Virus record (IMG/VR): IMGVR_UViG_3300042010_000036
Location: 1-42,846 of that record
Strand: one strand, 5' to 3'
Origin: a virus
Length of the DNA stretch: 42,846 nt
The notes under the pieces are model-generated. The model saw only the letters and a list, made by a program, of their open reading frames with translations, had not been told where the DNA came from and made no database searches. Positions 1-42,846 of this stretch are shown one piece after another. Each line of letters opens with the position of its first letter. Positions within the stretch are counted from its first letter, which is position 1. The position numbers were made by a program, and so were the translations under genes.

Positions 1-127
1 TCGACCAGCTGTTTTCCGAATAGGCCTTGGCAAACAAAGGCTCTGCAGCCTCAGATGTGAACGCCTTGTGCTTTATCAGCTGCGCGACGCACTGGGCGCC
101 AAGGCTCTCCTTTTTGCCGTCAAGCTC
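1..127. repeat. Left copy of 127-bp terminal direct repeat (contig overlap)
   Basis: Bases 1-127 are identical to 42720-42846. The repeat lies wholly inside one minus-strand reading frame that continues uninterrupted when the two ends are joined. This is what a circular molecule written out linearly with a k-mer-sized overlap looks like; 127 is a commonly used maximum assembly k-mer. A true terminal redundancy would rarely be exactly this length. Confidence 0.9.
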
Positions 128-166
128 TCCTGCTTCCTCAAATATTTTCGCAAGTGCGGTTTTCAT
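1..166 (-). CDS. N-terminal part of 178-aa protein at repressor position (continues at 42719)
   Basis: This is the 5' part of a gene that crosses the contig junction. The ATG is at 166-164 (MKTALAKIFEEAGEL), preceded by a weak GGTAA-type ribosome site. Reading continues leftward to base 1, then from 42719 down to the stop at 42349, giving 178 residues. It is divergent from the Cro-like gene at 395, so it occupies the place of cI in a lambda-like immunity region. However, it has no XRE helix-turn-helix and no S24 peptidase domain that I can see. The sequence is charged, without membrane segments. The function is unknown; a role as a novel regulator is inferred only from position. Confidence 0.75.
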   Translation of the reverse strand, partial: MKTALAKIFEEAGELDGKKESLGAQCVAQLIKHKAFTSEAAEPLFAKAYSENSWS

Positions 167-255
167 GATGTGTTACCTGCTGCGTTGTTCGCCGCAAGGG
201 AGCTCCCTCCTAGAGTCCCTACCATCCGCGACACGGGCGGTTGCCCGATGCTGGC

Positions 256-283
256 AGTATGATCCATGTGCGTGATCGCGCAA
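256..283 (-). promoter_or_regulatory. Possible leftward promoter for the 178-aa gene
   Basis: On the minus strand a TTGCGC box (278-283) and a CATACT box (256-261) are separated by 16 bases, about 90 bases upstream of the ATG at 166. Each box matches sigma70 at four of six positions. A competing candidate (TTTAAA, 17 bases, TATTTT) lies at 311-338. The region must hold a leftward promoter, but which one is used cannot be settled from sequence. Confidence 0.3.
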
Positions 284-326
284 ATTTAGCCGACGATCGG
301 TGCTAGCAATAAAATACATTTACCTA

Positions 327-355
327 TTGAGTCTTTAAATCAACGGTCTTATAGT
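327..355 (+). promoter_or_regulatory. Rightward early promoter (PR-like)
   Basis: TTGAGT at 327-332 and TATAGT at 350-355 are separated by exactly 17 bases, a strong sigma70 match. Predicted start of transcription is near 362, giving a leader of about 33 bases before the Cro-like ATG at 395. This is the only strong plus-strand promoter seen and should drive the whole 395-5249 operon. Confidence 0.75.
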
Positions 356-370
356 GTGCGTGCAAACACT
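353..370. promoter_or_regulatory. Candidate operator at the rightward promoter
   Basis: AGTGT (353-357) and ACACT (366-370) form an inverted repeat with an 8-base centre, overlapping the -10 box and start point. The 8-mer TGTGCGTG inside it (355-362) also occurs at 267-274 on the other side of the divergent region. A natural binding site for the Cro-like protein or the cI-position protein, by inference. Confidence 0.35.
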
Positions 371-394
371 TTCGCATTTGGAATAGGGGATATT

Positions 395-595
395 ATGAAC
401 ATCGGTAAATCCATGAAAATCGCGCTGCTCAAGAACAACATGGATCAATCTGGCCTGGCCCAAACCATGGAAGTCCATGTGTCGGCAATTAGCCGGATCT
501 CATGCAACAAAACGATCACCACCGAAACGCTTCAGCGGGTCGCCAAAGCCTTGAAGATGAAGGTCAGCGAGTTTGTGGCGCTCGGGGAGGATTGA
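395..595 (+). CDS. Cro-like XRE-family regulator
   Basis: This is a 66-residue protein with a single lambda-repressor-like helix-turn-helix over most of its length: a first helix about residues 15-26 (DQSGLAQTMEV), a recognition segment about 28-38 (VSAISRISCNKT), and a closing helix rich in K and V (RVAKALKMKVSEFVAL). I chose the ATG at 395 because GGGGA lies just upstream; a GTG at 356 would place the start inside the promoter. It is the first gene of the rightward operon, two bases before the next gene. Position and size match Cro proteins, so it probably represses the divergent promoters. The operator is not proven. Confidence 0.8.
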   Translation: MNIGKSMKIALLKNNMDQSGLAQTMEVHVSAISRISCNKTITTETLQRVAKALKMKVSEFVALGED

Positions 596-597
596 GC

Positions 598-840
598 ATG
601 TACACCACTGAAAATAATGGCGTTCATCTCTATTCAATTGTTCGGATCAAGCCAGGGCGCAGTAATTGGTTTGAGATGATCAGAAAGAAATTTACCGGCG
701 ACACTGTTGGATTTGTCACATGCATTAGCCGCTGGAGCGGACGGATACAGGTTGAGTTTCAAGGCAGAACGGTAAATGGCCTTGAGCCAGATGATCTGGA
801 GGTCATCAGCGTGGGAAAACCAAACAGTCGAGATAAATAA
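598..840 (+). CDS. Small early protein, unknown function
   Basis: This encodes 80 residues, starting at the ATG two bases after the Cro-like stop. The upstream GGGGAGG near 584-590 fits a ribosome site. The protein (MYTTENNGVHLYSIVRIK...) is rich in beta-type residues, and the segment KKFTGDTVGFVTCISRWSG resembles a small beta-barrel fold. No family is recognised. It lies between regulator and initiator genes, where lambdoid phages often carry a second small regulator (cII position), but I see no helix-turn-helix here. Confidence 0.65.
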   Translation: MYTTENNGVHLYSIVRIKPGRSNWFEMIRKKFTGDTVGFVTCISRWSGRIQVEFQGRTVNGLEPDDLEVISVGKPNSRDK

Positions 841-841
841 T

Positions 842-1771
842 ATGGCCGGCGACTGGATCAAAATGCGCACCGGTCTAGCCAATGATCCTTCGGTAATAGC
901 GATGGCGTGCACCCTCGATGTTGGAGAGTTTGAGGTCGTTGGGATGCTCCATCATCTGTGGTCATGGGCCGATGCTCAGTCACGCGATGGTCACGCTGCT
1001 GGCGTGACAAAAAAGTGGGTTGACCGTTACGTGCACCGTGACGGGTTTGCAGAATCGATGTGCGCAGCTGGTTGGTTGGTGATCGACGAAACAGGAATCG
1101 AATTTCCAAACTTCGAGCGCCATAACGGGAAACCCGCGAAAGATCGGGCACTTGCAGGCGAAAGGCAAAGGAAAAAGCGCGAAAATGTCACGCAAACCGT
1201 CACGGATATGTCACGCAACGAACGTGACGAACGCGTGACCAGAGAAGAGAAGAGAAGAGAAGAGAATATAGATCAAAAGAAACCCCCTACCCCCAGGACG
1301 AAAAAACCGAAGTCGCCGCCGGAGGAATTAGAACTCCCAAGCTGGCTGCCAAAACAGGAGTGGGCTGATTACGTTGAAATGCGACGGACGAAAAAGAAAC
1401 CTGTTTCACCGGCCATCGCGGCCAGAGTGATCAAGAAACTCGAAGACATGGCACTTGCCGGCCATAGCGTCAAAGCAGCATTGGAAAACTCAATCGTCAA
1501 CTGCTGGACCGACATTTACGAACCGAAGGTAGATTTCAATGGATCAGGAACCAACACCGGAGCAAATCGCCAGAGCCGCCCTAGCCTCGTTGAGCAGGTC
1601 AAGCAACGTGGCGCCGAGCTCCAAGCTGAGCGGGGCAGAGAAGCGGGATGCGGATTTGAGAGCCCTGCCGAACTATGGCCAGCCGGAATGGAAGCGCCTG
1701 GAATCGACTGGGACGGAGAGTTCTCCCGCGTCGACGACTCTGATGGTTCGCTTGTGGGAGCTAATGACTGA
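842..1771 (+). CDS. Replication initiator, lambda O-like
   Basis: This is a 309-residue protein beginning MAGDWIKMRTGLANDPSV. The N-terminal ~100 residues (GEFEVVGMLHHLWSWADAQS, then VTKKWVDRYV, WLVIDETGIEFPNF) match the winged-helix origin-binding domain of phage replication initiators (O / replisome-organizer type). A highly charged linker follows (residues ~115-160, rich in R, E, K and P), then a C-terminal part that would contact the P-like loader. The gene contains repeated GTCACG/CGTGAC words and a purine tract (979-1282), as expected if the origin lies inside its own initiator gene. The 3' end overlaps the next gene. The start at 842 is preferred over an in-frame GTG-type start at 776, which would overlap the previous gene. 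Confidence 0.75.
   Translation: MAGDWIKMRTGLANDPSVIAMACTLDVGEFEVVGMLHHLWSWADAQSRDGHAAGVTKKWVDRYVHRDGFAESMCAAGWLVIDETGIEFPNFERHNGKPAKDRALAGERQRKKRENVTQTVTDMSRNERDERVTREEKRREENIDQKKPPTPRTKKPKSPPEELELPSWLPKQEWADYVEMRRTKKKPVSPAIAARVIKKLEDMALAGHSVKAALENSIVNCWTDIYEPKVDFNGSGTNTGANRQSRPSLVEQVKQRGAELQAERGREAGCGFESPAELWPAGMEAPGIDWDGEFSRVDDSDGSLVGAND
979..1282. other. Candidate replication origin: nine iteron-like repeats plus purine tract
   Basis: The word GTCACG or its complement CGTGAC occurs nine times: 979, 990, 1003(c), 1037(c), 1187, 1199, 1210, 1223(c), 1234(c). Aligned copies extend to a loose consensus GTCACGCNA. The last five lie within 53 bases and are followed directly by a purine-only strand from 1241 (five AGAGA units) leading into an A+T-rich segment. 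Lambda's origin has the same plan: iterons inside gene O followed by an A+T-rich, strand-asymmetric region. The function is inferred from this architecture. Confidence 0.6.
1241..1265 (+). repeat. Pentanucleotide tandem repeat, five AGAGA units
   Basis: Five perfect AGAGA units encode part of the charged linker of the O-like protein (REEKRREEN). Because the unit is five bases, gain or loss of one unit would shift the frame. It also forms the start of the purine tract next to the iteron cluster. Confidence 0.85.
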
Positions 1772-2357
1772 GCTGTACGGCCACAAGTGGACCAGTGTTC
1801 ACGGTCTGGCTGATGAGTCTGGGAACTGGGGGAAGATTTTCAGCGGAGTGTCCGGGCTCCAGCTTGCTAAGGGTATTCGCCAATGGACCTCGCAGCCAGG
1901 TGATCTAGCAGCGTGGCCGCCTGGGGCTCCAGAGCTGCGCAACATGTGTCTGGATGACAGCAGCTCGCTCAAGATTCCAGACGTTGCCAGCGCATGGCGT
2001 GAAGCGGTGGAGGCCAGTACTGACCCAACGAAGTGGAAGTTCAGTCACCCGATCGTGCAGGAGGCTGCAAAACTCACGGATTGGTACAGCATCCGCACTG
2101 GCACGCCGAAGGCTGAGACGGTACAGAATCGCTTTGGCAAGCGATACGCAGAGCTGACAGCAAAGCTCCAGCGTGGCGAGCCTCTTGTTGAAGGTCAGAA
2201 GTTGCTGTGCCAGGAAGCCGCACTGGATGAGATCCAGAAGTCGGATCAGGTCAACGAAGCGCTGATCAAGCAGAGAGTCAGGGATCAGGGGTTGGCGAAC
2301 AAATCAACGGAAGAACTGCGGGCCGAGTTGCTCGCCAAGATGGGAGTCAAGCGATGA
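1539..2357 (+). CDS. Helicase loader, lambda P-like
   Basis: Up to 272 residues. The central region (MVRLWELMTELYGHKWTSV, then GNWGKIFSGVSGLQLAKGI, then AWPPGAPELRNMC) matches the conserved part of phage P-type replication proteins, which deliver the host DnaB helicase to the initiator-bound origin. The rest is helical and charged. It lies directly after the O-like gene, the usual pairing. The start is uncertain: ATG 1539 gives a 233-base overlap with the O-like gene, while ATG 1764 (GGGAG just upstream) would overlap by 8 bases and remove 75 residues. The N-terminal extension MDQEPTPEQIARAALASL looks protein-like, so I keep the longer form. Confidence 0.7.
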   Translation: MDQEPTPEQIARAALASLSRSSNVAPSSKLSGAEKRDADLRALPNYGQPEWKRLESTGTESSPASTTLMVRLWELMTELYGHKWTSVHGLADESGNWGKIFSGVSGLQLAKGIRQWTSQPGDLAAWPPGAPELRNMCLDDSSSLKIPDVASAWREAVEASTDPTKWKFSHPIVQEAAKLTDWYSIRTGTPKAETVQNRFGKRYAELTAKLQRGEPLVEGQKLLCQEAALDEIQKSDQVNEALIKQRVRDQGLANKSTEELRAELLAKMGVKR

Positions 2358-2542
2358 CAGCTGCAAACTTACCCGGCCAGCTCGAGCTGCCAACCGTTGT
2401 CGATCACCAGAAAGTGACACCGATCGACTCGCACAAGCCACAGGGTATCCGCCTTGCCACGTTGCTGCGCGATTACGACAAGCGGCCGTCGTCTGAAACT
2501 TGGAGCCGGATTCAGGCCTTGGCTGCAGAGATTTTGAAATAA
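2354..2542 (+). CDS. Small protein coupled to the P-like gene
   Basis: This encodes 62 residues. Its ATG overlaps the stop of the P-like gene (ATGA), indicating translational coupling. The sequence begins MTAANLPGQLELPTVVDHQK and is soluble; the C-terminal half (SSETWSRIQALAAEILK) looks helical. No family is recognised. Its position right after P suggests a replication accessory protein, but this is only context. A 131-base gap with no convincing gene follows before 2674. Confidence 0.6.
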   Translation: MTAANLPGQLELPTVVDHQKVTPIDSHKPQGIRLATLLRDYDKRPSSETWSRIQALAAEILK

Positions 2543-2673
2543 CACGCCGGGCTTGGCCTGCGAACATAGCAGGAAGGCGTGCGCTGTCGATTTTGGAGTG
2601 TTTTAGGTAGTTGGTTGATGCGATGCCGCCGGGTAGGCCGGCAAGGCGTCTTAAAAACGAAATTGGAGGCTTT

Positions 2674-2952
2674 ATGAAAAACGAGAAAATGCGGGAAGAG
2701 TTTGAGGCGTGGGTTAAGCGTGGATGGCCAGCCCAATCGCTTAGCCAGTTCAATGACGGGGAGTATCAGGGCTTCACGGTTCAACACTGCTGGGACGCCT
2801 GGAAAGCCTCCCGCGAATCGCTGGTGATTGAGTTGCCGGGGGTCAACGAAAGCGAATGGGATTTCACTTACGAAGAGCGATGCGCGGAAAGAAATGCAAT
2901 TGCTCGCTGCAAATCCCGCATCGAAGCCGCCGGCCTGAAGGTGAAGGTATGA
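2674..2952 (+). CDS. Small hypothetical protein, phage early region
   Basis: This encodes 92 residues from the ATG at 2674, which has a good GGAGG site seven bases upstream; a longer in-frame start at 2611 has none. The sequence (EEFEAWVKRGWPAQSL, GFTVQHCWDAWKASRE) resembles phage proteins that carry a 'W..W.A.' motif and often lie beside Ead/Ea22-type genes. The C-terminus is basic (KSRIEAAGLKVKV). Its stop overlaps the next start. Function unknown. Confidence 0.7.
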   Translation: MKNEKMREEFEAWVKRGWPAQSLSQFNDGEYQGFTVQHCWDAWKASRESLVIELPGVNESEWDFTYEERCAERNAIARCKSRIEAAGLKVKV

Positions 2953-3098
2953 GCCGCTATTCCGTTTGGCTTCTCATGCTCGCCCTGCTTGCGATGTGCA
3001 AGCTGTTCGGGATTGGCGATGGATCGGTGTTCAAAGAGGCGTACTGGGCTGGCTCCGCTTTGCTCATCCACTGGTTTTCCAATCGGGGTGCGAAATGA
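2949..3098 (+). CDS. Small membrane protein (49 aa)
   Basis: This encodes 49 residues; the ATG overlaps the preceding stop as ATGA, and its own stop overlaps the next start the same way. Residues ~5-20 (SVWLLMLALLAMCKLFG) form one hydrophobic helix, with a second weaker one near AYWAGSALLIHWF. Probably an inner-membrane peptide of the early region. Function unknown. Confidence 0.65.
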   Translation: MSRYSVWLLMLALLAMCKLFGIGDGSVFKEAYWAGSALLIHWFSNRGAK

Positions 3099-3589
3099 GC
3101 GACTACAGCGAACTGAAGCGGCTGGCTGAGGCTGCGACACAAGGCCCATGGAGCTATGACGGCTCGTATGTGTGCACGGCCCGTGTCGAGGACGGCACGA
3201 CTTACGTTGAGACTTGGCGATCAGTTGCTGATTGCGTGCAGCCCGAGAACACAAAGTTCATTGCTGCCGCCAACCCGGCCGCCGTGCGGGCTCTGATCGC
3301 CGAGAACGAGCGGCTGTCAGCTCTGCTGGAATGCTCGCAGGGCGTTTGCAGGCAGGCGATAAAGATTGTCGAGAAGCTGGCGCCAGAAGCTGACCTTTAC
3401 CAGCAGGTCCAGATTGCAGCTGGCTCGCTTCCTTCAGGATGGGAGATTGCGCTGCGTGTTGAAAACGGTTGCGGGAGCGTTGATTTGATCGACCCATACG
3501 GAACGGTCGTTGACCTTGACACTGCGGATGAATCGCTCGGCGAGTCGATTGCCAGTGCAGTCGCCTTTGCCATGAGCAAGGAGGGTTGA
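3095..3589 (+). CDS. Ead/Ea22-like early protein
   Basis: This encodes 164 residues starting MSDYSELKRLAEAATQGPW. The opening 'LK.LAEAAT.GPW' followed by FIAAANPAAVRALIAENERL is the typical signature of the Ead/Ea22 family, early lambdoid proteins of unknown biochemical role. The C-terminal half (GWEIALRVENGCGSVDLIDPYG...) is unrelated to that motif and may be a separate small domain. ATGA overlap with the gene before it; three bases separate it from the gene after. Confidence 0.75.
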   Translation: MSDYSELKRLAEAATQGPWSYDGSYVCTARVEDGTTYVETWRSVADCVQPENTKFIAAANPAAVRALIAENERLSALLECSQGVCRQAIKIVEKLAPEADLYQQVQIAAGSLPSGWEIALRVENGCGSVDLIDPYGTVVDLDTADESLGESIASAVAFAMSKEG

Positions 3590-3592
3590 GCC

Positions 3593-3721
3593 ATGAGTGG
3601 ATACAGCGAGGAACGCCGCGCCCAGGACGCGAAACAAACCCGGGAAGGCTGCATAGGCTGGCTGGCAGTTATGACAGTTGCAACGCTCGCCGGGTTCCTG
3701 ATCGGCTACCTAGCAAAATAA
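3593..3721 (+). CDS. Small single-helix membrane protein (42 aa)
   Basis: This encodes 42 residues with GGAGGG upstream at 3581-3586 and a start three bases after the previous stop. The N-terminal half is charged (SEERRAQDAKQTRE), followed by one hydrophobic helix (CIGWLAVMTVATLAGFLIGY) reaching nearly to the end. It is probably a tail-in-membrane protein with the charged part cytoplasmic. Function unknown. Confidence 0.6.
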   Translation: MSGYSEERRAQDAKQTREGCIGWLAVMTVATLAGFLIGYLAK

Positions 3722-3770
3722 TGCCTTTGATGAAATAGGCACATTTTCGATATAGAAATGGGGATTTACG

Positions 3771-3992
3771 ATGAAATTTATCAGTTTATTCGTTCTTTCT
3801 GTGATGTTGGCGGGGTGCGAGCCAATTACGTATGAACAGGCGGCCCAGCTGAAACTGGACAGGCCATGGGTCGGGGTCCGGGTGGAACACGATGATGCGC
3901 GAAGTGTTACGTGCTGGGTTCCTAGTGATGACCGTGCAGGGCTGTCGTGCTTGCCTGACTGGATGTTGGTGAAGCCGGAGAAAGCTCAATGA
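3771..3992 (+). CDS. Small predicted lipoprotein
   Basis: This encodes 73 residues with a clear type II signal peptide: MKFISLFVLSVMLAGC, with the lipobox LAGC placing the modified cysteine at residue 16. GGGGA stands upstream of the start. The mature part is short and contains three further cysteines. The next gene starts in an ATGA overlap. A surface lipoprotein made early in infection could alter the cell envelope or exclude other phages, but there is no sequence evidence for a specific role. Confidence 0.7.
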   Translation: MKFISLFVLSVMLAGCEPITYEQAAQLKLDRPWVGVRVEHDDARSVTCWVPSDDRAGLSCLPDWMLVKPEKAQ

Positions 3993-4465
3993 GCAAGCGC
4001 AAACCACACAACCCGCGCCATCGGGTCGAGCGATCCCTTCGCTCGCTGCTGAAGTCGAACCACGTAGCGGTGGTGTGCATCGAGTCAACTGAGCGCCAGG
4101 GCCTTATCAACTGGAAGTCGTGCAAGAGCATTGCGCCGTCGCAGGCCATTGCTGATGCGGTGTGTGAGATTGCGCACCGCTGGACTATCTTGGTGGGCGT
4201 GATGTGCCAGGCGCCTGATGGATCGCAGTACCTTCGCTGTGAGGAAGCGTCACCGCAGGGCGTGTACCTGGCTGCGCATCTGAGCGACGTGATCGCCAAG
4301 GTGCATGACGACTTCCTGGCCGGCGCAAACCCTAATCAGGTAGTGTCGTCCGGATGGCTGGCTGTGCCGGATGAAGTGGAAATACCAGAAGCCCAGGCCG
4401 CGAAGGTGTTCGACGCGGTCGGTGGGTGGGTCAAACAAACCAATAGCAATGGGGTGGCAGCATGA
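3989..4465 (+). CDS. Hypothetical phage protein
   Basis: This encodes 158 residues, translationally coupled (ATGA) to the lipoprotein gene. The N-terminus is strongly basic (MSKRKPHNPRHRVERSLRSLL) and the middle is mixed alpha/beta (NHVAVVCIESTERQGLINW, IADAVCEIAHRWTILVGVMC). No signal peptide or membrane segment follows. I do not recognise the family. It is part of the accessory end of the rightward operon. Confidence 0.6.
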   Translation: MSKRKPHNPRHRVERSLRSLLKSNHVAVVCIESTERQGLINWKSCKSIAPSQAIADAVCEIAHRWTILVGVMCQAPDGSQYLRCEEASPQGVYLAAHLSDVIAKVHDDFLAGANPNQVVSSGWLAVPDEVEIPEAQAAKVFDAVGGWVKQTNSNGVAA

Positions 4466-4905
4466 ATATCGATTGGAATGAAGCGCCGGAAGCAACGCAC
4501 TATGACCCAACAGACAGAAATTTCCTTAAGCAGGTTTGTGGGGTTTCTCTGGTTTGGCATCATGGGAAAGGCTGGGCTTATCACTACGGCCAATACCCTC
4601 AGAACCTGACAAATCTCGGTCGATTGATAGTCAGGCCTGAGCAGGTCGCTTGGACCGGCGAAGGCCTGCCGCCAGTTGGGATTGAGATTGAGGCGTTACT
4701 CCCCGGACTTGGCAGCACTACCTATTTTTGGCAGCGAGCCAAAGTGGTTCACGGATCATTGTCAGACTCGACAGGCGAGGTTCTGGTTTTCAGTCTCGAG
4801 ACAAGTCGTCCTGCTTGGGTAGATGAGTTCCGCCCGATCCGCACGCCAGAACAGATCGCAGTCATGCTTATGGAGTGGCTGATCTACAGAGGGCCGAAGA
4901 AATGA
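4462..4905 (+). CDS. Hypothetical phage protein
   Basis: This encodes 147 residues with ATGA overlaps at both ends. The start MNIDWNEAPEATHYDPTD and the tryptophan-rich N-terminal part (SLVWHHGKGWAYHYG) resemble a repeat found in many phage early proteins ('DWSKAPEGATHY'-type), used here only as a description. The C-terminus has 'DEFRPIRTPEQIA', common at the end of such proteins. Biochemical role unknown. Confidence 0.65.
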   Translation: MNIDWNEAPEATHYDPTDRNFLKQVCGVSLVWHHGKGWAYHYGQYPQNLTNLGRLIVRPEQVAWTGEGLPPVGIEIEALLPGLGSTTYFWQRAKVVHGSLSDSTGEVLVFSLETSRPAWVDEFRPIRTPEQIAVMLMEWLIYRGPKK

Positions 4906-5249
4906 ACAAGCGCGGCACCATGCTGGATCCGGAAGAGGATGCGCGTTACATCGTGTTCACGGTTGAGCAGCTGAAGGCACTGGTTGATCTGTATAAGTCT
5001 GGCTGGTCCACGCGAAGGCTGGCCAAGCGATACGGTATCAGCGCCTGCACGGTGCGGCGTAGGCTGATGGCTCTTGGTGTGGATCTGCGCGGCAGGGGTC
5101 AGAATAACGTCGTCACGGCTCAGGTGTTGGGCGTGGCCAGGCATATGCGGGACAGAGGCGCTGGATGGAGGGTAATCAACTGGGCCACAGGCGTAGCTCC
5201 TGATTCGATAATGAACGCCATGCGGAGAAAGCGAAAACGGGCTGAATGA
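4902..5249 (+). CDS. Helix-turn-helix protein, last gene of the rightward operon
   Basis: This encodes 115 residues. Residues ~25-62 (EQLKALVDLYKSGWSTRRLAK... then YGISACTVRRRLMALGVDL) form a resolvase/Hin-type helix-turn-helix, and the C-terminal half has a second similar segment (VLGVARHMRDRGAGWRVINW). The C-terminus is very basic (RRKRKRAE). It is the last gene before the terminator, the position where lambda carries late regulator Q, but the sequence is not Q-like. A DNA-binding role is likely; late control is a guess. Confidence 0.65.
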   Translation: MNKRGTMLDPEEDARYIVFTVEQLKALVDLYKSGWSTRRLAKRYGISACTVRRRLMALGVDLRGRGQNNVVTAQVLGVARHMRDRGAGWRVINWATGVAPDSIMNAMRRKRKRAE

Positions 5250-5253
5250 AGAA

Positions 5254-5277
5254 GGCCGGCATTGCGCCGGCCTTTTT
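5254..5277. terminator. Bidirectional intrinsic terminator between convergent operons
   Basis: GGCCGGC (5254-5260) pairs perfectly with GCCGGCC (5266-5272) around a five-base loop and is followed by five T on the plus strand. It ends the rightward operon 5 bases after its last stop codon. On the minus strand the run after the stem is only pyrimidine-rich, so it is weaker for the tailspike end. Confidence 0.85.
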
Positions 5278-5297
5278 GTTGCTGCATGGGTTGATGA

Positions 5298-7460
5298 TCA
5301 GATTTTGCGAGCGCTCAACTTGCCGGCAGCGACAAGCGTTCCGGATGAAAATCCGGCCTGCGCGATCAAATAAACAACGGTTGTTCCGTCAGACCTGATC
5401 TTTACAGCCGGAGAGCGAATGTTGAACGTCGCTGCAGCGGCTGCACGCGACGGCCCGGTCATGTAGTCCTGCTCACCTGGGAGAGTGTTGTTCACTGTGC
5501 TGATACCGGAATAGTATCCGGCGACGACAGTCGAGCCTTGCGGCGTATACAGAACCGTGCCGTCTACTGCCCAATCACCCGCGGGGAGCGTTATCGACGT
5601 TACGGTCTTGCCAACGTTGGTGGTAAGGGCGACAGAAGAGCCAGAAGGGATTATTGACTCCCTGAAGCCGGCCGGCGTTAAGCTGGCTCCGCCAACCAAT
5701 GAGTACTTCCCGTCATGCGCAGGATCGTCATCACGGTAGATAACCGGGCCGCCAGTCGCGGAAATGACCACGGCAAAGTCTGCAACGTTGGCGCGTGAAG
5801 ACCCGCAACCCTTCATGCTGAACTGGATCGGGTTTGCGTCGTTTGCCACGACCGAAATGAAGTTGCCGAACACGCCAGGGTTGCCGGCGCTGTTGAAGTA
5901 TCCGACGCAGCCAATCAGCTCAAGGCCGTTGACATAGCGGAATTCGATTGGAAGTGTTCCTTGCGATGCGTTGCTGGAGAAGACATACCAGGCATCCGTG
6001 TGGTTGGCTTCGGCGCCGCACGACAGGAACGTCAAGCCCCGAACGTTTGAGATCGAATACCCTTTGGTGTTGTTGTCAGACCCGCATGCCACGAACGCGC
6101 TGTAGGTCATGCCGTTGATAGCCATGCCGATGCCGGTGTTGTCGTTGGTATAGACGCGGTAACCGGTAACAGACGTGTGTTTTTGCTGGAAGTTGACGCC
6201 GTTCCCGCCGTTGGTGGTCGACCAGATGTCGGACAGGCTGCACATGAACGTGTCGTCAAAATGAATGCCGTGGTTCAGGCAGTTCTGTACTCGAACCTCT
6301 TGCACGGAGATTTCATGGCAAGTGGCGAAGGAGATACCGTTGCGACGCGCTCCCTTGACCATCAGCCCGTTGATCACGACATGAGCGCCAGCCCCAACGA
6401 AGCCGATGCCGTCAGTGTTTGCTGGGGCTCCGGTGAAGTCGAGCGTTGTGCAGAGAATGCCATCGCCAACGATGGTGATGTTATGCACGACAGCCGCCGC
6501 TGCGGTGAAAATCCACTCATCCAGCATCTTGAAGTAGCCCTTCGGGACGTGGATCTTACCGCCCCGGAAGTCGCCGGCTGTCTGGAAGTAGTCGCGAACG
6601 GCCTTGAATGCTGGCGCCGAGTCGTTGGTGCCGGTCGGATCCGCGCCGAACTGAAGAACGGACAGGGTGCCGGTGTGTGAGAGCTTCCACCGGCCGCCAT
6701 CGGCCGCAACGATGATGGTGCCACCGTTGTCCAGGCTGGTCGTATCGGCGGAGTCCAGCCAGTACGGGCCGCCGCCGCCATCGCCTGGTGCGTAGTAGCC
6801 GGTAACGAAGGCGTTCTTCGACGGCGTGTTCTTTAGCAGGGTCTTCAGCTCAACAATGCTCTTCACGACCTGGCCGCCGCGCCCGATCATGGCCGCGCCT
6901 TGCGTGATCAGCACTTCGTTGGCGAGCATCAAGGCCAGGGCAGCAGAGGAATCAGCAGATGGCGACACGGGCATTGGATTGCCAATACCATCGAAACCCA
7001 TCAGCAGGTTTGCACGAAGCGGTGCGGCTGGCAGACGAGCTGGCTCAGGGTCGCCGATAGCAACGCGGATGGCGCCACGCGAGTTGGCATCGGCTTGCTG
7101 AATGAGCATTGTCAGCCGGTCAAATACGTCCTCATGAACCTCGGGGAAGAACTGGCCTTGGTTGATTATGTCGGTAAGTTGCTCAATTGGCATGACGCGC
7201 TCGACGTAAAGCTGCTTCAGGTTTTCCACCGGTACAGTGGTGGTGATCTTGCCGGGCGCGGTGCCGAACTGCTCCGGCAGGCCTTCGCCGGTCAGGGTGT
7301 AATCCGTCCCAAGCAACAGCGGCGTGGTGGTGAGCGAAACAGGGTCGACCAGATAGACAAAAACCTCATCGTTATGGAAGAACCGGAACGGCAAATCCCA
7401 CACGGTGGTGACACCGTTCCCGGTAAATGTCTCTTTGTTGGTCTGACTGCTAACCGTCAT
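5298..7460 (-). CDS. Tailspike / receptor-binding protein 1
   Basis: This encodes 720 residues. The N-terminal ~130 residues (SSQTNKETFTGNGVTTVWDL, ILPVE-type region, FDRLTMLIQQ) match the virion-anchoring domain of T7 gp17-like tail fibres. From about residue 268 (LQFGADPTGTNDSAPAF) a pectate-lyase-type right-handed beta-helix begins, typical of depolymerase tailspikes, with repeated short beta turns (NCLNHGIHFDD, NGGNGVNF). The C-terminal ~100 residues form a separate beta-rich end that probably trimerises. The start has a strong AGGGGAT site. It is the last gene of the late operon. The substrate, probably host O-antigen or capsule, cannot be read from sequence. Confidence 0.85.
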   Translation of the reverse strand: MTVSSQTNKETFTGNGVTTVWDLPFRFFHNDEVFVYLVDPVSLTTTPLLLGTDYTLTGEGLPEQFGTAPGKITTTVPVENLKQLYVERVMPIEQLTDIINQGQFFPEVHEDVFDRLTMLIQQADANSRGAIRVAIGDPEPARLPAAPLRANLLMGFDGIGNPMPVSPSADSSAALALMLANEVLITQGAAMIGRGGQVVKSIVELKTLLKNTPSKNAFVTGYYAPGDGGGGPYWLDSADTTSLDNGGTIIVAADGGRWKLSHTGTLSVLQFGADPTGTNDSAPAFKAVRDYFQTAGDFRGGKIHVPKGYFKMLDEWIFTAAAAVVHNITIVGDGILCTTLDFTGAPANTDGIGFVGAGAHVVINGLMVKGARRNGISFATCHEISVQEVRVQNCLNHGIHFDDTFMCSLSDIWSTTNGGNGVNFQQKHTSVTGYRVYTNDNTGIGMAINGMTYSAFVACGSDNNTKGYSISNVRGLTFLSCGAEANHTDAWYVFSSNASQGTLPIEFRYVNGLELIGCVGYFNSAGNPGVFGNFISVVANDANPIQFSMKGCGSSRANVADFAVVISATGGPVIYRDDDPAHDGKYSLVGGASLTPAGFRESIIPSGSSVALTTNVGKTVTSITLPAGDWAVDGTVLYTPQGSTVVAGYYSGISTVNNTLPGEQDYMTGPSRAAAAATFNIRSPAVKIRSDGTTVVYLIAQAGFSSGTLVAAGKLSARKI

Positions 7461-7472
7461 GGTTGTATCCCC

Positions 7473-10400
7473 TTAGTCTTTCTTTGGTGGTGGGCCGAAT
7501 AATACAGATTTGGCAATGGTGAAGGCGTCGCTCTCCATTTCGCCCTCGTTCACTTGGAAGAACGTGCGGGTTGCCCGGTTGATCTGCGATGAAGGCAGGC
7601 CGATCAGCATACCGGTCGCCGTGGTCATGTTGGTTACCAGGGCTTCGGTCTTGGTGGAATTGGTCGCCTTGATCAGCGCGTCAATGCCTCCACCGATTGG
7701 CGAGGCGCCACCATAGCCGAAGTCGCTGAAGAAGCCCTGGGCAGCATCACGCGCTAGAGGCACACCATTCGTAACGCTCAGCAGCGTCTGGATGGCGATG
7801 TACTCGGGCCAGGTGTCACCCATTTTGTCCTTGTCACGGTCGTCATCGTCGGGCAATGCGCCCTTGATCGCGCCAGCCAGGATTGCCGGGATGATGTTCA
7901 GGTACACAAAGCGCTCCAGAGCCACCAGTGTGCCCTGCACGTCTTTCTCCTTGATCGCCTGCGTGCCGCTGCGTGCGATGTCGACGTTCCGGTTCCACAG
8001 CAGCGAGGCGTAGCCGTAGACCAGCAGGAAGAAGCGGGCCAGCTCGTTATGCTGGATAGGTGCCAGGTCTTTGGCCCCGCCAGCCATCTGCGTGAGGCGC
8101 ACGGCACGATCTGCCGCGTCAATCGCATCCTTGCCGCCGTTGCCAGAGTTCACGCCGCCTTCGGCCTCATAGGCGCCCATCCACACCGGTGTATCAACCA
8201 CGCTCTGCATCGTTGCCATTGGAACAAAGGCCCAGCGCTTGATGGCATCGTGCGCGTTCTTCACGTCGTTGAATGCTGTTCCAATACGGCCTTCGCCCAC
8301 ACGGATGATCCGATTGGTTGCCTCTCGGATCGATGGGTCAAGGTTGATCGATCGGTTGCGCATTTCCCCAGACAGGCTCAGGACTTCAGCCCGGGTGGCG
8401 ATCGGGTTCATCGCGAACTTGGCCACGGCACGCATGTAGTGCTTGCGCTGGCCCTTCTGTGCGAAATACTCCAGCGCCTGCGATGCGCCGCCGATCTGGT
8501 TGAACATGGTGGTGACGCTGTAGCCCATCCATGCGATGGCGGCGTTACCGCGCAGGGCGTTCATGGTGCGTCGGAAGATGCCAACACCCTTGGCGCTGCC
8601 CGGCGACAGGTCGTTGGTAATCCCATCGAGAATGTTGATGAATTGCTGAGCCTGGAAGCGGCCCATGCGTTCGTTCATCACCTGGCGCACGGTCGGTGCG
8701 GTGATCAGTTTGCGTGCGTCTGCAATGGCCACGCGGTGCGTAAGGTCGTGAATCACGCCGCTCAGGTGGCTGGCGATAACGGTGACGTCGAGCACGACTG
8801 GTGCCGCGAAGCCGTCAACCCGTGCCTTGGTGTGGCCGCGCGGAGTGGTTGCCCTGGCGCCGCCCTGCTCATTGAGCGGTGACAGCTCGCCCAGATTGGC
8901 CTGGACCTTGGCGAATTCAGGCGACAGGAAGTCGTAGACCAGCGGCCAGTAGGCGCCCTGGACAACGCCGAACTGGGTCTGGACCTGCAGGCCTTCGACC
9001 TTCTCGGGGGCAATGCCGTTTACCTGCTTCTCGAGCGCAACGATGTCAGGCCACAGAGAATTGACGATCTCCCATAGGGTGGTCACGTAGCGCCAATCTT
9101 CCTCACGCATATGACTCAGGATCTCGGCGTGGGCCGCATCGGTCCAGCCGTTTCCGTCGAGCATCTTCTTCAGGTTTCCGGCGTTACCGCTGTTCAGCGC
9201 TACAGCCAGGATGCCGTTGTAGTCGATGGACTTGCCGAGGTTGTTGATCTTCACCTTCTGCCCGGCGCGCGATCCAGCTGCGGCAAACCAAGCATCTGTT
9301 GCTGTCAGTATCTTCTCGGTGATTTCGCGGTTCAGATCGTCGCGACGAGCCTGGGCGTCGGCCAGTGGCTGCCACCAGATCTGCGACCATGCGCCGTTCG
9401 GGTCGCCACCGTCGGCCTGGTCAATGATCTGCTCCAGCTTCATCAGAGAGCTGTTGGCTTCGGACAGCCAATCGCCCATCGCTTCCGGCAGCGTGCGCAT
9501 GGAATCGTTCAGCGGCAGCGGCTTGCCTTTGTTCAGGTTGGTGACCATCGCCTGAATCAGCAGTTCCTGGGCTTCCTTCTGGTCCTTGATTCGCTTGTTG
9601 GCCTGCAACTTTCCCTTCAGTCCGGCCAGGTGGTTCAGGTGCGCAACGAAGTCGTCCAGCTCCTGCAGCTGCGCCAGGCTCAGTTCCTTGTAGTTGGTCT
9701 TGCCCATGGTGTTCAGGATGAACTCAGGCACGTATGGGTCGTTACCGGCCGCCACCTGGTCGTTGTACCACTGGCCGAACGACTTTGCCTTGTCCAGCTG
9801 GCGCAGGCTGACGGTGCGGAACTCATACTGCTCCATGACCGCATCTATCTGGTCAAGGTAGTCGCCGCCGGCTTTGCCAATGCGCTGGCGTTTCTTGGTG
9901 TTGTTGTAGCCGTTCAGACGATCGGTGATGGTTTCGACCTCGGCCCTGGCCTTGGACGCTTCACGGTACAGGTAGAAGTTCAGCAGCTGGCGCTGCTTTG
10001 CTTCATAGGCTGCGTCAAGGTCGCCTTTGGTGAATGCCTCGAACGCTTGGCGGGATGCCTTCGCTTCGGCGCGCTGGTACTCGATCGGCTGGATATCGCG
10101 CACCTTGCGTTCGCTCATCACCCGGGCGGCCGCTTCCTTCAGGATCTGCTGGCTGGTGACGTTCTTGCGGTTTCCGACTTGAGCCAGGCGGCGCAGCTCC
10201 TTGCCCAGCACTTCAGCGCGGCGCTCGTTGTGCACGGCGTCCATAGCGCGCTCGGCGATCTCACCGGTTTGTTTCGGGCCGTGGCGCTCTTCCATGCGGC
10301 GCAAGGCTTCTGCCTCGATCACGGCCTTGCGTGGTTGCGCGCCCATCATGGCCTTAACCATGTCGTCGCCAGATTCAAACCCGAGGATGTTGGCGGCCAA

Positions 10401-13400
10401 GTCCAGCGACAGGCCGGTCTTGCTGTGCATGAATGCCAGCTTCTGCGTGCTGGGCTTGCCGTAGCGGTCTGCCAACTCGGCGCTGTTCAGCTTGAATTCA
10501 CCGGCGCTGCCGTTTGGATTCTTGCCGCTGCGCAGGGCGTTGCGTGCCACATATTCAGGCTGAAGGTCGACTTCCTCGGACACTTCCAAGCGGATGTTGG
10601 CCAGCTGCTCGTTCCACCACTTCGACTGACGGCGCGTTTCTTCCCGGGTGATCTGCTCTTCCACACTGTCACGGGCGTCGGTGTGCGCCAGTTCGATGCT
10701 GTTCTGGTATTGGGCGAACTCGGTTTCGGTCATGCCGGCCGCTTCAGCATCCTTGAACAGCGGCAGGGCGGCGGATACACGCTCAGCGTCCTGAATCTGA
10801 TCATCGCTGGCAACGATCCGGTCAAACACCTTGCGCACGTCGTCGTTCAGCGCCACGTTCAGGCGGCTGAGGTGCTTGTAGATGGCGAGCATCCAGCGCT
10901 TGAAGCGGGCGAATGCGCCGTTAAGCTCAGGCGCCGGGGCTTTGCCTTCGGCCAGGTACGATTCGAAGCCGCGGGCAAACTGCTCATGCTGCTCGGTGGT
11001 CAGTGCTGCATCACCTTCGGCGCCAACCCAATCGCGGATCGCCTTCACGTCGTCCTTGATCTGCTGCGGTGCGTCCTTGGCCTGGGCCAGATCCTGAATC
11101 ACCTCCAGATAGTAGTGCCCCAGTTCATGCACCAGCGTCGACAGGTCGCGCTTGTCGCTCAGCGTGATGTTGAACTTGCGGTTCGATTGGCCGCGCGGGC
11201 TGAAGCTGATGTAACCCCTGGCATCGTCATCATTGCCGCCCTGTTCCAGCTGCTGCACGTCGCCGGCTTCAGCTTCTTGCGGGTTGCGCAGGATGGCCAG
11301 CGCTTCCTGATCGCTCAGGTCGGACAGGTTTACGCCAAGGCGGTCGAAGTACTCCTGCAACTGGTTGAGGGTGTCGGCGGTGTCGGCCTTGTTCGGGTTC
11401 TCCTGCTCGGCGCTATAGCGTGGATTGCCCGCCATTTCATCGCGTACCGCGTCGACGATCAGCTGCGGGGTCACGTCTTCACGTTTCACGCCGGGGAAGT
11501 AGCCTCGCTCCCATGCATTCATCGCCGCTTCATCGAGGCTCATGCCGCCTTCTTTGCGGGTCAGGCGGTTGCGCCCCACCTTGCCCACGTCGGTATCCAG
11601 TGCGGCAAGTTCGCCGCCGGCATCATTCACGCCGCCGGCATCGCGCAGGTACTCGCCCAGCGACTTACCGAAGATGTCGCCGGCCTGCGGGATGTCACCG
11701 GCGCGCAGGCGCTGAATCATAAGGGTAGCGTCATCAACGGTAACGCGGCGCAAGTCCTCTGGCGCCTTGTTGCGGATGTCCAAGGGGAACTGCTGGTCCA
11801 GCTGATCCAGGCCCAGCGCGTTACGCTCTGCCAGGTTGTTCAACACGGACGAATGCAAGGCCGCGTATTGCTCAGCATCGGCGCGGCGGAAGCCTGCTTG
11901 CACCAGTTGCCCGACGAAGTCCTGTTGCGCCTGTGCGCGCACGTCCGGGCCTTTGCGGAACTCTTCGGCCAGATTGGTCAGCTGTTCTTCTTGCTGGTCG
12001 CTCCAGGCTTGTGCGTCCTCGGCACTGAAGTTGCCAGCGCTGGTGCGAATGCTTTTCGACAGCTGTTCATCGAAGTCGGCCAGGTAGGTAAGGTAGTCGG
12101 CACCCTTCATGGCCACGTTCCCGCCGCGCACCAGGGCATCGCCGAACTGCTCGGTCAGGCCTGGTACTTGCGCCAGTATCGCCGGAAGATCGATGGCGCC
12201 GCTCTGATTCAGGCGCTGCAACTCTTCAGCAGGAATCCACAGGGTTTCCAGCGGAGTGTCGGCCAACTGTTGGGTGGCGATCTGGTTGAAAGTACCCGGG
12301 TCGAGTTTGCGCGTCTCGCTTTCGACTGAAGCCGCTGCCGCTGCGCTCAGTGACTGCTGGCCGACGCGAGCCTGACGCGACTTCGACAGGCCATCAGCCA
12401 GAGTGGTGAACATGCGCTTGCCACCGAACGCCATCACGTCAGCGCTCGATCCCAGCCCCCCCGCGATGCCTTCCAGCAGCACTTCGCCGGCGTCCACCTT
12501 GCCTTCTGCCGCAAGCTGCCCAGCGGCCTCGCCAGCAGCCTCGCTGAGCCCCTGCACTGGGAACTGAACAGCCAGGTTCGCCAGTTCGCGCTGTGTTTCG
12601 CTCAGCGGCCGGCCTGCAATGCGAGTTGGCGCCAGCAGTTTGCCGGCGAACATCATGCCAAGCGCATCAACGGCGGTGGTGCCGGCTGCCTTCAGTGCCG
12701 CCTTATCGCTGGCGGTCTTCATCAGTTCATCGTCTTGCAGCGCCTTCATCACTGCGGCAGGGTCGTTGAAGTCCACGCCGGCTTCGCGGATCACGTCCGC
12801 CAGCTTCACGTCGAACTCGGTGCCGAAGTTGATCGCCGAGGCCAGCGGGATGCCGCCGACAGCGCCAGCCAGCAATGCAGGGGCCGAAGAAACGGCTGCA
12901 CCAAGTGCGGTGCGCCCGGCAAACCCAGGCGTCAGCGCTTCCAACGTGGCATCGAAGCTGCTCATGCCTTCGCCGGTGTCGATCACTTGGCGCTCCAGTC
13001 CGCCGAGTGGGATACCGATCTGATTGCTGGTCTGCAGTTGTTGGATCTCGCGCGCAGCCGGGTCGACCGGCGCCGATTCCAGTTCTTTCTGCTGCTCGCC
13101 CACGCGACTGATGAACTCGCCCTGCTGGCTGTTCAGGTTTTCACGCATGACCTGGCGCTGCTCTGGCGTGCTTCGCAAGTATTCACCGGCAAAACCAGTC
13201 GGGCCGCCAGTCTCGAGGAATGGTTGCTCTCCGGCCGTGGTGGCGCGGGCAATCTCTGCGTCAACCGCGTCGAAGCTGGCGCCAATGCGCTGAAGGTCGC
13301 GCGCATCAGAAAGGTTCGTGCCTTGCGCCTGGCTCGTCCACTGCTGCTGGATCGCGCCCAGCATCTTCTCGCCTAGGCTCTGCTCGTTGAATCGGGTATC

Positions 13401-13772
13401 ACTTGCGGCGCCCTCGATGCGGGTGAGTGCGTCAAGGTCGTTCTGTGCCACTGCCGCCAGGTTGCCGTCACGCAGGGCGTTGGCGGTCTTGCGCGAAGTG
13501 TCGTAGATCGCGGCGTATTTGTTGCCCTTCTCCAGTTCGGCCATGCGTTCGCGCTGTTCGTACAGCGTTGCGGCCGGAATTCCGCTCATGCGGGCAGTGG
13601 CATTGGCCTTGCCGTACTCTGCCGGGGCGATGGTGGCCACAGTCTTCAGGCTGTTGACGAAGTCGGTTCGCTCATCGTCGAACGAATCGCGGATCGCGGT
13701 AGTCAGCGGCGTAGGTGTCGGCTGCTGGACGGTGTCGTCTACCGGTGCAAGTAGCGGGACTTCAAGGGTCAT
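7473..13772 (-). CDS. Giant internal virion (DNA-ejection) protein with HExxH motif
   Basis: This encodes 2099 residues, the largest gene, coupled by ATGA to the transglycosylase gene upstream. The composition is helical and Q/A-rich, like T7 gp16 and other ejection proteins that cross the envelope ahead of DNA. A hydrophobic Gly/Ala stretch lies near residues 290-315 (AAVSSAPALLAGAVGGIPLA). Residues 882-886 are HELGH in the context LSTLVHELGHYYLE, a zinc-metallopeptidase-type motif. The C-terminal third (SGVIHDLTHRVAIADARKLI, MNALRGNAAIAWMGYSV, then LERFVYLNIIPAILAGAIKG) resembles the C-terminal domain of large polyvalent phage proteins. It is probably packaged in the head and injected; protease activity is inferred from the motif alone. 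Confidence 0.8.
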   Translation of the reverse strand: MTLEVPLLAPVDDTVQQPTPTPLTTAIRDSFDDERTDFVNSLKTVATIAPAEYGKANATARMSGIPAATLYEQRERMAELEKGNKYAAIYDTSRKTANALRDGNLAAVAQNDLDALTRIEGAASDTRFNEQSLGEKMLGAIQQQWTSQAQGTNLSDARDLQRIGASFDAVDAEIARATTAGEQPFLETGGPTGFAGEYLRSTPEQRQVMRENLNSQQGEFISRVGEQQKELESAPVDPAAREIQQLQTSNQIGIPLGGLERQVIDTGEGMSSFDATLEALTPGFAGRTALGAAVSSAPALLAGAVGGIPLASAINFGTEFDVKLADVIREAGVDFNDPAAVMKALQDDELMKTASDKAALKAAGTTAVDALGMMFAGKLLAPTRIAGRPLSETQRELANLAVQFPVQGLSEAAGEAAGQLAAEGKVDAGEVLLEGIAGGLGSSADVMAFGGKRMFTTLADGLSKSRQARVGQQSLSAAAAASVESETRKLDPGTFNQIATQQLADTPLETLWIPAEELQRLNQSGAIDLPAILAQVPGLTEQFGDALVRGGNVAMKGADYLTYLADFDEQLSKSIRTSAGNFSAEDAQAWSDQQEEQLTNLAEEFRKGPDVRAQAQQDFVGQLVQAGFRRADAEQYAALHSSVLNNLAERNALGLDQLDQQFPLDIRNKAPEDLRRVTVDDATLMIQRLRAGDIPQAGDIFGKSLGEYLRDAGGVNDAGGELAALDTDVGKVGRNRLTRKEGGMSLDEAAMNAWERGYFPGVKREDVTPQLIVDAVRDEMAGNPRYSAEQENPNKADTADTLNQLQEYFDRLGVNLSDLSDQEALAILRNPQEAEAGDVQQLEQGGNDDDARGYISFSPRGQSNRKFNITLSDKRDLSTLVHELGHYYLEVIQDLAQAKDAPQQIKDDVKAIRDWVGAEGDAALTTEQHEQFARGFESYLAEGKAPAPELNGAFARFKRWMLAIYKHLSRLNVALNDDVRKVFDRIVASDDQIQDAERVSAALPLFKDAEAAGMTETEFAQYQNSIELAHTDARDSVEEQITREETRRQSKWWNEQLANIRLEVSEEVDLQPEYVARNALRSGKNPNGSAGEFKLNSAELADRYGKPSTQKLAFMHSKTGLSLDLAANILGFESGDDMVKAMMGAQPRKAVIEAEALRRMEERHGPKQTGEIAERAMDAVHNERRAEVLGKELRRLAQVGNRKNVTSQQILKEAAARVMSERKVRDIQPIEYQRAEAKASRQAFEAFTKGDLDAAYEAKQRQLLNFYLYREASKARAEVETITDRLNGYNNTKKRQRIGKAGGDYLDQIDAVMEQYEFRTVSLRQLDKAKSFGQWYNDQVAAGNDPYVPEFILNTMGKTNYKELSLAQLQELDDFVAHLNHLAGLKGKLQANKRIKDQKEAQELLIQAMVTNLNKGKPLPLNDSMRTLPEAMGDWLSEANSSLMKLEQIIDQADGGDPNGAWSQIWWQPLADAQARRDDLNREITEKILTATDAWFAAAGSRAGQKVKINNLGKSIDYNGILAVALNSGNAGNLKKMLDGNGWTDAAHAEILSHMREEDWRYVTTLWEIVNSLWPDIVALEKQVNGIAPEKVEGLQVQTQFGVVQGAYWPLVYDFLSPEFAKVQANLGELSPLNEQGGARATTPRGHTKARVDGFAAPVVLDVTVIASHLSGVIHDLTHRVAIADARKLITAPTVRQVMNERMGRFQAQQFINILDGITNDLSPGSAKGVGIFRRTMNALRGNAAIAWMGYSVTTMFNQIGGASQALEYFAQKGQRKHYMRAVAKFAMNPIATRAEVLSLSGEMRNRSINLDPSIREATNRIIRVGEGRIGTAFNDVKNAHDAIKRWAFVPMATMQSVVDTPVWMGAYEAEGGVNSGNGGKDAIDAADRAVRLTQMAGGAKDLAPIQHNELARFFLLVYGYASLLWNRNVDIARSGTQAIKEKDVQGTLVALERFVYLNIIPAILAGAIKGALPDDDDRDKDKMGDTWPEYIAIQTLLSVTNGVPLARDAAQGFFSDFGYGGASPIGGGIDALIKATNSTKTEALVTNMTTATGMLIGLPSSQINRATRTFFQVNEGEMESDAFTIAKSVLFGPPPKKD

Positions 13773-15868
13773 TGTGCTTTAACTCCAAGTTCGGAAATGC
13801 CCTGAACATACAGGCCGACGATGTTCTCTGCGCTGGCTGGTTCGCCGCGGGCGCGCAGGGTGCGGACAATCTTCGCACGGTCGCCTGCCGGGATGTCGTC
13901 GAGGCCGATATCCTTGGCTTTCAGGTAGGCGTTCTGCAGCTGCTCAGGCGCCACATTCCACAGCTGCTCGGTGGTTTCGCTGAATACGCCAGTGCCACGC
14001 AGGCGCACATCAATCAGCAGCGTGTTGGCGATGTCGCTGGATTCCTTGGCGGTCGGCTGGCGCCCATTGGACAGGAAGAAAGCATCTTTCTGGCTCTGGT
14101 AGGAGGCGCGGAACTTCTCCTGCGCGGCCAGGTTCTGCGGAGTTGTGGCCTTTTGGCTGGTCCCAGTGAGAATGCCAGCCTGTTGCATGACCAGCGTCAG
14201 CTGATCATTCTCGGCCTTGGTGGCGCGTTGGTCGCCATAATCGCCTTGCACGGCCTTCTGCCATGAACTCTTGATGGTGTTGTAATCGGCATCGTTCAGG
14301 TATGGCCGGATGTCGCGCTGCAGGCTCAGTTCACCGAACTGCGGGCCAGGCATAGACAGGAACTCGCGCAGCTTGCTCTCGTCGGTGGTCGGCTCGGTGC
14401 CTTTGCGCCGGTGTTCGTCCAACTTCTGCAGCTTCACGCGCTCTTCTGCGCCGATCGTAATCAGAACCTGAGGCGGGATTGCGTTGTATCCATCCTCCAG
14501 CGCGATGTTGGCGGCTGTTTCGAAGTTGGCTTTGGCCGTGAGCTGGTCGGCTTTGTTCAGGTCGTCGATGCGGTCCATCGCATACTTGCGCGTCTCCGGA
14601 TCTTTGATGGCTTGTGCGGCAGTGGTGGCGGCGGCAAGCTTGCTGGTGGCAGTGGATGGCGCCAGCTGGCTGACGATCTTCCCGGTGTAGTTGCGCGTTT
14701 CCTTGAATGGGATGGCGTCAATCCAGGCCTGGTTGCTGATCTCGTCGGTACGTGGGTCGCCATTCTCCTTGATCCACTTGTCAACGCTGCCCGGGCCGGC
14801 GTTGTACGCAGCGACGGCCAGGGTCGAGTTGCCACCGTAGCGGCCCAGCATCTTGTTCAGGTAGGCGTTGCCCAGTGCCATGTTGTAGTTTGGATCAGCG
14901 GTCAGGCGCTCAAGGCTGAATGTAACCTTTAACTCCTTTGCCATTTCTTCTGCGGTAGCAGGCATCAACTGCATAAGGCCCAAAGCACCTTTCGGCGAAA
15001 CGGCTGTTGGGTCGCCGCCAGTCTCTGCCTGAATAATCAGATTGCTCAGGCCGTTGATTCCTACGGTCGCGGCGTTGTAGGCAGACTCGCCGATCTGGCT
15101 GCCAAGCTGCTGGCGAACGCTGGTGCCAAGCAGTTTGGTAACCCGGGCCTGATCGTCGACGGTCATGCCATCGTAGGATTTTGCGTAGTAGCGCTGGGCT
15201 GCGATCGGGTCGTTCTGCATCAGGCGCTGGATCACGGCGGTGTTGATGCCGCTGTTGTACTTCAGCACCTTTTCCTGAGTCAGTTCAGGCGCCTCGCCGT
15301 TGCGCTCGCCCTGCATGGCGATCACTCGAGTGCCTTTGTTCTGGTAGAAAGCCACCTGCTGCGGGTCGTCGTAATACGCCACAGCGCTTTCTGTCGCTGC
15401 GTTAAGGGTGGCGTCTTCGGCCTCTTTGTAGAAAACCTGACGCTCGCCGAACTCGTAGCGATTCAGCTGACCATTGAAGCGTTCAGCCTGGCTCTTGGCG
15501 ATCTGGTTGAACCGCTGCCGCTGACGGTCGTTGGTCAAGCCGTTGCTGATGTTGTCGACCTGCTGCTGAAACTGCGGCAGCGTCTGGTTCGTGATGTCGA
15601 TAGCGTTCTTGCCCTTGCGGGTGTAAACGCCGTTTTCCGGGTTGAATAGCGTGTCAGTCTGCCATTTGCTCAGGCTGCTTTCGGCTTCCATCAGTGCGGC
15701 AGTGTCGGCATCGTCCTGGGTCTTCTGCCAGATCTGCGTAGCCGCCTGCGTCAGAGGCTTGGCCAGGCCTGCGCCAAGGGTGTCCTCCTGGACGACATCA
15801 ACCTGGGGCACGGACATAGGTCGTGTGCGCACGCCGGGGCTGTTGAGCGTTGGAATTTGTACGGCCAT
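13769..15868 (-). CDS. Internal virion protein with lytic transglycosylase domain
   Basis: This encodes 699 residues. Residues ~275-400 are an SLT-type lytic transglycosylase: catalytic Glu282 in LIIQAETGGDP, then SPKGALGLMQLMPAT and AVAAYNAGPGSVDKWI, in the normal spacing. The N-terminal part is helical (internal virion protein-like), and the C-terminal 300 residues are also helical with no recognised enzyme domain. In podoviruses such proteins open the peptidoglycan during DNA ejection. It lies between two other ejection proteins and is coupled to the giant protein downstream. Confidence 0.9.
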   Translation of the reverse strand: MAVQIPTLNSPGVRTRPMSVPQVDVVQEDTLGAGLAKPLTQAATQIWQKTQDDADTAALMEAESSLSKWQTDTLFNPENGVYTRKGKNAIDITNQTLPQFQQQVDNISNGLTNDRQRQRFNQIAKSQAERFNGQLNRYEFGERQVFYKEAEDATLNAATESAVAYYDDPQQVAFYQNKGTRVIAMQGERNGEAPELTQEKVLKYNSGINTAVIQRLMQNDPIAAQRYYAKSYDGMTVDDQARVTKLLGTSVRQQLGSQIGESAYNAATVGINGLSNLIIQAETGGDPTAVSPKGALGLMQLMPATAEEMAKELKVTFSLERLTADPNYNMALGNAYLNKMLGRYGGNSTLAVAAYNAGPGSVDKWIKENGDPRTDEISNQAWIDAIPFKETRNYTGKIVSQLAPSTATSKLAAATTAAQAIKDPETRKYAMDRIDDLNKADQLTAKANFETAANIALEDGYNAIPPQVLITIGAEERVKLQKLDEHRRKGTEPTTDESKLREFLSMPGPQFGELSLQRDIRPYLNDADYNTIKSSWQKAVQGDYGDQRATKAENDQLTLVMQQAGILTGTSQKATTPQNLAAQEKFRASYQSQKDAFFLSNGRQPTAKESSDIANTLLIDVRLRGTGVFSETTEQLWNVAPEQLQNAYLKAKDIGLDDIPAGDRAKIVRTLRARGEPASAENIVGLYVQGISELGVKAQ

Positions 15869-15877
15869 GATTCCCCC

Positions 15878-16432
15878 TTACGCGATGGCTTGGTTGTAGT
15901 TCAGGCGAGCATTGCCGCCCAACGCTGCATTGGTGCCAGCGCCAGTTCCGCCGCTACTGAATACGCCGCTGGAAAAAGCCCCGCCCAGACCGCCGACCAC
16001 GCCGCCAAGCAGCGAGCTCATCAGGCCGGTCTTGGCGTTCGACTTCAGGGTTTTGGCGTTGGTCAGGTTGCCGGTGGCCTGCACTTCGTAGCCATAGGCT
16101 TCGCGTGCTGCGTTGTTGCTGATGATCATGGCGTCAAGCTCGCCATACTGCGCGACGTCCTGCTGAAGAAGGGCATTCGAGCCTTCGTCAACAATGCCTC
16201 CGTTGCCGGCCATGGCCGCGCGCTGGGTGCCGATCATGTTCTGTGTCTGCACGCGCTGGGTATCAGCGTCGACAACGCCGCGATATCGGGCGTCGTTTGC
16301 CGCTCGGTTGAGGTAAGCAGCGTTTTGGGTGAGAGCCGAAGCCTGGCCGATGTCGGCGGCAGACTTCTGCTGCCCCTGCATCATGCCGCCAACTGCTGCG
16401 ATTGCTACGGGAATTAAAGCCATCCAACACAT
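15878..16432 (-). CDS. Small internal virion protein
   Basis: This encodes 184 residues. The start at 16432 is chosen because AGGGGA lies seven bases upstream. Residues ~4-17 (MALIPVAIAAVGGMMQG) and ~140-165 (SLLGGVVGGLGGAFSSGVF) are hydrophobic and glycine-rich; the middle is helical with many Q and A (NAAYLNRAANDARYRGV). Size, composition and position before the transglycosylase gene match the short ejection proteins of T7-like (gp14) and epsilon15-like phages, which form part of the trans-envelope channel. The family assignment is inferred. Confidence 0.7.
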   Translation of the reverse strand: MCWMALIPVAIAAVGGMMQGQQKSAADIGQASALTQNAAYLNRAANDARYRGVVDADTQRVQTQNMIGTQRAAMAGNGGIVDEGSNALLQQDVAQYGELDAMIISNNAAREAYGYEVQATGNLTNAKTLKSNAKTGLMSSLLGGVVGGLGGAFSSGVFSSGGTGAGTNAALGGNARLNYNQAIA

Positions 16433-16433
16433 A

Positions 16434-16895
16434 TCAGTTTCCCCTGGTCATTTGGAATTGACGAAATAGTAGCTGTTTTGGGCCATAGGGCGTAGGGCTA
16501 CCCATGCTAAAGCCAAGCCACTCCAGCCACCGGATAGCGGCGGTGTTCCGGGTGTCGACGTAATTGACCAGCGTCTGGTGCCTTTCCAGCATCTGCGCCA
16601 CCAGAGGCTGACAGATCCGCAAGAACGCCCGAGGGTGCTTCTCGATGGCATTGGTACTGATCAGCCACGGTATTCCGATGCCTGCGCCGGGGCTGTAACT
16701 GACATCGCCAAATGCTGCCAGCGGTATGTCACCCCAGGCAATGACGTGAGCGGCCACGCTGGATCGCAGGCCAAGCGTCAAGGCTGAGGCGATGGATTGG
16801 CCGCAACCTTCCTCGATCTCGTCGCGGTCGGCCTGTCGCGCCTCCCTGGTAATAGGCTCGATGTCATCTGCAGTCATGCGCCTGACGTTAATCAT
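16434..16895 (-). CDS. gp13-like protein with GNAT-type fold (DUF2833-like)
   Basis: This encodes 153 residues, ATGA-coupled to the tail gene upstream. The start MINVRRMTADDIEPITREAR and the end VDTRNTAAIRWLEWLGF have the look of an N-acetyltransferase fold ('N..A.R.LE.LGF'), and the whole resembles T7 gp13, an assembly protein needed for correct internal-core formation. The acetyl-CoA loop is weak, so enzymatic activity is doubtful. Its place between tail-tube and ejection genes is the same as in T7-like gene order. Confidence 0.7.
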   Translation of the reverse strand: MINVRRMTADDIEPITREARQADRDEIEEGCGQSIASALTLGLRSSVAAHVIAWGDIPLAAFGDVSYSPGAGIGIPWLISTNAIEKHPRAFLRICQPLVAQMLERHQTLVNYVDTRNTAAIRWLEWLGFSMGSPTPYGPKQLLFRQFQMTRGN

Positions 16896-19234
16896 AATCC
16901 GCCCCCGATCTCGTCGCGCGGAATGGCGGCGATGATGTTCATCGGCAGAGGATCATCCTGAACGATCAGGAAGCGCCCGGTGTTCTCCCAGGTGTCGCTG
17001 ATGCTCACTTCTGCAAGCCCGTTGATGGCGGACATGCTGCCGTAGTTGTCGCTCGTTTGGCGCTGCTTCATTTCGAACAGGGCGTTTTCCTTGGCGCCAG
17101 CTTTCCCGCCCCTGGTGTCGCGCACCAGCAGACCCACGCTAGAGACCTGAACGCCTTTGTCCAGTAGCGTTTCCTGGCCGGTGATGTTGATCGACAGGGT
17201 TTCAGCGATGGACCGATAAGGCAGGCCGATATGCACGATCGCCGACGGATCGGGGATGGTGATCGCCCCGGCAGTGACGATCTGCTGTGGCGCGACGTTG
17301 CCGTCTGCCAGGACAGAAACAACCTTGCCTTCGAGGTGGCTTAGGCCGGCGAAGGTGTTGCGCGCGAACGCCCAGAGCGTGAAGGCAGCGCCACGGATCG
17401 CGTCCGGGACAACGCCAAGCGGCTGTACTTGCACCGACGTCGGGCTGACGTAGGCCAGGATCTTGAAGCGGAACGGCTCGGCAATCGGGGTTGGCACGTA
17501 TTGCAGAATGTCGCCAACGTCACCAGCAGCAAAGATTGCCGTGGAAGCTGAGGCGGTTAGTGTCTCAGGCGACTGCCAGGCTGTTCCGCCCGTGATGGTT
17601 AGGGTGGTGGCGGTTGTGTTGGTGCCGTTGTAGACCAGGCCGCAATCCACAAAATGGGCATCGCTGATGATAGCGGTGCCGTTGTATCGGTCCAGAATTC
17701 GGTTGGCGAAAAGCTCGACGTAGTGCTTGGTCACGCCATTGATAACGCGTTCCACGCACGCATAAACCGAATCGTCACGGCCTTCTGGCACGGAACAGAT
17801 CGACAGGTATTTGCCGTCCGTGTGCTGGTGAGCCCAGCCGTTCACGTCCTGCTCGGGGATATACGTGCAAGTCACAGAAGCGCCGTCTGAGCGCGCCGCC
17901 CAAATGACGTGGTAGGGGATTTTCTGATAATCCCAGTCGACCAGGCTGTAATCCTCGATCAGATGCGGCGACAGAATGCTGATCGTGCTGCCGCTGAAGC
18001 CGTCGGCCTGCAGGCTGTAACCGAAAGCGGTTACTTCGCGGCCGCGCTCCTGGGCATAAACGACACTGGTGCCGATCAGCAGCGGGCGCAGCTGGCCAAT
18101 GCCGTTGTAGGACTGAGCATCGCCGTTGATGGTCTTGGCGGTGAAACCAGCGGTTGAGCCTTGGATAAGCCATTCAGCTCCGTCGGTGAACGGAAGAAGC
18201 GACTTGAGCGGGACCAAATGCATGATCGTGTTCACTTCAGTGCTGAACATTGACCAGGTGATTGCGTCGTCGTCCTTCTGTGGCGTCGAGTAGCCGAAGT
18301 TCGTGAAGATCCCGGTCTTGCTGAACCACAGTGTTTGCGGCTTGTTCAGCGTTGAGGCGTAGGCCAGCCGTTGCTGATAGTAGGTCACCGCCCGAGGGAA
18401 GTTCCCGGCGCCAATGAACGGATCCGTGCCGGTCGGGGGCGTATCGGTCTTGGTTGGGGTTATATTGCTATCGACAAAACTCAGCGTCGTCGCCTTTCCG
18501 ACAAACCCGTATATGCCTGATCCTGCATTGTCCTTGTACACGTTGTAATAGGCAGCGCCAGGGACCAGCGGCCACGCAACTGTAGCCTGAATGTTGCTGT
18601 TGAAAACCGTGATGGCGTTCGATGTTACCGGCAGAGACTCTTCGATTGCGTTGCTGCCGTCGTCCACCACAGCTGTAACCTGAAACCTCCAGCTCTGAGT
18701 GTTACCGGTACCGCCGCCCGGCGTTGTGGCTGTGGCGCTGGCTGGCGCGGCCACGCTCGGCACCAGAGACACAGGCGCTATAGTCCAGTTGTCGTGGGCG
18801 AAGCGCTTCAGCTTCTGTGGTTTGTGGTTGACGTGAACCATGTCCATTACGTCGCCGGACTGGGTGAAGTTGATCGAGAACAGTTCATCCCGGGTGAATG
18901 GTGTGACCAATGTGAATGGCAGGCCGATGTCCGGGCCAGCGGTGTTCAGGACCAGGCCGCCGTTGCGGTATACGCGCATAGCCAGGTGCGTGAACTCCAG
19001 CGCGTAAGCGTCCGCATTGTTGAACTTGAAGCGGATCATGCGGGCCACTTCGTTGTTCAGCGTCTGCGACAGGAAGTAAGAGCCGGCCCGGTTCACGAAT
19101 CCGCCGTATGGGGTGACGATGAAGTTACTCAGCTGGCGCAGGCCGTTCTGATAGGCGGCAAGGTCTACGCGCCCATAGAGCTGCGGGCCAATCTCGCCGC
19201 GGCTGAAGCTGGTTTGAATGAGGCTGGTAGTCAT
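16892..19234 (-). CDS. Tail tubular protein B-like (tail hub/nozzle)
   Basis: This encodes 780 residues. The opening TTSLIQTSFSRGEIGPQLYGRVDLAAYQNGL and 'NFIVTPYGGFVNRAGSYFL' are the hallmark of the podovirus nozzle protein family (T7 gp12 type), which closes the tip of the short tail. The remainder is beta-rich, with a fibronectin-like insert around residues 170-270 (WRFQVTAVVDDGSNAIEESL, AAYYNVYKDNAG). It overlaps its neighbours by ATGA on both sides. In the virion it should sit below the tail tubular A ring and bind the tailspikes. Confidence 0.85.
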   Translation of the reverse strand: MTTSLIQTSFSRGEIGPQLYGRVDLAAYQNGLRQLSNFIVTPYGGFVNRAGSYFLSQTLNNEVARMIRFKFNNADAYALEFTHLAMRVYRNGGLVLNTAGPDIGLPFTLVTPFTRDELFSINFTQSGDVMDMVHVNHKPQKLKRFAHDNWTIAPVSLVPSVAAPASATATTPGGGTGNTQSWRFQVTAVVDDGSNAIEESLPVTSNAITVFNSNIQATVAWPLVPGAAYYNVYKDNAGSGIYGFVGKATTLSFVDSNITPTKTDTPPTGTDPFIGAGNFPRAVTYYQQRLAYASTLNKPQTLWFSKTGIFTNFGYSTPQKDDDAITWSMFSTEVNTIMHLVPLKSLLPFTDGAEWLIQGSTAGFTAKTINGDAQSYNGIGQLRPLLIGTSVVYAQERGREVTAFGYSLQADGFSGSTISILSPHLIEDYSLVDWDYQKIPYHVIWAARSDGASVTCTYIPEQDVNGWAHQHTDGKYLSICSVPEGRDDSVYACVERVINGVTKHYVELFANRILDRYNGTAIISDAHFVDCGLVYNGTNTTATTLTITGGTAWQSPETLTASASTAIFAAGDVGDILQYVPTPIAEPFRFKILAYVSPTSVQVQPLGVVPDAIRGAAFTLWAFARNTFAGLSHLEGKVVSVLADGNVAPQQIVTAGAITIPDPSAIVHIGLPYRSIAETLSINITGQETLLDKGVQVSSVGLLVRDTRGGKAGAKENALFEMKQRQTSDNYGSMSAINGLAEVSISDTWENTGRFLIVQDDPLPMNIIAAIPRDEIGGGL

Positions 19235-19836
19235 GCGTGCGACTCCGCTTCGTATATCGAGACCGGCGGGTTATCCGGCTGCTGCTGGTTGAGGCTGGCA
19301 GCCATGGCAATTTGGGTGTGTTGCTCGGCGATCTGCATCAGGGCCTGGCTTGTGCCCATGTCTTTCTTCAGTGGAACGGCGATCAATGCGGCGAGCTGGT
19401 AGGACAGAGCCATGACGAATGGCGATGGCAGGCGCTCAGCGGGAAGGCCTCGAGCGATGTACAGCAGTTCCGCCTCGGGCATGTCCGTGACGATCGTCAG
19501 GCTGGCATCACCTTGCTGAAGGTCGTAGGGGATTTCCTGACCCTGCATCGGGTTGCGAGTGCCTGGAATTACGATTCTGATAGCACGCACGCAGTCGTTC
19601 GGGTAGGCGTATCGGTAGAGCCAGTTCGTTGGCGGACTGCCAAGGTCGGCCAGCACAACGCTTTTGGTGGCAAAACCCCAGTCTGCGGACTTGTACGACA
19701 GAAGGGCGTCAAGGGCAGTCGAATAAAATGTGCTGCACACAATTTGTTCCATGCTCTGTTCGGTATCGCTGGCCACTTTCGACGTGCTGCCGACGTGGAA
19801 TAGGGCCATGTTGTAGATCTCGATCTTGCTCGCCAT
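19231..19836 (-). CDS. Tail tubular protein A-like (head-to-tail adaptor)
   Basis: This encodes 201 residues from the ATG at 19836, which has a perfect GGAGG site; a longer in-frame start has none. The sequence MASKIEIYNMALFHVGSTSK... then ALDALLSYKSADWGFATKS and WLYRYAYPNDCVRAIRI matches the gp11 / tail tubular A family, a ring of subunits joining portal to nozzle. It is ATGA-coupled to the nozzle gene, as usual. Confidence 0.85.
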   Translation of the reverse strand: MASKIEIYNMALFHVGSTSKVASDTEQSMEQIVCSTFYSTALDALLSYKSADWGFATKSVVLADLGSPPTNWLYRYAYPNDCVRAIRIVIPGTRNPMQGQEIPYDLQQGDASLTIVTDMPEAELLYIARGLPAERLPSPFVMALSYQLAALIAVPLKKDMGTSQALMQIAEQHTQIAMAASLNQQQPDNPPVSIYEAESHA

Positions 19837-19861
19837 GGGGCGTCCTCCAGCGGCGCAAATG

Positions 19862-19881
19862 AAAAGGGGCCTTTCGGCCCC
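19862..19881 (-). terminator. Intrinsic terminator inside the late operon
   Basis: On the minus strand GGGGCC, a GAAA tetraloop and GGCCCC form a six-pair stem followed by TTTT. It lies 15 bases past the stop of the 142-aa gene and just before the ribosome site of tail tubular A, so it may lower tail-gene expression relative to head genes. Confidence 0.65.
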
Positions 19882-19896
19882 TGTCATGGTAGTGGA

Positions 19897-20325
19897 TTAA
19901 GCGTCGGGAAGGGTTGGATCAGTTGCATCCTCTACTTCCGTTTCCGCCGGTGGAGTTACGCCCCCGCCACTCGGGCCTGGCATAACCGGTGTGCCGCCGG
20001 CGTTCAGTCGAAGAGCTTCCTGCTCGGCCATTTCCTTGGCGTTGCCTTCTTCCTTCTTGAACACTCGGCTGAAGCGCTCGCCCTCGCTGTTCAGCACGAC
20101 CCAATTTCCTGCGGGTACATGCTTCACGGTAAACCCAAGGCCAGCATCCGCTGCTGGCTCCACTGCTGCCGCTTCCGTGGGTTCCAGACGCTCCATCCAA
20201 TGCGAAGAAAAGGCTTCTTCATCGTGAACGACAAAGGTGCTGCCGACTTCACGCAACGATCCGAAGAAGCCCATCTGTTTTGCCCGCACCATAAAGCCGG
20301 TGCCGCCGTCTTTCTTAACCATCAT
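19897..20325 (-). CDS. Unknown structural-region protein
   Basis: This encodes 142 residues from the ATG at 20325 (AAGGAG five bases upstream; an in-frame GTG at 20331 overlaps the site). The N-terminal part has short repeated beta elements (GFFGSLREVGSTFVVHDEEAF), the middle is VKHVPAGNWVVLNSEGERF, and the C-terminus is a P, G and acid-rich tail. No family is recognised. It lies between capsid cement and tail tubular A genes, followed by its own hairpin terminator, so a minor head or head-completion role is plausible. Confidence 0.65.
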   Translation of the reverse strand: MMVKKDGGTGFMVRAKQMGFFGSLREVGSTFVVHDEEAFSSHWMERLEPTEAAAVEPAADAGLGFTVKHVPAGNWVVLNSEGERFSRVFKKEEGNAKEMAEQEALRLNAGGTPVMPGPSGGGVTPPAETEVEDATDPTLPDA

Positions 20326-20350
20326 CCCCACTCCTTGCGCTGCGCGTCAG

Positions 20351-20794
20351 TTAAACGATCTTCGACAGCGAGTCAGGGTAGGCGCGTTCAACCGTCATTC
20401 CGTCGACGATTTGAGCGCTCAGGTTACCGGCAGTCATCGGGCCGGTGGCTACGGTGTAGTTGGCGCGGATGTATCGGCGCATCTTCGCAGGCAGCGGGAT
20501 GTAGAAGCGCGAGCCAACAACAAGGCTTGCCAGCGCCAGTGGTGGAGTGGACAACACGTCAGCAAACGTGGAGTTGTCCGCCGAGTCCTGCAGGGAGATT
20601 GCCAGCGTGCCGGCACCGGCTGCGGTGAAGGTGGCGCCAACAGTCACTTCCAGGAACAACTGGGTGCCGCCGCCGAGGTCACGGCCAATGGCCGCGTTCT
20701 TGGTAGCGCCAGCGTCGATCACGTCGGTCGAAACGGCAGTAGCCGTGACTGCCTGCGCGACGGAGATTTGCAAGTAACGATCAATGATGCTCAT
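20351..20794 (-). CDS. Capsid cement/decoration protein, Bbp16-like
   Basis: This encodes 147 residues starting MSIIDRYLQISVAQAVTATA; the ATG at 20794 has GAGGG upstream. The body (DLGGGTQLFLEVTVGATFTA, then TLAISLQDSADNSTF, FYIPLPAKMRRYIRANYTV) is the jelly-roll-like fold of the BPP-1 Bbp16 / cement protein family, which stabilises capsids. It lies immediately downstream of the capsid gene, separated by a hairpin, as expected for an abundant structural protein. Confidence 0.8.
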   Translation of the reverse strand: MSIIDRYLQISVAQAVTATAVSTDVIDAGATKNAAIGRDLGGGTQLFLEVTVGATFTAAGAGTLAISLQDSADNSTFADVLSTPPLALASLVVGSRFYIPLPAKMRRYIRANYTVATGPMTAGNLSAQIVDGMTVERAYPDSLSKIV

Positions 20795-20814
20795 GTTTTT
20801 TTCCCTCAATCTTG

Positions 20815-20850
20815 AAAAGCAAAAGGTCATGCCGCCCATTGCTGGGCGGC
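20815..20850 (-). terminator. Hairpin with GNRA loop after the capsid gene
   Basis: On the minus strand GCCGCCCA and TGGGCGGC (20831-20850) form an eight-pair stem closed by a GCAA tetraloop, followed after seven bases by TTTT, GC and TTTT. It lies six bases after the capsid stop. It may act as a partial terminator or protect the 3' end of the capsid message. Confidence 0.6.
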
Positions 20851-20856
20851 GCTGAA

Positions 20857-21861
20857 TCAGACCACGCGGGCTTCGTTGGACAGAATCGCGTCCATGCGAC
20901 GAATTGGGATGTCATCGAACATCACGGCTTTCTTGCCAGCCACTTCGCCCATGCTGATGAACACGTTTTTGCTGTTCTTGATCTGGCGGCGCAGGTAAGA
21001 ACGGATGATGCGCGGCACGTAGAAGCGCAGTGTGCCGGTCGATTCGTTCGGAATGATCTCGAGCATCTGAGTCATGATGTCGACCAGATCCGGACCGGTG
21101 CTGGCGTCCTTCTTCAGCGCGGTCACGTCGATGTTGGCGGCGCGCACCACGAAACGCCAGTCACGCACGGTCAGGCCGGCGTCCCATTTGTAGTTGGTGC
21201 GGTAGCCTTCGTAACGACCAGGCGGGGTCTGGTTGTCGAACAGGGTTTCTTCCTTGGTTTCACCGACCTTGATGCCGCCGACGGAGCCAGCAGGGAAGAT
21301 GCCGTGAACGGTGGTGTCGTCCCACGCGATCAACCACATCGACGTGTTGGTGGAACCGGTGCCGCCACAGTCAATGATGTTGTCGCCGTTCTCGGCCGAC
21401 AGGCTGTTGAAGCGTGGAGCCAGGCCAGTGATGCGCTCCGGGTTGACCGCGGCGTCGCCGTAGATCAGTTGGGTGGCCATGTTCTGAGACATACCTTCAA
21501 GGAAGGCCTTGTGCTCAGACATCATGAAGCCTTCTTTGTCCTGGGAGATTGCAACCAGGGACTTGTCGATTTCGGCGTAGGTTTCCAGCATGCCGGTCTG
21601 ATCGCGGATCTGCACGGTGCTCGACTTCTCAGGCTGCACACCGTAGTTCAGTTTGCGCCAGGTGCCGGATGGCAGGCCGGAGCGGATGGTGGTCTTGTGA
21701 CCGGTGCCATCGTTGCCCGGCATCCATGGGATGTCCTGAAGCATTTCGTTTTGCAGGGCCAAAATCTCGATAATCATCGCGATTTTCTTCCCGGCGTCAG
21801 TACCTTCCTGGCGTTTCGCCAAGTCGGCCAGCGTCAGCGAGACGGTAGAGAGCAATGCCAT
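20857..21861 (-). CDS. Major capsid protein
   Basis: This encodes 334 residues, the length I recall for the epsilon15-type capsid protein (about 335). The sequence runs MALLSTVSLTLADLAKRQEG, GKKIAMIIEILALQNEMLQD, TIRSGLPSGTWRKLNYGVQP and, at the end, PIRRMDAILSNEARVV. Together these are typical of the HK97-fold capsid proteins of BPP-1-like podoviruses. The start has an AGAGGA site. The neighbours (scaffold upstream, cement downstream) fit. No maturation-protease gene is present, so the scaffold is probably removed intact or cleaved otherwise. Confidence 0.85.
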   Translation of the reverse strand: MALLSTVSLTLADLAKRQEGTDAGKKIAMIIEILALQNEMLQDIPWMPGNDGTGHKTTIRSGLPSGTWRKLNYGVQPEKSSTVQIRDQTGMLETYAEIDKSLVAISQDKEGFMMSEHKAFLEGMSQNMATQLIYGDAAVNPERITGLAPRFNSLSAENGDNIIDCGGTGSTNTSMWLIAWDDTTVHGIFPAGSVGGIKVGETKEETLFDNQTPPGRYEGYRTNYKWDAGLTVRDWRFVVRAANIDVTALKKDASTGPDLVDIMTQMLEIIPNESTGTLRFYVPRIIRSYLRRQIKNSKNVFISMGEVAGKKAVMFDDIPIRRMDAILSNEARVV

Positions 21862-21893
21862 GGTTTAAATCCTCTTCACTTTTTGGGGTGGTA

Positions 21894-22646
21894 TTACTTC
21901 TGGAACAGGTGGCCAAACATGATTTCTTCGCCTCGGCGCTCGGTTCTTGCTTCCTCGCCTCCTTGCACAAAGTTATCGGGAGACATCTTAGAGCCAATTG
22001 CAACCATCATCTTGAAAAATTCAGGATGAGAGCCAACGCCAGTGTAGGCAATCAGCTGGCGAAATTCAGGTGAGCCGAACTGTTGCATAACTTTCGAGGC
22101 GATAGTAAGCGATTCGCCAAACTTCTCGCCGCCGATATCGGGCAGGTTTTTGCATTCTTCTGCCAGGCGCGAGTTGAGCGCGACGATCTGCTGTTCGGCT
22201 GCCTGCATTTGTTGTTCAGGGGTGCCGGCCAGTTTTTCCTGAATGCCCAGGAACTTTTCGAAAATCTCCTGTGCCTTGTCTTGCGGCAAGCCCAGCTCTT
22301 TGAAGATTTCGTGAATCTCCGGCATTACGGTTTCATCAAGCTCGATACCGTCCGGTGCTTTGAAAGCCTCGTAAACCTCTGGCGCGCCTTCAGCCGGCTT
22401 TTCGTCCTTCTTCTCGCCGTCCTCGCCTTCAGCCGGTTTGTCGTCGGCCTTGACGTCTGGAGGAGTTAGATCAGTGACAGCGTCTGGCTTCAGTTCGCCC
22501 AGCAGGCTGGAGCCCTCAACGCTTGCAGGGGCATCAGTTGCGGCAGGCGCCGGGGCGGCATCGGTTCCGCCACCAGAAGGAACGCCATCGGCGCCAGCTT
22601 CATCTTGCAGGTAGTGGCCCAGTCGGCCGTGAATGAACATGCTCAT
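21894..22646 (-). CDS. Capsid scaffolding protein
   Basis: This encodes 250 residues, strongly acidic in the first half with many E, D, P and A (VKADDKPAEGEDGEKKDEKP), then helical coiled-coil-like segments (AQEIFEKFLGIQEKLAG, EQQMQAAEQQIVALNSRLAE). This composition and the position just before the capsid gene are characteristic of phage scaffolds. The ATG overlaps the upstream stop region (TAAATG), with GGAAGAG as ribosome site. Confidence 0.75.
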   Translation of the reverse strand: MSMFIHGRLGHYLQDEAGADGVPSGGGTDAAPAPAATDAPASVEGSSLLGELKPDAVTDLTPPDVKADDKPAEGEDGEKKDEKPAEGAPEVYEAFKAPDGIELDETVMPEIHEIFKELGLPQDKAQEIFEKFLGIQEKLAGTPEQQMQAAEQQIVALNSRLAEECKNLPDIGGEKFGESLTIASKVMQQFGSPEFRQLIAYTGVGSHPEFFKMMVAIGSKMSPDNFVQGGEEARTERRGEEIMFGHLFQK

Positions 22647-22961
22647 TTACTCTTCCCCCATTGGGTCGGTTGATAGTGCGTCTTCGCGTGCTTCGTCGGC
22701 CATCATCGCGTATTTCTCTGGCGCGTAGTTGTCGATCAGTTGCATCAGCTCAAGTCCTGCGGATCTGCGGCCTGATGAGCGGGCCATGATCAGCGCGTTA
22801 TCGCTGAACCCTTCATGGAAAACACCGTACTGCTCAAGCAAATGCCACATCAGGGTGCGGCCAGAACGGCTGCCCATCATGTACTGGGTGCCGCGCTTTA
22901 TGCGATTGGCTGCGAGTTTACTGGCAGCGGCCTCTTCGTTCAAAATTTGCTCATCATCCAT
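22647..22961 (-). CDS. Bbp19-like protein
   Basis: This encodes 104 residues. The motif series TLMWHLLEQYGVFHEGF, then ARSSGRRSAGLELMQLIDNY matches the small Bbp19-type domain found between portal and scaffold genes in BPP-1-like phages. Its biochemical role is not known; a function in head assembly is inferred from conserved position. The start overlaps the portal stop by one base. Confidence 0.7.
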   Translation of the reverse strand: MDDEQILNEEAAASKLAANRIKRGTQYMMGSRSGRTLMWHLLEQYGVFHEGFSDNALIMARSSGRRSAGLELMQLIDNYAPEKYAMMADEAREDALSTDPMGEE

Positions 22962-24682
22962 CAGGTCGAAGCTCCGGTGATGGCGCTCAGCGCGGTGTCT
23001 CCGCCAGTTGGTGTTTCGGAAAGAGTCTTGGCGCTATTTGCCAGAGCCTGGCCTTGCTCCATAGCCATCTGCTGTTGCTGTGCCTGGGCTCGCTGCTGTC
23101 GAATGGCGGCCACTTCGTCGTCTCCACGAAGGATGGTCGGTGGTGCACCGATCGCGTCGTAGTATTCGTCCTGCGCTGCGTCCGGGTTGAACTTGTCAGC
23201 CGCATCCGTAAAGCCTGCACCGACCAACATGCCGGTGAACTCCGCGGCGCGCTGGATCGAAGACGTGGCGACTGATTTCTGAGCCTGGGCCAGAACGCTG
23301 ACATAGCTGACGTCAAGAGACATGTCCTGCAACTCTTCAGGTGGGATCGGCAGCAATGGCTCGCCGGGCAACAGGCCCATCCAGCGTGGGCGCGACTGCT
23401 CGACCATGGCGTCAAAGGTCAGGGTGATCACGCGGTCAAGCAACTCCTTCTCGTTGCGCTCGATTACCGGGCCGATCATGGCAATCTTCTCTTCTTTCAG
23501 CTGAGCGACCTCATACGCTGTCATCGTTGAGTCACTCTGGGTGATCATCAGGAACAAATCTTCAGAAAACGCCTCGCCAATGTCGCGTTCACATTCGGTG
23601 ATCTCGGCGCGCAGGTTGCCAATGGCGTTCGGGTCCGGCACATAGGTCGGCTGCATGGCCATGCCAATCAGGTTGTCGGGCACCCAGTTGATGCCGCCTG
23701 GCACGATCGATCCGCCGCCCAACCCCTTGAGGCTGACCGGTGCTGTGCGGTTTGGGTTGGCCAGGTGCGAGATCAGTCGCATCTTGTCAGATTCCAGCTT
23801 CTGCAGCTCGCGGGACTTCGGCAAAGCAATGATGCCCGGGCCGGTGCCGTAGACGTTGTTTCCCGTCACCAGCCATCGAGGTGTCGCCATCGGGAATTGG
23901 CGGAAGCCGCTGCGACGAAGAATGCCGCAGTTCTCGCCGCTTGAATTGGATTCCCAATAGGTCGATTTGTACGGCATCGACAGATTGTCCATGTAGCGCA
24001 TATCGGCATCAGGGTTGGGCTCAATCAGGTGATGCACCGTCACCCGGGCGATGTCGCCTCGCTCAGCTGCCTGCTTGGTTTGCGCCGACAGATTGTCCAT
24101 GCCGAACTTCTGCGCCATCTGCCGTGGCGTCATCTGCTCGCAACGATAGAAGGTGTCCACGTCGCCTTCGTCGTTGGTGTCCAGGCAGTAACTGCCGCAC
24201 GGGAAATGCGTGAAGCGGATCACGTCTTCCTTGTGAGGAATGCAGGACATCGCCGCAGTGCCATATACGCCTTGCGAGTTGTAGACCTGCTCAAGCGTTT
24301 CATAGAGATTGGTCTTGGCCAGGGTGATGCGGATGGCGTTCTGCACGGCGTAGAGCCAGCGGCGCACCGGCATGGTGTCCTTGGCGTCCTTGGGGCGGAC
24401 CACTTCGAACCACGGGCGCGACTTGCTGGACATGCCGCTGGACATGCCGGCAGACAGGCGTTCACTGGAACGAATCGGTTTGGGGTTGTTGATTTTCTGG
24501 TCGCGGCGCTCGCCAGAGTTGGTGGTGTCACCTTCGAACTGGGCTGAGTAAGGGGAGATATAGGCGCGCAGGTCGCGATAGATCGCCGTCCACGATTTAT
24601 CCCGCTCGTTCTTCAGCGCTGCCGCCTTCTTTTGCAGGCGCTCCAGTTCGTTGTAGTTGTGCTTCTTGCCTTTATCGTCCAT
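22961..24682 (-). CDS. Portal protein (head-to-tail connector)
   Basis: This encodes 573 residues. YNELERLQKKAAALKNERDK, WTAIYRDLRAYISPY, 'SSERLSAGMSSGMSSKSRPWFE' and the C-terminal helical region (MIGPVIERNEKELLDRVITL) match the podovirus head-to-tail connecting protein family. It forms the dodecameric ring at one capsid vertex through which DNA is packaged and ejected. The Q-rich C-terminus (RQQRAQAQQQQMAMEQ) probably forms the barrel. It is placed between terminase and capsid genes in the canonical order. Confidence 0.9.
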   Translation of the reverse strand: MDDKGKKHNYNELERLQKKAAALKNERDKSWTAIYRDLRAYISPYSAQFEGDTTNSGERRDQKINNPKPIRSSERLSAGMSSGMSSKSRPWFEVVRPKDAKDTMPVRRWLYAVQNAIRITLAKTNLYETLEQVYNSQGVYGTAAMSCIPHKEDVIRFTHFPCGSYCLDTNDEGDVDTFYRCEQMTPRQMAQKFGMDNLSAQTKQAAERGDIARVTVHHLIEPNPDADMRYMDNLSMPYKSTYWESNSSGENCGILRRSGFRQFPMATPRWLVTGNNVYGTGPGIIALPKSRELQKLESDKMRLISHLANPNRTAPVSLKGLGGGSIVPGGINWVPDNLIGMAMQPTYVPDPNAIGNLRAEITECERDIGEAFSEDLFLMITQSDSTMTAYEVAQLKEEKIAMIGPVIERNEKELLDRVITLTFDAMVEQSRPRWMGLLPGEPLLPIPPEELQDMSLDVSYVSVLAQAQKSVATSSIQRAAEFTGMLVGAGFTDAADKFNPDAAQDEYYDAIGAPPTILRGDDEVAAIRQQRAQAQQQQMAMEQGQALANSAKTLSETPTGGDTALSAITGAST

Positions 24683-24687
24683 CAGGT

Positions 24688-25032
24688 TCAGCTCCCGAGA
24701 AGGCTTTTCATCGAAGTGGTCGCGGGAGCCGACAGGCCGCTTGACCCGGTCAGGATCGTGCCCGATAACCCAGCAGCGGCGAGCTGGCGTTTCTTCTGCG
24801 CCTCTCGGGCGGCCATGGTGTCGTCGCTCACGGCCACCGGAACCGACTCAGGGGTGACGGAACCAGCTGCTTTTGCCGCATCCTTGGCGGCTTTCTCGGC
24901 TTTTTCAGTTGGGGATAATGCTCGGTCTGAACCGTAAAGCGTATCGCCCATAGGGTCAGGCAGCCCCATCTGCTTACCAAACTGGTGGCCGAGGTCGAAC
25001 TTCGCGACAACCTTTCTGATTTTCTTGCTCAT
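24688..25032 (-). CDS. gp7.3-like small virion protein
   Basis: This encodes 114 residues. The basic N-terminus (MSKKIRKVVAKFDLG) is followed by an alanine and lysine-rich middle, and the C-terminus holds GLSGTILTGSSGL. A 'TILTG..GL' box is shared with small tail or host-range proteins of T7-like and epsilon15-like phages (gp7.3 type). It is encoded five bases upstream of the portal gene. A role in tail assembly or adsorption is inferred. Confidence 0.6.
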   Translation of the reverse strand: MSKKIRKVVAKFDLGHQFGKQMGLPDPMGDTLYGSDRALSPTEKAEKAAKDAAKAAGSVTPESVPVAVSDDTMAAREAQKKRQLAAAGLSGTILTGSSGLSAPATTSMKSLLGS

Positions 25033-25035
25033 ATC

Positions 25036-25476
25036 TCAGTCTCCAAGTAGGGCATAAACGAAAAGATCACTTCCGTCAGGGGCGCCGCGTTGCATGGTCG
25101 ATTCGTATCGGTATCCGATTGCACGCAAGAATACCTGACTTGTACGGTCGTTGACGTCGCTGGTTGCCTGTACACGGTGTAATTTGTCGCTGAGCATCAG
25201 TTCGTCGATGCGCGCCCGCATGGCCAGGGCTAGGGCTTTGCCGCAGCCTTTGGCCAGTTCACGGTTCACCAGGGCGCAGGCATCGGCCACGCCATCCCAT
25301 ACTGGCGTGTAAAACGTCACAGCGACCAGCAGGCCTTCGAGGTAGTAGCTGGTCATGCCGCGGCCCGACGATTCAATCTCGCGCAGCCAGAAGCCAAAAG
25401 GATCAGCCTCGGCCACAGGGATCAGTGCGCCGTCGCCTTGGCGATATGGCTTTACCTCGATGGCATCAGTTTGCAT
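25036..25476 (-). CDS. GNAT-type acetyltransferase-like protein
   Basis: This encodes 146 residues from the ATG at 25476, which overlaps the end of the large terminase gene by 11 bases; a longer in-frame start would run deep into terminase. Residues EVKPYRQGDGALIPVAEAD and, near the end, ATSDVNDRTSQVFLRAIGY match the ends of the N-acetyltransferase fold. It is the second GNAT-like gene in the late operon. Similar genes occur beside terminases in related podoviruses, but the substrate is unknown and a purely structural role is possible. Confidence 0.65.
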   Translation of the reverse strand: MQTDAIEVKPYRQGDGALIPVAEADPFGFWLREIESSGRGMTSYYLEGLLVAVTFYTPVWDGVADACALVNRELAKGCGKALALAMRARIDELMLSDKLHRVQATSDVNDRTSQVFLRAIGYRYESTMQRGAPDGSDLFVYALLGD

Positions 25477-26968
25477 ATGGGTCGAACTCCGTCTGCACGC
25501 CGTCGCTGTTGGTGCCAACCTTGTATTCCCGGCGCATGATCGGCATGGCAAAGGATAGACACAGCGCGTCGGCATCGTCTGGGCTCATGCCGAGGCGCTT
25601 CTTGATGTCCTTCTTTTTCTCCAGATGGACGATTTCCTTGGCGTCTGTGTTGTAATTTGGCGCGGTCAATTCTCGTTCAAGTTCTGGATCGTCTTCGATG
25701 GCCAGGCCGGCTCGCAATGCCTCGCGCATCTGCCACCACATGTAGGTTCGCATGTTCAAGAATTTTGGATCTGGCGAAGCGCTGCCAAAGTTGATATCGA
25801 TCACGGTGGCGTTCGGGCGCAGTTTGCGAATCTGATCAGCTACCGGGCCGCCGACACCAGTGCTGTCGACAAACACGGCGTCCGGGTTGTGTTCGTCGAT
25901 AAGCGTGCATACCTTCATCGCGAACTTGGTGGTGTCGCGGGTTTCGCTGCCGGGAATCTTCAGCTTCTTGATCGACCTGGCGTCCATGCCTCGCCGGAAC
26001 CGGATAACGTTGTTGTCGGCGCCCCCACGGGCAATGTCGATCGACATCGCCAGGCCGTCGTGCATGGTGCTGTAGACCTTGCGTTTGCGCGCCTCGGCCA
26101 CCCAATCCTGCGGGATAAGTTGCAATTCGGAAGCCCTCGGGAACTCTCCGCGCACGCGGATACGAAAGAAGTCGGAATCCTCGCCATAGTCTTCAAGCCA
26201 CTTGGCGATCTCCTTTTTGTTGGTTCCTTCGACGGTCCTGCTGTCGATCTGACGGTGAAGCCATCGGTGAGCGTAGCGGGTGAAGCACTCGACAAAGCGC
26301 CCGGTGTTTAGGGTTGGATTGCCGAAAACGATCCAAATGATTTCCGTGTTTTCGTCGGTCATGGCGCCTTCTGCCACTTCCCAAACCTTGTCGGCGATGC
26401 CTGATGCTTCGTCGAAAATAAGGATGATGCGCTTGCCTTCGTTGTGAAGGCCGGCGAAGGCTTCGGTGTTGTGTTCGCTCCAGGGAATAGCGTCAGCACG
26501 CCATAACTTGCGGTGCATCTGATCGTTCGAAACAACACTTGTGGCGTTAGTGGTGAACCAGTCGCTGACTATGGATAGGTTTCGCCATTTTGTAACCTCT
26601 GGCCATGTCTTCGTCTGTAACTGAGTGTCGGTTGTGGCGGTAACGACAATCTTGCAATCACTGCATGTCGAAAGGCCCCAGTCTATGATCATGCTAATCA
26701 GGGCTGATTTCCCTATGCCGTGCCCTGAGGCAACAGCGACTCGCAAAGGCTGAAAGCGTGTTTCCGGGTTTTGCAGGTGACTTCCGATATCACCAAGGAT
26801 GTTTTTCTGCCACTCGCGCGGGCCGGTCTTGTTGTGCAGATCTGTTCCGGCCGTCCCCCATGGATAGGCGTAATGGGCAAAGCCTAGCGGGTCTTTGTCG
26901 AACTCGGCGATATCCAGCAATATCGCTTCTTCAAGTTGGGCCGTAGTCAGATCCACAGCAGCGCTCAT
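25466..26968 (-). CDS. terL: Terminase large subunit
   Basis: This encodes 500 residues. The ATPase domain has the Walker A-type loop GHGIGKS (82-88), Walker B IILIFDEA (181-188) and a coupling segment WIVFGNP (212-218). The nuclease domain shows acidic residues in SIDIARGG (D311), VFVDSTG (D368) and SPDDADAL (D464-D467). This enzyme cuts concatemeric DNA and pumps it through the portal. The start overlaps the small-subunit stop (ATGA). All key motifs are present, so it should be active. Confidence 0.95.
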   Translation of the reverse strand: MSAAVDLTTAQLEEAILLDIAEFDKDPLGFAHYAYPWGTAGTDLHNKTGPREWQKNILGDIGSHLQNPETRFQPLRVAVASGHGIGKSALISMIIDWGLSTCSDCKIVVTATTDTQLQTKTWPEVTKWRNLSIVSDWFTTNATSVVSNDQMHRKLWRADAIPWSEHNTEAFAGLHNEGKRIILIFDEASGIADKVWEVAEGAMTDENTEIIWIVFGNPTLNTGRFVECFTRYAHRWLHRQIDSRTVEGTNKKEIAKWLEDYGEDSDFFRIRVRGEFPRASELQLIPQDWVAEARKRKVYSTMHDGLAMSIDIARGGADNNVIRFRRGMDARSIKKLKIPGSETRDTTKFAMKVCTLIDEHNPDAVFVDSTGVGGPVADQIRKLRPNATVIDINFGSASPDPKFLNMRTYMWWQMREALRAGLAIEDDPELERELTAPNYNTDAKEIVHLEKKKDIKKRLGMSPDDADALCLSFAMPIMRREYKVGTNSDGVQTEFDPYAN

Positions 26969-27552
26969 TCGGCGGCCTCGTTTCGGCGCTTGCGAGCGGC
27001 AGTTAGTCGATCAGCCAAGCTGCCGGCATCTTCCTCAATGACACGATCGGCGAACGCGCCAACCTCGACGTGTTTGCCCAGCAGCTCAAGGTTTTTCAGG
27101 CGGTCAATCCACTTGATCTTCTTCAATACGCCCATGACCTTTTTGGCGTCGCCTTCGCTTTCGAACAGGTCTGCGATTTCGACTCCATTGAGAGACTGCC
27201 GCCATATCTTCGGCCACTCGCTCAGCGACTTCAGAGACATGTCGTCGTTGAGGATGTCGATGATGTCCATCTGGTCCATGTCGTAGAGCCGGCGCAGCAC
27301 ATAATCGGAATCGACCTGCAGACGCTCGTTGCGCTCCTTGGCCAGCTTTGCGATGTAGGCCTGGCACAGAGGGTCATTGATCAGGCGGTAAGCCGTGGCG
27401 CCTGAGCTGCGGGCGGAATAGCCGGCCTTCCTGGCAGCCAGCGCGCCATTCAGCCCATTGTCAGAAATGTAGTACTCACAGAAAAGCCGGGGCTTGCCTG
27501 TTGGCTCCCCGTCTTCATTTTTCTTTTTGCGTTTCGGTAGTTCGTATGCCAT
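26965..27552 (-). CDS. terS: Terminase small subunit
   Basis: This encodes 195 residues from the ATG at 27552, with AGGGA seven bases upstream (a second in-frame ATG at 27558 is too close to it). KPRLFCEYYISDNGLNGALAARKAGYS and SGATAYRLINDPLCQAYIAK match the DNA-binding helix-turn-helix of the terminase_2-type small subunits. The following coiled region should oligomerise. It recognises phage DNA and hands it to the large subunit, whose gene overlaps by ATGA. Confidence 0.9.
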   Translation of the reverse strand: MAYELPKRKKKNEDGEPTGKPRLFCEYYISDNGLNGALAARKAGYSARSSGATAYRLINDPLCQAYIAKLAKERNERLQVDSDYVLRRLYDMDQMDIIDILNDDMSLKSLSEWPKIWRQSLNGVEIADLFESEGDAKKVMGVLKKIKWIDRLKNLELLGKHVEVGAFADRVIEEDAGSLADRLTAARKRRNEAAE

Positions 27553-27567
27553 CCCCATTTCCCTAAA

Positions 27568-28086
27568 TTATGCGCTGACCAGAACGCCGTCCCATGGCCC
27601 CTTCAATACCTTCCGGAAGTCGAACGAGTTGCCAATGGTAGCGGCGTTGGTGCCAAGGTTGGTATATCGCACCACGTAGCTGGTGTTCGGCTTCAAGTAC
27701 AGCCGGCTGTCGTCGCCTGGAACGCTGACTGATGCCTGGCCGGTTCCTGTGCTGGCGCGAAAGGTTCCCGCCGTAATCACAGTGGTCAATGCGTCAGGTG
27801 TAACGCCCTGCATTACGGTAGCCGGTACGGCATGTTGACTGGCGAAGCGCCTATTCAGAATGCGAGCGGTGAGCCCGGCGCTGTAGGTTGCCTCGAACAA
27901 CTCGACCTGAAGGATTGCTTCACTGCTGCTGTAGGCGCGCTGTAAGACGGCGATCTCTTCGGCGCCAGTTGTGATGCCGGTATAGGCCACGTCAGCGGCG
28001 GCAATGCCGGTGAAGCCAAGCTCTGCACGAAATACCAAGCCTTGGGCCACAACAAATTCATCGAACGTCATCAGAGGAATTGGCAT
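27568..28086 (-). CDS. Hypothetical virion-region protein
   Basis: This encodes 172 residues from the ATG at 28086 (GGAGAAG upstream), overlapping the previous gene as TAATG. The N-terminus MPIPLMTFDEFVVAQGLVFRAEL is followed by beta-rich sequence (GLTARILNRRFASQHAVPA) and a C-terminus SRLYLKPNTSYVVRYTNLGT resembling an immunoglobulin- or capsid-spike-like fold. No family is identified with certainty. Expressed with holins and terminase in the late operon; possibly a head decoration protein. Confidence 0.6.
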   Translation of the reverse strand: MPIPLMTFDEFVVAQGLVFRAELGFTGIAAADVAYTGITTGAEEIAVLQRAYSSSEAILQVELFEATYSAGLTARILNRRFASQHAVPATVMQGVTPDALTTVITAGTFRASTGTGQASVSVPGDDSRLYLKPNTSYVVRYTNLGTNAATIGNSFDFRKVLKGPWDGVLVSA

Positions 28087-28382
28087 TATCGCTTCTCCTT
28101 GTGTGGGCACGTAGCGCAGCGGATATGGTTGATCATACAGATTCGGAGTCTGGGCCAGATTGTCTTCATCCACCAGTGGCGGAAGCTGACGGCTGCGAAT
28201 GAGCAGTAGAGGACCGCATCGGCTACCTGAGAATTTGGGCGGCTCAACTCGCCAAGGGCGGCGAGAACCAAAAATAGGTATAGGAATTTGCCAACTATCC
28301 CGTCACTTACGCGGCGTGATAGCAGGCACCAGAAGGCATGGATCGTGATTACAACGACGGCATAAACGCCAATGCTGACCAT
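28086..28382 (-). CDS. Membrane protein, possible holin/antiholin
   Basis: This encodes 98 residues. Three hydrophobic segments are visible: ~4-20 (IGVYAVVVITIHAFWCLL), ~28-45 (IVGKFLYLFLVLAALGEL) and a weaker one near 55-68 (ADAVLYCSFAAVSF), with a basic cysteine-containing C-terminus. The start overlaps the stop of another small membrane-protein gene by one base. Two adjacent small membrane proteins at the head of a late operon suggest a holin/antiholin pair. Confidence 0.6.
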   Translation of the reverse strand: MVSIGVYAVVVITIHAFWCLLSRRVSDGIVGKFLYLFLVLAALGELSRPNSQVADAVLYCSFAAVSFRHWWMKTIWPRLRICMINHIRCATCPHKEKR

Positions 28383-28687
28383 TAGTTACCACCTCCAAAT
28401 CGGGATTTGATGAGGGCAACCAGGTCGATGGACTTGACCGCCCTTATACCGGCGGAGAGCAAAGAACCTCCGAACGCTCCCAATAGGAACCCAACACTGC
28501 CGGCCAGTTCCGGGATGATGCTCCACTTGTACACGGCCAGCGGAGTCGCGAAATATGAGCAGGCCACGCCGCAGAAAAGGAAAAACAGCTTTCCCTGCCA
28601 GGTCGTCAGCTCCTTCTCAATGGGAAGGACAACGATAGCCCCCACAAGTCCGGCGAGCGCCAGCTTCGTATCGTCCCACATGCTCAT
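28382..28687 (-). CDS. Membrane protein, probable holin
   Basis: This encodes 101 residues starting MSMWDDTKLALAGLVGAIVV; the ATG at 28687 has GAGGT upstream and overlaps the stop of a 16-codon leader ORF. Segments ~8-24, ~32-50 (KLFFLFCGVACSYFATPLAV) and ~58-80 (PELAGSVGFLLGAFGGSLLS) are hydrophobic, and the C-terminus is basic, as in class I holins. It should form lethal holes in the inner membrane late in infection. The spanins and candidate endolysin are encoded elsewhere (32422-33854). Confidence 0.65.
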   Translation of the reverse strand: MSMWDDTKLALAGLVGAIVVLPIEKELTTWQGKLFFLFCGVACSYFATPLAVYKWSIIPELAGSVGFLLGAFGGSLLSAGIRAVKSIDLVALIKSRFGGGN

Positions 28688-28734
28688 TGGGCGCATACCT
28701 CGATGATCTTATGTTGATTTTGGTATGCGGCCAT
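28684..28734 (-). CDS. 16-codon leader ORF coupled to the holin
   Basis: An ATG at 28734 with a consensus AGGAGG site opens a frame encoding MAAYQNQHKIIEVCAQ, whose TGA overlaps the holin ATG (ATGA). It is the best ribosome site in this region and the first ORF after the late promoter. It may set holin translation by coupling. Whether the peptide itself acts is unknown. Confidence 0.5.
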   Translation of the reverse strand: MAAYQNQHKIIEVCAQ

Positions 28735-28763
28735 GCGGCCTCCTGATCAATTTTGAACCGCCA

Positions 28764-28807
28764 GATGTGCAAAGGCCCAAGGTTTTAAGCTCGGGCCTCT
28801 GCACATC
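28764..28807. promoter_or_regulatory. Long leader hairpin, late operon
   Basis: Bases 28764-28778 and 28793-28807 form a 15-bp inverted repeat with a single mismatch around a 14-base loop. There is no T-run after either arm, so it is not a standard terminator. It lies within the 5' leader predicted for the promoter at 28847-28876, upstream of the leader ORF. An antitermination, attenuation or RNA-stability element is possible. Confidence 0.6.
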
Positions 28808-28846
28808 CACTGGCGCAATGGGGGAACGCCCGGCTGGGATGGGCGA

Positions 28847-28876
28847 ACTATAGTGGCAGTTCAATTGCCCGGTCAA
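28847..28876 (-). promoter_or_regulatory. Late-operon promoter
   Basis: On the minus strand TTGACC (28871-28876) and TATAGT (28847-28852) are separated by 18 bases. The start would be near 28840, giving a leader of about 105 bases before the AGGAGG leader ORF. GAACT/AGTTC (28845-28849 and 28858-28862) form an inverted repeat over the -10 box, a possible regulator site. Confidence 0.65.
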
Positions 28877-28903
28877 ATATTGCGCAACAACTCTCAGAAA
28901 TTG

Positions 28904-30763
28904 TCAGGTGATTGCCGCCATCGCTCGGAAGTTTGTCGACGTACCGGCAAGCCCGGCGGCAGCGTTAACCCAGCCTGGAACCCCAGCGGCGGAAGGCGTG
29001 CTGTTGAGCACGACATGCCCCAGCACATAGAAACCACCGTCCGTAGGCGCAGCGGTAGCGTAATGCTCCGATACCGACTGTAAAAGAAATTCCGTTCCAG
29101 CCACGTAGGGCTGTATGCGCAGGAACGTCGCGATGCCGCCGCTGGGTATCGTCAAGTCCTTGCCCGTGCCAGTGACGATGTTTCCACCGCTGGAGTTTTT
29201 GATGGTGACCGGGCCGGACGCTGCGCGCAGCACCAGGGTTTGTCCTGGCAGCAGATTACTGGTGATGGTGGAAAGCCTTATGGTCTTGTCCGCATTCGGC
29301 GCTACGGTGCCGAACCGATGGCTGCCCATGTCGATTACACCCGAAGCGTCCATAGCCGGTGATTTTTGTGCCAGGGTCGGAAGAACTACGGTCCCATTAG
29401 CAGACGCTCTCAAGCTTCCGAGGAAGTTGAAGCCGTTGCACTCGTTGGCGCCTGACGACAGGTCAGAAACGAAGTGGTCAAATGCTCCTTCGACCGCATT
29501 ACCTACACCCCAATCAATCTGTCCGCTCGCGCCAAGGGAAACGATATATCCGCTGCCAGCCGCGCCACCTCCAGTTGTGCCGATGCCGGCGTTGGCGAAG
29601 TGGTTGTTGGTCACGCTGATGTTGCCGTCGCCGTCTTTGGTTACCGCCTGAGCCAGCGTCTCAAACCAGCACCCATCGATCTTGGTGTTGCGGGCTGGGC
29701 CGGTAGACCAAAGCCCCTTTACTGCGCGCTGGAATGAAAACCCATCGGTGAAGCTGATGCCGTGTCCTGCCCGGTTTGCGTTGCCTACGCCTGAAACGTC
29801 CGATGTGCTCTCACCATTAATCCCGTTATAGGCTGTCGTTGATGGATCTGGGTCAACCGCAATCTTGACGCTGTAGAGCGCACGTTTGGGGGTTGCGGCG
29901 CTGATAGCTTCGGCGTGGCCGTTGCGAACCGTAATCTGTCCGTGCTGGCCAGTAAACAACATAGCTTCGCCACCATCTTGAACCACCACTTGGACGCCCG
30001 AGTAATCGACCCACTGGTTCGGGCGTCTGGAGTTGGCATGCGTATAACCGCCACGGGACCAGATGCCTTTTGTAAAGCTCCAGAAGCAGACATCCTGAAG
30101 ATTGGAATGCCAGAAGCCCCCCTGCACGTTGCCGACGTCATACTGCGCGTGACAGTAGAAGCCCCACTGCGCCGAGTTGACTGGGGTTCCGCCATACACC
30201 GCCGTGGCCGACGCGCAGAAATTCAACCCGGTGATGTGGGCTCCCTGAATGGCGCCTGGTGCAAGCTCAAGCATTCCGTAGGGAAATCCGTTGCCTGGGT
30301 CGAATGCCAGCGCAGTGATGAATGTGTTTCGCGAGCCCATGCCACGCAGTGAAATTCCGCTGTAGTGGTAGATGCGCGTTACCGGGTAAACGCCAGCCGG
30401 AAACTCAACCCCGTAGCCGCCATACGACACAGCAGACAGTTCAACTGCTTTTGCCTGAGCCCCAGCGATAGCTGGCGTCCAATCCCATGTCTCGGGATCT
30501 TGTGGATCAGGCTTTGACGTGATCAGGTGTCTGTATTCCCAAACGTTTACCCAAGTTGTTCCGATCGCCGCCGCGACAGTATTAGGGGATGTCTGAGCCA
30601 TAGCTTCACGGGTCACTCCGACTCGCTCCGCGCCATTGTTGGCGAGCGCCGCGATTGCAACTTCGGAGAAAATAGTTTCTGACCCGTCGTTATCTTTGAT
30701 GCCGACAATGTCGCCGGTTACCTCATCGAACAGAAACGGGGTGCCTTGCTTCGCCACGGCCAT
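28904..30763 (-). CDS. Tailspike / receptor-binding protein 2
   Basis: This encodes 619 residues, with an AGAGGA ribosome site. The N-terminal ~60 residues (AVAKQGTPFLFDEVTGDIVG) are a short attachment segment unlike the T7-type head of the other spike. From about residue 95 (PAIAGAQAKAVELSAVSYGG, VEFPAGVYPVTRIYHYSGIS) a right-handed beta-helix begins, with repeats such as NVQGGFWHSNLQDVCFWSF. The C-terminal end (HYATAAPTDGGFYVLGHVV, then GVPGWVNAAAGL) resembles modular C-terminal domains found on many Pseudomonas phage tail proteins. It is encoded outside the main late operon, upstream of its promoter, and follows a strong terminator. Confidence 0.8.
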   Translation of the reverse strand: MAVAKQGTPFLFDEVTGDIVGIKDNDGSETIFSEVAIAALANNGAERVGVTREAMAQTSPNTVAAAIGTTWVNVWEYRHLITSKPDPQDPETWDWTPAIAGAQAKAVELSAVSYGGYGVEFPAGVYPVTRIYHYSGISLRGMGSRNTFITALAFDPGNGFPYGMLELAPGAIQGAHITGLNFCASATAVYGGTPVNSAQWGFYCHAQYDVGNVQGGFWHSNLQDVCFWSFTKGIWSRGGYTHANSRRPNQWVDYSGVQVVVQDGGEAMLFTGQHGQITVRNGHAEAISAATPKRALYSVKIAVDPDPSTTAYNGINGESTSDVSGVGNANRAGHGISFTDGFSFQRAVKGLWSTGPARNTKIDGCWFETLAQAVTKDGDGNISVTNNHFANAGIGTTGGGAAGSGYIVSLGASGQIDWGVGNAVEGAFDHFVSDLSSGANECNGFNFLGSLRASANGTVVLPTLAQKSPAMDASGVIDMGSHRFGTVAPNADKTIRLSTITSNLLPGQTLVLRAASGPVTIKNSSGGNIVTGTGKDLTIPSGGIATFLRIQPYVAGTEFLLQSVSEHYATAAPTDGGFYVLGHVVLNSTPSAAGVPGWVNAAAGLAGTSTNFRAMAAIT

Positions 30764-30849
30764 GATGTCTTTCCTCTGAATTGCATGCGTAACGCCGGAG
30801 ATAAACCACAGCCTCCCCGATTGGTTGCTGGAATCTTAGAGCAACGGGC

Positions 30850-30879
30850 AAAAAAAATCCCGGCAGTGTGAGTGCCGGG
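30850..30879 (-). terminator. Strong intrinsic terminator
   Basis: On the minus strand CCCGGCA and TGCCGGG pair perfectly (seven pairs, extended by AAAT/ATTT) around a seven-base loop and are followed by eight T. It lies just after the secreted-protein gene and separates it from the second tailspike gene. Confidence 0.9.
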
Positions 30880-30907
30880 ATTTTCTATCTGTACTTCAGG
30901 TATTGGT

Positions 30908-31198
30908 TTATGCGGCGGAACCGCTATCCCAGTCCGGGACTCCGAACGGTGCCGCACTGGACAGGCCGAAGTGGTTGCTCAACGCGATCAGGTTCGAAGC
31001 AGGCGTATCGCCATTGGTCTCGCTACCCTGTCGCCACTGACTGAGTGTCAGTTCATGCTTGGTCAGCTTGGCGCCGTACTGGCCGATTTCTTGGGTGGCG
31101 GCAACCGCGTATTCGATCCGCTCAATGGCCATTGCCGAGAACGAGAAACACGCAGCCAAAGCTAGGCCCAGGTAACTTGCAAAACGTTTGATCATCAT
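30908..31198 (-). CDS. Small secreted (periplasmic) protein
   Basis: This encodes about 96 residues. MMIKRFASYLGLALAACFSFSAMA is a classic signal peptide with likely cleavage after SAMA; the cysteine is not in a lipobox. The mature ~70 residues are polar with no cysteines (ERIEYAVAATQEIGQYGAK, LTLSQWRQGSETNGDTPAS). GGAG lies nine bases upstream of the first ATG. The gene is followed at once by a strong terminator. An exported protein between lysis genes and a receptor-binding protein suggests host-envelope modification or superinfection exclusion, but no homologue is recognised. Confidence 0.65.
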   Translation of the reverse strand: MMIKRFASYLGLALAACFSFSAMAIERIEYAVAATQEIGQYGAKLTKHELTLSQWRQGSETNGDTPASNLIALSNHFGLSSAAPFGVPDWDSGSAA

Positions 31199-31305
31199 CC
31201 TTTGGATCTCCATTGCAATGGGGGGTTGGTTCCGCGCGTGCGGGCTGGTGGCAGCTGTTCGCCACGTCGCTTGGCGCTGGTTGATGGGGTAAATCTATCA
31301 GCTAT

Positions 31306-31650
31306 TCAAAACTTTTCAAATGCCCAGCCGCCGCCGGCCTTCTTGGTCTTGGCGGTAACGGCGATGATCTGGAAAGGGTACAGGCTTGCCGCAACTTTGG
31401 TTTTCACTCTGGCATCATCGGTCCAGAAGCCCTTCACTTCGTGCAGCTCCATTGCGCCATCGGCGAGCATGACGGCGAAGTCCGGGGTGTAGAACGTGTT
31501 GTCAGCAAGGCGCAGCTTGACGCCTTCGAACTTGAACCACGCCACAATCCCAAGGTGCTTCTGGTTTTCCAGATGATTCTGGTATGCCGTCTCGGTCTTG
31601 TTCATTTCCCCCGTTTTGAGCCGGCCAAGAGCCTGAAGCGATCGATTCAT
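31306..31650 (-). CDS. DUF1064-like PD-(D/E)XK nuclease
   Basis: This encodes 114 residues. MNKTETAYQNHLENQKHLG, then VKLRLADNTFYTPDFAVML and AMELHEVKGFWTDDARVKTK match the DUF1064 phage nuclease family. The PDF motif and HEVKG supply the D...ExK triad of restriction-like nucleases. Related proteins are encoded near replication or recombination genes of many phages and may process recombination intermediates. The ATGA overlap with the gene before supports the start at 31650; MNKTE at 31605 is an alternative. Confidence 0.7.
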   Translation of the reverse strand: MNRSLQALGRLKTGEMNKTETAYQNHLENQKHLGIVAWFKFEGVKLRLADNTFYTPDFAVMLADGAMELHEVKGFWTDDARVKTKVAASLYPFQIIAVTAKTKKAGGGWAFEKF

Positions 31651-31865
31651 TCGCCTTGTTCCTTTTCCAGTTCGGCGCTGGTGGCCGCGAACTCACACGA
31701 AATAAGGGTGAGCGCCAGAAAGGCATCGCCTGCGCCTTCGCTGAGGATGTCTCGGATGTCTTCGGCGTAGATGTAGACCTGCGTTTGACGCTCTTCAGGG
31801 AGTGCCGCAATCACGTCCTGAATCGACAATAGCGCTTCATGCTGCGGGGTTATTTTCTGGGCCAT
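31647..31865 (-). CDS. Small acidic protein, unknown
   Basis: This encodes 72 residues from the ATG at 31865 (MAQKITPQHEALLSIQDVIA). It is helical and acidic (EDIRDILSEGAGDAF), ending ELEKEQGE, and couples by ATGA to the nuclease gene. Its start lies within the end of the preceding gene (29-base overlap). No family is recognised. Confidence 0.55.
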   Translation of the reverse strand: MAQKITPQHEALLSIQDVIAALPEERQTQVYIYAEDIRDILSEGAGDAFLALTLISCEFAATSAELEKEQGE

Positions 31866-32040
31866 GCTGATTATCCTGTTGTGGCCTGCTCGATGCTGGC
31901 TCAATTTTGAATTCTGCTTTCGGCCAGATCAGCGCAGCGTCATGCCGCGCCTCGGCCTCTGTGCATTCGTCGCCGCCCATTGAAAAAGGCGGGTATCCCG
32001 GCACCGTGAGGCGCCAGGATTTGTGGCGGTCAGGCTTCAA
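31837..32040 (-). CDS. Small hypothetical protein
   Basis: This encodes 67 residues (MKPDRHKSWRLTVPGYPPFS, then GGDECTEAEARHDAALIWPK). The 'WRLTVPGYPPFSM...C..AEA...A..IWP' pattern is common in small Pseudomonas phage proteins of unknown role. The ATG overlaps the preceding gene by 11 bases and the 3' end overlaps the following one, fitting tightly packed early genes. Confidence 0.6.
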   Translation of the reverse strand: MKPDRHKSWRLTVPGYPPFSMGGDECTEAEARHDAALIWPKAEFKIEPASSRPQQDNQHGPENNPAA

Positions 32041-32395
32041 CTGGACCGGCAGCCGGTGTGGACAGCGTTAGGATCTGCTGTAGCGCTTCACCGTCATCAT
32101 CAGCAGGAGCAGTTTCAAGCAGGCCGAAAGCGATCGTATTGATCTGCTCCATCCGCTCGCGCAGCAGAGCCAGGTTTTCAGCCATGATGCCAGCGCTCTT
32201 TTGCAGGCTGGTCAACTCCAGCTGAAGCGCTTCATTTTCCTGGCGCAAGGCATCCTCTGTGCTTCCGACTGAGGTGGCCGGCAGGATATCGACAATCAGC
32301 TGATTGATCTTCGCGCTGGCGGCGGTGCTGCCGATCTGGCTGGCAGCGCGGGCAAGGGTTTCAATCAGGTATGCGGTTTCTTGAGTGACGCTCAT
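32030..32395 (-). CDS. Coiled-coil hypothetical protein
   Basis: This encodes 121 residues. The start is MSVTQETAYLIETLARAASQ; residues ~55-90 (RQENEALQLELTSLQKSAG, LALLRERMEQINTI) form a coiled coil, and the end is acidic. There is no transmembrane segment. Located just after the candidate endolysin gene in transcription order, but nothing links it to lysis. Function unknown. Confidence 0.55.
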   Translation of the reverse strand: MSVTQETAYLIETLARAASQIGSTAASAKINQLIVDILPATSVGSTEDALRQENEALQLELTSLQKSAGIMAENLALLRERMEQINTIAFGLLETAPADDDGEALQQILTLSTPAAGPVEA

Positions 32396-32421
32396 AGCGG
32401 TATTCCCCGTTTGTTATTCCG

Positions 32422-32979
32422 TTATTGAATATTCATTTCCAGCCGGGCGGCTGCGTGATTCTTCAGGAACTTGGTTTTCAGCGCCTGCTTCTGGTCGGCG
32501 TCGCCTCGGGTGTATGCGCCTGGGCGCCAAGTGCGCAGGTACAGATCGAACGCGTCGTCCGCATCACTGATGCTCGGCATCTTCAGCGGATCGGACCACA
32601 ACAGCAGGCGGGCAAAGCAGGCGGCCAGCACGTCGTTCTGTTCGATGGCATTCCAGCAGGTAATAGCGGCCGGCGTCACGTCCATCTTGAGGCAGATGTC
32701 GGCGATGAAATCGCTGGTGCTGTCATGGTTCAGCACGCCTTTCACGCCGCCGCCCAGCTCCATCTGCCAAAGGCTGCGGGCCGGCCCTTTGGCTGTGCGC
32801 GGGCCAACGATGTTTTCCGGCTTGGTCGTCTTGGTGCGCTTGACTACTTGATAGCGGCGCTCTTCAGGATCTTCCTGCTTCTGGATGACCAGCATCATCA
32901 GGCGTGCGCCGATGGTGTCCATGGTTGGCAGGTGCTCGGTCAGGGCGGTGCGGATTGCTGCGAGAACGATGGCGCTCAC
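32422..32979 (-). CDS. Candidate endolysin (lysozyme-like fold)
   Basis: This encodes 185 residues. The first ~25 residues are helical, then MMLVIQKQEDPEERRYQVV, followed by GPARSLWQMELGGGVKGVLNH, NDVLAACFARLLLWSDP and DLYLRTWRPGAYTRG. I recognise this as a phage protein family in which a glutamate ('QE...RRQ') is followed by 'GPARGFWQFE', the arrangement of lysozyme-superfamily active sites. This makes it the best endolysin candidate, supported by the Rz/Rz1 spanin genes just upstream. It has no signal peptide. An insert separates the glutamate from the GPAR segment, and activity is unproven. Confidence 0.5.
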   Translation of the reverse strand: MSAIVLAAIRTALTEHLPTMDTIGARLMMLVIQKQEDPEERRYQVVKRTKTTKPENIVGPRTAKGPARSLWQMELGGGVKGVLNHDSTSDFIADICLKMDVTPAAITCWNAIEQNDVLAACFARLLLWSDPLKMPSISDADDAFDLYLRTWRPGAYTRGDADQKQALKTKFLKNHAAARLEMNIQ

Positions 32980-33305
32980 GGTATCACCTCAAAAATTGGT
33001 TCTTGGTGGAATACGTCAACTGCGGGCTTCCGATTGTTGCTTTTCCTGTCAGGCTTCAAGTCGTCTGGCAGGTAATCTCCAAACAGCCAAACCATATTGG
33101 TCTTAACATGCGGCAGGACTATCGGGCGCATGCGCTTCACTAAGCACGGGTAATAAATATTCCATGCGACGCCGAGACTCATTGTCGGGTTAACCTTGCT
33201 CGGCTGTTTCCAGTCGATGATCGCGGCCTTGGCGTTGTCGAACATTTGCGCCAATTGTTCTTCGGTGATTGTTTCGGCGATGCGTCTTGCATCGGTCTTA
33301 TTCAT
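32976..33305 (-). CDS. Hypothetical protein in the lysis block
   Basis: This encodes 109 residues starting MNKTDARRIAETITEEQLAQ; the ATG at 33305 has GGAA upstream and overlaps the Rz1 stop by ATGA. The body (FDNAKAAIIDWKQPSKVNPTMSLGVAW..., split into short helices) resembles proteins often found next to the candidate endolysin family in Pseudomonas and Burkholderia phages. It is ATGA-coupled to that gene. Function unknown. Confidence 0.6.
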   Translation of the reverse strand: MNKTDARRIAETITEEQLAQMFDNAKAAIIDWKQPSKVNPTMSLGVAWNIYYPCLVKRMRPIVLPHVKTNMVWLFGDYLPDDLKPDRKSNNRKPAVDVFHQEPIFEVIP

Positions 33306-33598
33306 GGCTTGATTCCTTTGTGCCAGGTCTGCCACTCAATCAGCAGATTGCGGTTCTGGCGTGCGCATTGGTTGTTGTGGGTGACGGTGCCTATGTCGTC
33401 GGTGTCGTCCGGGTCAGTTCCTACCGGCAGGTAAAAGCACGGGGGCGCCAGCAGGCGCTGATCCGGTTTCGCTGGCTTCGGGCACTGTTTGATCGGTCCC
33501 GAATAGGCTTTCGTTGTAGAGCTGCAGCCAGTCATCAGAAAGCTTGCAAGAGCGATCACGCCAGCGGTCGCGATACTGGATAACCTTCTTTTCCACAT
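33302..33598 (-). CDS. Outer-membrane spanin lipoprotein (Rz1-like)
   Basis: This encodes 98 residues from the ATG at 33598: signal peptide SIATAGVIALASFLMTGC with the lipobox cysteine at 25. The mature part is proline-rich (IKQCPKPAKPDQRLLAPP), as in Rz1. It begins inside the Rz-like gene in another frame and runs past its end (185-base overlap), the usual nested arrangement. The mature lipoprotein should sit in the outer membrane and bind the inner spanin to fuse the membranes at lysis. Confidence 0.85.
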   Translation of the reverse strand: MWKRRLSSIATAGVIALASFLMTGCSSTTKAYSGPIKQCPKPAKPDQRLLAPPCFYLPVGTDPDDTDDIGTVTHNNQCARQNRNLLIEWQTWHKGIKP

Positions 33599-33854
33599 AA
33601 ACGGTTTCCTTCTGGTGCGCTTCCTGTTGTTCGTCAAGGCGCTGGGTTGATTGTTCGGTTGTGGCGTTATTCCTCGCTTCGGTAGCCATTCCCTCCTCGA
33701 ACTGAGCCTGCGCCGTTTCCTCCTGCTCGCCTTGGTAGGCCGCCATTGCCGACTCGCAGCGCCAGCCGCGTGCTATCCATCCAGCCGCAGCGCAGCCCAG
33801 TAGCACGGCAAGGATTGCCGCGGCCACCGCCAGGTACTTCGCTACCGGGTTCAT
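33414..33854 (-). CDS. Inner-membrane spanin (Rz-like)
   Basis: This encodes 146 residues. One N-terminal membrane anchor (residues ~6-28, YLAVAAAILAVLLGCAAAGW) is followed by a long charged helical periplasmic region (QEETAQAQFEEGMATEARNN, QRLDEQQEAHQKETVYVEKK). This is the standard i-spanin layout, and the Rz1-like gene is nested in its 3' part. The C-terminal tail (GSAPAGAPVLLPAGRN) is unlikely to be helical. ATGA overlap with the Arc-like gene upstream. Confidence 0.85.
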   Translation of the reverse strand: MNPVAKYLAVAAAILAVLLGCAAAGWIARGWRCESAMAAYQGEQEETAQAQFEEGMATEARNNATTEQSTQRLDEQQEAHQKETVYVEKKVIQYRDRWRDRSCKLSDDWLQLYNESLFGTDQTVPEASETGSAPAGAPVLLPAGRN

Positions 33855-34126
33855 TTCTCGACCGCCAGCAGGTTCAGCAGAGCCTTGCGCTTGTCACCGG
33901 TCAGCCGACGGAAAGCCTCAAGGGCGCGGATCTCTTCAGCGCTTTGCGCCAGCGGGCCAGAGTTCGGGACATGCGTTGCGTCGTCGATCAGCTTTTCCAG
34001 GGCGAGGACAATCTCTGAATTCATGCTGCGGTGATTGGTGCGCGCGATGGCCGCGACCTGTTCGCGCACACCGTCTGGCAGTCGGACAACAAACTTATCT
34101 GCGATACGGGATTCACCGTTGAACAT
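33851..34126 (-). CDS. Arc-like ribbon-helix-helix repressor
   Basis: This encodes 91 residues from the ATG at 34126 (GGAAGAGG upstream). Residues 6-47 (RIADKFVVRLPDGVREQVAA, then NHRSMNSEIVLALEKLI) match the Arc/Mnt family: beta strand FVVRLP for DNA contact and 'R(S)MNSEIV' at the start of helix B. It should bind palindromic operators as a dimer or tetramer. The palindromes at the promoter of its own operon (34578-34616) are obvious candidates. It is ATGA-coupled to the Rz gene. Confidence 0.85.
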   Translation of the reverse strand: MFNGESRIADKFVVRLPDGVREQVAAIARTNHRSMNSEIVLALEKLIDDATHVPNSGPLAQSAEEIRALEAFRRLTGDKRKALLNLLAVEK

Positions 34127-34337
34127 GTTGAACCTCTTCCTGTTGTGGATCGTTAAATGCGAAGCCGTGGCGCGCTGCGATCTGCTCGACTTCGGTCCGG
34201 CTGATGCCAAGCATGTTGGCTATTCGGCTGGCCGGTAGAGCTTCAGCCAGAGCCTTGATGCGTTCGGCGATATGGTTGTCACGCAAGGCCGAAGCCCTGC
34301 GCAGGTGTTTCATCGGGTTGAAGTTGGCAGCTGGCAT
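34113..34337 (-). CDS. Small helix-turn-helix protein
   Basis: This encodes 74 residues. Residues ~22-60 (IAERIKALAEALPASRIANM, LGISRTEVEQIAARHGFAF) form a plausible helix-turn-helix of the type used to sense promoter DNA. Its 3' end overlaps the Arc-like gene by 14 bases. Two DNA-binding proteins in a row, just after a palindrome-covered promoter, suggest they control this operon. Confidence 0.6.
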   Translation of the reverse strand: MPAANFNPMKHLRRASALRDNHIAERIKALAEALPASRIANMLGISRTEVEQIAARHGFAFNDPQQEEVQHVQR

Positions 34338-34339
34338 AG

Positions 34340-34561
34340 CTAGACCCCCTCAGTTCCTTTTCCAATCAGCAGGGTGCGCAGACCTTCATCGTCCGGCGCA
34401 CTGATCACGCCGTTTTCGGCAAGGGCCAGGATGATTTCGGTAACGCCTCTGCGCTTAACGCCGGCAGCTTCCTGAATGGCCTTGGCACTGATAGCGCCGC
34501 CATTCATCACATGGTCATAGGCACGCTCGTAAGGCGTAGGCTCTCGGTCTTGAAGGGTCAT
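34340..34561 (-). CDS. Small winged-helix-like protein, first gene of the operon
   Basis: This encodes 73 residues from the ATG at 34561 (MTLQDREPTPYERAYDHVMN). The middle (GAISAKAIQEAAGVKRRGVT, EIILALAENGVISAPD) looks like a short winged helix. It is the first gene after the promoter at 34598-34626, with a leader of about 30 bases. The next gene starts two bases after its stop. A regulatory role is possible; no family is recognised. Confidence 0.55.
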   Translation of the reverse strand: MTLQDREPTPYERAYDHVMNGGAISAKAIQEAAGVKRRGVTEIILALAENGVISAPDDEGLRTLLIGKGTEGV

Positions 34562-34577
34562 ATCTGTAAATCCCATT

Positions 34578-34616
34578 TTGTGATTTGACTGGCTGCCAGT
34601 ATCTTTGCCATCACAA
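34578..34616. promoter_or_regulatory. Nested palindromes (candidate operator) at the lysis/regulator promoter
   Basis: ACTGGC (34588-34593) and GCCAGT (34595-34600) form a perfect 13-bp palindrome with a one-base centre, overlapping the predicted start site and -10 box. Outside it, TTGTGAT (34578-34584) and ATCACAA (34610-34616) form a second perfect inverted repeat. Arc-type and helix-turn-helix proteins encoded just downstream could bind here. Confidence 0.5.
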
Positions 34617-34626
34617 CGACAGTCAA
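34598..34626 (-). promoter_or_regulatory. Promoter of the regulator and lysis block
   Basis: On the minus strand TTGACT (34621-34626), 17 bases and GATACT (34598-34603). The start would be near 34591, about 30 bases upstream of the ATG at 34561. The -10 box overlaps the palindromes described at 34578-34616. Confidence 0.6.
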
Positions 34627-34662
34627 CTACTTCGCCAGCATTATTTTCATGCTTGCCATCAT

Positions 34663-34953
34663 CTAGATGAGTGTCTTGGTCAGCTCAAGCAGCTCGGCTT
34701 CGGTGCCGAACGCTTCGATGAAAGCGTTTTTCGATCCGTGGATGCTGGGCACTGAGAGCCCGGCGGTTCCGCGGTGGTGGGCTGGGCAAAGTGGCAACGC
34801 GTCGAAGTGGCTAGACTTTCGCCCCATGCCAGTGCCAGCGCGGATATGGTGGATTTCACAGGGTGCTTCAGGGAAGCCAAGTAAATGGCAGCAAATGCAT
34901 CCGAAAGATGAAAGTCTGCCAAGGTGCATCCTTTCTGATTTATTTTTCGACAT
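34663..34953 (-). CDS. ref: Ref-like RecA-dependent nuclease (replaced 5' end)
   Basis: This encodes 96 residues. C19, C21 and C22 (GCICCHL), then CEIHHIRAG (33-40), HFDALPLCPAHHRG (49-62) and SIHGSKNAFIEAFG (70-83) match the Ref nuclease family of phage P1, an HNH-type zinc-binding enzyme that nicks DNA in RecA-made joints. The start overlaps the HNH homing-endonuclease stop by 14 bases. The first ~25 codons are A+T-rich and unlike the rest. A second, older ref start survives as a 15-codon stub at 35691-35738. The catalytic core is complete, so it is probably active. Confidence 0.75.
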   Translation of the reverse strand: MSKNKSERMHLGRLSSFGCICCHLLGFPEAPCEIHHIRAGTGMGRKSSHFDALPLCPAHHRGTAGLSVPSIHGSKNAFIEAFGTEAELLELTKTLI

Positions 34954-35623
34954 GAGTCCATGTCCTCCCATTTTTTATTGCGCTGATGCAGGATTGCGAT
35001 ACACCAAAAAATGCGGCTATTGATCTGTTTGTAGCGCCGGATTCGATAAGTAGCTTTATTTCTTTAACCGATTCATCGGTCAATTTAGATTGAGCGTTAT
35101 CGTTTCCTTTGTGCCATTTCCCGCGATTGGCATCGGACATGTCCTTCATGTTCTGTAGCTGGTCGCCGACGTACAGATGATCAGGGTTGATGCAGGGTCT
35201 GTTATTGCATTTATGGTTTATCTGCATGCCTTCAGGTATATCTCCCTTGAAAACCATCCAAGATGCCCTGTGCGCTTGCTCAAGCCTTCCATTTAATCCT
35301 GCAACGCCGTAACCATTTTTCCTAAACTTTGACCATTCCCAGCATCCAGTCGCGCTAATCTCTACGGATGACATAAGCCTAGATCTGTCATCGCCTATGA
35401 TGACCTTCGTGGCATGTATGTCTCCGTATCTAATTAATCGGGTGTAGTGTTTTGCGCAGAGTCCTTTAGCCTTTGTTGGCGAACCGCACCCAGGTGCAGA
35501 GCAAGGCATTGCCTGATATGGGTCGGCCGTTGTGCCTGACGACCTAATCCGCTGGTAATGCTTCTTGCATAACCCCTTTGCGTAATTCGACTTTCCGCAC
35601 CCCTTTACACTGCACTCGCTCAT
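34940..35623 (-). CDS. Free-standing HNH homing endonuclease
   Basis: This encodes 227 residues from the ATG at 35623 (CAGGGCAAATT upstream). Two small CxxxxC...CxxHY zinc motifs lie at residues 4-23 and 41-60. The HNH_3-type core runs ~95-160 (ATGCWEWSKFRKNGYG, AHRASWMVFKGDIPEG, INHKCNNRPCINPDHL). A helix-turn-helix follows at the C-terminus (~180-222, KEIKLLIESGATNRSIAAFF). The local base composition is A+T-rich (19 of 60 G+C at 35041-35100), unlike the neighbours. It sits between the ref remnant and the re-started ref gene, consistent with recent insertion. Confidence 0.85.
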   Translation of the reverse strand: MSECSVKGCGKSNYAKGLCKKHYQRIRSSGTTADPYQAMPCSAPGCGSPTKAKGLCAKHYTRLIRYGDIHATKVIIGDDRSRLMSSVEISATGCWEWSKFRKNGYGVAGLNGRLEQAHRASWMVFKGDIPEGMQINHKCNNRPCINPDHLYVGDQLQNMKDMSDANRGKWHKGNDNAQSKLTDESVKEIKLLIESGATNRSIAAFFGVSQSCISAIKNGRTWTHVEK

Positions 35624-35690
35624 AATTTGCCCTGACCTAGCTAGCTGTTCGGACATCTTAGCGCAGCTGCAAATCTGTGCAATACGTAAA

Positions 35691-35738
35691 TTACAGCGCG
35701 GCGACTTTGTTCAGATGAAGCTTTTCGGCCTTGGTCAT
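35691..35738 (-). pseudogene. 5' remnant of the original ref gene
   Basis: This is a 15-codon frame (MTKAEKLHLNKVAAL, stop) whose ATG overlaps the NinB stop. Its residues align with the start of the downstream Ref protein (KAEKLHLNKVAAL with KSERMHLGRLSSF), with conserved H-L and basic positions. Its codons are GC-rich like the rest of the phage. It is best read as the 5' end of the pre-insertion ref gene, cut off where the endonuclease cassette entered. Confidence 0.65.
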
Positions 35739-36151
35739 CAGTAGCGCCCATCCCAGTGATCTTTCTGCGTCCATTTCACATCATGCTCAGCGCCGAACGC
35801 CTGAACCCATTCGATCAGCTCGGCGCACTTCTTCATACTGAGCTTGCTGGTGGGTTCGTAAAGTACATCCACGCCCTTGCCGTCGATGGCCGGGATCATC
35901 TGAATCGATTCCCCGCGCTCGCGCAGCCAAGCTGCCGTGCAGAGACGCTTCCAGATGGTCACGTCCCACTTCATACCGGCGTGTTCAACTTGGCGGGCGA
36001 TATCGGCCAAACAAGCGTGTAACTTCTTGTTCTGCTCGGCGCTGCGGTCCTCACCGGTGACAACGACCTTCTTCGGCTTCGACAGATCCAAGCCGGTCAG
36101 GTATCCGATCAGGCGTGCACGGTCGGCATCTGTGGCCAGCTTGAAGTCCAT
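35738..36151 (-). CDS. ninB: NinB-like recombination mediator
   Basis: This encodes 137 residues. RSAEQNKKLHACLADIARQV, then MKWDVTIWKRLCTAAWLRER, IQMIPAIDGKGVDVLYEPTS and KKCAELIEWVQAFGAEHDV are the full conserved series of the lambda NinB (Orf) family, a single-strand-binding-protein partner that helps load recombinases. Its stop codon overlaps the ATG of the ref remnant. It lies in line with exonuclease and annealing-protein genes. Confidence 0.9.
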   Translation of the reverse strand: MDFKLATDADRARLIGYLTGLDLSKPKKVVVTGEDRSAEQNKKLHACLADIARQVEHAGMKWDVTIWKRLCTAAWLRERGESIQMIPAIDGKGVDVLYEPTSKLSMKKCAELIEWVQAFGAEHDVKWTQKDHWDGRY

Positions 36152-36153
36152 TG

Positions 36154-36774
36154 TCAGATCCCCAGCACGCGGTTCATGCGGTCTTCAAGGATCTCGTAGA
36201 AGGTCTTCACCCGCTCGGACATCTTGCGGATCATCGCCTCGTCGCGATACATACGCTTGATGAACAGCGGCATGCCTGGGCAATAGCTGATGAAGTCGAT
36301 CCACTCGCGATCCGAAAGCCACAGGCCGCCCTGGCATTGCGCGACATGTTCATTCGGGACGGCATCGGAAAGGATGATGTCGACCTGAAACTTCGGCAGC
36401 TTGGTTTTGATCTCATTCAGGCCCTCAGCGCCAACCAATGAATCCGGGCTGTAGCCACACCCGTGGTTGAGGATGATCGCCACTTGATCACATTCCAAGT
36501 CGGTTTGTGCCAGGTACAGGGCGCGGGCCTTCGGTTCCAGTTCATGGCCGCGCTCGGTGTGCTTGTTGCCTTCAAACGCATCAGCCGATTCGCCGGTGAT
36601 GCGCTCGCCGATTAAGATGTTCATGTAGGTGATGGCGCCAGCCCCAAAGCCGGCGATGCCTTTTCCATCCACCAGCAGGCTCTGGATCTCGGACATAGTG
36701 ACAATGCCGGCGCGCAGTGCGTGCCACTCGGCGGATCCTTGTTCCAGGTCGCGGATGATCCTAGGGATGCTCAT
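36154..36774 (-). CDS. YqaJ / lambda-type exonuclease
   Basis: This encodes 206 residues. DLEQGSAEWHALRAGIVTMSEI (residues 9-30), GHELEPKARALYLAQT (76-91), then D111 in GYSPDSLVG, E121 and K123 in LNEIKTK give the YqaJ/PD-(D/E)XK active site. The enzyme should degrade one strand 5' to 3' from DNA ends, leaving single-stranded DNA for the ERF protein encoded just upstream (ATGA-coupled). Confidence 0.9.
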   Translation of the reverse strand: MSIPRIIRDLEQGSAEWHALRAGIVTMSEIQSLLVDGKGIAGFGAGAITYMNILIGERITGESADAFEGNKHTERGHELEPKARALYLAQTDLECDQVAIILNHGCGYSPDSLVGAEGLNEIKTKLPKFQVDIILSDAVPNEHVAQCQGGLWLSDREWIDFISYCPGMPLFIKRMYRDEAMIRKMSERVKTFYEILEDRMNRVLGI

Positions 36775-37538
36775 TTGGCATCTCCTTGCTGCGCCGACTT
36801 AGCGGCCTTGGAGATTGAGTTGTTCAGGCCAGCGACTACGCCGTCAAATGCCGACTTCGCGATCTGGCCCGGGTCGCCATACATCTTTTCGAAGTTGGCG
36901 TGGACGGCCTCGCTGCACTTGTCCAGAAGCCCCTGGACCTGACGGGCCTGCGCTGGCGTGATCAGCGGATCGATCTGCTCCTTGTACCCATCGTTGTCAT
37001 TGTCGTCGCCGCTGGTGATGTTCAGAAGGGCGCACATGACGTACCGCTTGCCGTAGGTGGTGGTAGATCCAACTTCCTGCACAGCGCTGCGCTGGGCGCC
37101 TTTATCAAGGGGTAAAATCATTTCGGTTTCTTCGCGGTGACCGGCTTTATGCATCAGAATCCCGATGATCTTTACGGCGCCGTCGTTGTTTTTTACCTTG
37201 AAAGACACGCCAAAACCGAACTTGGCCATGACCGGGCGCACCGCATAATTGATGTCGTCCAGGTCGGCATACATCTTTTTCGTGTGCGTGTTCTGCGTGC
37301 GCTTCTCGACCGAAGGCATTTCGCATTGCATTTCAGCGAACGCTGCGTTGAAGGCTTCGAGCGCGCTCTTTGCTTCCATACGTTCTTGCAGCGCCATCAG
37401 ACGCTCCAGCTTTTCCATGTCGCAGCGTGGGTCGAGGGCGAGCCGGCTGATGGTAGCCAGCATGCTGACCTCTTGGCCTTGATGCTGGATGGCTACAGCC
37501 TGATGCCGCTCTTCCGGCATGATGATTTCTTGTGACAT
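36771..37538 (-). CDS. erf: ERF-family single-strand annealing protein
   Basis: This encodes 255 residues from the ATG at 37538 (AAGG upstream). The core ALEAFNAAFAEMQCEMPSVE, then THTKKMYADLDDINYAVRPV, MAKFGFGVSFKVKNNDGAVK and GSTTTYGKRYVMCALLNITS is the ERF signature. ERF proteins form rings that anneal complementary single strands, working with the exonuclease next to it. The C-terminus (SKAAKSAQQGDAK) may contact partner proteins. It follows the coiled-coil gene by 10 bases. Confidence 0.9.
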   Translation of the reverse strand: MSQEIIMPEERHQAVAIQHQGQEVSMLATISRLALDPRCDMEKLERLMALQERMEAKSALEAFNAAFAEMQCEMPSVEKRTQNTHTKKMYADLDDINYAVRPVMAKFGFGVSFKVKNNDGAVKIIGILMHKAGHREETEMILPLDKGAQRSAVQEVGSTTTYGKRYVMCALLNITSGDDNDNDGYKEQIDPLITPAQARQVQGLLDKCSEAVHANFEKMYGDPGQIAKSAFDGVVAGLNNSISKAAKSAQQGDAK

Positions 37539-37548
37539 GTTCAAGGCC

Positions 37549-38616
37549 TTAGAAGTTGATGGTGACGTTCGGGACTTCGCCGCGGGCAATCTTCAGAACG
37601 ATCGCCTTGGCCAGTTCTTCGCTGATGTTCATGCCGACGAATGCCTCTTTGGCGGCCTTGAGCACCTTGCTTTTGTGTGCGGTGTCGGCCAGGCGCAGTG
37701 CGGATTGACGATCCTGCTCGGCCTTCTCGTCGGCCTGGCGCTGGCGTTCGGCTTGCGCGGCCTGTTCAGCCCGTGCCGCTGAATCTCGCTCGGCCTGCTC
37801 GGCGCGCTGGTTGGCTTCCAGCTTCTCGCGTTCGGCCTTTTCGGCTTGCAGCTTCAGGCCCTGCTCGCGACGTTCGGCGGCGGCTTGTTCATCCTTAACG
37901 CGCTTGGCTTCAGCATCACGTTCACGCTGAGCCTTCTCTTCAGCTTCGCGGGTGGCCTGCTCGGCGGCTTCGCGGGCAATACGTTCTTCACGGTCTTTCT
38001 GCTCGCGCGCTTCAGCCTCGGCGCGATGCTTGGCCAGCTCAGCCTGATCGGCTTCGAACTTCTCACGCTTTGCCAGTTGCGCGGCCAGCGATTCAACGGC
38101 AGCAGCCTTGGCGCGATGGGCTTCAGCTTCGAACTCTTCCCAATTTTCGCCGACAATAAAGCCTTGCACCTTTTCCAGCGTGGCTTTCAGCTCCGCCGAA
38201 TCCAGGTCGGCATTCTCGGTGGCGCGCAGCTTGAACCAGTCGATGCCATTTTGCAGCTTGGCCACGCGCGCGGCCTCGGCATCCTCCCAGTCGTCAAGAG
38301 GCTTACGCACCTCGTCCTTCCAGGTATCGAGCAAATCGCGCATACGCTTGCGCTCGGCGTCGATCAGCTTCGGGACTTCCTTCAGATCTGCCACCAGCTT
38401 CTTGCCGACATCGTCCAGCGCGGTCTTGGAGCGGGCAACCTTGTGCGCAATCGAAGCAATCGCATCGCGCCCTTTTTTTGTGGTGATATCAGGAATGAAT
38501 CCGTCGATCTCTGCGCGGATCTGCGCCAGGTACGGATCAAGGCCTTGCGCAGCACTGAACACGGCCAGAGCGTTTTCCTTGGTTGGAACTGTTGCGATTT
38601 CGGTCTTGCTGGTCAT
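37549..38616 (-). CDS. Long coiled-coil protein of the recombination operon
   Basis: This encodes 355 residues, first gene after the promoter at 38661-38689. The N-terminal ~130 residues are globular (FSAAQGLDPYLAQIRAEIDG, VARSKTALDDVGKKLVADLK). Residues ~165-310 form a very charged A, E, R and Q-rich continuous helix resembling TolA-type linkers but without a membrane anchor. The C-terminus (AFVGMNISEELAKAIVLKIA) is short and folded. Genes of this type commonly precede exonuclease and annealing-protein genes in Pseudomonas phages. A structural or regulatory role in recombination is likely but unproven. Confidence 0.75.
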   Translation of the reverse strand: MTSKTEIATVPTKENALAVFSAAQGLDPYLAQIRAEIDGFIPDITTKKGRDAIASIAHKVARSKTALDDVGKKLVADLKEVPKLIDAERKRMRDLLDTWKDEVRKPLDDWEDAEAARVAKLQNGIDWFKLRATENADLDSAELKATLEKVQGFIVGENWEEFEAEAHRAKAAAVESLAAQLAKREKFEADQAELAKHRAEAEAREQKDREERIAREAAEQATREAEEKAQRERDAEAKRVKDEQAAAERREQGLKLQAEKAEREKLEANQRAEQAERDSAARAEQAAQAERQRQADEKAEQDRQSALRLADTAHKSKVLKAAKEAFVGMNISEELAKAIVLKIARGEVPNVTINF

Positions 38617-38660
38617 TCGATAATCCCCATTATCAGGCGCCGGGTTGGCGCTGCGTTGCC

Positions 38661-38689
38661 ACTATAATTGCCACCACAAATGATGGCAA
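38661..38689 (-). promoter_or_regulatory. Promoter of the recombination operon
   Basis: On the minus strand TTGCCA (38684-38689), 17 bases and TATAGT (38661-38666), five of six matches in each box. The start would be near 38654, about 38 bases before the ATG at 38616. It begins just after the stop of the 69-aa gene. Confidence 0.7.
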
Positions 38690-38691
38690 TT
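38666..38691. promoter_or_regulatory. Candidate operator over the recombination promoter
   Basis: AATTGCCA (38666-38673) and TGGCAATT (38684-38691) form a perfect 8-bp inverted repeat with a 10-base centre that itself has two further pairs. It covers the -35 box and reaches the -10 box. A third copy of the half-site, TTGCCAC, lies at 38656-38662. A repressor bound here would block the promoter. Confidence 0.55.
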
Positions 38692-38694
38692 GTT

Positions 38695-38904
38695 TTATTC
38701 GATTCCGGCAGAAAAAACGTCGTGCATGGTGCGGCTCATGGTTTCGATGGCGCGCTTGAACAGCATCACGCGGTCGATGGCCCTGGCCCAGCGCTGGCGC
38801 TCGATGATTTCGAATAACTCAAGGTCGCCGCGCTTGCAGGAGAGCACGTAGTAGTTTTCTCGCTGGGTACATTCCCAGGTAATCACCTGGGCCTTCTTGT
38901 TCAT
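38695..38904 (-). CDS. Small early protein, unknown
   Basis: This encodes 69 residues (MNKKAQVITWECTQRENYYV, LSCKRGDLELFEIIERQRWA...). Mixed beta then helical; tryptophan and arginine-rich. The start overlaps the end of the 342-aa gene (ATGA). No family is recognised. It is the last gene of the early-left block before the recombination promoter. Confidence 0.6.
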   Translation of the reverse strand: MNKKAQVITWECTQRENYYVLSCKRGDLELFEIIERQRWARAIDRVMLFKRAIETMSRTMHDVFSAGIE

Positions 38905-39929
38905 TGATTCAGCTCCTTGACCTTGTCGACCAGCGCTTCAGCTGCCAGTTCTGCGGCGGTGTAATAATTGGCTCCATTTGTTAGGTCTGCATGTTTGGCT
39001 GCGCGGCTGATCAGATAACGCAAATCGTCGGCAGACGGCAGCACCACCGATACCGGCGCGGGCTGCGAGGCATAGAGCGGCGAACGATCTTCGAGCATTG
39101 GCGGATTCTTCTTTCCCCAAAGAGTGCCAGACCACAGAGCGCCATCGGCTATTTCTGCAAGATTGGAGTTAGCAGCCCACGCCACCGGCTCACCCTGCCC
39201 ACCCTTCAGCCGCTCGATTTCGGCACTTAGGCTGGCAACTTCATTTCGAGCCTCATCCCCTGCCTGCGCCTCGACAGATGCACCCCATTGAAAATCCTTA
39301 AGCTCCACCGTCAGCTTGGCGATTGTCTCGCGCCGTTCGAAGTCCAGATTGATCGCCCGGTTAAGCTTCGATTCAAGCTGGGCGATGGTGGCTTGCAGTT
39401 CGGTGGGTTTTAGGGCGGCGCGCAACCTTCTTGACTGGGCTTCCCTCACATAATTTCTTACGCTCGTGGCTAGATCTGGCCTGGTGAATTGCATAATTCC
39501 TGAGCAGTTCAAGGATTCGAGCAAGCTTTCGCTGTTTTCCAGCAGCTTGGCCAGCTCCGCATTCCGCTGCTCGGCGGCGGTCAGGCGCTCACCCAGCTCT
39601 TCAGTTTTCAAGTAGAGATTGCTAATCAGTAGCTGAACTTCGGCAGCCGATTTGGCATAAATTTCCTCGCCCATGCCATCAAGCCCCGGCACAACATCCA
39701 TCATGATGTTTGTCACGCTGCGTTCTTGCGACGTGGCCAGCTCTTCCCGCAGCGCAGCCAGTTCGGATTGGGCGGCGATAAGCTCTCTTGTATGTGAAAG
39801 CTCATAAAGCGTACCGCCATGATCATTGATCTGGGTTAAGGCATCCTCTTTATGCCAGCACATTGACGACTGGTCAGGGTCCTCGCAATCGGCCCAGTAA
39901 ACAAACGGTATAGTCTTCACTTCACTCAT
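38901..39929 (-). CDS. Ead/Ea22-like protein with coiled coil
   Basis: This encodes 342 residues from the ATG at 39929, which has a consensus GGAGG; an upstream extension of 52 residues lacks one. The middle (~50-270) is coiled-coil-like (ELGERLTAAEQRNAELAKLL, EVASLSAEIERLKGG). The end GEPVAWAANSN, SPLYASQPAPVSVVLPSADD is the C-terminal signature seen in many Ead/Ea22-type and 'DUF551-containing' phage proteins. Role unknown; it is an early, non-essential-looking gene. ATGA overlap with the gene after it. Confidence 0.7.
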   Translation of the reverse strand: MSEVKTIPFVYWADCEDPDQSSMCWHKEDALTQINDHGGTLYELSHTRELIAAQSELAALREELATSQERSVTNIMMDVVPGLDGMGEEIYAKSAAEVQLLISNLYLKTEELGERLTAAEQRNAELAKLLENSESLLESLNCSGIMQFTRPDLATSVRNYVREAQSRRLRAALKPTELQATIAQLESKLNRAINLDFERRETIAKLTVELKDFQWGASVEAQAGDEARNEVASLSAEIERLKGGQGEPVAWAANSNLAEIADGALWSGTLWGKKNPPMLEDRSPLYASQPAPVSVVLPSADDLRYLISRAAKHADLTNGANYYTAAELAAEALVDKVKELNQ

Positions 39930-39979
39930 CTCAAACCTCCTGCAAATAGATCGATGCCAGCCCGAAGAGGGCGGCGGGG

Positions 39980-40111
39980 CTATGCTTCCAGGCTCGCATT
40001 GATCCCGTCCCGCTGCCGAACTTTCGCCTTGTGAATCACCCGGCAGATCACCGCCGCGAGAACGATTGACGCGAGCGGCCAGCAAGCGGCTGCGTAGAGT
40101 AGGTATGTCAT
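39980..40111 (-). CDS. Small single-helix membrane protein (43 aa)
   Basis: This encodes 43 residues: MTYLLYAAACWPLASIVLAA then VICRVIHKAKVRQRDG. One membrane helix takes up the first half and the second half is basic, so it should insert N-out. GAGGA lies nine bases upstream, and the ATG overlaps the stop of the preceding gene. Function unknown. Confidence 0.6.
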   Translation of the reverse strand: MTYLLYAAACWPLASIVLAAVICRVIHKAKVRQRDGINASLEA

Positions 40112-40341
40112 GGCACTTGATCCTCTTGGACCATACGCCATGCGCTTTCGTCTTCCTCTTGGTTCATCGGGTTCCCAGGGTGAGTACAGTGCGAGCAAGG
40201 AGCGCAGCCGGTATGACAGGAGCAGCCTCGACCGTATTCGATGAAGTCTGCGCGCTCTGCGTCGGCCTCTTCGGTCAATATGCGAACCATCACCGGCGAC
40301 GGCTTGGCCAGATCATCAACCCATTCTTCAAATTTTTTCAC
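40108..40341 (-). CDS. Small cysteine-rich protein
   Basis: This encodes 77 residues: MKKFEEWVDDLAKPSPVMVR then EYGRGCSCHTGCAPCSHCTH. Five cysteines and two histidines in about 15 residues suggest metal binding. Its stop overlaps the start of the membrane protein after it. Four bases separate it from the zinc-ribbon gene before it. Function unknown. Confidence 0.6.
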   Translation of the reverse strand: MKKFEEWVDDLAKPSPVMVRILTEEADAERADFIEYGRGCSCHTGCAPCSHCTHPGNPMNQEEDESAWRMVQEDQVP

Positions 40342-40344
40342 CGT

Positions 40345-40521
40345 TCAATCCTCATCACTCGGCCCCGCATACGCCTTCTGGCAGCGCGGGCAATATCCAC
40401 GGTTTCGTTTCCACTCAGCCGAATAGGCGCTCTTGTGGCACTCGGTACAGCGGACCATTACGAGGTCTTCGGGAGGATCAAGTGGCGGACCTCCGACGTA
40501 GACCTGGTTTCTCGATTTCAC
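40345..40521 (-). CDS. Small zinc-ribbon protein
   Basis: This encodes 58 residues from a GTG at 40521 that overlaps the previous stop as GTGA, with AGGGGG six bases upstream; a GTG at 40527 lies inside that site. CTECHKSAYSAEWKRNRGYC... and CPRCQK supply two Cys pairs of a zinc ribbon. Similar small proteins occur in many phage early regions. Function unknown. Confidence 0.6.
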   Translation of the reverse strand: MKSRNQVYVGGPPLDPPEDLVMVRCTECHKSAYSAEWKRNRGYCPRCQKAYAGPSDED

Positions 40522-40694
40522 ATCCACCCCCTTGAGTGCGCAAACAGCACCGCAAGTACCAGGGCGGCCGTTATGGCCAGTTCTGACCAGTGCGGCATGT
40601 CTGCGCCTGGAATCATGTTCTCGCCCAGTTCGCGCTGCCTGGCGATGTGCAGCCTTACCTGTGCATCACTTGCTTTCGTTGCTTGGGTCTTCAT
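40518..40694 (-). CDS. Small membrane protein (58 aa)
   Basis: This encodes 58 residues (MKTQATKASDAQVRLHIARQ, then HWSELAITAALVLAVLFAHS). A soluble helical N-terminus is followed by one membrane helix near the C-terminus. GGAGG lies five bases upstream of the ATG. Its stop overlaps the GTG of the zinc-ribbon gene. Function unknown. Confidence 0.6.
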   Translation of the reverse strand: MKTQATKASDAQVRLHIARQRELGENMIPGADMPHWSELAITAALVLAVLFAHSRGWM

Positions 40695-40715
40695 GGTCGC
40701 CTCCAGATCGGCGGA

Positions 40716-40976
40716 TCAGTCGTAATAGGCTTGGTCGGCCAGATACTCGGAATGCTCATTGATGAGCCATTCCTCCATCGAGGCGATTTCGGATTCCGTC
40801 ATGTGGCTGGTGTCGTCTTTCGATTCCCACGAGATTGAGCAGCTCCCGTAATACTCATCTGGGTCTGCTGCTTGTGAGCTGAAATTTCCCTTGCGTTGCG
40901 AAAAAGAAAACACGGTTAGGTTGATGGCAATGTCCTCACCATCCTTGGTCGTCCAATATTCGTAAGTGCGGGCCAT
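40716..40976 (-). CDS. Small early protein
   Basis: This encodes 86 residues from the ATG at 40976 (GGAGAT upstream). MARTYEYWTTKDGEDIAINL then FSFSQRKGNFSSQAADPDEY: mixed beta strands and acidic helices, ending TESEIASMEEWLINEHSEYL. It has no membrane segment. No family is recognised; 12 bases after a 37-residue gene. Confidence 0.6.
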   Translation of the reverse strand: MARTYEYWTTKDGEDIAINLTVFSFSQRKGNFSSQAADPDEYYGSCSISWESKDDTSHMTESEIASMEEWLINEHSEYLADQAYYD

Positions 40977-40988
40977 CTCAATCTCCAA

Positions 40989-41102
40989 TCAGGCGAGATA
41001 CCCGCCCGGAATAGTGGTAACGACCTTCTTCGGCGCGTCATGCATACGGCCCTTGGCGCAGTCGTGGACGTTGGGTTTAGGTTTCTTGGGTTGGCGCTTC
41101 AT
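40989..41102 (-). CDS. Very small basic protein (37 aa)
   Basis: This encodes 37 residues: MKRQPKKPKPNVHDCAKGRM then HDAPKKVVTTIPGGYLA. The ATG overlaps the stop of the preceding gene (ATGA), which argues that it is real. It is very basic and proline-rich at the start. Function unknown. Confidence 0.5.
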   Translation of the reverse strand: MKRQPKKPKPNVHDCAKGRMHDAPKKVVTTIPGGYLA

Positions 41103-41395
41103 ACTGGCTTCACCAGGTAATCGGCGCAGGACCTGGAGCCGTCGAACATGTTCACGGCGCGATCCAGAGCGTCTTGGGCGCGCTTCCGCTCTGCGGCATG
41201 CACCGTCACGCGGGCTACCATGGTTGCTCCGCGGTACTCGTTGTACTCAGCAGTGGTTATCAGATCCGACACATAGAGCGTGTCGACCATTTCCTTGGCC
41301 GCCGCGATGTTCTCGTGGGCCGTCAGCGTGAACTTCGGGTCAGTGGCAAATCTCAGCAGCTGCTCGAATCTCTGCTGCAGGTGCGGGCTCATCAT
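41099..41395 (-). CDS. Small helical early protein
   Basis: This encodes 98 residues from the double ATG at 41395 (GAGG eight bases upstream). MMSPHLQQRFEQLLRFATDP, KFTLTAHENIAAAKEMVDTL and ERKRAQDALDRAVNMFDGSR: mainly helical and soluble. A much longer upstream frame is ruled out by the two small genes that precede it. Function unknown. Confidence 0.6.
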   Translation of the reverse strand: MMSPHLQQRFEQLLRFATDPKFTLTAHENIAAAKEMVDTLYVSDLITTAEYNEYRGATMVARVTVHAAERKRAQDALDRAVNMFDGSRSCADYLVKPV

Positions 41396-41409
41396 TGGCA
41401 ACGCCTCGG

Positions 41410-41550
41410 TTATGGGGTTTTGCGGAACTCGACAGGGCAGAACAGGCCGTGGTCGCCAAGCATCAGGAAGCACTCCCTCTTGGATGCGTACCGGGTCGGA
41501 TACCAAAGCACCAGCCCGTTGACGATAAGCGGCGTCTCTACCCATTTCAT
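41410..41550 (-). CDS. Small hypothetical protein (46 aa)
   Basis: This encodes 46 residues (MKWVETPLIVNGLVLWYPTR, YASKRECFLMLGDHGLFCPV): a compact beta-type composition. The start follows the preceding stop by two bases; the ribosome site is weak (AAGG at longer spacing), so coupling is likely. No family is recognised. Confidence 0.5.
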   Translation of the reverse strand: MKWVETPLIVNGLVLWYPTRYASKRECFLMLGDHGLFCPVEFRKTP

Positions 41551-41552
41551 GA

Positions 41553-41780
41553 TCACACCGACCTTGCGGCTTCGCGGTTAAGGCGCTCGCATTTTTCAGC
41601 GCTTGGCTGCAGTGCGCGCCTCGGGGCGTTGGTGCGGCCGTCTTCCCATGAGCGTTTCGGCGTCTTGCGGAACAGATTACCGATCTTGCGCTTAACCAGG
41701 CGCTGAGTATGGCTACGACCGGTGATGATTTCGTAAACACTGCCGGTAGCATGCATAAGGAACATCGTGGAGAATTTCAT
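41553..41780 (-). CDS. Small basic early protein
   Basis: This encodes 75 residues from the ATG at 41780, with AAGGAG upstream. MKFSTMFLMHATGSVYEIIT is followed by a strongly basic half (HTQRLVKRKIGNLFRKTPKR). It could bind nucleic acid. It is the first gene after a leader full of hairpins (41820-41984). Function unknown. Confidence 0.6.
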   Translation of the reverse strand: MKFSTMFLMHATGSVYEIITGRSHTQRLVKRKIGNLFRKTPKRSWEDGRTNAPRRALQPSAEKCERLNREAARSV

Positions 41781-41819
41781 GCTGGTGACTCCTTGGGTGA
41801 GTTGCTTCCTGTTGTACTG

Positions 41820-41845
41820 GCAAAGCCCGCACATGGCGGGCTTGC
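41820..41845 (-). promoter_or_regulatory. Strong hairpin in the early-left leader
   Basis: On the minus strand GCAAGCCCGC and GCGGGCTTTGC pair with one bulge around a five-base loop. It lies between a five-codon mini-ORF and the ribosome site of the 75-aa gene. With only three T following within the stem it is a weak terminator at best; an attenuator or RNA-processing site is possible. Confidence 0.55.
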
Positions 41846-41865
41846 GGTCAGCTGTTATGCCGGTT

Positions 41866-41883
41866 TTAGCCGGTCGGGCGCAT
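41866..41883 (-). other. Five-codon mini-ORF (MRPTG) with ribosome site
   Basis: ATG at 41883 with AGAGGA eight bases upstream opens a five-codon frame (MRPTG, stop). Minigenes of this kind can stall or deplete tRNA, or serve as leader ORFs. It stands between hairpins in the leader. Chance occurrence cannot be excluded. Confidence 0.3.
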
Positions 41884-41937
41884 GGTCGTATCCTCTGAAG
41901 GTGAAACCTACTTGCCACATCAGGCTTTCGGCGCAGT

Positions 41938-41984
41938 AAAAGTGCTGCCTTTGCACTGACTCAGCCCCAGTTAAGGGGCTTGAG
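41938..41984 (-). terminator. Tandem hairpins after the first early-left gene
   Basis: Reading on the minus strand, the first stem pairs 41975-41984 with 41960-41968 (GCCCC/GGGGC core). The second is AGTGC/GCACT (41941-41945 with 41953-41957), followed by TTTT. Together they lie 15-60 bases past the stop of the 58-aa gene and could act as a regulated early-left terminator, as tL1 does in lambda. Confidence 0.5.
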
Positions 41985-41998
41985 GTGGGCGGGGCTGG

Positions 41999-42175
41999 TT
42001 ACTGTTTTAGTGACCACTCTTTCAACGCCTTGAAGCTGTCGAATTGCACTTCGCATTCTCGCTCAGGATCGAACACGGTAACTTCCCACCATTCGCCGTC
42101 GCGGTATGCCGCTACGTTTCGACTGCTGCGATACCAAGGCTGCGCTGCCGCCCACAACATTTGCAGTTCTTTCAT
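41999..42175 (-). CDS. First early-left gene, small protein (58 aa)
   Basis: This encodes 58 residues from the ATG at 42175 (GGAG nine bases upstream): MKELQMLWAAAQPWYRSSRN, VAAYRDGEWWEVTVFDPERE, then EVQFDSFKALKEWSLKQ. Aromatic and acidic, soluble. It occupies the position of lambda N after the left promoter, but it is not arginine-rich, so it is not an N-like RNA binder by composition. It is followed by hairpins. Function unknown. Confidence 0.6.
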   Translation of the reverse strand: MKELQMLWAAAQPWYRSSRNVAAYRDGEWWEVTVFDPERECEVQFDSFKALKEWSLKQ

Positions 42176-42215
42176 CTCGTCTTGCTCCGTTGTTCGTTTG
42201 CGTGGTGTGAGACGA

Positions 42216-42244
42216 ACTATATGTCCGGCCTGATATTGCGTCAA
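42216..42244 (-). promoter_or_regulatory. Leftward early promoter (PL-like)
   Basis: On the minus strand TTGACG (42239-42244), 17 bases and TATAGT (42216-42221): a strong sigma70 match. An A+T-rich near-palindrome (42249-42268) upstream could be an UP-element. The start would be near 42209, about 35 bases before the 58-aa gene. Confidence 0.75.
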
Positions 42245-42269
42245 GATGCATTTAAAATATATTTAATGG

Positions 42270-42282
42270 TGTGCAGTGCACA
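42270..42282. promoter_or_regulatory. Perfect 13-bp palindrome upstream of the leftward promoter
   Basis: TGTGCA, one central G and TGCACA form a perfect palindrome about 26 bases upstream of the -35 box. Its half-site TGTGC also starts the 8-mers at 267 and 355 in the divergent control region. A shared operator for an immunity regulator is possible. Confidence 0.4.
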
Positions 42283-42302
42283 TCCTTTGCGCAATAGCAG
42301 GC

Positions 42303-42331
42303 AAAGAAAAGCCCGGCGCAATGGCCGGGCT
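42303..42331 (-). terminator. Intrinsic terminator of the 178-aa gene
   Basis: On the minus strand AGCCCGGC and GCCGGGCT form an eight-pair stem around a six-base loop, followed by TTTTCTTT. It lies 18 bases past the stop at 42349 and isolates the gene at the repressor position from the early-left operon. Confidence 0.8.
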
Positions 42332-42348
42332 CTTGTGGGGCAGGAAGA

Positions 42349-42846
42349 TCAGGCGACCAGCTTCAGTTCAGGCGGGGCTTTCTTCAGGGCCTGCACCAGT
42401 GCGCGACGAAGCTTGGCTTCAAACTCTTCACGATCCTCGGGCGGCAGTTTGTTGATGGCGGCGCAGATGTCGTGCACCAGGGCGCCGGTCAGAACATCCT
42501 CTTTCGCGACCTGAACGCCAACCAAGGAAGGCACAACCTCGACCTTTGCTCGATTGGCTGCCTTGACCTGGTTAACGGCGTTCCGGATTTCACCCATCGT
42601 CTTGTAGTCGCGGATGTCCAGGCCGAACTTGTACATGTTGCGCAGAGCGCTCAGATAGTTCTTCACCGTCGGCGGGGCGGCTGTCAGGAGTGAGCCGGCT
42701 TTCGGCCTGCCCTTCTCCATCGACCAGCTGTTTTCCGAATAGGCCTTGGCAAACAAAGGCTCTGCAGCCTCAGATGTGAACGCCTTGTGCTTTATCAGCT
42801 GCGCGACGCACTGGGCGCCAAGGCTCTCCTTTTTGCCGTCAAGCTC
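42349..42846 (-). CDS. C-terminal part of the 178-aa protein at repressor position
   Basis: This is the continuation of the gene that begins at 166 (N-terminal part described there); bases 42720-42846 repeat the window start. The C-terminal ~135 residues include TAAPPTVKNYLSALRNMYKF, IRDYKTMGEIRNAVNQVKAA and a helical end (DREEFEAKLRRALVQALKKA). The segment around PPTVKNYLSALRNMY could be a helix-turn-helix-like fold, though this is weak. The gene stands alone, with its own terminator, between two divergent early promoters. That layout is what a phage maintenance regulator would have. The family is not recognised. Confidence 0.75.
   Translation of the reverse strand, partial: ELDGKKESLGAQCVAQLIKHKAFTSEAAEPLFAKAYSENSWSMEKGRPKAGSLLTAAPPTVKNYLSALRNMYKFGLDIRDYKTMGEIRNAVNQVKAANRAKVEVVPSLVGVQVAKEDVLTGALVHDICAAINKLPPEDREEFEAKLRRALVQALKKAPPELKLVA
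42720..42846. repeat. Right copy of 127-bp terminal direct repeat (contig overlap)
   Basis: Identical to 1-127; see the left copy. Removing one copy gives a 42,719-bp circle. Confidence 0.9.

Follow-up and report, generated by a model that had tools for sequence, protein, structure and literature searches.

Results

Organization of the initiator locus

The stretch of DNA analysed here (hereafter the window; 42,846 nucleotides) is the whole virus record IMGVR_UViG_3300042010_000036 and probably represents a complete circularised genome, since positions 1–127 and 42720–42846 form an exact 127-bp terminal direct repeat. Close to its left end, a gene for a small Cro/CI-like helix-turn-helix (HTH) protein (395–595) lies just 5' of a replication initiator gene, which in turn stands upstream of a P-like helicase-loader gene, in the order O-P. 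The features of the locus are the following, with the hexamer GTCACG, on either strand, referred to as the word:

842–1771 (+): O-like replication initiator gene, 309 codons; PHROG 2509 "replication initiation protein", E=3e-59
979–1042: distal word cluster, with GTCACG at 979 (+), 990 (+), 1003 (-) and 1037 (-); spacing 11, 13 and 34
990–1008: 19-bp inverted pair of the distal cluster, GTCACG-N7-CGTGAC
1130–1192 (+): codons of the basic helix (residues 97–117), with the covarying face 101/105/109
1187–1239: proximal word cluster, with GTCACG at 1187 (+), 1199 (+), 1210 (+), 1223 (-) and 1234 (-); spacing 12, 11, 13 and 11; adjoins the purine tract
1210–1228: 19-bp inverted pair of the proximal cluster, GTCACG-N7-CGTGAC
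1241–1266 (+): purine-only (GAGAA)n tract, 26 nt, encoding REEKRREE
1267–1294 (+): AT-rich patch, then two C5 runs (1283–1287 and 1290–1294)
1539–2357 (+): P-like helicase-loader gene; PHROG 109 "P-like helicase loader", E=2e-16

We placed the initiator start at the conserved MAGDWIK, the segment MAGDWIKM being invariant in 75 aligned initiator sequences; a longer start at ATG 776 was set aside. The PHROG 2509 profile covers residues 1–180, and the match to the O-like PHROG 678 (E=2e-26) is limited to residues 92–266. The description of this protein as O-like, made in a first-pass annotation of the DNA, has a sequence match over those residues; sequence does not identify the N-terminal domain as that of lambda O. 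Pfam gave no family for the window initiator and no RepA_N type among the 75 family members; the DnaT-like PF17948 was matched by 11 of the 75 and by the epsilon15 protein, and not by the window initiator. An AlphaFold2 model predicts a winged-helix-like domain (approximately residues 16–94), a helix at residues 97–118 and, beyond a disordered linker, a C-terminal part made up of helices. A profile search of the sequences of solved structures returned no significant match, and a fold search gave no match at E<=0.001, its rows being mostly winged-helix proteins with Z of about 5.

The loader is read from ATG 1539, a later ATG at 1743 being a possible alternative. The O-like and P-like frames overlap by 233 bp (1539–1771), and one relative (L070) conserves both of them; if the start at 1539 is right, the length of this dual-coding stretch is unusual. 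Elsewhere in the window, a minus-strand open frame of 2099 codons (7473–13772) is adjoined by a 699-codon frame (13769–15868) that by eye resembles lytic transglycosylases.

A hexamer array confined to the initiator gene

The word occurs nine times in 261 bp (979–1239, both strands counted), in five of the six combinations of orientation and reading frame. All nine copies reported in the first-pass annotation were found in place, as were their mixed orientations and their separation into two clusters, the gap between which is 144 bp (145 in the earlier count). The distal cluster falls within the codons of the winged-helix domain; the proximal one packs five copies into 53 bp and is followed by a single C (1240) and then, as had been noticed, by purines only.

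Across the window the word is found 29 times, against 24.2 ± 4.2 in shuffled sequences, and is thus not enriched elsewhere. The 20 copies in the remaining genome never exceed two per 261-bp stretch; the outside rate of 0.12 per 261 bp agrees with the random expectation of about 0.13 given earlier, and at this rate the Poisson probability of nine or more copies is 1.5e-14. No 6-mer forms a denser cluster anywhere in the genome, and the whole-window count revealed no second cluster of the word, so that an equal density elsewhere, the finding that would have spoken against an origin, was not observed. Cumulative GC skew, proposed as a further check, has its detrended minimum at 552; it adds little as an origin marker, because the skew tracks gene strand.

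A common half-site grammar among relatives

DNA-level searches of phages (query nt 842–1282) and of plasmids (query nt 842–1771) gave no match, and we therefore traced the array through protein relatives: 67 from bacterial genomes, 80 from viral contigs and eight annotated phage regions. At least 120 further loci were collected with a tract probe alone, and 240 more for a later word-prediction test.

The words differ among the relatives (GTCACG, GTCACA, GTCCGC, GTAACG, GTAGAC, TGTCGC, TCCGAC and others) while their arrangement is unchanged: two forward words 11 bp apart, an inverted word 13 bp further on, a second inverted word after another 11 bp, and then the (GAGAA)n tract. Relative to the start of the tract, the proximal cluster has forward words at -42 and -31 and inverted ones at -18 and -7, positions that are common to the GTCACG, GTCACA and GTCCGC classes and partly to the GTAACG class. 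The inverted pair is spaced by 13 in 48 GTCACG, 8 GTCACA, 107 GTCCGC and 42 GTAACG cases, pairs in the same direction by 11 or 12, and the GTAGAC class uses 12 and 14. Each word class occurs in both orientations and in several reading frames.

The distal cluster retains its inverted pair in the relatives, and the GTCACG and GTCCGC classes share a forward-11-forward-13-inverted unit there. Its position in the open reading frame (ORF) is nt 137–161 in the GTCACG class, 148–161 in the GTAACG class and 54–100 in the GTCCGC class; the offsets of the window (ORF nt 137, 148 and 161) recur in 17–22 of 28 GTCACG-class ORFs. Since the geometry of the clusters is kept while the codons differ, this is strong evidence for a function of the DNA. 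As read from these comparisons, the unit of both clusters is a half-site grammar: a 19-bp inverted pair with a 7-bp spacer, and flanking half-sites 11 bp off. A subfamily with other N-terminal regions (L064, L065, L067, L068 and L195) carries denser, overlapping palindromic arrays, such as GTAACGTTAC.

The array might be bound by the initiator and serve mainly in regulation (autorepression, copy control or handcuffing), the origin lying elsewhere. The distal cluster, being separable from the tract and varying in gene position with the word class, would fit such a role; nevertheless, the genome has no second word cluster, and the proximal cluster keeps a fixed distance from a conserved tract and AT-rich patch, like the lambda origin plan, which leaves a mainly regulatory array very unlikely.

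The signal exceeds what the protein and its codon use require

In 163 non-redundant initiator ORFs (that of the window and those of relatives) we permuted synonymous codons, so that neither the protein nor its codon use changed, and counted the top 6-mer on both strands, all-purine words being excluded. The initiators reached p<=0.05 in 103 of 163 and p<=0.01 in 75 (Fisher 1159, df 326), compared with 6 and 1, respectively, of 153 control ORFs taken at these loci (Fisher 281, df 306), an outcome that equals chance expectation. About a third of the initiator genes fall short of p<=0.05 under this null, which is conservative because an ORF's own codon use already includes its repeats.

Codon bias had been named in the first-pass annotation as a possible explanation of the repeats, and it did not account for them. 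That a biased or repetitive peptide (VT, SR, REEKRREE) and codon preference yield them as a by-product, without any DNA function, would be in keeping with a linker that is low in complexity and in which dipeptides recur. However, codon-preserving shuffling abolishes the repeats, the words lie in many frames and on both strands, and in close homologues one word is swapped for another at the identical place. The tract behaves likewise: among protein-selected genes, arginine in the REEKRREE-like segment is encoded by AGA in 270 of 272 cases, against 171 of 2571 (7%) elsewhere in the same genes, and the tract is read in all three frames (91, 18 and 3 genes). The probability that we would leave to such a by-product is close to nil. 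By comparison among the relatives, word arrays and tract are kept as DNA, independently of the protein code.

The (GAGAA)n tract and its 3' flank

The tract 18-mer AGAGAAGAGAAGAGAAGA, used as the sole probe of viral contigs, retrieved at least 120 loci, and among the matches listed 79 of 120 sit in ORFs with initiator-like beginnings. A control purine 18-mer built on GGAAA, the only other pentamer repeat of two G and three A, gave initiator-type ORFs in 0 of 120 among the matches listed. The exact 15-nt tract is absent from 27 of 125 protein-selected ORFs. Several tract matches outside the family belong to other initiator types (Lin1244_N, Phage_rep_org_N, DUF1376 and PHROG 270/2562); in seven loci with other initiator families (L159, L171, L181, L196, L204, L211 and L234) the GAGAA tract stands mostly behind word arrays of their own.

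Within the family, the AT fraction is approximately 0.6 in the tract and peaks at approximately 0.7 at its end, against a gene mean of 0.44. A C5 run follows within 60 nt of the tract in 37 of 150 ORFs (1.1% of other windows), and a hairpin follows in 20% of ORFs (9.7% in the background). Short perfect hairpins, many with CTGACG or CTAACG loops, were seen just past the tract in L004, L012, L022, L034, L047, L093 and other loci.

The tract is a mirror-symmetric homopurine repeat, and AAGAG satellites were reported to form triplexes in Drosophila (PMC6316130); it could therefore work through a non-B structure, an intramolecular triplex, instead of being read as a sequence or melted easily. The result with GGAAA argues that generic homopurine character is insufficient, and the tract of lambda differs in being A-rich. 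We regard the triplex as unlikely.

The word covaries with a helix of the initiator

Comparing pairs of sequences at equal background identity, we scanned the columns of the initiator for covariation with the word, and after this control columns 109, 101, 128 and 105 ranked highest. Columns 101, 105 and 109 are four apart, lie on one face of the basic helix, and have codons outside the words (the helix codons touch the word at 1187 by their last two codons only), whereas the codons of columns 128, 55, 125 and 132 are in or adjoin words. Residue 105 is Ala, Gly or Ser in 26 of 27 GTCACG genes, Asp or Glu in 63 of 63 GTCCGC genes, Thr in 21 of 25 GTAACG genes and Lys in 7 of 7 GTAGAC genes, and most GTCACA genes have an acidic residue at position 104. 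On a tree computed with the helix and distal-cluster codons left out, there are at least 23 changes of word class; none of the independent tree contrasts, each underpowered alone, is contrary to the association. Covariation with the word also remains, once background is controlled for, at a second set of helix residues, 20, 24 and 31 (about nt 899–934).

Helix rules that had been set before the test named the array word rightly in 49 of 49 further genes with <85% nucleotide identity to the training genes, which do not amount to 49 independent successes, because 47 of them fall in two classes and much of the set is related to the training genes and queries. Four further genes with other helices received no prediction and all carry GTAACG, so that the residue rule is incomplete.

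These comparisons show that the word changes together with one face of helix 97–117 of the initiator itself, which is consistent with recognition by the initiator. A different reader, whether supplied by the host or identical with the small HTH protein encoded just upstream, would have the position of that Cro/CI-like gene in its favour; nevertheless, the covariation with the initiator's helix face and the success of the prediction from this helix make another reader extremely unlikely.

Discussion

Comparison with lambda and other replication systems

In lambda, four direct copies of an inverted 18–19-bp iteron form one cluster (PMC7466680); the iterons lie at nt 348–432 of the O ORF, with an 18-nt purine run at 452. 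The gene offset is similar in the window, with proximal words at ORF nt 345–397 and the tract at 399. Both systems have an intragenic array in the initiator gene, a P-type loader gene downstream, inverted half-sites of approximately 19 bp, and a purine-asymmetric, AT-richer tract directly 3' of the words (26 purines in the window). They differ in the word itself, in the tract ((GAGAA)n instead of A-rich), in the N-terminal domain, and in the arrangement, which in the window is forward-forward-inverted-inverted, in two clusters, each with one full inverted pair and flanking half-sites. Having no four direct iterons, the window is not classed as a lambda-type iteron array; by analogy, its array very likely works like one despite the other arrangement. 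The earlier suggestion of a lambda ori plan with a different word, and without four direct iterons, is supported by gene context and by the conserved spacing.

RepA_N plasmids (pSK41, pTZ2162) combine an N-terminal DNA-binding domain of approximately 120 amino acids, boxes placed centrally in rep, an ori-encoded linker and a separate C-terminal domain (PMC5703833). The window shares the plan of a DNA-binding domain, a central intragenic candidate origin and an ori-encoded linker; in the text covered, no GAGAA tract is mentioned for these plasmids. RepA_N structures rank among the best fold matches, and the winged-helix models of the window resemble 5kbj, 4pql and 4pt7 (Z 4.7–5.4 over 75–79 residues), tied with CRP-type winged helices, and the window protein has no Pfam RepA_N match. 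The Eru replication units of non-lambdoid phages, compared by description only, likewise replace lambda O and P in lambdoid-looking phages, and their published description mentions no iterons, repeats or origin (PMC8044961).

The PHROG 2509-type initiators of epsilon15, SPN1S, phiPSA1 and CP2 and YdaU of the Rac prophage are homologous to the window protein. The anatomy of array plus tract is also found in the epsilon15, phiPSA1, CP2 and PAN70 homologues, and in YdaU a GTAACG array is accompanied by a variant of the purine tract. These homologues differ from the window in the word (GTCCGC or GTAACG in those read) and in the helix residues. Their annotations go no further than replication, primosomal or hypothetical protein, and the records examined mark no array. 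The Rac prophage has an active origin, oriJ (PMC3945230), which, together with the array in its YdaU, supports an origin function in this initiator family by analogy only.

A candidate origin and its putative mechanism

We consider it highly probable, from the sequence evidence, that the array is the replication origin of the phage, placed on the lambda plan inside the gene of its own initiator, whose N-terminal domain is predicted to bind it. The first-pass annotation had proposed an iteron-like origin in the initiator gene, and gene context, shuffle statistics, conserved spacing, covariation and the tract probe all favour it. The N-terminal domain, comprising winged helix and basic helix, would bind the half-sites, with a dimer on each 19-bp inverted pair and further subunits on the half-sites one helical turn (11 bp) off, and both clusters may build one nucleoprotein complex. 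Strand opening would occur at or beside the (GAGAA)n tract and the AT-rich patch, and the C-terminal part of the initiator would, with the P-like loader, recruit the host helicase, as in lambda. Residues 119–169 would be a disordered linker, with a sequence largely dictated by the DNA site encoded there.

A wider proposal is more tentative, and we would put its chances a little short of even. It holds that this is a large initiator family with a recognition code, in which the helix face 101/105/109, along with residues 104 and 112, determines the 6-bp word, and in which the gene encoding that helix must also spell the word in two clusters; since one gene carries both helix and clusters, the specificities of protein and origin would switch together. 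The (GAGAA)n tract, common to these origins and marking other families (Lin1244_N, Phage_rep_org_N and DUF1376), would be read as a sequence in opening or helicase loading.

In the literature covered, which includes few subscription journals, we found no account of the array, nor any of a GAGAA tract at phage origins, and we do not assert priority. Most temperate phages have, to our knowledge, no mapped origin. The word array, the 11/13/11 grammar and the GAGAA tract locate candidate origins by sequence alone in phages and prophages of proteobacteria, among them the epsilon15 group and probably Rac of E. coli. Paired changes of word and helix constitute a natural experiment, in which the specificities of initiator and origin would shift together in one gene. 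This pairing is readable from sequence, because word and one helix face change together in the relatives, and it is testable by single residues and single bases.

Follow-up and report, generated by a model that had tools for sequence, protein, structure and literature searches.

A probable homing cassette joining an HNH endonuclease gene to a replacement 5′ end of the phage gene ref

The usual assumption is that selfish endonuclease genes persist within coding sequence either with the help of a self-splicing intron or intein or by leaving a split gene behind. Homing elements that replace the end of a gene are already known, and the closest parallels that we found are in yeast and fungal mitochondria; the cassettes described here would concern 5′ ends, phages, and HNH enzymes. 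In the WHO elements of Torulaspora and Lachancea yeasts, the end of the target gene and the endonuclease move together (Coughlan et al. 2020, PMC7282813). Mobile ORFs of fungal mitochondria (Allomyces atp6; Glomus atp6, atp9, cox2, and nad3) carry diverged C-terminal copies with 64–81% DNA identity and a largely conserved protein (PMC3630166). Free-standing phage homing endonucleases split genes, as with mobE in nrdA of Aeh1 and mobA in gene 60 of T4, and the available portion of the T4 review describes no carried gene ends (PMC2988022). In ShiLan, an HNH endonuclease is inserted in a phage methylase without intron or intein features (PMC11855218). We found no phage case of a gene-end-replacing cassette in the open-access literature; a prior description elsewhere is possible.

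The window analyzed here comprises 42,846 nt of IMG/VR record IMGVR_UViG_3300042010_000036, with the locus at 34,663–36,151. The genes run on the minus strand in the order ninB, ref stub, HNH endonuclease gene, and full ref (Table 1). Close relatives of ninB (L005–L013, from IMG/VR) are 75–91% identical to it, and the ATG of the stub, at 35738, overlaps its stop codon as TGATG. The endonuclease is made up of zinc-binding N-terminal repeats, an HNH_3 core (Pfam, E = 8e-11), and a C-terminal HTH (HTH_38, E = 3e-4), so that an HNH catalytic domain and DNA-binding modules are both present, and it matched the PHROG HNH endonucleases at E = 6e-35. The ref gene (34953–34663) begins inside the 3′ end of the endonuclease gene with a 14-nt overlap, as the first-pass annotation of this DNA had noted. 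The whole gene matched Pfam PF16786 (RecA_dep_nuc, Ref) at E = 3.5e-14, and the invariant Cys and His residues are kept in the ref alignment. NGRTW codons at the endonuclease C-terminus encode the GGGAGG that precedes the ref ATG. Conserved GRTW-type codons also occur at the 3′ ends of two other endonuclease genes (L243 and L069), yielding GGGAGG or a nearby GGAGG, and in all three loci the motif lies at Shine-Dalgarno distance from the ATG of the restored gene.

Table 1. Features of the ninB-ref locus in the window.
Feature	Coordinates	Strand	Remarks
ninB (Orf/NinB recombination mediator), intact, upstream neighbour	35738..36151	-	Pfam PF05772, E = 2e-33
Original ref 5′ stub, 15 codons (MTKAEKLHLNKVAAL) then TAA	35691..35738	-	Uninterrupted frame in L009 and L011
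Cassette leader, non-native, between stub stop and endonuclease ATG	35624..35690	-	
HNH endonuclease gene	34940..35623	-	Alternative upstream ATG at 35656 possible
GGGAGG, Shine-Dalgarno-like (putative function)	34964..34969	-	10 nt upstream of ref ATG
Foreign ref 5′ end carried by the cassette, about 37 codons (MSKNKSERMHLGRLSSFGCICCHLLGFPEAPCEIHHI)	34843..34953	-	
Native 3′ part of ref (RecA-dependent nuclease core)	34663..34842	-	

As with WHO elements, homing would need no splicing and would turn the host gene into a resistant chimera, with the displaced native piece left behind; a diverged host-gene end that rebuilds the full gene is found in the window and in two cases treated below, the L082 type of ref insertion and mycobacteriophage Lesedi. 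WHO replaces the 3′ end of FBA1, lies downstream, and has its own transcription, whereas the phage cassette supplies a 5′ end, lies upstream, and overlaps the new start; the WHO enzyme is intein-derived and its cleavage has been shown, whereas the phage enzymes are HNH proteins with predicted cleavage. Given its HNH_3 enzyme and 5′ position, the cassette is WHO-like in design but not a WHO element. It shares with the fungal mobile ORFs a mobile endonuclease ORF with a diverged gene-end copy and a native end left as a remnant, but those lie at 3′ ends in mitochondria and encode LAGLIDADG or GIY-YIG enzymes. The mobE and mobA genes likewise encode non-intron endonucleases inside phage genes, but the genes that they interrupt yield two separate polypeptides, which have to assemble, whereas the cassette restores a whole gene by means of the end it carries. 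ShiLan also has an HNH insertion in a phage DNA-metabolism gene, but there the insertion and the host gene form one continuous reading frame, whereas in the window a new 5′ end gives the host gene a fresh start.

The stub was identified through relatives in which ninB and ref are uninterrupted. In L009 and L011, TGATG is followed by one open ref frame, which starts MTKTERQHLNKVAALGCIAC and MNKTERQHLNKVAALGCIAC, respectively. Over 45 nt the stub DNA is 82% identical to the ref start of L009, 80% to that of L011, and 89% to that of L024, whereas the present ref start of the window has only 47–51% DNA identity to the starts of L009 and L011. The cassette leader departs from native ref immediately past CTG. 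These relatives bear out the first-pass proposal of an HNH gene inserted at the start of ref with the old 5′ stub kept, and its expectation that relatives without the HNH gene would have the stub and the ref core in a single frame. It is because of them, and not of the peptide match between stub and present ref start, that the identification is secure; that match is weak (4 of 14 residues and 50% of DNA positions identical). A short frame followed by a separate, diverged ref, which the first-pass annotation had named as evidence against its proposal if seen in HNH-free relatives, occurred in none of the surveyed ref loci without an inserted gene. The nearest approach was L044, where a methyltransferase gene is inserted.

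The gene content at this position varies. The slot after ninB holds another nuclease, a methyltransferase, or ref among relatives, and the methyltransferase insertion in L044 shows that genes other than endonucleases can also insert at the ref start. In L044 an exact 17-bp repeat, ATGACCAAAGATGAAAA, at 920 (the ref start) and about 545 nt upstream flanks the methyltransferase-like gene, a type of gene also seen in L151 and L159–L161. The closest ninB relatives (L005, L006, L008, and L013) have a different small putative nuclease gene (MSQNRITKAARGRDC...) in the ref slot, which also overlaps the ninB stop, and in Pseudomonas phage AF (L003, 3159–3707) another HNH endonuclease gene begins at the ninB stop.

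We compared the ref of the window with seven related refs in 30-nt windows. In its 5′ part it was 42–59% identical to them, while they were 69–77% identical among themselves; from about the EIHH codons on, its identity reached the within-group level. Average identity was 54.8% in the 5′ part, against 69.8–78.3% for the relatives, and 83.6% in the 3′ part, against 78.2–84.3%. GC content at third codon positions (GC3) followed the same division, with values of 73.9 for ninB, 73.3 for the stub, 50.4 for the HNH gene, 43.2 for ref codons 1–37, and 73.3 for the remainder of ref, in agreement with the earlier description of a GC-rich stub and an A+T-rich new start. On this sequence evidence the ref of the window is a chimera, its first ~37 codons foreign and the remainder native, the foreign stretch extending to about native codon 31–38 (E-I-H-H). 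The chimera and the GC3 break indicate that the endonuclease and the ref start arrived together and that native ref codons ~16 to ~31–38 were lost. Thus the first-pass view that a diverged replacement start was brought in holds, while its simple cut after codon 15 does not, as ~37 codons were carried.

The two junctions fall at different native codons (15 on the left, ~31–38 on the right), which means either that the cassette did not enter cleanly at one site or that the stub was shortened later. Such an offset would also fit ordinary phage mosaicism, in which an HNH-ref pair took the place of native ref through two crossovers, one illegitimate and one homologous, leaving the stub as debris of an event that the endonuclease did not drive. 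The variable slot after ninB, the methyltransferase gene at the L044 ref start, and the lack of a second copy of the window's cassette in our data point the same way. We nevertheless consider this explanation unlikely in light of what was found at other loci: near-identical cassettes at the same nucleotide in two backgrounds are hard to obtain without a site-specific driver, and several independent HNH lineages sit at gene 5′ ends with a stub and a diverged copy.

The first of these patterns came from a survey of 166 ref loci for insertions at the ref start. In the L082 type, a 31-codon ref stub is followed by a NUMOD4-HNH gene and a recoded ref start. This 654-bp cassette was present in at least 10 contigs (L215–L224) with 0–1 mismatches, and it invariably follows ref codon 31. 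The insertion point is the same nucleotide in two ref backgrounds, whose left flanks are unrelated (28% identical) and each of which has its own stub (87%) and right flank (89%). When joined, the flanks aligned without gaps to empty alleles, with 93.8% identity over 642 nt to L081 and 92.2% over 650 nt to L088. Between the stub and the carried 31 codons, protein identity is 90% but DNA identity only 67%; 22 of the 31 codons are changed synonymously, and GC3 is 61 against 29 between the stub and carried copies. Since the carried copy ends in 27 nt that match the native allele L088 exactly, true recoding is confined to ~66 nt. The pattern in L215–L224 fits cleavage of a cassette-free allele and self-promoted transfer.

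Two other types of HNH insertion were seen in ref. L069 has an HNH endonuclease fused in frame to an 18-codon ref stub; its joined flanks are gap-free against L066, and the new ref opens with 45 nt of foreign sequence. In L031, a related endonuclease has its start at the ref ATG position and shares 32 nt with the ref start. Another HNH type (PHROG 374) is inserted after ref codon 5 in two backgrounds, L047 and L139, whose endonucleases are 78% identical to each other and overlap the replaced ref start by 14 nt; this is weaker evidence, because the stub doubles as the end of an overlapping upstream gene. A profile scan with this endonuclease gave no loci beyond those two. The leader of the endonuclease in both (L047, 180–217, and L139) contains a promoter-like TTGACA-17-TATGTT with an inverted repeat, the arms of which change together between the copies (AACATACAA/TTGTATGTT and AACATAAAA/TTTTATGTT).

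We also tested 75 endonuclease loci, mainly from a NUMOD4-HNH scan, for a duplicated host-gene start against cross-locus controls, and applied a broader local-alignment test to the same 75 and ten further loci. Outside ref there were four clear 5′ cases. Three were L254, in a ParB_N-methyltransferase gene (26 codons, endonuclease fused in frame); L243, in a PDDEXK exonuclease gene (12 codons); and L289, in an unknown gene (12–13 codons, endonuclease fused). The fourth, mycobacteriophage Lesedi, was the only one of eight phage isolates with related endonucleases to pass the same test. L292, L299, L285, and L253 were at or near control level and were not counted. The Cas4 stub of Lesedi, VSEYRYEKKPRSVSQLSQFDKC, is 100% identical over 66 nt to the uninterrupted Cas4 gene of Edtherson, whereas the carried 36 codons have 56% DNA identity to Edtherson and the next 600 nt 98.2%. 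Thor and PascalRango have the same arrangement as Lesedi. In the window and the recurrent 5′ cases, the 3′ end of the endonuclease gene and the new gene start either overlap or are at most ~30 nt apart, and the native end is kept as a displaced fragment, of 12–31 codons in other cases. These comparisons show that the design at the window is no isolated case; it is found again with other HNH lineages and in other host genes. The restored Cas4 of Lesedi has no in-frame ATG close to the expected start; the annotated start of gp64 (L308, 2457–2610) omits a conserved SVSQLSQYDKC segment, and the reading frame stays open for a long distance upstream, extending into the endonuclease gene.

Phage group I introns often house HNH endonucleases, and but for the end of the stub the ref frame would be open, as might be the case if the stub were a 5′ exon and the HNH gene lay in a self-splicing intron, or if the stub were otherwise joined to ref. 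We give this reading very little weight: an Rfam search up to E = 5 found no intron family in the region, and because the downstream ref comes with an ATG, a Shine-Dalgarno-like GGGAGG, and a complete N-terminus of its own, splicing would duplicate residues. In L069 and L254, moreover, the stub and the endonuclease itself make up a single in-frame fusion. A reading of the 15-codon frame as an unrelated leader peptide, or as resembling ref only by chance, with the endonuclease simply preceding ref, might be suggested by the frame's poor residue match to the current ref start but is refuted by L009 and L011 and is extremely improbable, the stub having 80–89% DNA identity to the true ref starts of relatives and lying at the same ninB-overlapping ATG.

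Taken from the sequences, the insertion, the stub, the chimeric ref, and the recurrence of a comparable cassette at the same nucleotide lead us to favor strongly a homing cassette in which an HNH endonuclease gene and a diverged 5′ end of the gene that it targets, ref, are interlocked. A donor carrying the endonuclease and the ref start would have recombined into a native ref, with a right junction in conserved ref coding sequence near the EIHH codons and a left junction that left the native start as a stub. The ref start of the cassette, with its own ATG and Shine-Dalgarno-like sequence, would thereby have been joined to the native body and full Ref restored. The endonuclease would cut uninterrupted ref near the junction, and repair of the break from an occupied allele would drive the spread of the cassette, the stub and the gene body serving as left and right homology arms, respectively. 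The diverged or recoded start would resist cleavage, rebuilding the gene without rebuilding the target, and ref may be translated by coupling to the endonuclease. The loss of the cleavage site from the ref of the window, suggested in the first-pass annotation, is plausible.

We infer that the cassette in the window is mobile, like the L082-type and mycobacteriophage cassettes. Its mobility is argued by analogy because neither a second copy nor a donor was found: the nearest endonucleases were 33–38% identical, the nearest 5′-half ref in phage records was ~52%, and bacterial genomes scanned with native ref gave only two loci, one of which (L054) is a close relative of the query.

On balance, we lean toward the broader view that phages carry a widespread class of homing elements, of several HNH lineages, inside the conserved starts of genes (ref, a Cas4-type exonuclease, a ParB-methyltransferase, and others), which survive without splicing by capturing or severing the native start and supplying a recoded one, several being fused in frame to the captured native start codon and some lying at 3′ ends. 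If true, conserved phage genes could be occupied in a third manner, in addition to introns and inteins, with the cassette supplying a replacement for the part that it destroys. It would account for puzzling small frames and chimeric N-termini in phage genomes and would affect the annotation of gene starts, such as ‘RecB; HNH’ in Lesedi. The two ends of the host gene would evolve separately, as in yeast FBA1. Since occupied and empty alleles exist in cultured phages of M. smegmatis, homing without splicing is directly testable.

Duplicated C-termini were seen at two NUMOD4-HNH genes. In L296 (1961–2633), the C-terminus of a putative portal protein (HPDMMARAGGISMPRKM) is duplicated beyond the endonuclease gene, and in L252 (1976–2567) an Rz1-like C-terminus is duplicated on its far side; judged by these alignments, both are possible 3′ versions in phages.
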